In this document: positions 1-34,533 of the stretch, piece by piece | Layout: the number at the start of each line of letters is the position of its first letter | How positions within the stretch are numbered: the stretch's first letter is position 1 | Position numbers and translations under genes: made by a program | Assembly: GCA_017399865.1 (NCBI GenBank) | Contig: JAFQAT010000011.1 | Coordinates: forward strand, 1-34,533 | From: Bacteroidales bacterium | Lineage (GTDB): Bacteria > Bacteroidota > Bacteroidia > Bacteroidales > UBA932 | Length of the DNA: 34,533 nt | Reading direction: 5' to 3' | The notes under the pieces: model-generated | Database searches by the model: none | Seen by the model: the letters and a program-made list of their open reading frames with translations, nothing else | Told to the model about the DNA's origin: nothing

Positions 1-338
1 ACTGAAGAGAAGCCCATGTCGATACAGCTCTTGCAAGTCTCGAAAGAGTCACCGTGGTCAAGGTGAAGAACGATCTGAGGATTTGCCCAACCAAGCTCCT
101 TTGCGTACTCAACAGCACCCTCTGCCATGTAACGGAGAAGAGTCTGGTTTGCGTACTGGCGTGCGCCCTTTGAAACCTGAAGGATAACTGGAGACTTTGT
201 CTCAGCTGCAGCTGAGATGATAGCCTGAAGCTGCTCCATGTTGTTGAAGTTGAATGCTGGGATGGCATAGCCACCGTCAATTGCCTTAGCGAACATTTCC
301 TTGGTGTTCACCAGGCCGAGTTCCTTGTAAGAAATCAT
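1..338 (-). CDS. fba: Class II fructose-1,6-bisphosphate aldolase, N-terminal part (cut by window edge)
   Basis: Only the first 112 codons are present; the gene runs off the left edge. The product should cleave fructose-1,6-bisphosphate to dihydroxyacetone phosphate and glyceraldehyde-3-phosphate in glycolysis, and do the reverse in gluconeogenesis. The start reads MISYKELGLVN, followed by the family pattern GGYAIPAFNFNN near residues 22-33 and HLDHGDS near residues 92-98, where the histidines belong to the zinc site of class II aldolases. The ATG at 336-338 is the only sensible start. The gene is divergent from gmk. A possible -7 box on the minus strand, TATTTTTG, lies at 386-393, but I see no well-spaced -33 element. 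The family call is firm; the subclass cannot be settled from this fragment. Confidence 0.93.
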   Translation of the reverse strand, partial: MISYKELGLVNTKEMFAKAIDGGYAIPAFNFNNMEQLQAIISAAAETKSPVILQVSKGARQYANQTLLRYMAEGAVEYAKELGWANPQIVLHLDHGDSFETCKSCIDMGFSS

Positions 339-395
339 AATCGTATAATTTGTTTAAAAATCGTTTCGTTAACACAAAATCTTGGCAAAAATAAT

Positions 396-403
396 TAATT
401 TTG
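396..403 (+). promoter_or_regulatory. Bacteroidota-type -7 box upstream of gmk
   Basis: TAATTTTG matches the Bacteroidota -7 consensus TAnnTTTG and lies 44 bases before the gmk ATG. No TTG with the usual spacing of about 19-21 bases is visible upstream, so only the -7 half is supported. Confidence 0.5.
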
Positions 404-447
404 CGCAATATTGAAAGAATAATCCACACAAAGAACAAACATACGTC

Positions 448-1017
448 ATGAACAGGAAAGTAGTAATATTCTCAGCCCCTTCCGGAGCCGGAAAAAGCAC
501 CATAGTAAACCATCTGCTCGGACTGCATCCGGAGCTTGAATTCTCAATTTCAGCGACTTCGAGGGCTCCAAGAGGCCAGGAACAGCATGGCAAGGAGTAT
601 TATTTCTTTACTGCAGACGAGTTCCGCAGCATGATTGCAGAAGACAAGTTCGTGGAGTACGAAGAGGTATATGCCGGATCATTCTACGGCACCCTCAAAT
701 CGGAGGTCGAGCGCATCTGGGCAAAGGGGCATGTGATAATCTTCGACATCGACGTGCAGGGCGGAGTGAACCTCAAGAGGATATTCGGAGACAAGGCTTT
801 CTCAGTATTCATCCAGGCCCCTTCAGTAGAAGTTCTGCGCGAAAGACTTATAGGCAGAGGCACAGACACCCCTGAAGCTATCGAGAAGCGCGTCGCAAAG
901 GCCGCATCGGAAATGGAGTTCGCTGCAGGAAAGTTCGACCATGTACTCATAAACGACGACCTTCAGAAGGCTTTTGAAGAAGCCGAGCAGGTCATCGGAG
1001 ACTTCCTTAAGAAATAA
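448..1017 (+). CDS. gmk: Guanylate kinase
   Basis: This 189-residue protein should convert GMP and ATP to GDP and ADP in the cytoplasm, an essential purine salvage step. The N-terminus has the family P-loop SAPSGAGKST at residues 9-18. GMP-binding features follow: SATSRAPRGQEQHGKEYYF around residues 36-54 and a VEYEEVYAGSFYGT segment around 69-82. FDIDVQGG near residue 100 is also conserved, and the length is typical for bacterial Gmk. The stop overlaps the nadD start by one base (TAATG), so the two are probably translated together. The gmk-nadD order is common in Bacteroidota, usually with yicC upstream; here yicC is absent and a divergent aldolase gene takes its place. Confidence 0.97.
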   Translation: MNRKVVIFSAPSGAGKSTIVNHLLGLHPELEFSISATSRAPRGQEQHGKEYYFFTADEFRSMIAEDKFVEYEEVYAGSFYGTLKSEVERIWAKGHVIIFDIDVQGGVNLKRIFGDKAFSVFIQAPSVEVLRERLIGRGTDTPEAIEKRVAKAASEMEFAAGKFDHVLINDDLQKAFEEAEQVIGDFLKK

Positions 1018-1673
1018 TGAACATCGCAGTATACAGCGGATCATTCAATCCGTTGCACATAGGCCATCTCGCCATCATGAAATATCTTGCCGGCGAGGGA
1101 GGCTTCGACTGCGTATATCTGATAGTTTCTCCCAAGAATCCCCTGAAGGATGGCATAAGCGCCGACTCCGGAATGGATCGTTACAATGCCGCCGTAGAAG
1201 CCGTAAAACGTCATTTTCCCTCAGGGGCTGGGGACATTACGGACACCCCCGGCTTCCCTTCGGTCAGCCACCCCCTAGCCGTGGGTGGCATGTGTCCTGC
1301 ATGTTCCCCAGCCCCTGAGGGAAAGGTGAAGGTTGATGACATAGAACTCAGAATGCCGGCGCCACACTACACGATCAGGACCCTTGACGCTCTACGCGAA
1401 CGCGAGCCGGAAAACACATTCACCCTCGTGATGGGCGCAGACAACCTGGCAGACATACGCAGATGGCGAGACTACAGCCGCATCCTCAAGGAATACGGAG
1501 CGGCCGTCTATCCGCGCAAAGGATTCAACCTCGACATGATCATCAAGGACCTTACGGAAGAAGACCCTTCGTTCAGAATCAGTGTCATGAAAGCAGAAAT
1601 GGTCGACATTTCGTCGACCACTATCCGCAATGCCATGGCAGAGGGACAGGACATGTCCCGATGGCTTATGTAA
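1017..1673 (+). CDS. nadD: Nicotinate-nucleotide adenylyltransferase carrying an in-frame palindromic insertion
   Basis: NadD adenylates nicotinate mononucleotide to deamido-NAD in cytoplasmic NAD synthesis. The nucleotidyltransferase signature GSFNPLHIGH is at residues 8-17 and ISSTTIR at 198-204, with MGADNL in the middle, so both ends of the active site are intact. The protein is 218 residues, about 20-35 more than I expect for Bacteroidota NadD. The excess lies at residues 67-103, encoded by the palindromic element at 1215-1324. As I recall homologues, the helix ending at AVKRH is followed almost at once by the strand starting near VKVDDIELRMPAPHYT, so the insert sits at a loop. The frame is kept and no stop is introduced. 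The gene's stop abuts the stop of the convergent HerA-like gene with no spacer. Whether the enzyme works with the insert is unknown. Confidence 0.93.
   Translation: MNIAVYSGSFNPLHIGHLAIMKYLAGEGGFDCVYLIVSPKNPLKDGISADSGMDRYNAAVEAVKRHFPSGAGDITDTPGFPSVSHPLAVGGMCPACSPAPEGKVKVDDIELRMPAPHYTIRTLDALREREPENTFTLVMGADNLADIRRWRDYSRILKEYGAAVYPRKGFNLDMIIKDLTEEDPSFRISVMKAEMVDISSTTIRNAMAEGQDMSRWLM
1215..1324. repeat. 110-base nested palindromic element inserted in frame in nadD
   Basis: The ends are a perfect 20-base inverted repeat: TTTCCCTCAGGGGCTGGGGA at 1215-1234 and its reverse complement at 1305-1324. Inside, CAT at 1235-1237 pairs with ATG at 1301-1303 past a one-base bulge. After a 3x3 internal loop, GGACAC (1241-1246) pairs with GTGTCC (1292-1297). 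GCCACCC (1267-1273) and GGGTGGC (1283-1289) form an inner 7-bp hairpin. The element is clearly GC-richer than its surroundings. In the nadD frame it encodes residues 67-103, from FPSGAGD to SPAPEGK. I found no second copy in this window and no clear target-site duplication. It is either a mobile or repeated palindromic unit or a lineage-specific structured insertion; copy number in the genome would decide. Confidence 0.8.
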
Positions 1674-3260
1674 CTATTTCAGCAGAGTTCCAAGAACGCT
1701 GCGGGTGAGCTGGCGTGTCGCAGTACGTGCGGCAGATCCTACAGCCTTTCCTGCTATATCCTTGGCAGTCGTCTTCGACTTCTTTCCGGTTACCTTCTTA
1801 GACACCTCGCTGCCTATGGAGCTTGTCACGCTTGTGACCATGGCACCTACTACGGCTCCAACTATGCCCTTCAGTAATCCGCCGCCTCTGCCTGACTTCT
1901 TTTCCTTGACAGCCTGCTCTTCCGCCTCCGCAGCGGCAGCGGCTTCTGCTGCCTCCTGCTCGGCCTTGAGAGCTGCCTCAGCCTCTTCCATCAGCACCTC
2001 GAAAGCGCTTTCGCGGTCGATGACATTATCATATTTGCCATAAAGACGGGACTGGTTGATGATCTGTCCGCGCTGACCTTCCGTCACGGCTCCTATCTGA
2101 CTGAGAGGGAATAGAATCTTTGCGCGCTCCACCATTGACGGCGCACCCTTTTCATCAAGGAACGACACAAGAGCCTCACCGGTGCCGAGCTCCATAATGG
2201 CATCTGCCGTCTTGAATGCCGGATTTGCCCTGAATGTCTCTGCAGCTGTCTTGACCGCTTTCTGGTCCTTTGGAGTAAAGGCACGCAGAGCATGCTGAAC
2301 ACGGTTTCCAAGCTGACCGAGGATTTCCTCAGGAATATCAGTCGGACTCTGTGTCACGAAATATACTCCGACCCCCTTGCTTCGGATAAGTCTCACGACC
2401 TGCTCGATCTTGTCCACAAGAGCCTTGGAAGTCTCATCGAAAAGCATATGCGCCTCATCAAAGAAGAACACAAGTTTCGGAAGTTCCATGTCGCCCACTT
2501 CAGGAAGCCTTGCATAAAGCTCCGAAAGAAGCCACAGAAGGAAGGTCGAATAAAGTTTCGGCTGGAGCATGAGTCTGTCGGCCGCAAGGACATTAAGCAC
2601 ACCCTTGCCCTGCTCGCTCTGGAGAAGGTCGTATATGTCGAATGACGGTTCTGCAAAGAACTTGTCCGCGCCCTGGTTCTCAAGAGTGAGAAGAGCCCTC
2701 TGGATCGCTCCTACGCTTTGCGAGGTAATGTTGCCGTATGCAGCCGTATACTGCTTTGCATTCTCTGCCACATAGTTCAGCATGGAGCGCAGGTCCTTCA
2801 TGTCTATCAGGAGAAGTCCCCTGTCATCCGCTATCCTGAAAACGATATTGAGCACGCCTTCCTGTGTCTCGTTAAGTCCGAGCAGACGGGACAGGAGCTG
2901 TGGTCCCATGTCAGACACTGTGGTCCTCATAGGATGGCCCTGTTCTCCGAACACATCAAAGAAACGTACCGGGCAAGAGCCGAACTCAGGAGACGTGATG
3001 CCGAACTCGGCACATCTCTTCTCAATGAATCCGCTCATGGATCCTGTCTGGCTGATGCCGGAAAGGTCTCCCTTCATGTCAGCCATGAAACATGGCACTC
3101 CTGCCTGGGAAAAGGTTTCGGCCAGCACCTGAAGGGTAACGGTCTTTCCTGTACCTGTAGCACCGGCTATAAGTCCGTGGCGGTTCGCCATCTTTCCGCA
3201 GATTGAAATAGGGCCGTTCGGGCCGTGGGCCACATACAGGCCGTGTTCCTTTGTATACAT
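1674..3260 (-). CDS. HerA/FtsK-like P-loop ATPase, DUF853 (HerA_C) family
   Basis: The protein has 528 residues and is a predicted ATP-driven DNA-processing or translocase-type ATPase of the DUF853 branch of HerA proteins; the precise role of this branch is not established. Walker A is GATGTGKT at residues 33-40, directly after a short N-terminal strand region. [10 protein letters not shown] follows near residue 60. A Walker B-like strand, [12 protein letters not shown], lies near residues 257-268, and [30 protein letters not shown] near 300-330 is typical of the family. The last 110 residues are different: an Ala/Glu-rich likely coiled coil (about 420-452), then a Gly-rich hydrophobic stretch [17 protein letters not shown] and a basic tail. 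The gene starts four bases after the SulP stop and is the last gene of the leftward block. Family confidence is high, function low. Confidence 0.9.
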
Positions 3261-3264
3261 ATAT

Positions 3265-4974
3265 TTATTTCTTTACAAGTGACGTCGCTTTTTCAAGAGC
3301 CGGAATAATGTGAGGGAAGATGTTCTCAACACCTATTTCTTTATCTACTCCGAACTTATGAAGAGACGCCTGGACTTTCTCGGTAACACCTGAAAGTATT
3401 ACGGTCACTCCCCTCTTGCGTGTACGTTCGCAGAGATTCCTGAGGTTGTTCACTCCTGTAGAGTCGATGAACGGAACCTTCCTCATCCTTATTATTCGAA
3501 CCTTGGCTCCCTTGCTCTTCATCTTCTCAAGTTCCTCGAAACGGCTCGCCAGTCCGAAGAAGAAAGGACCGTTGATTTCATATACCTCGACCCCGTCCGG
3601 GATATCAAGGCGGTCCGTATCTTCCATGGCCGCTTTTTCCGGGTCTTCAGTTGCAGCGACGCTATGTTCCTGGAGCACATTGATTTCCGAAGTCTCCATG
3701 ACACGGCGCACGAAAAGCACAATGGCCAGAAGAACACCGACCTCGATTGCAACCGTAAGGTCTACAATCACTGTCAGGAAGAATGTAATCAGAAGCACGG
3801 ACACGTCCGACTTGTCTCCACGAAGAAGATACTTGAACGTCTTCCATTCGCTCATGTTGTATGCGACCTGAACAAGGATGGCAGCCAGACATGAAAGCGG
3901 AATATATACCGCATATGGCATAAGGAACAGATAGATAAGAAGAAGCACAACAGCATGTATGATACCGGTGAGAGGAGTCTTTCCGCCGTTGTTGATGCTT
4001 GCCATGGTCCTGGCAAGAGCTCCTGTTGCAGGAATTCCGCCGAACAGAGGCGTAATGATATTGGCGATTCCCTGACCGATGAGCTCGGTGTTGGCATGAT
4101 GCTGCTTTCCTGTGGCACCGTCAGCCACCATGGCCGCAAGAAGAGACTCAATCGCACAAAGGATCGCTATCGTGAATGCAGGGGACACCAGTCCCTTGAT
4201 GGTTTCGAAATCGAATTCAGGTGCTACAGGCTTCGGCATCGGAAGGCCGTTCGCGAGTTCCGGGAACTTGGAACCGATCGTAGCCAGATCCACTCCTGCA
4301 AACTTGTTCAGGAGTACGGACACTACCGTTCCGACAATCAGAGCTATGAGAGATCCGGGAATCTTCTTTGTCACCTTGCTCCAGCTGAAGCATATGATCA
4401 GACAGGCCATGCTCATGGCGAACTCCACCCAGTCGATGCTGCCGATGTTCTGGAAATAGCATCCCCACTGAGGAATGAATCCTGCAGGAACCTGAAGGTC
4501 AAGAGGCAGTCCGAAGAAGTCCTTCATCTGGGTAGAGAAGATCGTCAGTGCAATACCGCTTGTGAATCCTACTACAATAGGATAGGGAATGAACTTGAAT
4601 ATGACACCCATCCTGCACACACCCATGACAACAAGGAAGACTCCTGCCATGATTGTCGCGATTATGAGTCCATGCATGCCGTACTGGCTGACAATTCCCG
4701 CCACAATGACTATGAATGCTCCGGTCGGGCCTCCGATAAGGAAGTTCGAGCCTCCGAAGAATGATATGAGGAAACCTGCAACGATTGCAGTTATCAGTCC
4801 CTGCTGAGGGGTCACACCGCTGGCTATACCGAAAGCGATGGCAAGAGGAAGGGCGATGATGCCGACAATGATTCCGGCAATCAGGTCTGATGTGAATTTC
4901 TTGCTGTCATACCTGCCCTTGCCGAACATTCCGAAAAGTTTCGGTTGGAATACTTCTTTAAGGTTAAGTTTCAT
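3265..4974 (-). CDS. SulP-family inorganic anion transporter with C-terminal STAS domain
   Basis: This 569-residue inner-membrane protein is a SulP (SLC26-like) transporter, probably moving sulfate, bicarbonate or a related anion; the substrate cannot be read from the sequence. The N-terminus has the family signature [31 protein letters not shown] from about residue 30. About 10-12 hydrophobic segments follow up to residue 420, including [14 protein letters not shown] and the loop [27 protein letters not shown]. The cytoplasmic C-terminus from about residue 460 is a STAS domain ([19 protein letters not shown], then [19 protein letters not shown]). The gene is 21 bases downstream of rsmD and four bases upstream of the HerA-like gene, all on the minus strand. 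A long open frame on the plus strand at 3955-4764 is a shadow of this gene. Confidence 0.94.
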
Positions 4975-4995
4975 AACTACACTAACTGATATACA

Positions 4996-5532
4996 CTACT
5001 TTTTTTCAAAAAACGAAAAATGGACATTGCCATATTTCTTTTCCTTCACAAAGAAGGGATGGGATTCGAAATTGAATTCATCCGGATGCTCGAGGATGAA
5101 GTATGCACCCGGATGGAGAATGTCTTTTGCGAAGACCTTGTCCGGAATATCGGCCAGACCGTCAATCGCATATGGAGGATCGGCGAATACCAGGTCGAAC
5201 TTCTCATGACAGATATCAAGGAACTCGAAGACATTATGGCGGACGACAGTCAGATTGTCCATTCCGAACTTTGCCGCCTGAGACTTGATGAAATTCGCAT
5301 GAAGGGGAAGCATCTCGACGCAATATACCCGCGACGCCCCTCTGGATGCGAATTCGTATGAAATGGCACCGGTACCGCCGAAAAGATCCAGAACCTGAAG
5401 TCCCTCCATCTCATACTCGTTGTTAAGTATGTTGAACAGGCCTTCCTTGGCAAAATCTGTCGTCGGTCTTGCCTTGTATCCTTGCGGAGGCAAGATCGTC
5501 TTTCCCTTAAATTTTCCTCCGATTATCCTCAT
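4996..5532 (-). CDS. rsmD: 16S rRNA (guanine(966)-N(2))-methyltransferase RsmD
   Basis: RsmD methylates G966 of 16S rRNA in the assembled small subunit, using S-adenosylmethionine. The protein has 178 residues, a normal length. The start MRIIGGKFKGKTILPP and RPTTDFAKEGLFNIL (about residues 22-36) are diagnostic. The SAM-binding LDLFGGTGAISYEFASRG is at 48-65 and the catalytic DPPY motif at 118-121. The gene begins two bases after the stop of the DUF3822 gene, a pairing that I recall as common in Bacteroidota. The C-terminus is Lys/Phe-rich (EKKYGNVHFSFFEKK). Confidence 0.95.
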   Translation of the reverse strand: MRIIGGKFKGKTILPPQGYKARPTTDFAKEGLFNILNNEYEMEGLQVLDLFGGTGAISYEFASRGASRVYCVEMLPLHANFIKSQAAKFGMDNLTVVRHNVFEFLDICHEKFDLVFADPPYAIDGLADIPDKVFAKDILHPGAYFILEHPDEFNFESHPFFVKEKKYGNVHFSFFEKK

Positions 5533-5534
5533 GC

Positions 5535-6215
5535 CTACACAAGTTCAACATTCTTGAAATAACGGTAAAGGGACATCTCGTCCTCCTCAGACAAAGGAGT
5601 ACGGAAACAGATAGTGGACACTTCCGGATTCAGCTGAAGATTCTTCAAGGCAAGGAAGATGAAGTACTGAGCAGTAGTGAAGTCCGGAGCCTGAAAGGAA
5701 TTGCACAGCATGAGGCTACGCCCCTGAGCGATCACAAGGTAAAGGATGCCATCCATATAGGAGGCCAGTATCTTGTTGTAGTCCTGAAGGTCGAGCACCG
5801 ATCTGAGCATGAAATACATTTCCGGCAGAGGGAGGCTCTTGTTGCCGTCCCTTTCCAGAACGGTTTCGGAAACAGCCCTTGACAGGGTTTCGCCGATATT
5901 GTTGGAATAGACCAGAGATGCACCAAATTCAGGAACATGAACAGAAGAGACTTCATCGTTCATAGCCACATCTGCGACCGGACGAAGCATACGGGCTGTA
6001 TCCGAGTCATCATGGAACTGATCAGGCACCAGAGTCACCTTTGGGGTAAAGACCGATATCTCCACCTTGTCGTACCGCTGAAGAAACTCCGGAGTACTGA
6101 ATATGCGTTCGGCAGACATCCATGGCGACGTCCTGACTTCGTCGGCTGTCTGTATTTTAAAAGAATATCCACTCAAGCCGACTTGAATGGATATCCTGTC
6201 TGTATTCTGCGACAT
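5535..6215 (-). CDS. DUF3822 family protein
   Basis: This conserved Bacteroidota protein of unknown function has 226 residues from the chosen ATG at 6213-6215 (MSQNTDRISIQVGLSGYSFKI). A longer open frame reaches 6368, but its first 51 residues are Ser/Thr-rich, look non-coding and overlap the upstream gene by more than 100 bases, so I reject that start. Family features include LSGYSFKI at the start and FTPKVTLVPDQFHDD in the first half. LYLVIAQGRSLMLCNSFQAPDFTTAQYFIFLALKNLQLNPE in the second half suggests an actin/ATPase-like fold, as has been proposed for some members; that is inference. There is no signal peptide or membrane segment. The gene lies between an unknown membrane protein and rsmD, all tightly spaced. 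Confidence 0.85.
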   Translation of the reverse strand: MSQNTDRISIQVGLSGYSFKIQTADEVRTSPWMSAERIFSTPEFLQRYDKVEISVFTPKVTLVPDQFHDDSDTARMLRPVADVAMNDEVSSVHVPEFGASLVYSNNIGETLSRAVSETVLERDGNKSLPLPEMYFMLRSVLDLQDYNKILASYMDGILYLVIAQGRSLMLCNSFQAPDFTTAQYFIFLALKNLQLNPEVSTICFRTPLSEEDEMSLYRYFKNVELV

Positions 6216-6252
6216 AGCAATAGAATTTAAAGCCAGCGCATTGCGGGATATA

Positions 6253-6960
6253 TTACTCCCAGTTACCTGCGTTGTTGTTAGGAGCGTCGATGCTTCCGAC
6301 CATGAGACCCTTGTAATGTCCCTTATCTTCCTGCTCGGCGTCGAGGTTGATGCGGAGCTGGTTGTCAAGACCTCTGAGGAGGCTCTTGTAAGGCATCTTG
6401 GCCTCGAAGAGAGGAACGTTCACACCTGATACCTTCTTGATGGTAGATGCAAGGATCACAGTGTCACCGCCGCTGAAAGGAATGTATGCGAGAGAGTCTA
6501 CCACAAAGCCAGGACGGCTGTTGAAGATGGTGTCCTTCACCGCAATCTCGCTTGTCACCTGGAACACGAGGTTCTGCTCGCCTGCAAGATAGAGTTCGTG
6601 AAGCTTCTCGTTGAGCTTGTCACCCTTGAGATTACGATACTTCTTCTTGATCTTGTCAGTGTGTGCCATTGCAAGAGAGTCATCCTTTGATCCTACCTGG
6701 AGAGCGATCTTCATCTTGCCTTCGTTGTAGAAGAGGATGAGGGAATCCATTGTTGAAGCATAGCGTGCGTTCACGTTCTTGTACGCAACCTGAAGGTCAC
6801 GGATGTCCTTCAGACGCTGAACTGCAACTTCTGTACGATAAGCCTTGTGCTTGTTGAATTCCACAGGCTCCATGATACTCTTTACAAGAAAAAAAGTCAA
6901 TCCTACGATGCATGCAGGGAGGATTAAGTAGGTAAATACCTTTCTAATAATTGAACCCAT
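6253..6960 (-). CDS. Conserved Bacteroidales single-pass membrane protein of unknown function
   Basis: I do not recognise a named family for this 235-residue protein. Residues 8-27 (VFTYLILPACIVGLTFFLVK) form one membrane anchor. A largely polar, Lys-rich helical region follows (about 30-130: LKDIRDLQVAYKNVNARYASTMDSLILFYNEGKM). The C-terminal half has beta-like segments, such as DTIFNSRPGFVVDSLAYIPFSGGDTVILAST. The anchor-plus-helix layout recalls small inner-membrane scaffold proteins, but there is no motif to support a function. It is the first gene of a leftward block with DUF3822 and rsmD and has a good promoter just upstream (6999-7006). The ATG at 6958-6960 is the only reasonable start. 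Its reading frame and length look genuine. Confidence 0.8.
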   Translation of the reverse strand: MGSIIRKVFTYLILPACIVGLTFFLVKSIMEPVEFNKHKAYRTEVAVQRLKDIRDLQVAYKNVNARYASTMDSLILFYNEGKMKIALQVGSKDDSLAMAHTDKIKKKYRNLKGDKLNEKLHELYLAGEQNLVFQVTSEIAVKDTIFNSRPGFVVDSLAYIPFSGGDTVILASTIKKVSGVNVPLFEAKMPYKSLLRGLDNQLRINLDAEQEDKGHYKGLMVGSIDAPNNNAGNWE

Positions 6961-6998
6961 TATTTTAGTGTTTTATTTTTCTTTTTCTAAATTCCGGA

Positions 6999-7029
6999 CA
7001 AAGTTATGAAATTGATTTATGAAATGCAA
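6999..7029 (-). promoter_or_regulatory. Promoter of the leftward DUF3822-rsmD-sulP block
   Basis: On the minus strand, a -7 box TAACTTTG (6999-7006) fits TAnnTTTG. A TTG at 7027-7029 lies 20 bases upstream, the spacing expected for the Bacteroidota primary sigma factor. It overlaps the opposing nrnA promoter region, so the two transcription units start from interleaved sites. Confidence 0.65.
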
Positions 7030-7046
7030 TATAATTTGTAATTTTG
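7012..7046 (+). promoter_or_regulatory. Promoter of nrnA, which fixes its start codon
   Basis: The -7 box TAATTTTG is at 7039-7046. The nearest upstream TTG is at 7012-7014 with a rather long 24-base spacer, so the -33 half is weak. Transcription should start near 7050. That rules out the upstream ATG at 7019 and supports the ATG at 7073. Confidence 0.55.
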
Positions 7047-7072
7047 CACCATCAAAAATAACGACAAAAACG

Positions 7073-8131
7073 ATGAAAGACATCAATTCAGGCACCATAT
7101 GCACATTTGAAAGAATGACTGGCGAGGCAGAAAGCATCTGCATCGTGACTCATATGAAGCCGGATGGGGACGCAATCGGAAGCTCTGTCGCCATGTATCA
7201 TTTCCTAAAGAAGCAGGGAAAGAAGCCAAGGATCATCCTCAACGACCCCTACCCTTCGTACCTTTCCTTCCTTGTAACGGAAGACATGTCGGACGACATC
7301 ATGACATATGATGGAAAACCGCTCGAAGCATGTGAGGCGATAAAAGGAAGCGACCTGATCATCTGCCTGGATTTCAACGCATTCCACAGGACGGACAACC
7401 TTGAGGTTCCCCTCGCGGAAGCGACAGGAAAGAAGATTCTCATAGACCATCACCTGAACCCTTCAAGAGAGCTTTTCGACCTTTCCTTTTCAGAGACTGA
7501 GATATCGTCGGCATCAGAACTTCTATATCAGATCCTCATACGTACTTCACAGACAGGCAACGACGCCTGCAGGCTGGGCATGGAATGCGCCCGGGCCTTG
7601 ATGACGGGAATGACGACAGACACCAACAACTTTGCGAATTCAGTTTTCCCGTCCACTCTCCACATGGCTTCGGACCTTCTGGCGGCCGGAACGGACAGGG
7701 ACTACATTCTGAACCGGCTGTACAACCAGTACGGTGAGAACAGGCTCAGACTGATGGGACACATGATGAAGGACCTGATGAAGATTACCCCGGACGGCGT
7801 GGCATACATCGTGCTTGACAGACAGACCATGGAAGAATACGGGACAGAGGAAGGGGACACGGAAGGATTCGTGAACATGCCGCTGTCCATCGCAGATGTC
7901 AGGATGAGCATTCTCGCAAAGGAAGACGAAGACAGGGTAAGGATATCAATCCGGTCAAAGAGAGGGACATCAGCCAACATGTGCGCAAGGCGCTTCTTCA
8001 ACGGGGGCGGTCATGAGAACGCGGCAGGCGGACGCCTGCATGTGCCAGGCGACGTGAAGGACATGGCGGAAGCCGGAGCATATATAGAAAGGGTTACACA
8101 CATATTTCTGAATGATGAAAAGAGCTGTTAA
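7073..8131 (+). CDS. nrnA: DHH-family phosphoesterase, NrnA-like (nanoRNase / pAp phosphatase type)
   Basis: This 352-residue cytoplasmic protein is expected to degrade very short RNAs or linear dinucleotides and possibly 3'-phosphoadenosine-5'-phosphate. The DHH domain shows HMKPDGDAIGSS (residues 27-38, metal-binding D31 and D33), CLDFNAFHR, the name-giving DHHLNP, and GMTTDTNNF. The C-terminal DHHA1 domain has the substrate-binding GGGHENAAGGRL near the end. I use the ATG at 7073 because the frame's earlier ATG at 7019 lies before the predicted transcription start. The last 20 bases overlap the start of the FKBP lipoprotein gene. The symbol reflects family resemblance; its exact substrate range is not shown by sequence. 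Confidence 0.92.
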   Translation: MKDINSGTICTFERMTGEAESICIVTHMKPDGDAIGSSVAMYHFLKKQGKKPRIILNDPYPSYLSFLVTEDMSDDIMTYDGKPLEACEAIKGSDLIICLDFNAFHRTDNLEVPLAEATGKKILIDHHLNPSRELFDLSFSETEISSASELLYQILIRTSQTGNDACRLGMECARALMTGMTTDTNNFANSVFPSTLHMASDLLAAGTDRDYILNRLYNQYGENRLRLMGHMMKDLMKITPDGVAYIVLDRQTMEEYGTEEGDTEGFVNMPLSIADVRMSILAKEDEDRVRISIRSKRGTSANMCARRFFNGGGHENAAGGRLHVPGDVKDMAEAGAYIERVTHIFLNDEKSC

Positions 8132-8642
8132 GATATTGGCGGTCATGATCATGGCCACATCCTGTGCAGGCAGCAAGCTGGAACAGGCATACAACAATCA
8201 GGAAAGCAAGATAGACAACTATATTTCCGGAAAGGGCGACAAATACCGCTCCGTCAGGAACGGAGGCGCCAACAGACTGGTGCTGGCCGAAGGTGAAGGC
8301 GAAGAACTCGAACGCAACGGTTTCGTTTCGTTCTATTATGCAGGATATACTTTTTCAGGAAGCTTCAGTGCATCTAATCTTTTCGTGACAAACCATCAGG
8401 AGACTGCAGAGAATGCGAATTGGAATCTCACTGACGCCGAATACAGGATATATGAGATCAACATGGCGGAGGCAAAGCTTATCCCGGGACTTCGTGACGG
8501 TCTCGTCGGAGTCAAGGCCGGAGAGGAATGCGAGATTCTCTTCTCCGGAAAGTACGGATTCGGAAACGAGGAATTTGGCATGATTCCTGCTAATTCGGCA
8601 CAACTTTGGAAGATTTGGGTTGTCGGTGTGACAAATGATTAA
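8112..8642 (+). CDS. FKBP-type peptidyl-prolyl isomerase-like lipoprotein (single domain)
   Basis: The protein has 176 residues. The N-terminus MMKRAVKILAVMIMATSCAGS is a lipoprotein signal with the lipidated Cys at residue 18, placing the protein in the outer membrane or periplasm. The FKBP fold is seen in FVSFYYAGYTFSG and in KLIPGLRDGLVGVKAGEECEILFSGKYGFGNEEFGMIPANSAQLWKIWVVGV, which follows the usual order of FKBP strands. The FDxS segment after the first strand pair is replaced by SASNLFVTNHQ, so isomerase activity is uncertain. The start overlaps nrnA by 20 bases, with a second ATG immediately following. GldI-like FKBP lipoproteins of Bacteroidota are the nearest class I can name. Confidence 0.85.
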   Translation: MMKRAVKILAVMIMATSCAGSKLEQAYNNQESKIDNYISGKGDKYRSVRNGGANRLVLAEGEGEELERNGFVSFYYAGYTFSGSFSASNLFVTNHQETAENANWNLTDAEYRIYEINMAEAKLIPGLRDGLVGVKAGEECEILFSGKYGFGNEEFGMIPANSAQLWKIWVVGVTND

Positions 8643-8662
8643 CCACATACCACATTTTTTAT

Positions 8663-8670
8663 TATCTTTG
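8663..8670 (+). promoter_or_regulatory. Bacteroidota -7 box upstream of the second FKBP gene
   Basis: TATCTTTG fits TAnnTTTG and ends 25 bases before the ATG at 8696, in the short gap after the first FKBP gene. A -33 TTG is not evident. It would drive the FKBP-MATE-kinase-hydrolase unit. Confidence 0.55.
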
Positions 8671-8695
8671 TCGGTTCATAAGAAAGTAACACCTA

Positions 8696-9724
8696 ATGAA
8701 GAAGATTATAGTATCATTTCTATCAATTGCAGCGGTCATAGCATTCACAGGATGTGCCAAGGAGGCACCGAGCGGCGCAAATGATGCGAACAAGAGATAT
8801 TTCGACGCATGGATGGACATCAACCATCCCGGCATCAGACCTACCGGACTTGGCATATATATAATCGAAGAGGAGGCTGGTCATGGAATCGATGTCAAGG
8901 AGGGCGGCTATGTGCTCATGGACTATACCACGACCGATCTCGAAGGCAACATTTCCACATACACTGAAGAAGAAACCGCCAAGCAGCTCGGAACGTACAA
9001 GGAAGGCAATTACTACGGTCCGAAATTCCAGACCACAATGGAGGGGACCCTACCTGCAGGACTCGCACAGGCTCTCTCAGGAATGAAGGTCGGTGGCCAC
9101 AGAAAGGTGATAGTGCCTTCATGGCTCATATCTTATGAGGTATATGATTCCGCTGAAGATTATCTCAATGAATCAAACAGCGCATCGAACACCATATATG
9201 ATCTCAAGGTACGTGACTATACCGAGGATATCGAGGAATGGCAGATAGGAAAGATCGGCGAGTACTTCAAGGAAAACAGCGACAAGTTCGGAGACATGAC
9301 CGTGGCAGACTCCCTGAAGGACCATGGCGGATTCTACTACAAGAGGCTCATGCCGATAAAGGACACAACCTCTTTCCCTAAAGACACAACGATATACATC
9401 AACTACACAGGACGTCTGCTTGACGGAACCGTATTCGACACCACCAACGAAAGACTGGCAAAAGACAGCGGCATATGGTCTTCCTCAAGGTCTTATGAGC
9501 CTGTAAAGATCAACTGGGGCGAGAGCTATTCAGATATCACGATGGGCAGCAGCTCATCCATCATAAGCGGATTCGCCCTCACGTTATGGCAGATGCGCAG
9601 CTTCGAGCACGGAATCGGCGTATTCACATCCGATTATGGATACGGTTATTCCGGAAGCGGAGAAAGCATTCCGGCCTTCGCACCACTGTCATTTGAAATC
9701 GAGATCGTAAAAAAGCCGGAATAA
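8696..9724 (+). CDS. FKBP-type peptidyl-prolyl isomerase lipoprotein with two FKBP-like domains
   Basis: The protein has 342 residues. MKKIIVSFLSIAAVIAFTGCAKE is a lipoprotein signal (Cys at residue 20), so the protein should act as a periplasmic or outer-membrane folding factor. The first FKBP-like domain covers roughly residues 60-170 (GGYVLMDYTTTDLEG, then AQALSGMKVGGHRKVIVPSWLISYEVY). A helical linker follows. The second domain (about 220-342) starts with TIYINYTGRLLDGTVFDTTN, the classical FKBP pattern including FDT, and continues through ISGFALTLWQM to SFEIEIVKKPE. A long Ser/Gly/Tyr-rich loop (YGYGYSGSGES) takes the place of the usual IPPN loop. MATE begins three bases after the stop. 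Confidence 0.88.
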   Translation: MKKIIVSFLSIAAVIAFTGCAKEAPSGANDANKRYFDAWMDINHPGIRPTGLGIYIIEEEAGHGIDVKEGGYVLMDYTTTDLEGNISTYTEEETAKQLGTYKEGNYYGPKFQTTMEGTLPAGLAQALSGMKVGGHRKVIVPSWLISYEVYDSAEDYLNESNSASNTIYDLKVRDYTEDIEEWQIGKIGEYFKENSDKFGDMTVADSLKDHGGFYYKRLMPIKDTTSFPKDTTIYINYTGRLLDGTVFDTTNERLAKDSGIWSSSRSYEPVKINWGESYSDITMGSSSSIISGFALTLWQMRSFEHGIGVFTSDYGYGYSGSGESIPAFAPLSFEIEIVKKPE

Positions 9725-9727
9725 CGA

Positions 9728-11119
9728 ATGGCAGCTGGAACGAATTCAATCCCTACTGAGCTCGGAACCGAAAAGATAGGCAGGCTGCTCAAGCAGTATG
9801 CCTTGCCTGCCATCATAGCCCAGACGGCATCTTCGCTGTACAACATGGTGGACAGCATCTTCATCGGCCAGGGCGTTGGTCCGCTTGCCATATCAGGTCT
9901 GGCGGTGACCTTCCCGCTCATGAACCTTTCGACAGCTTTCGGAACTCTTGTCGGTGCCGGAGCAGCGACAATGCTTTCCGTCCTGCTGGGACAGAAGAAC
10001 TACAAGGCAGCCAACAAGGTCCTCGGAAACGTCGTGACCCTGAACACCATCATCGGTCTCGTCTTCATGGCTGTGGCGCTGATATTCATCGACCCGATCC
10101 TTTATTTCTTCGGCGCCAGCGAGAACACACTGCCATACGCCAAGGAATATATCACGATCATACTCATCGGCAACGTAATCACCCACCTGTATTTCGGACT
10201 GAACGCCGCCATGCGGTCATCAGGCAACCCGAAGAAGGCGATGGCACTTACGATATTCACAGTAGTATTCAACACGATACTGGACCCAATATTCATCTTC
10301 GTGTTCGACATGGGCATAAAGGGAGCGGCATGGGCTACCGTAATCGCACAGACCGTAGCGATGGTGGTGGTGCTCATGCACTTCAATGACCGCAGCAGGC
10401 CGTTCCATTTTGAAAAAGGAATCTTAAGACTCGACATGAGAGTGGCTAAAGATTCACTATCGATCGGAATGGGTCCGTTTCTCATGAATTCGGCAGCATG
10501 CCTTGTGACGCTTTTCATAAACCAGCAGCTTAGAAAATACAGCGGTGACCTGGGAATCGGTGCATACGGAATATGCAACCGCTTCATCTTCATGTTCATG
10601 ATGATATGCATGGGTCTGAACCAGGGAATGCAGCCTATTGCCGGATACAACTACGGTGCACGACAGTACTCAAGGGTGAAGGAGGTATTCTGGAAGACCG
10701 CAAGGCTTGGAATGGTGATGACCACCATATGCTTCATATTCGGAATGTTCTTCCCAAGAGCGGCTGTCGGCATATTCACCCACGACGAACAGCTGATGGA
10801 ACTCTCGGCAAGGGCTTTGAGGATTACGACCATCATCTTCCCTATAGTAGGATTCCAGATGATAGCGACCAACTTCTTCCAGAGCCTGGGAATGGTCAGG
10901 AAGTCCATCATCCTGTCGCTCTCAAGACAGATACTATTCCTGCTGCCTCTCCTCTATCTGCTTCCTCTGAATTACGGAGCGGACGGAGTGTGGGCAAGCT
11001 TCCCTATTTCAGACGGACTTGCAACAATAATGACTGTCTTCATGCTGGGAAGACTTTTCAGAAAATTCAACATGCTCAAGGACGGTGACGATCCGTCGAT
11101 CCTTGGCAGCAATCTATAA
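9728..11119 (+). CDS. MATE-family multidrug/sodium exporter
   Basis: This 463-residue inner-membrane protein exports organic cations or other small molecules using a Na+ or H+ gradient. About 12 membrane segments form two homologous halves. Family signatures are IGRLLKQYALPAIIAQTASSLYNMVDSIFIGQGVGPLAISGL near the start and GLNAAMRSSGNPKKAMALTIFTVVFNTILDPIFIF in the first half. MGLNQGMQPIAGYNYGARQYSRVKEVFW marks the second half. The length is normal. It is translated directly after the two-domain FKBP gene and just before the cytidylate-kinase-like gene. The substrate cannot be inferred. Confidence 0.95.
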   Translation: MAAGTNSIPTELGTEKIGRLLKQYALPAIIAQTASSLYNMVDSIFIGQGVGPLAISGLAVTFPLMNLSTAFGTLVGAGAATMLSVLLGQKNYKAANKVLGNVVTLNTIIGLVFMAVALIFIDPILYFFGASENTLPYAKEYITIILIGNVITHLYFGLNAAMRSSGNPKKAMALTIFTVVFNTILDPIFIFVFDMGIKGAAWATVIAQTVAMVVVLMHFNDRSRPFHFEKGILRLDMRVAKDSLSIGMGPFLMNSAACLVTLFINQQLRKYSGDLGIGAYGICNRFIFMFMMICMGLNQGMQPIAGYNYGARQYSRVKEVFWKTARLGMVMTTICFIFGMFFPRAAVGIFTHDEQLMELSARALRITTIIFPIVGFQMIATNFFQSLGMVRKSIILSLSRQILFLLPLLYLLPLNYGADGVWASFPISDGLATIMTVFMLGRLFRKFNMLKDGDDPSILGSNL

Positions 11120-11129
11120 AGCGGCATAT

Positions 11130-11744
11130 ATGGGAAAGGACAACATCATCATCAACATCGGAAGACAGTTCGGAGGTGGCGGTCTTGGCGTAGCATCAGA
11201 GCTTGGACGCAGGCTCGGGATTCCTGTGTATGACAGAGAACTGATCCGGAAGGCAGCCCAGGACAGCGGATTCAGCGCAGAGCTTTTCGAGCAGAGCGAT
11301 GAAAAGCGCAGGACGTTCTCGCTGTCATCGATCTTCACCAGCATCTACTCGTCTCCTCTGGAAAACTACATGAGCGACAACGGCCTGTTCGAAATCCAAT
11401 GCGAGACCATCAGAAAGATAGCGGAGCAGGGACCGGCCGTAATCGTAGGCAGGTGTTCCGACTATGTGCTCAGAGACAGAGGAAACACTCTGAACGTATT
11501 CCTGACTTCTCCGCTTTCAGTAAGAGTGGAGCGCATATGCAGACGCCACGACCTTGACGCGGATAAAGCTGAAGCGCTGATACTTCAGAAAGACAGGTCC
11601 AGAGAAGAGTACTACAATTACTTCACATTCGGGAACTGGGGTGTGGCGTCGACATATGACCTTTGCATCGACTCCAGCATACTCGGCATAGAAGGGACAG
11701 CAGACTTCATAATCGATTTCGCCAAAAGATCCGGACTTCTTTAA
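11130..11744 (+). CDS. Cytidylate kinase-like family protein (Cytidylate_kin_2)
   Basis: The protein has 204 residues. It belongs to the AAA/P-loop cytidylate-kinase-like family often found beside membrane or transport genes; its real substrate is not established. The N-terminus IINIGRQFGGGGLGVASELGRRLGIPVYDRELI contains the family's glycine-rich P-loop and following helix. VIVGRCSDYVL and VFLTSPLSVRVERICRR are the mid-domain signatures, and DRSREEYYNYFTFGNWG is also conserved. I choose the ATG at 11130, ten bases after the MATE stop. The frame is open from 11085, but the extra 15 residues overlap MATE and lack conservation signs. It is distinct from the canonical Cmk. Confidence 0.88.
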   Translation: MGKDNIIINIGRQFGGGGLGVASELGRRLGIPVYDRELIRKAAQDSGFSAELFEQSDEKRRTFSLSSIFTSIYSSPLENYMSDNGLFEIQCETIRKIAEQGPAVIVGRCSDYVLRDRGNTLNVFLTSPLSVRVERICRRHDLDADKAEALILQKDRSREEYYNYFTFGNWGVASTYDLCIDSSILGIEGTADFIIDFAKRSGLL

Positions 11745-11750
11745 CCTGAC

Positions 11751-13031
11751 ATGAAAAAAACTTCAGCCCTAATCATTGCAACCATAGCGGCAGCGCTGAT
11801 CGCGACTGCAACAATCATCATCAAGGCACCTTTATCCAAACCGGCCGAACTCGCTCCGGAGAGAGTAAAGCTGAATGAGATACTGACCAACGATTCATCA
11901 CAATTCGCAGAACTGGAAGGATTGGACAGAAAGGTCCTTGCATACATGAAGAGATGGGAAATGAAAGGGGCGTCTCTTGCCATTACACGCAATGACTCAT
12001 TGCTATATGCCAAAGGATATGGCTGGGCGGACGAAGAAATGGGGATAGAGATGGAACCCTCGCACATCATGCGCATGGCTTCCGTCTCGAAGCTGATTAC
12101 CGCAGCCGGCATAATGGTCCTGCAGGACAGGGATTCGCTCAGCATCAAGGATACGGTATTCGGTCCTTCAGGGATTCTGTCCGACTCTCTCTTCACGTCA
12201 ATAATAAAGGACAGAAATCATCATAACATTACTGTAGAACATCTTCTGAGGCATCAGGGAGGCTTCTACCGGGATCCGCTTTTCTCATCAAGAGACGTCA
12301 GGCATCAGATGCAGCTTGACAATCCTCCGGTAAAGGAAGACTTCTACAGACTGGTTCTTGGAAAGAGGCTGAGCTTCATGCCGGGTTCATGGCAGAGATA
12401 CTCGAACTTCGGCTATCTCCTTCTGTCTGAAATCATTGAAAAGGTATCCGGAATGTCATATGAAGAATTCATCCGCACCCAGGTTCTCGCTCCTGCCGGA
12501 TGCTATGACATGCACATCAGCGGAAACTACTATGCTGACAAAAGGGCCAATGAAGTGCGTTATTACACACATAACGGAGACGGAAAGTATATAGAAGACT
12601 ACTCCGACAATGGTGAAATAGTGGAAAGATGCTATGGAGGCAACAACATCACCCTCCTTTCCGGAGCAGGAGCATGGTGCGCGTCACCAGCCGAGATAGC
12701 CCGATTTGTCGCATCAATCGACGGACGTCCTGAAGTGCCTGACATCATCTCACAGGAAGCATTCGAACAGATGATCGAATATTTCGACAAGGACACTTAC
12801 TCTCTGGGATGGAACGACACCACCCCGGAGAAAGGATGGAGCCGTACCGGCACGCTTTCAGGCACATGTGCCCTTGTAAGACAGTATCCTGACGGAGAAT
12901 GCTGGATCCTGATAACAAACACCAGCACCTACAGGGGACCAAGACAGTCCAGATACACGGAAGCGCTCTTCACTCAATGCCGTGAACTATACAGCAGCAA
13001 GCTTCCAGAGCGCAACCTGTTCTATAAGTAA
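11751..13031 (+). CDS. Serine hydrolase of the beta-lactamase / penicillin-binding-protein class C family
   Basis: The protein has 426 residues. An N-terminal hydrophobic segment (ALIIATIAAALIATATIII, residues 6-24) is a signal anchor or signal peptide, so it acts outside the cytoplasm. The active-site SxxK tetrad is SVSK at residues 111-114 and the YxN motif is YSN at 217-219. A C-terminal RTGTLSGT corresponds to the K/H-T-G region. The family includes D-aminopeptidases, esterases and peptidoglycan-acting hydrolases; beta-lactamase activity should not be assumed. It starts six bases after the kinase-like gene and is the end of the rightward unit. The stop is 11 bases from the convergent buk stop, with no clear terminator between. 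Confidence 0.9.
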   Translation: MKKTSALIIATIAAALIATATIIIKAPLSKPAELAPERVKLNEILTNDSSQFAELEGLDRKVLAYMKRWEMKGASLAITRNDSLLYAKGYGWADEEMGIEMEPSHIMRMASVSKLITAAGIMVLQDRDSLSIKDTVFGPSGILSDSLFTSIIKDRNHHNITVEHLLRHQGGFYRDPLFSSRDVRHQMQLDNPPVKEDFYRLVLGKRLSFMPGSWQRYSNFGYLLLSEIIEKVSGMSYEEFIRTQVLAPAGCYDMHISGNYYADKRANEVRYYTHNGDGKYIEDYSDNGEIVERCYGGNNITLLSGAGAWCASPAEIARFVASIDGRPEVPDIISQEAFEQMIEYFDKDTYSLGWNDTTPEKGWSRTGTLSGTCALVRQYPDGECWILITNTSTYRGPRQSRYTEALFTQCRELYSSKLPERNLFYK

Positions 13032-13042
13032 TTGTACGGATA

Positions 13043-14158
13043 TCAGAAATGATCCGGATGATAATAGTGGATGTCAAACTCACCGTTCAGGATTCCGTAT
13101 CCGTTCTCTGCGAGTGATTCCAGTTCATTTTCACCAGGATATACCACTACAGGAGCAATGAATTCCACACGTTCAGCGATCTGCTTCGTGATATAACCGC
13201 TATATGCAATGCCGCCTGTAAGAACGATCGCATCCACCTTGCCGTATACGACAGTCGAAAGTCCTGCGATATATTTTGCAAACGATATGCAGTAGCCCTT
13301 GAGGAAGGTTTCCACTTCCTGGTCTCCGGCTTCTGCGCGAGCCACAAGCTCGCGAAAATCATTAGTACCGAAGTATGCAACCGCTCCACCGCGCCCTACC
13401 ATACGCTTCTTGATCTGAGCTTCAGTCCATTTTCCGCTGAAGCACTTCTCCACAAGAGGGAAGCCTGGAACATTTCCTGCGCGCTCAGGACTGATAGGTC
13501 CGTCACCGCCAAGCGCATCGTTGGTATCGATCACAAGGCCATGTCTATGGAGAGAAACGGAACTGCCACCTCCCATATGGGCAACAATCACCGTCACATC
13601 CTTATTCGTCTTGCCGACACTACGGGCATAGCGGCGCACCATGGCGCGCGAATTCAAGGCATGGAACAGGGTTCTGCGAGGGAATTCAGGCAGACCTCCT
13701 ACCTTTACTTCAGGAAGCATCTCGTCTGCCATAGGAGGATCGGCAATGAATGCACGACACTTCTCTTCTATCCCTTTTGAAGCACGGGCCTGATTAACCA
13801 ATACCGCGATATCATCTGCAAGAAGAGCACTCAGATTACATGCATGCACACCCTCCTTACCGGCCATCAGAGCATCACGCATCTCCTGGTTCACCTCGTA
13901 TACTCCTGTGCGGATCGGGGTTATGAGGCCTCCGCGAGCCATCGCGACATCTATCGATTCCAAGGCGATTCCCTTTTCTGACAGAAAATCAGTTATGGCA
14001 TCACGTCGCATAGGAGTCTGGTCCATAACAGACTCGTATCTTGCGACTTCGTCAGCCGAATGCGTCAGGTTCTGTTCGAAGAGCTTCTCTCCAGAATCAT
14101 AGAATCCGATCTTGCTTGAAGTGGATCCGGTGTTGATCACCAATATTCTCCCGTTCAT
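13043..14158 (-). CDS. buk: Butyrate kinase (acyl kinase)
   Basis: The 371-residue enzyme converts butyryl phosphate and ADP to butyrate and ATP; branched-chain acyl phosphates such as isobutyryl phosphate are also common substrates. The ASKHA-fold start RILVINTGSTSSKIGFYD is typical of Buk, as are ARGGLITPIRTGVYEVN, IVAHMGGGSSVSLHRHG and DALGGDGPISPERAGNVP. Near the C-terminus VDAIVLTGGIAYSGYI is conserved. Length matches the family. It starts 12 bases after ptb and is the last gene of the ackA-ptb-buk unit. The family is firm; whether the cell makes butyrate or uses this for branched-chain acid metabolism is not shown in this window. Confidence 0.95.
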   Translation of the reverse strand: MNGRILVINTGSTSSKIGFYDSGEKLFEQNLTHSADEVARYESVMDQTPMRRDAITDFLSEKGIALESIDVAMARGGLITPIRTGVYEVNQEMRDALMAGKEGVHACNLSALLADDIAVLVNQARASKGIEEKCRAFIADPPMADEMLPEVKVGGLPEFPRRTLFHALNSRAMVRRYARSVGKTNKDVTVIVAHMGGGSSVSLHRHGLVIDTNDALGGDGPISPERAGNVPGFPLVEKCFSGKWTEAQIKKRMVGRGGAVAYFGTNDFRELVARAEAGDQEVETFLKGYCISFAKYIAGLSTVVYGKVDAIVLTGGIAYSGYITKQIAERVEFIAPVVVYPGENELESLAENGYGILNGEFDIHYYHPDHF

Positions 14159-14170
14159 GATTACATACGC

Positions 14171-15079
14171 TTATTTAACCGACATCGCGGCAATTGCAAT
14201 TGAGTTCAGTTTTGTATCTATGCTGTCTGCGCGGCTTGAAAGGACGCAAGGGACCTTCGCACCGACCAGTATTCCTGCCTGTCTGACTCCGGGAACGAGC
14301 TTGGAGTTCGCCTTGTAGAAGACATTTCCAGACTCGATATTAGGGAATAGAAGGCAGTCTGCATCTCCCGCAACAGGACTTACGAGCCCCTTGATTGCAA
14401 CAGATTCCTTATCAAGGGCCAGGTCAAGTGCCAGAGGGCCGTCAGCAATGCAGCCCTTGATCTGTCCGCGATCAGCCATCTTCGAAAGCATGGCGGCATC
14501 AACGGTGGCAGGCTGGCTTGTCAGCACCTGCTCCGTGGCTGCAATGATAGCCACTTTAGGTTTCTCCACACCGACAGCCTTGGCTGTCTTCACAAGACAT
14601 TCCATGATGATCTGCTTCTGCTTGATGTCCGGAGCCGGAATCACAGCCACGTCACCTACAAAGAGAAGCTTATGGTATGAAGGAATCTCCAGTGTCGTGC
14701 AATGTGTCAGCGTGCCCTTTGGAGGCAGAAGACCGGTCTCCTTGTTCAGGATAGCACGGAGGAACTTGTCTGTAGAGCAGAGTCCCTTCATAAGGAAGTC
14801 TCCTTCTCCGTCACGCACCATCTGGACAGCCTGGGCAACAGAAGGCAGTTCTGCAGGGTTATGCACGACCGTGAAGATTGCAGGGTCGACATTCTCTTCT
14901 TCACATGCCTTGGCAATCAGATCCTTATCGCCGACCAGAGTGACATCGGCCAGTCCGAGTTCAACAGCCTTAGATGCAGCCGCTATGGTATGTCCGTCAA
15001 CTCCCCATGCGGCAACCATTCTTTTCCGGACACCCCGGCTGCGGAGTTCCTCGAATATCTCTGAAAATGTTGTAAACAT
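14171..15079 (-). CDS. ptb: Phosphate butyryltransferase (phosphate acyltransferase family)
   Basis: The 302-residue enzyme exchanges the CoA of butyryl-CoA (or related acyl-CoA) for phosphate, giving the substrate of Buk. Family marks include VAAWGVDGHTIAAASKAVELGLADVTLVGD in the N-terminal half, GEGDFLMKGLCSTDKFLRAILNKETGLL and HCTTLEIPSYHKLLFVGDVAVIPAPD. CIADGPLALDLALD and AGDADCLLFPNIESGNVFYKAN mark the C-terminal half. The length (about 300) and adjacency to buk favour Ptb over the phosphate acetyltransferase Pta. No separate pta gene is visible here, so this enzyme could also serve acetyl-CoA. It begins nine bases after ackA ends. Confidence 0.92.
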   Translation of the reverse strand: MFTTFSEIFEELRSRGVRKRMVAAWGVDGHTIAAASKAVELGLADVTLVGDKDLIAKACEEENVDPAIFTVVHNPAELPSVAQAVQMVRDGEGDFLMKGLCSTDKFLRAILNKETGLLPPKGTLTHCTTLEIPSYHKLLFVGDVAVIPAPDIKQKQIIMECLVKTAKAVGVEKPKVAIIAATEQVLTSQPATVDAAMLSKMADRGQIKGCIADGPLALDLALDKESVAIKGLVSPVAGDADCLLFPNIESGNVFYKANSKLVPGVRQAGILVGAKVPCVLSSRADSIDTKLNSIAIAAMSVK

Positions 15080-15088
15080 GACTCTAAG

Positions 15089-16300
15089 CTACTCTTCGTT
15101 CTGAACGATATGCATCGTGTCACGTGCAATCATAAGTTCCTCATTGGTAGTGATGAGGGCAACCTTCACCTTCGAATCCGGAAGAGTGATGATGGTATCC
15201 TCGCCTCTTACGGCATTAGCGTCATAGTCGAATTTCAGACCAAGATAGGTAAGGTTCTCGCATACCCTTCTGCGGATACGGCTGTTGTTCTCTCCGATAC
15301 CTCCGGTAAACACGATAAGGTCAACACCGTTCATGGCAGCAGCATAGGCTCCGATGAACTTTGTTATGTCGTACGTAAGTTTCTTAAGAGTGAGCTTCGC
15401 CTTTGCATTTCCGCCATCAGCAGCCTCGCTGAGGTCTCTGCAGTCTGAAGAAAGACATGAGAGTCCGAGCATTCCGCTCTTCTTGTTCATCACCTTGCTC
15501 ATTTCCGAAGCCGAGAGACCTTCCTTCTCCTGGATGTATGTAACTACTTCAGGATCGATGTTTCCGCATCTTGTACCCATGATCAGGCCTTCAAGCGGAG
15601 TGAATCCCATGGTGGTATCGACAGACTTTCCGTTCATTACGGCCGCTATAGAGCTTCCGTTGCCGAGGTGGCACGTGATGATCTTCGAATCATTTATATC
15701 CAGTCCGGCAAACTTTGCTCCCTTAGCAGAAACATACTTGTGGCTTGTTCCGTGGAAACCGTAACGGCGGATTCCGTATTTCTCATAATACTCGTATGGA
15801 AGGCCATACATATATGCGTATGCTGGCATGGTCTGGTGGAATGCTGTATCGAACACACCTACCTGAGGAACTTCAGGAAGGACTGCGCTCACAGCCCTGA
15901 TTCCCAATATGTTGGCTGGATTATGGAGCGGAGCGAATACAGAGCATTTCTCGAGCTGGGCGATCACCTTGTCGGTAATGAGCTGGCTGCAGACAAACTC
16001 CTCTGCACCATGGACAACCCTATGACCGACAGCCTCTATGTCCTCGAGGCTTTTAAGGACACCGTACTCCTTGTCAAGGAGAGCGTCGATAACAGCCTGG
16101 ATACCGACGGTATGGTCCTCGATCGGCATTTCCTTTTAAAACTTTTCCATTCCTGAAGCCTGATGCTTGATGCATCCCACATCCATTCCGATTCTCTCCA
16201 CGAGACCTTTGGCCATAAGGTCATAAACCTCGTCACCCTTCATATCCAGAAGCTGATACTTCAGGGATGAACTGCCGCAATTGAGTACTAAAATAATCAT
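15089..16300 (-). pseudogene. ackA: Acetate kinase interrupted by an in-frame TAA at codon 55
   Basis: Read through, this frame gives a normal 403-residue acetate kinase (acetyl phosphate + ADP to acetate + ATP). It starts at the ATG at 16298-16300 with [15 protein letters not shown], which carries the phosphate-binding Asn7. Codon 55 (16136-16138) is TAA in the context ...GMEKF-stop-KEMPIEDHTV. Both sides are in the same frame, so this is a point change, not a frameshift. The part after the stop, open from the ATG at 16127-16129, has VGHRVVHG, VFDTAFHQTMP, YGFHGTSHKYVS, TCHLGNGSSIAAV, VFTGGIGEN and a conserved C-terminus. That part alone lacks Asn7 and the first strands and should be inactive. 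Everything else looks unharmed, so the lesion is recent or a sequence error. It heads the ptb-buk operon. Confidence 0.8.
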
Positions 16301-16310
16301 GATATTATAA

Positions 16311-16338
16311 TTGTTTAAAATTTGTCACCCTATCTTTG
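16311..16338 (+). promoter_or_regulatory. Promoter of the ComEC-like gene
   Basis: The -7 box TATCTTTG (16331-16338) has an upstream TTG at 16311-16313 with a 17-base spacer. Transcription should begin near 16343, before the ATG at 16385 that I use as the comEC start. The box directly abuts the opposite-strand ackA -7 box. Confidence 0.55.
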
Positions 16339-16370
16339 CAAAGTTATAAAATTAATCCCTATTTTAGCAA
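16339..16370 (-). promoter_or_regulatory. Promoter of the ackA-ptb-buk operon
   Basis: On the minus strand the -7 box is TAACTTTG (16339-16346). The -33 TTTTTG ends at 16368 with a 21-base spacer, a close match to the Bacteroidota promoter. It leaves a leader of about 35 bases before the ackA ATG. The -7 boxes of the two divergent promoters together form a near palindrome at 16331-16346. Confidence 0.7.
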
Positions 16371-16384
16371 AAATTCGGAACGAA

Positions 16385-17497
16385 ATGAAAGTGGAGAGAG
16401 ATTTGGCGGGGATTGTACTACCATTTACGACAGGAACAGCTTCGGTCTTATGGTTCGGGCATGTCTTCTGTGCGCGGCTCCACTTGTCTTCTGCCATCGC
16501 TTTCTCGGCCGTTCTATGCTCGGCAGCCTTCCTGCTCCACCACCGCCACACAGCCTCATCCTCAGCAGTCTTGAAACCCGTCATCGGCATCTGCATGGCC
16601 GCCTGCGGATTCATCTGCGGCATTACTCATGAGACGATCTCATCCGGAGGCCCGCTAATGGCCGGCATCATGGAATCCATCGGCACTCTGGGAACAAAAA
16701 CCGGGGAAATGATAGACAGCATCAGATTCAGCAACCCGGACACAAACGCCATCATAAAAGCCTTGATAATCGGAGACCGGACAGACATTCCCAAACATAT
16801 AACCGAAGCATTCCGGGAAAGCGGAGCCTCGCATATCCTCGCCCTGTCAGGCCTGCACATGGGAATAATATACGGAATTCTGACAAAGCTGCTATCAGCA
16901 CTGGGGAACAGGACTTCAGCACGTATAGTGCGATCATCGGCAATCATTCTTGCATGCAGTCTGTACACTCTAGCCACCGGGGCAGGAGCGTCGATAGTCA
17001 GGGCATTTCTGTTTATCCTCATCGGAGAAACCGCCCGGATGTGCGGACGGTTCAAAAGTACGGGAACCGTCCTGATGGGGTCCCTGCTGATACATCTCAC
17101 GCTATCGCCATCGTCCCTGCGTGAGGTCGGATTCCAGCTTTCATATGCCGCTATGGCAGGAATCGCATTTATATTCCCCTGGCTCAAGGATTTCTGGCCG
17201 GAGCAGAAGGCTCGTCTGATGCCAAGGCCACTGCGCTGGATGTGGAATACCGCAGCGATGTCAATATCATGTCAGCTGACAACAGGACCGCTGGCCTATA
17301 TATACTTCCGGACCTTCCCAGTACATTTCCTGCTCACCAACATGATAGCCCTGCCTCTGACCGGACTGATAATTCCGGTAGCGCTTCTGACTCTTGCACT
17401 TTCTGCCCTGGACATATGTCCGGACATAGTATTGAGGGCTTCCGAAGCGCTTGTAACCGCACTTTCAGAAGCCCTCAGTATAATAGCCTCGATGTAG
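16385..17497 (+). CDS. ComEC/Rec2-family membrane protein, short form
   Basis: The protein has 370 residues and around nine hydrophobic segments, and it belongs to the family of DNA-uptake channel proteins. The family core is DAIRESGASHILALSGLHMGII-like: here AFRESGASHILALSGLHMGIIYGILTKLL around residues 140-168. The later segments LREVGFQLSYAAMAGIAFIFPWLK and TGPLAYIYFRTFPVHFLLTNMIALPLTG are also typical of the Competence domain. The N-terminal DUF4131 domain is shortened to a few segments, and there is no C-terminal metallo-beta-lactamase-like domain, which would roughly double the length. I chose ATG 16385 because the upstream in-frame start at 16322 lies within the promoter. The gene ends ten bases from the convergent TPM gene. 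Confidence 0.87.
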   Translation: MKVERDLAGIVLPFTTGTASVLWFGHVFCARLHLSSAIAFSAVLCSAAFLLHHRHTASSSAVLKPVIGICMAACGFICGITHETISSGGPLMAGIMESIGTLGTKTGEMIDSIRFSNPDTNAIIKALIIGDRTDIPKHITEAFRESGASHILALSGLHMGIIYGILTKLLSALGNRTSARIVRSSAIILACSLYTLATGAGASIVRAFLFILIGETARMCGRFKSTGTVLMGSLLIHLTLSPSSLREVGFQLSYAAMAGIAFIFPWLKDFWPEQKARLMPRPLRWMWNTAAMSISCQLTTGPLAYIYFRTFPVHFLLTNMIALPLTGLIIPVALLTLALSALDICPDIVLRASEALVTALSEALSIIASM

Positions 17498-17507
17498 GTT
17501 CCGGGAT

Positions 17508-18293
17508 TTACCAGCTACCTCCAGCGCCACCGCCGCCGAAGGAGCCGCCACCAAAGCCTCCGAATCCGCCGCCGAAACCGCCGCCGAAAGAACCTCCGCC
17601 GAAGCCGCCGCCATGATGGCGTCCTGTCGTGATTATCGGACCGGTATATATGGTTCTGCGACCACCTGATCCGCCTCCGAAATCATCTCCGTTTACCGCA
17701 GCAACGAGAATGACGATTACCATGATCACAACCAGGAACGCAATCAGTGCAATCAGACCGGCGTCCTCATCGTCATCGTCACGCGGCTCAGAGATTTCAC
17801 CGCTCGCAAGCTTCATCAGAACCTCGCATGCGGCCTCGACGCCGCCATAATAGTCATTGTTTCTAAAATGTGGGATAAGCTCGTTCTCTATGATTCTCTT
17901 GGCATAGGCATCAGGAATGGCTCCTTCAAGTCCATAGCCGACCGCGATGAATACCTGACCGGATGAATCTTCTGTCTTGGGCTTGACCAGAAGCACGACA
18001 CCGTTATCGAACTCCGCAGAACCGACCTGCCAGTCCAATCCTATACGGGTAGCATACTCGGACGGTTCATATCCTTCCAGATCATTCACCGTCACCACCG
18101 TTATCTGATTCGATGTGCTGTCATCAAACGCCACCAGAACTCTTTCAAGGGCCTCCGTCTGCTGTGGAGCAAACACTCCGGCAAGATCGTTGACAAGTCT
18201 CTGAGGATCTGGACGAGATGGTATTGCAGATGACAGGACTGTCAGAGAAAGGCATGTCAATGCCAGGATATATTTCTGTATGCGTCTCATCAT
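17508..18293 (-). CDS. TPM-domain protein with a Gly-rich C-terminal tail
   Basis: The protein has 261 residues. An N-terminal signal peptide (KYILALTCLSLTVLSSA) is followed by a TPM domain at about residues 30-165: PQRLVNDLAGVFAPQQTEALERVL, NQITVVTVNDLEGYEPSEYATRIGLDWQVG, NGVVLLVKPKTEDSSGQVFIAVGYGLEGAIPDAYAKRIIENELIPHFR. A membrane segment (ALIAFLVVIMVIVILVAAV, about 180-198) comes next. The last 60 residues are almost entirely Gly, Phe and Ser, ending GGGGAGGSW. This is the YgcG/Psb32 layout, with the domain outside and the tail inside the membrane. Its start overlaps the previous TPM gene by four bases. LemA-TPM-TPM clusters are widespread; the role is thought to be in envelope or protein quality control but is not settled. 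Confidence 0.9.
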   Translation of the reverse strand: MMRRIQKYILALTCLSLTVLSSAIPSRPDPQRLVNDLAGVFAPQQTEALERVLVAFDDSTSNQITVVTVNDLEGYEPSEYATRIGLDWQVGSAEFDNGVVLLVKPKTEDSSGQVFIAVGYGLEGAIPDAYAKRIIENELIPHFRNNDYYGGVEAACEVLMKLASGEISEPRDDDDEDAGLIALIAFLVVIMVIVILVAAVNGDDFGGGSGGRRTIYTGPIITTGRHHGGGFGGGSFGGGFGGGFGGFGGGSFGGGGAGGSW

Positions 18294-18736
18294 CTATCAT
18301 TTTCGGCGAATGAAATCTCATCCGGCAGTTCGTTCACATCATCATCCTGATATGGGAAGAAGCCTTTGAGCTTTTCCCCTACCATTTCCGCAGCTGCGGC
18401 AAGGCCTTCTGCAAACAGTCCCTTGCGGAATTCTGTCTCCATGGCATCTGCGACATCGCCCCAGAAGCCGTCAGGCACTATGTCATTGATCCCTTTGTCA
18501 CCTACAATGGCAAAGGTCCTCGTGTTGCATGCCAGATAAATCAGGACTCCGTTACGGAGCTTCGTCCTGTGCATACCCAATCTGAAGAAGACTTTCTCCG
18601 CCCTCTTCACAGGATCGCCGGAGCATTCTCCTTCGATATGGACCCTGATTTCTCCGGAGGTCCCTTTTTCTGCAAGTCTGACCGCGGCCACAACAGTTTC
18701 CTGCTGCTCCGCGGTCAGAAATTTATCAGGTTTCAT
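18290..18736 (-). CDS. Small TPM-domain protein
   Basis: The protein has 148 residues, nearly all TPM domain: LTAEQQETVVAAVRLAEKGTSGEIRVHIEGECSGDPVKRAEKVFFRLGMHRTKLRNGVLIYLACNTRTFAIVGDKGIND spans residues 8-88. No signal peptide or membrane segment is seen, so it probably sits in the cytoplasm. It lies between lemA (11 bases upstream) and the larger TPM gene (overlapping by four bases), the usual order of these clusters. TPM domains elsewhere include an acid phosphatase and the photosystem II repair factor Psb32; neither activity can be inferred here. Confidence 0.88.
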   Translation of the reverse strand: MKPDKFLTAEQQETVVAAVRLAEKGTSGEIRVHIEGECSGDPVKRAEKVFFRLGMHRTKLRNGVLIYLACNTRTFAIVGDKGINDIVPDGFWGDVADAMETEFRKGLFAEGLAAAAEMVGEKLKGFFPYQDDDVNELPDEISFAENDR

Positions 18737-18747
18737 GTATTGACTCT

Positions 18748-19338
18748 TTAGAATTCTACCTTTGGAGCAGTCTCGGCACCTGCCTGAGCCTCGAAATAAC
18801 CCTTCTTTTCAAAGCCGAAGATTGAAGCCACAATATTGTCAGGGAATCTTCTGATTCCTGTATTGAAGTACTTTGCCGCTTCATTGTACTTCATTCTTTC
18901 GGTAGCAATCCTATTCTCTGTGCCTTCCAGCTGAGCCTGGAGTTCAAGGAAGTTCTGATTGGCCTTGAGGTCAGGATAATTCTCCTGTATGAGAAGGAGT
19001 CTGCCAAGTGCGTTTGAAAGCTCCCCCTGAGCTGCATTGAACTGCTCTAGAGCCTCCGGAGTCAGATTTTCCGGATCGACGGTAACCTGAGTAGCCTTTG
19101 CACGCGCTGCAACGACGCTTTCCAGAGTCTCAGACTCATGAGCCGCATATCCCTTTACAGTCGCCACCAGATTTGGAATCAGGTCAGCCCTGCGCTGATA
19201 GACATTCTCAACCTGCGACCACATAGCCTGAACATTTTCGTCAGAAACAACCATCTGATTGTACACGTTCTTAATCCATACGAATGCAGCCACCAGCACG
19301 GCGATGACTACAATACCAGTAACAAGTCCTTTTTTCAT
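18748..19338 (-). CDS. LemA family protein
   Basis: The protein has 196 residues. A single N-terminal membrane segment (LVTGIVVIAVLVAAFVWI) is followed by a long alpha-helical region with the family pattern NVQAMWSQVENVYQRRADLIPNLVATVKGYAAHESETLESVVAARAKA (residues 39-86). Later come LLLIQENYPDLKANQNFLELQAQLEGTENRIATERMKYNEAAKYFNTGIRRFPDNIVASIFGFEKKGYFEA. The length is typical. A Shine-Dalgarno-like AGGAG at 19346-19350 lies seven bases before the ATG, stronger than usual in this phylum. LemA proteins are envelope-anchored and of uncertain function. It is first of the LemA-TPM-TPM group and follows the FISUMP gene by 17 bases. Confidence 0.93.
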   Translation of the reverse strand: MKKGLVTGIVVIAVLVAAFVWIKNVYNQMVVSDENVQAMWSQVENVYQRRADLIPNLVATVKGYAAHESETLESVVAARAKATQVTVDPENLTPEALEQFNAAQGELSNALGRLLLIQENYPDLKANQNFLELQAQLEGTENRIATERMKYNEAAKYFNTGIRRFPDNIVASIFGFEKKGYFEAQAGAETAPKVEF

Positions 19339-19355
19339 AAGCTATCTCCTTTTTA

Positions 19356-20366
19356 TTATTGAGCATCACGCACGCACCTTACAGATGCGCCGAATGTATT
19401 CATGTCTCCCTTTCCGACCAGCATCTCAGGCTGGTCTGATATCATATACCTGTAATATGCCATACCTTCCTCTCCATTCACCTTGTCTGCAGTCCACATG
19501 GCAACATACTCAAACACTCCATCAAAAGACGGGTTGGTGAACTTGCCGTCTGAATTCATGTTTCCGAGATTGGCATATCCGAAAGGTACCATGCTCAATC
19601 TGCTGGAATTGGTCACGTCACCGACAACCGGCCAGTACTCCAGAATGGACACACCGTTGAAAGCCGCATTTACAAGAAGCTTTGATGCCACATCATCAAA
19701 CGGAGCGTACTTTTCTGAAACAGGCGAACCGATGGCTTCCGCAAGCGACATCCAGTCATCTTCAGTCGGAAGACGCCATCCGTCAGGACATGCCGTCATA
19801 GCCTCATTGTAATTGTAGAATCTGCCGAACACGTCGGTCATCACATCCAGATTTGCATAAGGGGTACCGCAGGACTTTGAAGCCAGATTGTTTCTGAACC
19901 AGTCGAGTCCTCCGATCTTCTGATAATAATAATCCACTCCGTCAACTGTTATCTTTTTGTCAGAAGACCTGATGCCGGTCTTTGTTATCGAACCGTCCAG
20001 GCCTCCCTTCACGACAGCCACTTCCCTGCTGACCGAAGAACTGTAATAGCCTTCGGCAAAGGCATAACAGCTGACTGTATATGTCTGGAGAGTATCTGAG
20101 AACCAATGCACATAGACATCGGTGGTGTCAAATGTCGACATTGTCGGTGTGACCTTCCATGCGTATCCGACAGGAAGTCCTTCAGGATGCTCCACTCCTC
20201 TCGGCGTCATTCGCACAGCCTGTCCCGGCGCTACGAATGAAGGGCAGTCAAACCTCAGGCCGGAGAGTTCCGGCAAGGTTTCTGTCTCCTCCTCATCCTT
20301 ACATGAAACCGCCGCCAGAAAAAGCGCGGCTACAAGCATAAGCGAGTTCAGTTTTCTAAGACTCAT
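19356..20366 (-). CDS. Lipoprotein with FISUMP (Fibrobacter succinogenes major paralogous) domain
   Basis: The 336-residue lipoprotein has a signal with its Cys at residue 22 (LFLAAVSCKDEEETE). Residues 30-125 look like an immunoglobulin-like or PKD-type region (ARFDCPSFVAPGQAVRMTP-type segment; YTVSCYAFAEGYYSS). The FISUMP domain follows at about 140-336: KIGGLDWFRNNLASKSCGTPYANLDVMTDVFGRFYNYNEAMTACPDGWRLPTEDDWMSLAEAIG and, at the end, GASVRCVRDAQ. These proteins are surface or outer-membrane lipoproteins of unknown role, abundant in Bacteroidota. It precedes lemA on the same strand. On the minus strand a box CATATTTG at 20397-20404 is one mismatch from the -7 consensus. Confidence 0.88.
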   Translation of the reverse strand: MSLRKLNSLMLVAALFLAAVSCKDEEETETLPELSGLRFDCPSFVAPGQAVRMTPRGVEHPEGLPVGYAWKVTPTMSTFDTTDVYVHWFSDTLQTYTVSCYAFAEGYYSSSVSREVAVVKGGLDGSITKTGIRSSDKKITVDGVDYYYQKIGGLDWFRNNLASKSCGTPYANLDVMTDVFGRFYNYNEAMTACPDGWRLPTEDDWMSLAEAIGSPVSEKYAPFDDVASKLLVNAAFNGVSILEYWPVVGDVTNSSRLSMVPFGYANLGNMNSDGKFTNPSFDGVFEYVAMWTADKVNGEEGMAYYRYMISDQPEMLVGKGDMNTFGASVRCVRDAQ

Positions 20367-20427
20367 TTCTCTTCTAAAAATTTAAACTATAAACTGCAAA
20401 TATGGGGATTTTAATTTGAAAAACCGC

Positions 20428-20435
20428 TACCTTTG
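20428..20435 (+). promoter_or_regulatory. Bacteroidota -7 box upstream of apbE
   Basis: TACCTTTG fits TAnnTTTG and ends 27 bases before the ATG at 20463. No correctly spaced -33 TTG is visible. The box excludes the frame's earlier potential start at 20433, which would lie inside it. Confidence 0.55.
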
Positions 20436-20462
20436 TACAAATACTTTGCCTTACACACGTTT

Positions 20463-21482
20463 ATGATGAAGATTCTACGATATTTCACGGCAATTGCCTT
20501 ACTGTCATCTCTGATCATGTCATGCACCCCACGGAACCGCTACATATCCATCACCGGATATGCCCAGGGAGGCACATATACGGTCAAGCTGAACCTCAAC
20601 GGAAATGACGGGAATGTCGCTGCCACTCCCGTAGAAATCAGGGATTCCATAGATGCCATCCTGCAGAGAATCGACAGCACATTGTCCGGATACAACAGGA
20701 ATTCGCTCCTGAGCCGGTTCAACGCAGGGGACATCACATACAAAGAGAGCATGAAGAACAGCATGTTTTCAGACATAAACCAGCAGGCTGTAAAGATCTT
20801 CAATGAAACCGAAGGTGTTGTTGATGTAGCTGCCGGACCGCTGTTCGACCTATGGGGCTTCGGTTTCAGGAGCGGTGAATTCCCATCCGATGAAGAAGTC
20901 ATGAAGACAAAGGAATCATGCGGAATGGAGCTGCTGCTTGCACATGAAACCGGAAAACTGAATTACAATGCCATAGCACAGGGATACAGCTGCGACCTTG
21001 TCGCCTCATATCTCTATTCCATAGGTGTCAAGGACATGATGGTCGACATAGGAGAAATATTCTGCGACGGAGTGAATCCTTCAGGCCAGGCATGGTCGCT
21101 TGGCATCGACAGGCCGGTCGACGGAAACAACGAACTTGGCGCAGAAATCCAGGGCATATTCCGAGCTCCTGAAGGCCCGCACGGCATCGTGACTTCCGGC
21201 AACTACCGCAAATTCTACATAAAGGACGGGAAGAAATACGCCCATTCAATCGACCCACGCACCGGTTACCCTGTGACCCACAATATGTTGAGCGCTACCA
21301 TAGTTGCAGAGGACGCACTTACAGCTGACGCTTACGCCACCTATTGCATGGTAGTGGGACTTGAAGAATCGATACAGCTTCTTCAGAAACGGGAAGACCT
21401 TGAAGGCTGCCTGATATATGACGAGGAAGGCATATTCAAGACATGGTGTTCTGAAGGATTCGTATTGGAAGAAGCGAAGTGA
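20463..21482 (+). CDS. apbE: FAD:protein FMN transferase (ApbE family) lipoprotein
   Basis: The 339-residue periplasmic lipoprotein attaches FMN to Thr or Ser residues of target flavoproteins such as the NqrB, NqrC or RnfG/RnfD subunits. MMKILRYFTAIALLSSLIMSC is the signal, with the lipid Cys at residue 21. Family features are TGYAQGGTYTVKLN, IDSTLSGYNRNSLLSRFN, VDVAAGPLFDLWGFG, NYNAIAQGYSCDLVASYLYSIGVKDMMVDIGEI, GNYRKFYIKDGKKYAHSIDPRTGYP and the Mg-binding AEDALTADAYATYCMVVG. The ATG at 20463 (or 20466) follows the promoter; the frame extends to 20433 but that region is promoter. No Nqr or Rnf genes lie in this window. The stop directly abuts the stop of the LolA-like gene. Confidence 0.95.
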   Translation: MMKILRYFTAIALLSSLIMSCTPRNRYISITGYAQGGTYTVKLNLNGNDGNVAATPVEIRDSIDAILQRIDSTLSGYNRNSLLSRFNAGDITYKESMKNSMFSDINQQAVKIFNETEGVVDVAAGPLFDLWGFGFRSGEFPSDEEVMKTKESCGMELLLAHETGKLNYNAIAQGYSCDLVASYLYSIGVKDMMVDIGEIFCDGVNPSGQAWSLGIDRPVDGNNELGAEIQGIFRAPEGPHGIVTSGNYRKFYIKDGKKYAHSIDPRTGYPVTHNMLSATIVAEDALTADAYATYCMVVGLEESIQLLQKREDLEGCLIYDEEGIFKTWCSEGFVLEEAK

Positions 21483-21941
21483 TCAACGGAGATCCGTCAC
21501 TACCCAATCGGATCCGGTCACGGGAACAAACGATGAAACAGGTTTCTTTTCCGAAATTTCCCTGGAGAGTATCCTGACATCCACAACATTGCCGGACGAA
21601 GACAGAAGCGTCCTGTAAAAGGCTTCCAGATCATCATAGGTCCATTGAGGCTCCACGATGGCTTCCTTTGCCTGCAGATGGAGGATCCATGTGCCTTCCT
21701 TCGAGGTATATATCTCAATCGCCTCACCTTTAAGACACCAGAGGTCATCCTGAGCCATGACCGTGCCGCTGTCCTCTATCACAGCATCGTCTACAGTCGC
21801 TGACATTGAATACCCGACGGTCACGCAGGCATCTTCCGCCGCAGCCCTGACATCACTTACAAGCTTTTCCGGGGTCTGTGCAGAAGAGATGCCTGTCGAG
21901 AACGACAGGGCAAGCAGGATCATATGAAGCCGACGTTTCAC
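21483..21941 (-). CDS. LolA-like outer-membrane lipoprotein carrier family protein
   Basis: The protein has 152 residues with an N-terminal signal peptide (LHMILLALSFSTGISSAQ), so it is periplasmic. The rest fits a small LolA-like half-barrel: AVIEDSGTVMAQDDLWCLKGEAIEIYTSKEGTWILHLQAKEAIVEP resembles the strand pattern GxxxxxxxxFxxxxxxxEIYxDGxTxWxYxxxxxEVxI. It is shorter than true LolA (about 200 residues). The position right after ftsK on the same strand is, as I recall, conserved for LolA-like proteins in Bacteroidota and supports the call. It probably handles lipids or lipoproteins in the periplasm, but this is inference. Confidence 0.72.
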   Translation of the reverse strand: MKRRLHMILLALSFSTGISSAQTPEKLVSDVRAAAEDACVTVGYSMSATVDDAVIEDSGTVMAQDDLWCLKGEAIEIYTSKEGTWILHLQAKEAIVEPQWTYDDLEAFYRTLLSSSGNVVDVRILSREISEKKPVSSFVPVTGSDWVVTDLR

Positions 21942-21960
21942 TCCTTTCCGGATGACATGT

Positions 21961-24384
21961 TCATTTCACGAAATGCGACAGTATCTCGTCAAGCTCGTCA
22001 AAGGTTGTAACCAGGACCTGACGAGGCTTTGAACCTTCCTGAGGTCCGACGATTCCGGCACCTTCAAGCTGGTCCATCACTCGTCCTGCTCTTGCATATC
22101 CCATGCCCAGACGGCGCTGGAGGTCTGAAGTCGAGCCTCGCTGCGATGTAACGATCATCCTGGCGGCATCCTCAAAGAGAGGGTCGATGTTCTGCATGTC
22201 GATCGTACCACCGCTGGTCTCGCCGTCCTGAGATTCAGGAACAGGAAGGTAGTATGGCGTGTTGCAGCACTGCCTGTAGCCTGTCTGGTCACCGATGAAC
22301 TTCGTGATCTTATTGATTTCGGCCATGCTGACAAGAGCGCACTGGACACGTTCCATCTCCACGCCGGCATAATACAGCATGTCTCCCCTACCGATGAGGT
22401 TCTCAGCTCCATACGAATCGAGGATGGTCCTTGAATCCACTCCTGAAACCACCCTGAAGGCGATTCTTGTCGGGAAGTTGGTCTTGATGAGGCCGGTGAT
22501 GACATTGACCGAAGGACGCTGGGTCGCGATTATGACATGGAGACCCGCAGCCCTTCCCTTCTGTGCAAGACGTACGATGGAATCACTTATGTTCTTTGCA
22601 CATTTCCTTGCATCCGCATTTGCACCTCCCGTCATGGTAAGGTCCGCATATTCATCGATCACGACTACCAGATATGGAAGGAACTTGTGACCTTCTGTAG
22701 GAAGAAGGTGGCGGTCCTTGTATTTGTCATTATAAAGTTTGATGTCGTTTACACCAGCCGCCGCAAGCAGCTTGTACCTCTCATCCATTTCGATGCAGAG
22801 AGAATTGAGGACAGCTTCTGCCTGCTTCGGCTGCTTGATGATGGCGTTCTCTCTCTCGTCTTCTTCGCTGGCTGCCATCGGAAGGACTGCCAGATAATGC
22901 TTCAGAAGGGCATTATATGCCGTGAACTCCACCATCTTAGGGTCAATGAAGACAAACTTGAGCTCGGTAGGATGCTTGGCATAAAGAAGGGATGAAATGA
23001 TCACATTCAATCCCACAGACTTACCCTGTTTTGTGGCGCCGGCTATCAGAAGGTGCGGAGCATCGGTAAGGTCAAAGGTCTTGACCTCCTGGGTAATGGT
23101 ATATCCTATGGCGATAGGGAGCTCGGCCTTGCTGTTGCGGAACGACTCGTCGTTAAGCATGGACTTCAGCGGCACGATCGAAGGAGTATTGTTCGGCACT
23201 TCGATTCCTACACAGTCAGGTAGGGTCACGACACGTACTCCGCTCGCCCCAAGGGCCATAGCGATCTCCCTGTGGAGATTCTCGATCGCCGACACACGCA
23301 CGCCAGCCGAAGGTACGACCTTGTACAGGGTTACCGTCGGGCCCACGACCGCTGTCACACGATCGACTTCGATCCTGTAATTCTGAAGGGTCGCACGTAT
23401 GCGGTTGTTGTTTATGTCAAGTTCCTGCTGGCTGACCTTATGCTGGCCGTCAGCATAATCCTTCAGAAGGTCGAGAGGAGGGAACTTGAACCTCTCAAGT
23501 TCTTCACGGTTGTCAATGCGTGGAAGCTCTTCGGTGACCTTTTCAGTAAAGTCGCCACCCATGATCACCTCCATCTCGGGCGGAGCCTGCATCTGGGTCA
23601 CCTCCTCCGGAGCCTGGACTTCCGGAACGATCTCATCCTCAACTTCGACAGGGACATCATCACAATAAGACTCATCAGGACCGGCAGGCTCATCTTCAGA
23701 GAGCACTTCCGCACCTTCATCCGGTTTCACGATCGGAGCCAGATCCTCGGGAGTCAAAGGTTCCTCTTCCGGTTCTGCATGAGCATCTTCCGAAGGTTCC
23801 TCTTCCTGAAGGCCGAAGTTTGCGAACCATCTTGCAAACCTCACATTCGAAAGCAGGAGCCACGCAACTGCCAGGGCTGCAAGAATGAGCACAGTGACCA
23901 TGTCTCCTGTCAGGTTTGACAGCCATGTTGCCACAGCATGTCCGGCATCACCTCCCAGACCTCCTCCGAAAGCAGTGTCAGGTCCTGTCTTCACAGAAAC
24001 GAACGAAAGGATCAGTGAAGCAAGGAAAGTTCCGCTTATCGTCACAAAAGTCGTCCTCAAAAGCCCGATATGTCTGTTCCAGAAAAAGAGTCTGTAGGCT
24101 ACCGCTCCCATAAGGAAGACTAGAGCGAAGCTGCCGAGTCCGAAACAATCCGAGACAAGGAAACGGCTCCATCTGTAGCCGAGCTTTCCGCCCCAGTTCG
24201 CCACATCTACCTCCTTGCCCATCATTTCAGGATTTGACAACAGGCTCTGATCGGCCTGCCAGGTAAAGAGATATGACAAAGCCGACAGGAGGGTGAAGAA
24301 AGCAAACACAAGCACCGCGATGCCTGTGTACTTAAGTATTGTGGACTTCTTGTCCGGATCCATATCTGAAAAGAATCTCTTCAT
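21961..24384 (-). CDS. ftsK: DNA translocase FtsK/SpoIIIE
   Basis: This 807-residue, division-linked DNA pump clears and decatenates chromosome ends at the septum. Four N-terminal membrane segments lie at about residues 18-40, 84-102, 113-132 and 164-182. A Glu/Pro-rich acidic linker follows (about 195-290). The motor begins near 300 (FPPLDLLKDY). Walker A GATKQGKS is near residues 448-455 and Walker B is LVVVIDEYADL. ATQRPSVNVITGLIKTNFPTRIAFRV and LIGRGDMLY are the usual FtsK segments. The C-terminal gamma winged helix (ARMIVTSQRGSTSDLQRRLGMGYARAGRVMDQLE) reads KOPS-type sites. The start overlaps the DUF4290 stop by one base. The length is normal for Bacteroidota. Confidence 0.96.
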   Translation of the reverse strand: MKRFFSDMDPDKKSTILKYTGIAVLVFAFFTLLSALSYLFTWQADQSLLSNPEMMGKEVDVANWGGKLGYRWSRFLVSDCFGLGSFALVFLMGAVAYRLFFWNRHIGLLRTTFVTISGTFLASLILSFVSVKTGPDTAFGGGLGGDAGHAVATWLSNLTGDMVTVLILAALAVAWLLLSNVRFARWFANFGLQEEEPSEDAHAEPEEEPLTPEDLAPIVKPDEGAEVLSEDEPAGPDESYCDDVPVEVEDEIVPEVQAPEEVTQMQAPPEMEVIMGGDFTEKVTEELPRIDNREELERFKFPPLDLLKDYADGQHKVSQQELDINNNRIRATLQNYRIEVDRVTAVVGPTVTLYKVVPSAGVRVSAIENLHREIAMALGASGVRVVTLPDCVGIEVPNNTPSIVPLKSMLNDESFRNSKAELPIAIGYTITQEVKTFDLTDAPHLLIAGATKQGKSVGLNVIISSLLYAKHPTELKFVFIDPKMVEFTAYNALLKHYLAVLPMAASEEDERENAIIKQPKQAEAVLNSLCIEMDERYKLLAAAGVNDIKLYNDKYKDRHLLPTEGHKFLPYLVVVIDEYADLTMTGGANADARKCAKNISDSIVRLAQKGRAAGLHVIIATQRPSVNVITGLIKTNFPTRIAFRVVSGVDSRTILDSYGAENLIGRGDMLYYAGVEMERVQCALVSMAEINKITKFIGDQTGYRQCCNTPYYLPVPESQDGETSGGTIDMQNIDPLFEDAARMIVTSQRGSTSDLQRRLGMGYARAGRVMDQLEGAGIVGPQEGSKPRQVLVTTFDELDEILSHFVK

Positions 24385-25058
24385 TATTTCTTCCTAAAGT
24401 TCTTCTGGTTATTCCTTTGCTTGTTCTGGTTTCTTCCTGACTTCACTGGATTAAGGCCCGGCTTCGATGAGTTGAAGCCTGCGTCAACCCTTCCGAGCTG
24501 AATGCCCTCCGGAACCTTTATCCTATAGTCCGAGAGCTTCTCGATATCCTGGAATATGGTCTCGTCAGAAACTGTATCCTTGTTCCAGATCAGATACTGC
24601 TGCCTCATATAGATGGCCAGAGAGCGGATCATCGCAGTCTTTGCCTCCCCGTCCTCCTTTTCTGCAATCAGATCGATGATGCTCTCGATGTTCCTGCCGT
24701 AATGATTTGCCTTTATCGGCTTGCTGTTGAGAGGAATAGGCTCCGGATGCTCATTCAGACTCTCAGGTGCCGGCATCGGATATGGGGCATCCACATCAAG
24801 GTCAAAGCCTGATATTATGAAGAGATGGTCCCAAAGCTTATGTTCATAATCATCCTGAAGGTGTACGGATGGATTCAATATCTCCATGACCTTGATGATG
24901 GCTCTGGCTTGTTCATTACGTTTTTCCCTGTCATCGATGGTCTTCAGATAATCCACCATCTTCTGGACATTACGTCCGTATTCAGGGACATAAAGCCTTA
25001 CCCTTTCAGTATTGTACAGCAGCTTGCATGTATCTATCTCTTTATTCTCCATAATCAT
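24384..25058 (-). CDS. DUF4290 domain-containing protein
   Basis: This Bacteroidota-specific protein of unknown function has 224 residues from the ATG at 25056-25058 (an ATG two codons later, 25050-25052, is equally possible). The family signature is LLYNTERVRLYVPEYGRNVQKMVDYLKTIDDREKRNEQARAIIKVMEILNP in the N-terminal third. DDYEHKLWDHLFIISGFDLDVDAPYP and YGRNIESIIDLIAEKEDGEAKTAMIRSLAIYMRQQYLIWNKDTV follow. The C-terminus is Asn/Lys/Gln-rich and basic (QNKQRNNQKNFRKK), suggesting nucleic-acid contact. A TTG at 25070 could extend the frame, but it lies at the predicted transcription start. It joins ftsK by a one-base overlap. Confidence 0.88.
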   Translation of the reverse strand: MIMENKEIDTCKLLYNTERVRLYVPEYGRNVQKMVDYLKTIDDREKRNEQARAIIKVMEILNPSVHLQDDYEHKLWDHLFIISGFDLDVDAPYPMPAPESLNEHPEPIPLNSKPIKANHYGRNIESIIDLIAEKEDGEAKTAMIRSLAIYMRQQYLIWNKDTVSDETIFQDIEKLSDYRIKVPEGIQLGRVDAGFNSSKPGLNPVKSGRNQNKQRNNQKNFRKK

Positions 25059-25074
25059 CCTGTTTGACAATCTG

Positions 25075-25082
25075 CAAATATA
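25075..25082 (-). promoter_or_regulatory. Bacteroidota -7 box upstream of DUF4290-ftsK
   Basis: TATATTTG on the minus strand fits TAnnTTTG, in the short gap after addA. The leader to the chosen ATG would be only about 12 bases. No -33 TTG at normal spacing is seen. Confidence 0.5.
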
Positions 25083-25090
25083 GTAAATTT

Positions 25091-28000
25091 TTACATGATC
25101 TGCATCACTTCACCGGTCTGGACATACCACAAAAAAGCCGACACATCTTCATACCCCATCCTTCTCCACAATTCCGCATATCCTTTTACCTGCCTCTCAT
25201 ATCTTGAATGATGCTCTCCGAACTTGAAATCTATCACCGAGACCTTCCCGCCAGCGATCACCACTCTGTCAGGACGGCTTACATTTCCCGATGTATCAAT
25301 CAGTTCCGCCTCGTTCAGGACACGGTCCGGATTCTCCGGGAACCATCCGTAGACGCTAACCTTTCCTATGGCGGATTTCAGCAGGGCATGTACTTCATCA
25401 GACTCTTCCAAAGACATCATACCGTCCATCACCACAGACCGTACGGCATCTTCCAGATCGGAGGCACGGACCACACGGGCCAGAACGTCATGCAGCACTA
25501 CGCCTCTGATTCTGTTTGACGCCGCCATACCGGTTACTCCCTCATCGGAAAAGAAGTCACGAGCGTCTGCCGAAAGCCGCAGACGGCATCTTCCGCCTTC
25601 ATATGAACAGAATTCCGCAGGCATCTTCTCCGATTCCGCACGCTTCGCTGCCGGCGGATCCGGGAAACGTCCCTTCCTGAACACGATTTCTCCTTCATCG
25701 GCAGAACCTTCCTGGACAAACCCCAGTTCACCGCCCTTTCCGGTCAGGTATCCCAGAGTCCATTGGGCGAAACCCTCTTCTTCAGGCATGGATGATATTA
25801 TCGTCATCGCTCTGGAAGCACGAGTGAACGCCACATACAGGACGTTAATATTGTCCACATACTGCATCAGAAGCTCTTCCCTGTAGCTTTTCTCAAAAAG
25901 AGTGTCTACGCTTTTGCCGGACAGATGCACGTCATATATGCCGTCAGCAACATCTTCGAGTCCGGTACCCTCAGCGTCCGGCTTTGACCAGCGCGCCTCA
26001 TGGCTGAAGAACCCCACCGACCCGAGCGACGGGAATATCACATACGGAAAATCCAGTCCCTTTGACTTATGAACCGTCATTATTCTGACTGCGTCATCCG
26101 ACTTAGGTGAACTGATATTGGACTTGTCATCCAGCCACTTCTTGAGGAATGCCCTTACATTGTTTCCGTTGGAAGCTGCAAAATCCTGGACAATATCCAT
26201 GAACGACTGGATATAGAGAGTTTCCGCCGCGAATGTATCAGGGTCGGCATTCTTCAGGCCTCTGAGAAGATGCTCGAACAGATCCACAAGGGAGTGGCAT
26301 TCATCAGGGACTTCAACCCTCAAGGTCTCGGCAAGGAAGGACGCCATCTTGTCTTCCGGATTGTCAATGCCGGCGGCAAGAGATACAAGACGTCTGACCG
26401 TCAACGACGAGGAGACTCTCAGAGAATCGTCAGACAGGACCCGCACTCCGCTGCCGATCAGATAAGATGCGATCTCAGAGCCATCCTTGTTTGTCCTTAC
26501 AAGGATCGTGATGTCCCCCGGCTTATATCCGGCTTCGAGGGCATTGTTCACAGACTTCAGGACGGCAGGATAGACTTCCTCCTTATTGCAGAAGACGGCC
26601 TCCAGAAGTCCGTCACCGTCCTTGACAGCTTCCTGTTCCACATCTGAATATATGGATCTTATGACATGGCAGTCCTCTCCGATCTTCTCATCAAGAAACT
26701 CTGCGGCAGCCGTGAAGTATCTGCCGTTGAAGTCGACTATCCCCTTGCAGCTTCTGAAATTCCTTTCAAGCCAGTCTTTCTCTATCATATCGGGAAAACT
26801 GTCCTGCACCTTATGGTCAAGCAGACTCCAGTCCGACTGCCTCCAGCGATAGATGCTCTGCTTCACATCTCCGACTATAAGGTTAGAGAACCCTTGCGAC
26901 ACACTGTTCTTAAGCAGAGGGCGGAAGTTCTCCCATTGAATCATGGAGGTATCCTGGAACTCATCAAGCAGGAAGTGCTCATACCTGACTCCGGTCTTTT
27001 CGTATATGAAAGGCGCCTCGGCATCATCTATGATCTTCCTCAGGGTATCGTTAGTCTGGTCTATGGTCATGACGTTCTTCTCCTTCAGTATCTCACGGAA
27101 ATGGCGGTAAAGGTCATTTGCAACCGCAAAGCCATAGACCTGCCCCTTGAGAGACTGGGCCGTATTATAGACCTTGAAGCCCGAATCGACCACCTCAATC
27201 AGCCTTTCGACTGCGAGGACCATGTCATCTGTAACCTCAGTTTCAAGACGGGCATTCTTCTTTGAGAACCAGCCGGATGGCCCTTGAAGAGCCCTGGATC
27301 TGAACGCATCAGTCGGAGGAGTGATGACCTGGGATACGGAAGCCGTACGGACCTTTTCCACATACTTTTCAATAAAGTGTGAGGCAGTATCCCCCATATC
27401 CACCCCGGCATTCATGAAGGCATCAGCCACAGCTTGTGCGGCAGCCTTGCTGTCCGCCACGAAGCTCTCGATCACCTGGTCGCATCTGGACTGCAGCAGT
27501 TCGAGACGTTCATCGGAATAAAGGAAGGTTTCATCCGCTCCTGACTCTTCCAGAGCCACGCGGTATTCCTCTGAATTGAAGCGTCCGGCTATCCTTCTCA
27601 ATGTATTCTCAAGCGTGAATCCGTCGCCTTGTTCAAGGCGTGACATGGTTTCCCGGATCATCCACTCCAGAGACCTGGAATGCTCCTGGGAATCGGTCAG
27701 CGAATCAAGAAGCCTGTCGACACATTCACGGAGCAGGGACTCCTTGTCAAGTTCGATGGAATAGGACGTGAAATGACCTATCTCCCTGGCGAATGCCTTG
27801 AGTGTCTGCTGGAAAAACCTGTCGATGGTGCTGACTGCAAAGGCACTGTAGTCATGAAGGATATTGCACAGCAGTTCTCCCGAAGCATCACGAAGCGTCC
27901 GAGCATCAGGACAGACAGAAGGTACGAGTTTCTCGAAATAATCCGAGTCTTCCGGTCTCGTAGAGAGTTCATGGAGCTTTTCCAGTATCCTTTCCTTCAT

Positions 28001-28147
28001 CTCGTCCGTCGCCTTGTTCGTAAAGGTCACGGCGAGGATATGCCTGTAGGCATGACTGTCACGAGCCTCAAGCATGGTCCTTATGTATTCCAACGCCAGA
28101 TTCCAGGTCTTACCCGAACCGGCAGAAGCCTTCAATATCTTTATCAT
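25091..28147 (-). CDS. addA: AddA-like helicase-nuclease (UvrD/RecB superfamily 1)
   Basis: With AddB this protein should form the double-strand-break resection enzyme that feeds RecA. From the ATG at 28145-28147 it has 1018 residues. The Walker A segment is KASAGSGKTWNLALEYI right at the N-terminus. AVTFTNKATDEMKERIL, FLLDEFQDTSMIQWENF (Walker B), VGDVKQSIYRWR, MTVHKSKGLDFPYVIFP and NVLYVAFTRASRAM are superfamily 1 helicase motifs in order. The C-terminal PD-(D/E)xK nuclease shows NEAELIDTSGNVSRPDRVVI and VSVIDFKFGE, then the QVKGYAELWRRMGY helix. The open frame extends six codons to a GTG at 28165 that overlaps addB; the ATG with MIKILKASAGSGKT is preferred and leaves a seven-base gap. Confidence 0.92.
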   Translation of the reverse strand: MIKILKASAGSGKTWNLALEYIRTMLEARDSHAYRHILAVTFTNKATDEMKERILEKLHELSTRPEDSDYFEKLVPSVCPDARTLRDASGELLCNILHDYSAFAVSTIDRFFQQTLKAFAREIGHFTSYSIELDKESLLRECVDRLLDSLTDSQEHSRSLEWMIRETMSRLEQGDGFTLENTLRRIAGRFNSEEYRVALEESGADETFLYSDERLELLQSRCDQVIESFVADSKAAAQAVADAFMNAGVDMGDTASHFIEKYVEKVRTASVSQVITPPTDAFRSRALQGPSGWFSKKNARLETEVTDDMVLAVERLIEVVDSGFKVYNTAQSLKGQVYGFAVANDLYRHFREILKEKNVMTIDQTNDTLRKIIDDAEAPFIYEKTGVRYEHFLLDEFQDTSMIQWENFRPLLKNSVSQGFSNLIVGDVKQSIYRWRQSDWSLLDHKVQDSFPDMIEKDWLERNFRSCKGIVDFNGRYFTAAAEFLDEKIGEDCHVIRSIYSDVEQEAVKDGDGLLEAVFCNKEEVYPAVLKSVNNALEAGYKPGDITILVRTNKDGSEIASYLIGSGVRVLSDDSLRVSSSLTVRRLVSLAAGIDNPEDKMASFLAETLRVEVPDECHSLVDLFEHLLRGLKNADPDTFAAETLYIQSFMDIVQDFAASNGNNVRAFLKKWLDDKSNISSPKSDDAVRIMTVHKSKGLDFPYVIFPSLGSVGFFSHEARWSKPDAEGTGLEDVADGIYDVHLSGKSVDTLFEKSYREELLMQYVDNINVLYVAFTRASRAMTIISSMPEEEGFAQWTLGYLTGKGGELGFVQEGSADEGEIVFRKGRFPDPPAAKRAESEKMPAEFCSYEGGRCRLRLSADARDFFSDEGVTGMAASNRIRGVVLHDVLARVVRASDLEDAVRSVVMDGMMSLEESDEVHALLKSAIGKVSVYGWFPENPDRVLNEAELIDTSGNVSRPDRVVIAGGKVSVIDFKFGEHHSRYERQVKGYAELWRRMGYEDVSAFLWYVQTGEVMQIM

Positions 28148-28154
28148 ATCCCTT

Positions 28155-31052
28155 CTATCTTCCACAGATCATCTTGAAATCACAATATGCGCAGGTATCC
28201 TTATCTTCCGTCCTGCGGAACGGAACATCCTTGCTCTTCAATTCAGCCAGCAGGCCAGCCAGTCTTTCGTCCATAAGCTTGCAGAAGCGGACACTTTCAG
28301 GGAACATCACAGGAGGATTTCTGAAGATTTCGGCAGTCGAGTAAAGGGAATTGAACAGTCTGCCTTCCTCAGCGATGCCAGCTTCCTTCAGCATCCTTCC
28401 ATATAAATAGAACTGGAGGGCTGCCTTGAAATCCTTCTTACCCTTCTTATATGGACTGTCAAATATCTTTGCAACAACCTCCTCTGCCTTGTCATCAGTC
28501 ACAGCCAGCACCTTCTGCGAGTCAGACCCGCTCTTGTAATCCACGAGCCTCACGGTGCCGGGAACGACGCTGTCTATCCTGTCCGCGACGCCAAAGAACC
28601 TGCTGCCGAAGAGATCCACACCTATCTTCTTCTCCAACCCTATGATTGTAAACGCCTCCATGCCGCTCTTCTTAAGGAAATCAACCTCTTTCCTCAAAGT
28701 CTCAAGGACATATCTTGTTATGACTGTCCTTACCACGAGGTCGCGGCCACGTATCTCATCAACATTCAGCTCAGCCTTCATCAGGGATTCCACCTTTGCA
28801 GTCAGAATATCGAGACGGTCTTCTTCCAGCCACTTCTCAAGGTATGCAGCGGACACCTGCGCCATCCCTTTGTCAGGCTGGCTGTCAAGCTTATTGAAGG
28901 CAGCGGACGATGCCATGGCCTCTTCACCATAATACAGGGCATACATGGCATTATGATATACGTTTCCTATCATCCTGCTGTCCAGAGATTCGGCCACGTC
29001 CTCATCCGGCTTGAGCTTCAGTACGGAGTGATAATAGAATTTCATCGGACAGAAGACATAGTTCTGTATCGCAGAAACCGAAAGAGACATGGCATCCAAA
29101 GCCTCCAGAATCTCATCCGTCTTCACGACCTGACCATCCTCATCCTCCAGGGCAGAAAGCTCCGCATCAGCAACATAGCGATTGAGAGGCACACCATAGT
29201 GATACGCCAGCTGCTTGATGTATCTGCTCTCCTCCCCTCGCTTCAGGCCTTCCGTGCGGGAGTCGTATACCAGCCAGACTTTCTTTGCCCTGCAGACCAG
29301 ACGATAGAAATAGTATGCCCATACCGAGTCCTGATACTCATAAGTAGGAAGCCCGAAAGCCTTCCTCAGTTCCGGCGGCACGAAGGACGAGCTTACGCTT
29401 CTGCGCGGGAACATGCCCTCATTGCATGAGAGTATGACCACATTGCTGAAGTCCAACGCCCTGGTCTCCAGAGGGCCCATCACCTGCATGCCTTTGAGGG
29501 GTTCACCCTTGAACGGTACGGACGCACCCGATATCAAGGTCTCCAATAGCCTCACGAATGTAGATGGAAGTATATTCAGACGTCTTGAACGGAGGGAATT
29601 CACCGAAGTATAATATGCCTTCGCAGCTTCAATCTCTATTGCCGATCCGTCTTCATCCGGCATAAGGGACACAACGACGGAAAGGATTTCCTGAAGATAG
29701 GCCGCAAAGGAATCAGTCTGACCGGGGTCGCTGGAAGACAGATCCGTCAATACCGGTCTGAATACAACATCCAGGACCGGAAGACCGTTCAGGTCATCCT
29801 GAGGTATATAGAACTTCCCTTCCCGCCTGACGGCATCTGCCCTTTCCTTGCACTTAAGAAGTCCGCTGGACAGGATATCACGGACATGCCTATGATAGAA
29901 ATGCCATTTTCCATCCTTAAACCGAAGATGCATCTGCATCTTTGCGATATCAGACATCAGCACGAACACAGCACTGGCCGACAAAGGATATCCCATGGTC
30001 ACATTTATATCGCTTACAGATTCAGGAACCGAATTCAGAAGAGGTATAAGAAGAGACTCGTCCGGAAGCACCACTGCTGTCTCGGTCCCTTCCCGATCTT
30101 CCGTCCTTGTCAGAATGGCACCCAGCAGCTTGACCTGACCATAGGAAGAAGGGACACTCAACACATTGAATTCTGCAGTCCCGACCCCTTCTGTCTCCAG
30201 ATCTATATTCTGGCCGAACATATCGACATTGTCTTTCATGAAGAACGAAGCACGATTCTTTGGATCCCTGACCATATCACCGCACCAATCCCAGCAGAAC
30301 TCCGTTCCTCCTCTCAGCTTGAGTCTCTTCATCACATTCTTCTCACACTCATTCAACGCATTGAGTCCCACAAAGACGTACTGCCCTCCGAACATTTCAG
30401 CAAAATCGGAATCAGGCATCGAAGCGAGGGCTCTATATACCATGCCCTCATATGCCATAGCCTTCCCCTGCAGAGAACTGTTGAACGCCTCATATAGAGG
30501 CAGCATGATGTTCCATATCTGAAGAAACCTCTCCTTCACCGCAGGGTCATCGTTCTCAAGATCAACCGTCAGCTTTCCAGCTTCATCTCTGAAATGGCCG
30601 ATGAACGCTTCCAGAGCCTGCCTCTGGACATCTGTCAGATAAGAAAACGTATCCTGTATCTGCTTATAGTCCGCGATATTGGTAAATATCTGTTTCGGGT
30701 CTGCAAGATACTTGTCCACATCATCAAAATCGCCAAGAATCACATCTCCCCAGAATATGAATTCATCAAGAGACTCGGCCTTTGGGTTCAATGCGGCGTA
30801 GCATTCATACAATTCCAGCAGAAGAGTGATCCTGTCCGCAACGTTGAGACCTGATGCCTTTGCAAAGAAATCATTTATGGTCAGCATCTGCGGAGCCACC
30901 AGAGGACAGCCGGAAGCATCACCTGCGACAGCTTCAGCAAGATACTTTCTGAAAAACACCATGGACCTTCGGTTCGGAAAGATAAAGCATCTGTCCGAAA
31001 CATGTCCCTTATTATGATAATGGTCTGCGACCTGCTTCAAAAACGGTTTCAT
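28155..31052 (-). CDS. addB: AddB-like PD-(D/E)xK nuclease/helicase-like subunit
   Basis: The protein has 965 residues from ATG 31050-31052 (MKPFLKQVADHYH), chosen over an upstream start at 31094 that lies before the promoter. It is the partner of AddA in break resection. The N-terminus has CFIFPNRRSMVFF, the degenerate helicase half typical of Bacteroidota AddB. ALDFSNVVILSCNEGMFPRR lies mid-protein. The nuclease domain contains SAIQNYVFCPMKFYYHSVLKLKP, GNVYHNAMYAL, ADRIDSVV and RLVDYKSG. The four iron-sulfur cysteines expected of AddB appear as the Cys in YVFCPMKFYY and three in TCAYCDFKMIC at the end. It is followed by addA. Confidence 0.88.
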   Translation of the reverse strand: MKPFLKQVADHYHNKGHVSDRCFIFPNRRSMVFFRKYLAEAVAGDASGCPLVAPQMLTINDFFAKASGLNVADRITLLLELYECYAALNPKAESLDEFIFWGDVILGDFDDVDKYLADPKQIFTNIADYKQIQDTFSYLTDVQRQALEAFIGHFRDEAGKLTVDLENDDPAVKERFLQIWNIMLPLYEAFNSSLQGKAMAYEGMVYRALASMPDSDFAEMFGGQYVFVGLNALNECEKNVMKRLKLRGGTEFCWDWCGDMVRDPKNRASFFMKDNVDMFGQNIDLETEGVGTAEFNVLSVPSSYGQVKLLGAILTRTEDREGTETAVVLPDESLLIPLLNSVPESVSDINVTMGYPLSASAVFVLMSDIAKMQMHLRFKDGKWHFYHRHVRDILSSGLLKCKERADAVRREGKFYIPQDDLNGLPVLDVVFRPVLTDLSSSDPGQTDSFAAYLQEILSVVVSLMPDEDGSAIEIEAAKAYYTSVNSLRSRRLNILPSTFVRLLETLISGASVPFKGEPLKGMQVMGPLETRALDFSNVVILSCNEGMFPRRSVSSSFVPPELRKAFGLPTYEYQDSVWAYYFYRLVCRAKKVWLVYDSRTEGLKRGEESRYIKQLAYHYGVPLNRYVADAELSALEDEDGQVVKTDEILEALDAMSLSVSAIQNYVFCPMKFYYHSVLKLKPDEDVAESLDSRMIGNVYHNAMYALYYGEEAMASSAAFNKLDSQPDKGMAQVSAAYLEKWLEEDRLDILTAKVESLMKAELNVDEIRGRDLVVRTVITRYVLETLRKEVDFLKKSGMEAFTIIGLEKKIGVDLFGSRFFGVADRIDSVVPGTVRLVDYKSGSDSQKVLAVTDDKAEEVVAKIFDSPYKKGKKDFKAALQFYLYGRMLKEAGIAEEGRLFNSLYSTAEIFRNPPVMFPESVRFCKLMDERLAGLLAELKSKDVPFRRTEDKDTCAYCDFKMICGR

Positions 31053-31057
31053 ACATG

Positions 31058-31065
31058 CAAAGGTA
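31058..31065 (-). promoter_or_regulatory. Bacteroidota -7 box immediately before addB
   Basis: TACCTTTG on the minus strand fits TAnnTTTG. It ends only five bases before the addB ATG, so the transcript would be nearly leaderless. A TTTG at 31080-31083 is closer (14 bases) than normal spacing, so the -33 is unclear. Confidence 0.4.
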
Positions 31066-31137
31066 ACCTTATTAATTGCCAAACTGCAGCACAAAGAATA
31101 TTTTTCATAAAAATAATGATTTTTTTCGTGTCAATGC

Positions 31138-31167
31138 TTGGAGATATCATTTTTTTATCTACCTTTG
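31138..31167 (+). promoter_or_regulatory. Promoter of the rubredoxin-rubrerythrin pair
   Basis: TTG at 31138-31140 and TACCTTTG at 31160-31167 are separated by 19 bases, a textbook Bacteroidota promoter. The leader to the rubredoxin ATG is about 55 bases. Confidence 0.7.
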
Positions 31168-31229
31168 CAAAAGAATCAGTTTAGAACTATTCAAAATTAT
31201 AACTTTTAACCCAATAAACGAAAAATATC

Positions 31230-31358
31230 ATGGCAAAGAAATTCAGATGCATAGTATGCGGATATATCCACGAAGGTGAAACTGCTCCGGACGAGTGTCC
31301 TCTCTGCTTTGTAGGACCGGAAGATTTTGAAGAAGTTACCGAAGAGGAGGACGCATAG
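31230..31358 (+). CDS. Rubredoxin, stand-alone 42-residue protein
   Basis: This small cytoplasmic iron protein should carry single electrons. It is 42 residues ([17 protein letters not shown]...). The four iron-binding Cys are C7 and C10 (CIVC) and C23 and C26 (CPLC), in rubredoxin spacing as found in rubrerythrin-type domains. It ends in an acidic tail EEVTEEEDA. It aligns closely with the first 37 residues of the next gene, including Lys-Lys, CGYIHEG, ECP and VGPE-FEE, so it looks like a duplicated domain freed from its diiron partner. It has its own promoter, and the rubrerythrin gene begins 45 bases downstream. It may supply electrons to that peroxidase; this is inference from position and similarity. 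Confidence 0.88.
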   Translation: MAKKFRCIVCGYIHEGETAPDECPLCFVGPEDFEEVTEEEDA

Positions 31359-31403
31359 ATATTAAGAATAGATGTTGAACATATAATAACCACGATTGAA
31401 ATT

Positions 31404-31955
31404 ATGGTAAAGAAGTACAGATGTCTGGTATGTGGATATATCCACGAAGGAAATGAGAAGCCACAGGAATGTCCTATCTGCCACGTAGGACCTGAAAAAT
31501 TCGAAGAGATCGTTGCTACAGGCGACGCGCTTACATGGGCTGACGAGCATAAGATCGGCGTAGCACAGGGAGTTGACCCAGAAATCCTCAAGGGACTCCG
31601 CGACCACTTCGCTGGCGAGTGTTCAGAAGTGGGAATGTACCTTGCAATGAGCCGTCAGGCAGACAGGGAAGGATATCCCGAAATCGCAGAAGCATTCAAG
31701 AGATATGCATGGGAAGAGGCCGAGCATGCAGCCAAGTTTGCAGAACTTCTCGGAGAATGCGTATGGGACACAAAGACAAACGTAGAGAAGAGAATGCTTG
31801 CAGAGCAGGGCGCCTGCGAAGACAAGAAGAGGATCGCTACTCTTGCAAAGCAGCAGAATCTTGACGCAATCCACGACACAGTACACGAGATGTGCAAGGA
31901 CGAGGCACGTCACGGAGCAGGATTCCAGGGACTTTTCAACAGGTATTTCAAATAG
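31404..31955 (+). CDS. Rubrerythrin with N-terminal rubredoxin domain (reverse rubrerythrin type)
   Basis: This 183-residue non-heme iron peroxidase is expected to reduce hydrogen peroxide (and possibly oxygen) to water in an anaerobe. The rubredoxin domain is N-terminal (C7, C10, C23, C26), the reverse of classical rubrerythrin, where it is C-terminal. The ferritin-like diiron domain follows: [54 protein letters not shown] and, near the end, [25 protein letters not shown], with the Glu and ExxH ligands in place. It shares the promoter of the preceding rubredoxin and ends before a strong hairpin at 31975-32008. The family and layout are clear; the physiological reductant is not known. Confidence 0.94.
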
Positions 31956-31974
31956 TCCTGCCCCTACAGACAAC

Positions 31975-32008
31975 TACCGGTCGGAGATTTCATGATCTCC
32001 GACCGGTA
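31975..32008. terminator. Bidirectional terminator-like hairpin between rubrerythrin and the S4 gene
   Basis: A perfect 14-base inverted repeat, TACCGGTCGGAGAT (31975-31988) and ATCTCCGACCGGTA (31995-32008), has a six-base loop. It lies 20 bases past the rubrerythrin stop and 20 before the stop of the convergent S4 gene. There is no strong T-tract on either side, so it is a hairpin that could end transcription from both sides or protect 3' ends. Confidence 0.7.
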
Positions 32009-32027
32009 ATCGTTTATGATATGTTGG

Positions 32028-32465
32028 CTAATCTTCGAAATCGTAGTCAGAAGCTATCATTTCGGCGATGTCGTCAGGGACATCGAAACTGAGGTTGTCC
32101 CACAGATCCTCCATCTGGCGCCTGTCCTTCTTCGTAGGACGGCCGGCGCCGCGGTCTCTCTTGAGGAAGAATGTCTCGACAGGAGCACGGAGCTTCGCCA
32201 GTTCTTCAGGAGGAGTGAGGTTCTCGGCATAGTTGGGGACAAGCTTCGCTCCCTGCCTCTTGTCCACGAGCTGAAGCACTCTGTATGTATATGCGACAGC
32301 ACCCTTTCTGGCGACTATCACATCCCCGACCTTTACAGACTTGGAAGGCTTTATGTCAGATCCGTTCACACGCACCTTCCCTCCCTTGCATGCATCTGTA
32401 GCATCGGTCCTGGTCTTATAAACTCGTATAGACCAGAGATATTTGTCAATCCTTACCTCTTCCAT
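32028..32465 (-). CDS. S4-domain RNA-binding protein, Hsp15 type
   Basis: The protein has 145 residues. The S4 domain (EVRIDKYLWSIRVYKTRTDATDACKGGKVRVNGSDIKPSKSVKVGDVI, residues 3-50) is the Hsp15/HslR type. That protein in Escherichia coli binds stalled 50S subunits carrying a nascent-chain tRNA and helps recycle them. A basic stretch (KRDRGAGRPTKKDRRQMEDLW, about 102-122) and an acidic tail (MIASDYDFED) follow. The gene starts four bases after the mannose-6-phosphate isomerase stop, so it is likely co-transcribed from the promoter near 33724. The family is secure, the specific role inferred. Confidence 0.9.
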   Translation of the reverse strand: MEEVRIDKYLWSIRVYKTRTDATDACKGGKVRVNGSDIKPSKSVKVGDVIVARKGAVAYTYRVLQLVDKRQGAKLVPNYAENLTPPEELAKLRAPVETFFLKRDRGAGRPTKKDRRQMEDLWDNLSFDVPDDIAEMIASDYDFED

Positions 32466-32469
32466 AACA

Positions 32470-33699
32470 TCAGCTGAAGAAATTCAGAGGACTGGCTCCC
32501 AAAGGTGCCGGAGACTCATCTTCGGACTCAAGTCCCTCATAATCTTCTCCTTCAAGGAATGCCTCGGTGTCGGGATCTATGTAGGCATCAGGTCCTTCCT
32601 CCGGACGGCATACAGCCTCAAGGAGAATCGTAGAGCGGTCTCGAGGCACAAGGAAGAAATCCGGCATCTCGGCTGGCACAAGGATGGTCTCACCTTTGGT
32701 GAACTCATAATTCTCCATGCAATCCTCCCCATTCACGTTTTTAGACGGAACCTGGATATAGGCTGCACCTTCCACACATATATATACGATGAAGCTTTCG
32801 AACTGATCGGTATAGATATGCAGCGGATCGGTCAGATTTATCTTTGTCGCACAGAACTCCGGACGCTCTGCCAAGATCTCTGCTACCTTGTCTTCATGGC
32901 AATGACATTCTTCATCGTGACAGTGGCATTCCTTTTCCCAAAGCGGACCCTTGCGGAAAAGGGAATCGTCGAACTTGCGGTAATCTATGATGTCGATTGC
33001 CTCTTCCAGATGGAGAGGACGGGCTGTCGCCGGATTGAACTCACGGCCCCAGTCATAAAGACGGAAGGTCATGTCTGAAGACTCCTGAATTTCGGCTATC
33101 AGGATGCCGCCGTCAGCCGCGTGCACAGTACCTGGAGTGATCAGAAGAGAGTCACCTTTCCTTGGACTGATTACGTTCATCACTTCTTCGACAGTTCCGT
33201 TCTTGCATCTGTCGTAGAGCTCCTGGGCTGTCATATCCTTATTGAATCCCGCAAAGATCTTTGCACCAGGCTTGGCATCCATCACATACCAGATTTCAGC
33301 CTTGCCAAGAGAATCATACCTTTCGGCTGCCACCTCATCATCAGGATGGACCTGGACAGACAGTCTGTCATTTATATCAAGGAACTTGATCAGAAGCGGA
33401 AACTGTCTGCCGTAATAATTATAGACATTCTCACCTACCATACGTTCCAGATAAGTTTCCATAAGTTCGCTGATAGTATTGCCGGCAAGCCATCCTTCAG
33501 CCACGACAGAATCTTCGATTCCCATGTCGGCAAGCTCCCAGCTTTCTCCTATCTTCACGTCTGCACCAAGTTTGACTTCGTTGCCTTCTTCGTCACATTC
33601 GACGAAGTCCTTTCCCATCACCTTTACCAGTGCATCGCCGCCCCATGGCCTCTTCGATGCAACCGGAATGAATTTAAAAGGGTATAGTTTCTTCTCCAT
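32470..33699 (-). CDS. manA: Type I mannose-6-phosphate isomerase with a Cys/His-rich insert
   Basis: This zinc cupin enzyme interconverts mannose-6-phosphate and fructose-6-phosphate; it links glycolysis to mannose and GDP-mannose metabolism. The protein has 409 residues. RPWGGDAL (17-24), GESWELAD (51-58), LSVQVHPDD (113-121, zinc-site Gln/His) and LLITPGTVHAADGGILIAEIQESSDMTFRLYDWGR (185-219) are the family motifs in order. Residues 258-268 read CHCHDEECHCH: four Cys and four His in a loop between the catalytic cupin and the C-terminal cupin. I do not recall this in family members. The C-terminus has an acidic tail ending in PLGASPLNFFS. The isomerase core appears intact. The gene is followed by the S4 gene. 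Confidence 0.92.
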   Translation of the reverse strand: MEKKLYPFKFIPVASKRPWGGDALVKVMGKDFVECDEEGNEVKLGADVKIGESWELADMGIEDSVVAEGWLAGNTISELMETYLERMVGENVYNYYGRQFPLLIKFLDINDRLSVQVHPDDEVAAERYDSLGKAEIWYVMDAKPGAKIFAGFNKDMTAQELYDRCKNGTVEEVMNVISPRKGDSLLITPGTVHAADGGILIAEIQESSDMTFRLYDWGREFNPATARPLHLEEAIDIIDYRKFDDSLFRKGPLWEKECHCHDEECHCHEDKVAEILAERPEFCATKINLTDPLHIYTDQFESFIVYICVEGAAYIQVPSKNVNGEDCMENYEFTKGETILVPAEMPDFFLVPRDRSTILLEAVCRPEEGPDAYIDPDTEAFLEGEDYEGLESEDESPAPLGASPLNFFS

Positions 33700-33723
33700 C
33701 TTAATTGCATATTATTAACAGTG

Positions 33724-33731
33724 CAAAGATA
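33724..33731 (-). promoter_or_regulatory. Bacteroidota -7 box upstream of manA
   Basis: TATCTTTG on the minus strand fits TAnnTTTG and lies 24 bases before the manA ATG. A -33 TTG at the normal distance is not present. Confidence 0.5.
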
Positions 33732-33767
33732 GCGAATTTATCCGGATACGTGGCATGATGGTACAGA

Positions 33768-33842
33768 TATTGACTAGACAGGAGATGTCTTGAAAACAAG
33801 GCAGACGTATATAAACAATTTAACGGATAGGAGACAAAAGAT
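33768..33842 (+). promoter_or_regulatory. Upstream region of hsp20: short inverted repeat and Shine-Dalgarno, no TAnnTTTG box
   Basis: No Bacteroidota -7 box is found on the plus strand before the gene. The region has a small inverted repeat, AGACA (33776-33780) and TGTCT (33786-33790), a CTTGAAA at 33789-33795 that resembles the -35 of heat-shock promoters, and an AGGAG at 33829-33833, nine bases before the ATG. Heat-inducible control from an alternative sigma factor is plausible but not shown; the repeat may be chance. Confidence 0.35.
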
Positions 33843-34289
33843 ATGTTACCAGCAAGAAGATTCAACGGCCAGTACGGACTGACTGATTTCTTCAACGATT
33901 TCTTTGACAACAGGACACTGGAAAAGGTCGGAGTCACATCACCTGCGATCAATGTCAAGGAGAATGACAAGGAATACAAGATTGAAGTGGCGGCACCGGG
34001 AATGTGCAAGGACGACTTCAAGATCCACCTCAACAAGGATGGAAATCTTGTCATCGACATGGAAAAGACCAGCTGCGGCTGCAAGGACAAGGACCCTGAC
34101 AAGAAGGAATGCAAATACCTCAGGAAGGAATTCTCGTACTCAAAGTTCAGCCAGACTCTTCTTCTCCCCGACAATGCTGACAAGGATGCGATCGACGCAC
34201 ATGTAAACAACGGAATACTTTACATCGTCATCCCTAAGGCGGCAAAGGAAAAGGTAGAGGATGAGAAACGTGTGATTGAGGTCAAATAA
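33843..34289 (+). CDS. Small heat-shock protein, Hsp20/alpha-crystallin family
   Basis: The 148-residue ATP-independent chaperone holds unfolding proteins in the cytoplasm. The N-terminal region is MLPARRFNGQYGLTDFFNDFFD. The alpha-crystallin domain (about 35-135) has PAINVKENDKEYKIEVAAPGM, then EFSYSKFSQTLLLPDNADKDAIDAHVNNGILYIVIPKA, which is the A-x-x-x-n-G-x-L motif region. A short tail EKRVIEVK ends in the usual I-x-V motif. Four Cys (55, 78, 80, 90) are unusual for this family; three of them lie in the loop CGCKDKDPDKKEC. A strong terminator follows at once. Confidence 0.95.
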   Translation: MLPARRFNGQYGLTDFFNDFFDNRTLEKVGVTSPAINVKENDKEYKIEVAAPGMCKDDFKIHLNKDGNLVIDMEKTSCGCKDKDPDKKECKYLRKEFSYSKFSQTLLLPDNADKDAIDAHVNNGILYIVIPKAAKEKVEDEKRVIEVK

Positions 34290-34293
34290 ATCC

Positions 34294-34320
34294 AAGGCGG
34301 CAGACAAAGCCGCCTTTTTT
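34294..34320 (+). terminator. Rho-independent terminator of hsp20
   Basis: The stem AAGGCGGC (34294-34301) and GCCGCCTT (34309-34316) has a seven-base loop and runs into TTTTTT (34315-34320). It starts five bases after the hsp20 stop. Confidence 0.9.
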
Positions 34321-34350
34321 CGTGTTTTTTCGAAAATTTTCACGGAAAAG

Positions 34351-34381
34351 TTTGCAGGTTTCAAAAAAATGCGTACATTTG
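34351..34381 (+). promoter_or_regulatory. Promoter of the tRNA operon
   Basis: TTTG at 34351-34354 and TACATTTG at 34374-34381, 19 bases apart, match the Bacteroidota consensus exactly. The tRNA-Asp begins 40 bases downstream. Confidence 0.8.
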
Positions 34382-34420
34382 CATCCGCGTTTGAGAAAAA
34401 CGCATAAGTCTGAACAAATT

Positions 34421-34497
34421 GGTGCGGTAGTTCAGCTGGTTAGAATACCGGCCTGTCACGCCGGGGGTCGCGGGTTCGAGTCCCGTCCGCACCGCCA
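34421..34497 (+). tRNA. tRNA-Asp (anticodon GTC)
   Basis: The acceptor strand GGTGCGG pairs with CCGCACC, followed by discriminator G and an encoded CCA (34495-34497). The D arm contains GTTCAGCTGGTTAGA, the anticodon loop CTGTCAC has GTC at 34455-34457, and the T arm has GGGTTCGAGTCCC. All arms fold normally. Confidence 0.97.
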
Positions 34498-34499
34498 AA

Positions 34500-34533
34500 G
34501 GGAGCATAGCTCAGTTGGTTTAGAGCATCTGCC
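34500..34533 (+). tRNA. Start of a second tRNA, probably tRNA-Val (cut by window edge)
   Basis: GGGAGCATAGCTCAGTTGG begins two bases after the tRNA-Asp CCA and shows a normal acceptor strand and D arm. The window ends at GCATCTGCC, before the anticodon, so the identity is a guess from resemblance to Bacteroidota tRNA-Val genes. It shares the tRNA-Asp promoter. Confidence 0.75.

Follow-up and report, generated by a model that had tools for sequence, protein, structure and literature searches.

The window analysed here, the whole 34,533-nt stretch of contig JAFQAT010000011.1 from a Bacteroidales draft genome (G000, 78% complete), carries on its plus strand a 218-aa open reading frame (1017-1673) that was identified as the nicotinate-nucleotide adenylyltransferase gene nadD by TIGR00482 (117.3 bits, over the cut-off of 112.45), with PF01467 also matching the encoded protein. 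In frame within this gene, at codons 67-103, lies a palindromic unit of arm, core and arm (1215-1324), just where the original prediction had placed a 110-base insert bounded by perfect 20-base repeats. The two arms (1215-1234 and 1305-1324, the right arm being the reverse complement of the left) form a perfect 20-bp inverted repeat around a 70-nt spacer, the longest perfect inverted repeat in the window at spacers of up to 110 nt; the longest such repeats in 20 first-order Markov windows measured 10-14 bp. The predicted hairpin is likewise recovered by RNA folding of positions 1210-1329, which gives -73.7 kcal/mol (z = -6.7), a fold that none of 200 shuffles equalled. Searched with up to three mismatches, the arms have no second occurrence in their own genome (78% complete). 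Furthermore, the motifs SGSFNPxHxGH and SSTxIR, which we take to be the active-site motifs of NadD, are intact on both sides of the insert, in agreement with the original reading, and are kept in 23 aligned relatives.

Between the arms, the conserved core (1236-1302, minus strand) scores 70.1 bits (E 1.6e-14) against the covariance model described below, a match that holds by construction, the nadD core being one of the model's 22 training rows. In the core alignment of 22 copies, helix 1 pairs positions 1241-1246 (its 5' side as read on the plus strand) with 1292-1297; the variable hairpin, helix 4, which covaries between copies, spans 1250-1270 on the minus strand; and a sequence-conserved box, here GCCACCCACGGCTAGGGGG, occupies 1271-1289 on the same strand.

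A repeated core confined to one genus

Searching the genome of origin with 120 bases around the insert returned 37 matches at E <= 10, mostly with the insert's interior. One conserved core recurs across the 28 loci that were read, enclosed for the most part by near-perfect inverted repeats that differ between loci; the repeated unit is this inner branched-hairpin core of ~65 nt, made up of an outer helix, the conserved box and a variable hairpin, and not the full 110 bp. In core orientation, its consensus can be written approximately as GGA-nn-GTGAC-AT-GCCACCCCCGGCTAGGGGG-variable hairpin-GGGGGTCAC-nGGAAT, with a type B core in which GGCATTTTGCCACCC replaces GACATGCCACCC; the nadD copy carries the core in reverse reading. 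Further copies, on whose existence the original prediction had made its wider claim depend, are present: the covariance model finds 34 in the genome of origin (E <= 0.0012).

The core structure comprises four helices, hand-set from the same sequences over 22 aligned rows, with four type-B and two divergent rows left out. Paired cells make up 93% in this hand-set structure across the 22 copies. Cells with changes on both sides number 53 against 17.7 in shuffles, and the covariation score is 0.321 against 0.122 in shuffles, neither value being reached by any of 500; sliding the structure gives at most 0.096. At the level of single pairs, 10 have changed on both sides against 7.1 in shuffles (one shuffle in 500 reaches 10), and further pair types show no excess over this control (14 against 14.3; 370 of 500 shuffles). 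Helices 1 and 4 vary with compensation, and helices 2 and 3 and the box are nearly invariant. Such covariation does not prove an RNA function, because template switching yields the same pattern; excerpts of two studies describe template switching as homogenising inverted-repeat arms and inverting the spacer between them (PMC8604942), and as a process by which hairpins can be created and maintained (PMC8794818). Helix 1 went undetected when RNAalifold was given all 28 rows, probably owing to the joint alignment of two subfamilies, and the hand-set 22-row structure was used in its place. An Rfam 15 scan of five loci at the 'evalue' threshold gave no family that reaches its gathering score; of its four sub-threshold matches, each to a eukaryotic small-RNA family, three fall on the element.

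Two further observations concern core variants. An additional nested hairpin of ~45 nt, starting at about GGGTCGYGAGCGRC, is found within the core at L104:19185-19299, L113:5965-6072, L113:10348-10455, L115:7166-7281, L119:9985-10099 and L138:5051-5163. Separately, long hairpins at L151:12992-13056, L166:4570-4633 and L178:7557-7596 have unlike arms and a common loop near TTTCCCTTATTTTTC; they may belong to a second core family whose arms vary.

The family is real and restricted to one genus of gut Bacteroidales. Eleven of 61 genomes, the genome of origin included, match at E <= 0.01, all of them from the same genus, with G015, G019 and G034 giving weak matches only. By covariance model, 53 of 400 same-genus genomes are positive at E <= 1e-6, and copy number reaches dozens in some members of the genus; an order-wide draw of 295 genomes contained a single positive, the genome of origin itself. 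An exact 25-base core pattern was found in 53 stretches of a genome-contig collection, on contigs from Bacteroidales, Bacteroidia or Bacteroidaceae MAGs whose titles mostly name a ruminant. Viral contigs gave no exact match to one 24-base core pattern, and carriage of the element by phage was set aside on that result. The window does come from a single draft genome, 78% complete, which would speak for an assembly artefact; given that filled argC, metH and RluA-family sites are common to different genomes and that remnants of the element stand in nadD elsewhere, an artefact is barely conceivable. It could also be supposed that nothing moved and that each palindrome grew in place by template switching, as the locus-specific arms and the long, perfect core-less hairpins common after genes here might suggest. 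Local growth cannot, however, put the same core at 34 places or in 53 genomes, and we hold it to be extremely improbable.

Placement of the copies relative to genes

Gene context was read, with an ad hoc quick gene caller, in 80 stretches of up to 20 kb from eight genomes together with the window, a sample that includes some but not all of the known G007 copies. These gave 100 covariance-model matches at E <= 0.5, of which the best 94 were kept and the six weakest left out. Forty-one of the 94 copies lie antisense in tandem spacers, 26 in convergent spacers, nine sense in tandem spacers, two in divergent spacers, 14 in ORFs and two at contig edges. The proposed description of an ORF-inhabiting repeated element stands in part: the element is multi-copy and occurs in frame in eight identified genes besides nadD, but it is mostly intergenic, with 78 of the 94 copies outside ORFs. 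Specifically, most copies closely follow a stop codon; in the 67 tandem-antisense or convergent copies, the median distance to it from the core 3' end is 24 bp, and in 60 of them it is at most 43 bp. Orientation in tandem spacers is strongly biased (41 antisense vs 9 sense; binomial p 5.6e-6), and divergent spacers are avoided, as they hold two of 94 copies although the same DNA has 352 spacers of 100 bp or more, 105 of them divergent (194 tandem, 53 convergent).

The orientation bias could reflect function instead of mobility. Perhaps the core is a functional 3'-UTR RNA element, acting in mRNA stability, processing or termination and copied for its usefulness, with the in-gene copies as accidents; its biased orientation and short distance after stop codons would agree with such a role, as would the conserved box and the covarying helices, and the arms at the 26 convergent sites are often bidirectional-terminator-like (15 have an A-run of at least four on the 5' side and 12 a T-run of at least four on the 3' side). 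Yet a T-run of at least four follows the hairpin in 5 of the 41 tandem-antisense copies, which are thus not typical intrinsic terminators, and template switching can make arms and helices covary without selection. The patchy distribution (53 of 400 same-genus genomes), the residence in frame in nine identified coding genes and the empty orthologous sites described below also count against the 3'-UTR explanation, which we consider unlikely. Insertion of the core into a terminator loop, entertained as a general rule, was dropped, as most tandem copies have no U-tract.

Among convergent spacers of 30-500 bp, 37 of 76 contain a long hairpin without the core and 24 contain the element; among divergent spacers, 6 of 141 contain such a hairpin. 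One such perfect hairpin, with loop TTCATG, lies between convergent genes at 31968-32014 of the window, a place at which G024 has the element (L124:9911). Other repeats were noted in passing: the window holds a 59-nt repeat, 80% identical, at 31218-31276 and 31392-31450, at the starts of two adjoining reading frames that are rubredoxin-like by eye, and the gmk-nadD spacer of G024 (L071:740-890) holds a tandem repeat of a short unit, AACAGAGGAAGGACGA...

Copies within ORFs fall in nine identified kinds of housekeeping gene, namely nadD, truB, an RluA-family gene (G000, G021), murB (G026, G024), hemW, argC (G000, G021), metH (G000, G021), prmC and shikimate kinase, and in one unidentified ORF of G021. 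The nine kinds were named by Pfam or NCBIfam in a scan that left out the G021 argC and metH proteins themselves, and the RluA-family protein is over the Pfam cut-off and below the NCBIfam subfamily cut-off. Residence in frame is here a reading of open reading frames; as the in-ORF copies were found by way of an open ORF, copies that break the frame go uncounted, a form of survivorship. The conserved box is read as PL[AP]xGG in 8 of the 14 in-ORF copies and in other frames or orientation in the remaining six. The truB gene of G000 has, in addition, a second, degenerate match (L142:9836-9905, E 0.46), where the frame gives ATPLAAGGGACSEGAGG. Other in-frame repeats occur in nadD of G032 (L255) and G160 (L260), murB of G024 (L122) and G026 (L135) and the RluA-family gene of G021 (L109); their peptides are SCHSERSEE/HSEERSDV-like or GRNDNKES (GGTCGAAATGACAACAAGGAATCA; tandem in G032).

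Empty, filled and altered states of orthologous sites

That the nadD segment is an addition relative to homologues, as first proposed, is borne out by the relatives. The G021 gene is empty, 96 nt shorter net (561 vs 657), and reads HFPAGKVKV where G000 reads HFP...GKVKV; the element is absent from G024 nadD as well, and 21 of the 26 other same-genus nadD genes that were read encode 185-189 aa (three further loci had no recognisable motif). Remnants with internal deletions are also seen: G280 nadD (203 aa) holds similar arms with a partial core in the opposite orientation, and G400 nadD (204 aa) holds arms and apparent core ends ATTCC...CTACAT, the remainder being gone, both partly read by eye. 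The NadD of G265 has 195 aa, and the same loop carries an unrelated repeat in G032 (255 aa) and G160 (207 aa); the varied inserts at this one place indicate that the loop tolerates insertions.

Sites in other genes show the same range of states. In metH, 99 nt are missing from G007 with a flank identity of 86-88%, 99-114 nt are missing from G024, G026 and G063, and G080 has a truncated copy. In argC, 102 nt are missing from G136 and G083 and 105 from G124, and the genes of G021, G080 and G090 align unbroken across the insert. Altogether, 33 of 86 partly overlapping orthologous comparisons were scored empty, although degenerate matches outside the 94-copy set are present in at least two of the 33 (#72, #84); this many empty sites speaks further against a 3'-UTR element kept for its function. 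Intergenic site #24 of G000 carries a plain hairpin whose arms resemble those at the filled G021 site and whose short loop is ATTACAT, the structure expected after an internal deletion of the core. No compared flank exceeds ~90% identity, and thus no very recent insertion was seen.

The arms behave differently from the core. Over the 18 nt adjoining the core, mean complementarity is 0.80 within copies (n=92, two of the 94 lying too close to a contig end) against 0.44 between copies; most copies are framed by a locus-specific inverted repeat, with a median of 15 bp, so that unit and frame together fold into a single long hairpin. Between unrelated copies, arm similarity is near that of random arms, one G000 cluster (L141:10159, L143, L146) with some similar flanking sequence being the exception, and transposition of the whole unit with its arms was rejected on this ground. 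Among 18 orthologous filled pairs, mean arm identity is 0.62 and mean complementarity 0.74; the arms are identical or nearly so in three pairs, and the core is inverted relative to its flanks in five. In many of the pairs, the arms have diverged without losing their complementarity, the outcome that template switching would give. The RluA-family gene illustrates how arms can differ and still pair: roughly half of the arm positions agree between G000 and G021, while within each copy the arms remain complementary (0.83 and 0.94), and the insert peptides can still be aligned (GTAVIGWG/GMDVSGYG). Some orthologous pairs with unlike arms might be separate insertions.

Several empty sites bear on what the core enters. 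The empty nadD genes of G021 and G355 have a short native palindrome, TTTCC-5nt-GGAAA, at the insert site, and the metH site of G007 has a small imperfect palindrome with which the outer part of both G021 metH arms aligns; at most other empty sites among those listed, both arms are missing too. Judged from these alignments, insertion into an existing hairpin would be supported in part.

Proposed origin and relation to known palindromic repeats

No clear tie to a RAYT/IS200 partner emerged, and this candidate was set aside on that ground. PF01797 has no match in the genome of origin (78% complete); among the same-genus genomes searched, it is found in 5 of the 6 that bear the element and in 9 of the 22 others (Fisher p 0.16). 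Nine PF01797 genes occur in element-bearing genomes; of the eight examined, seven have no core in the surrounding 2-3 kb, and for one, in G024, the distance to a core is ~3 kb. An autonomous relative did not turn up. Non-coding, ~100 bp, multi-copy and patchy as it is, the family might be taken for a classical MITE that an insertion-sequence transposase mobilises in trans, and comparison of L102 with L152 gives, by eye and between distant relatives, one possible direct repeat, TCAGATAA, at both edges. The ends of MITEs are conserved inverted repeats, however, whereas this family has no conserved terminal repeats and its unrelated arms, the one G000 cluster excepted, are no more alike than random; furthermore, stray half-core matches number just six in 1.44 Mb, two of which are degenerate copies adjoining known ones. 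A MITE origin is accordingly quite improbable.

We instead propose, with a probability of roughly 70%, that the nadD insert is a copy of a non-autonomous, genus-restricted palindromic repeat that is or was mobile, and that its entry, arm rewriting and survival within genes took the following course. The unit would enter DNA by a hairpin- or single-strand-based route, with a preference for the 3' ends of genes and perhaps for small palindromes already present. During replication, a switch of template from one arm to the other would then homogenise and lengthen the two arms and sometimes flip the core. Within genes, survival would be limited to copies sitting in a tolerant loop with the reading frame preserved, and these would later decay by in-frame deletion. 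More tentatively, and against the odds as we judge them, the family may represent a new class of minimal mobile DNA, in which a ~65-nt branched-hairpin core enters small pre-existing palindromes, either hairpin loops that follow genes or loops tolerated within them, and replication template switching builds, repairs and rewrites the arms at each site. If true, this would be an element without fixed termini, which relies on the host to produce its inverted repeats anew wherever it settles instead of carrying them, and whose life cycle includes arm homogenisation and core flipping.

To our knowledge, in-frame palindromic elements are chiefly those of Rickettsia and Wolbachia, and Rickettsia palindromic elements (RPEs) are conserved over their length between copies. 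Excerpts of the literature describe RPEs as in-frame palindromes of about 150 bp, many of them within unrelated metabolic genes (PMC10969869, PMC3733652), and mention Wolbachia palindromic elements (WPE; PMC3733652). As far as these excerpts go, the present family resembles both in being palindromic, of similar size, multi-copy and in frame in unrelated genes, with a recurrent encoded peptide; it is unlike them in its different phylum, conservation of the core alone, locus-specific arms, mostly post-stop placement and core inversion at orthologous sites. The likeness to RPEs claimed in the original prediction is upheld, as a likeness in behaviour, by the 14 of 94 copies in ORFs, the recurrent PL[AP]xGG and the empty orthologous sites; as to sequence kinship, no RPE-named family is among the NCBIfam matches listed at E <= 1 for 10 host proteins (the best 25 for two of them).

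REPs, which are associated with RAYT transposases, are similarly multi-copy hairpins near gene 3' ends. According to excerpts, they are 14-40 nt long and rarely extend into coding regions (PMC12306157, PMC3733652), and CGTC-tagged REPs exist in Bacteroidetes (PMC3733652); the units described here, in contrast, reach ~100 bp (a core of ~65 nt plus arms with a median of 15 bp), lie in ORFs in 14 of 94 cases and have no clear tie to a Y1 transposase. Intragenic MITEs are reported to be capable of forming in-frame fusions with genes (PMC10969869), and a MITE of Porphyromonas has been published (PMC4596501). Like MITEs such as ERIC, RUP and Correia, the family is small, non-coding and repeated; unlike them, it has no conserved terminal repeats, and no parent IS was found. 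By description, it may also be likened to the selfish-looking hairpins that spread in compact genomes, among them the double-hairpin elements of fungal mitochondria and the palindromic repeats of Volvox, although those belong to organelles and the present ones to bacterial genomes. The Volvox repeats have been published as repeats of organelle genomes (PMC2670323).

The matches listed in open-licence literature include no palindromic family residing within ORFs of Bacteroidales. New here are the arms specific to each locus, the conserved core, the core flipping and the taxon; in its in-frame residence within genes the family works as RPEs do, with a different build and a mainly extragenic distribution. 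Among gut Bacteroidales, many species show the same genes in different states, whether empty, filled, inverted or decayed, which makes element entry and protein reshaping testable by comparison. They also supply natural examples of coding sequence in which the two arms of a palindrome change jointly, a setting that makes a role of the RNA structure a less likely reason for the change.
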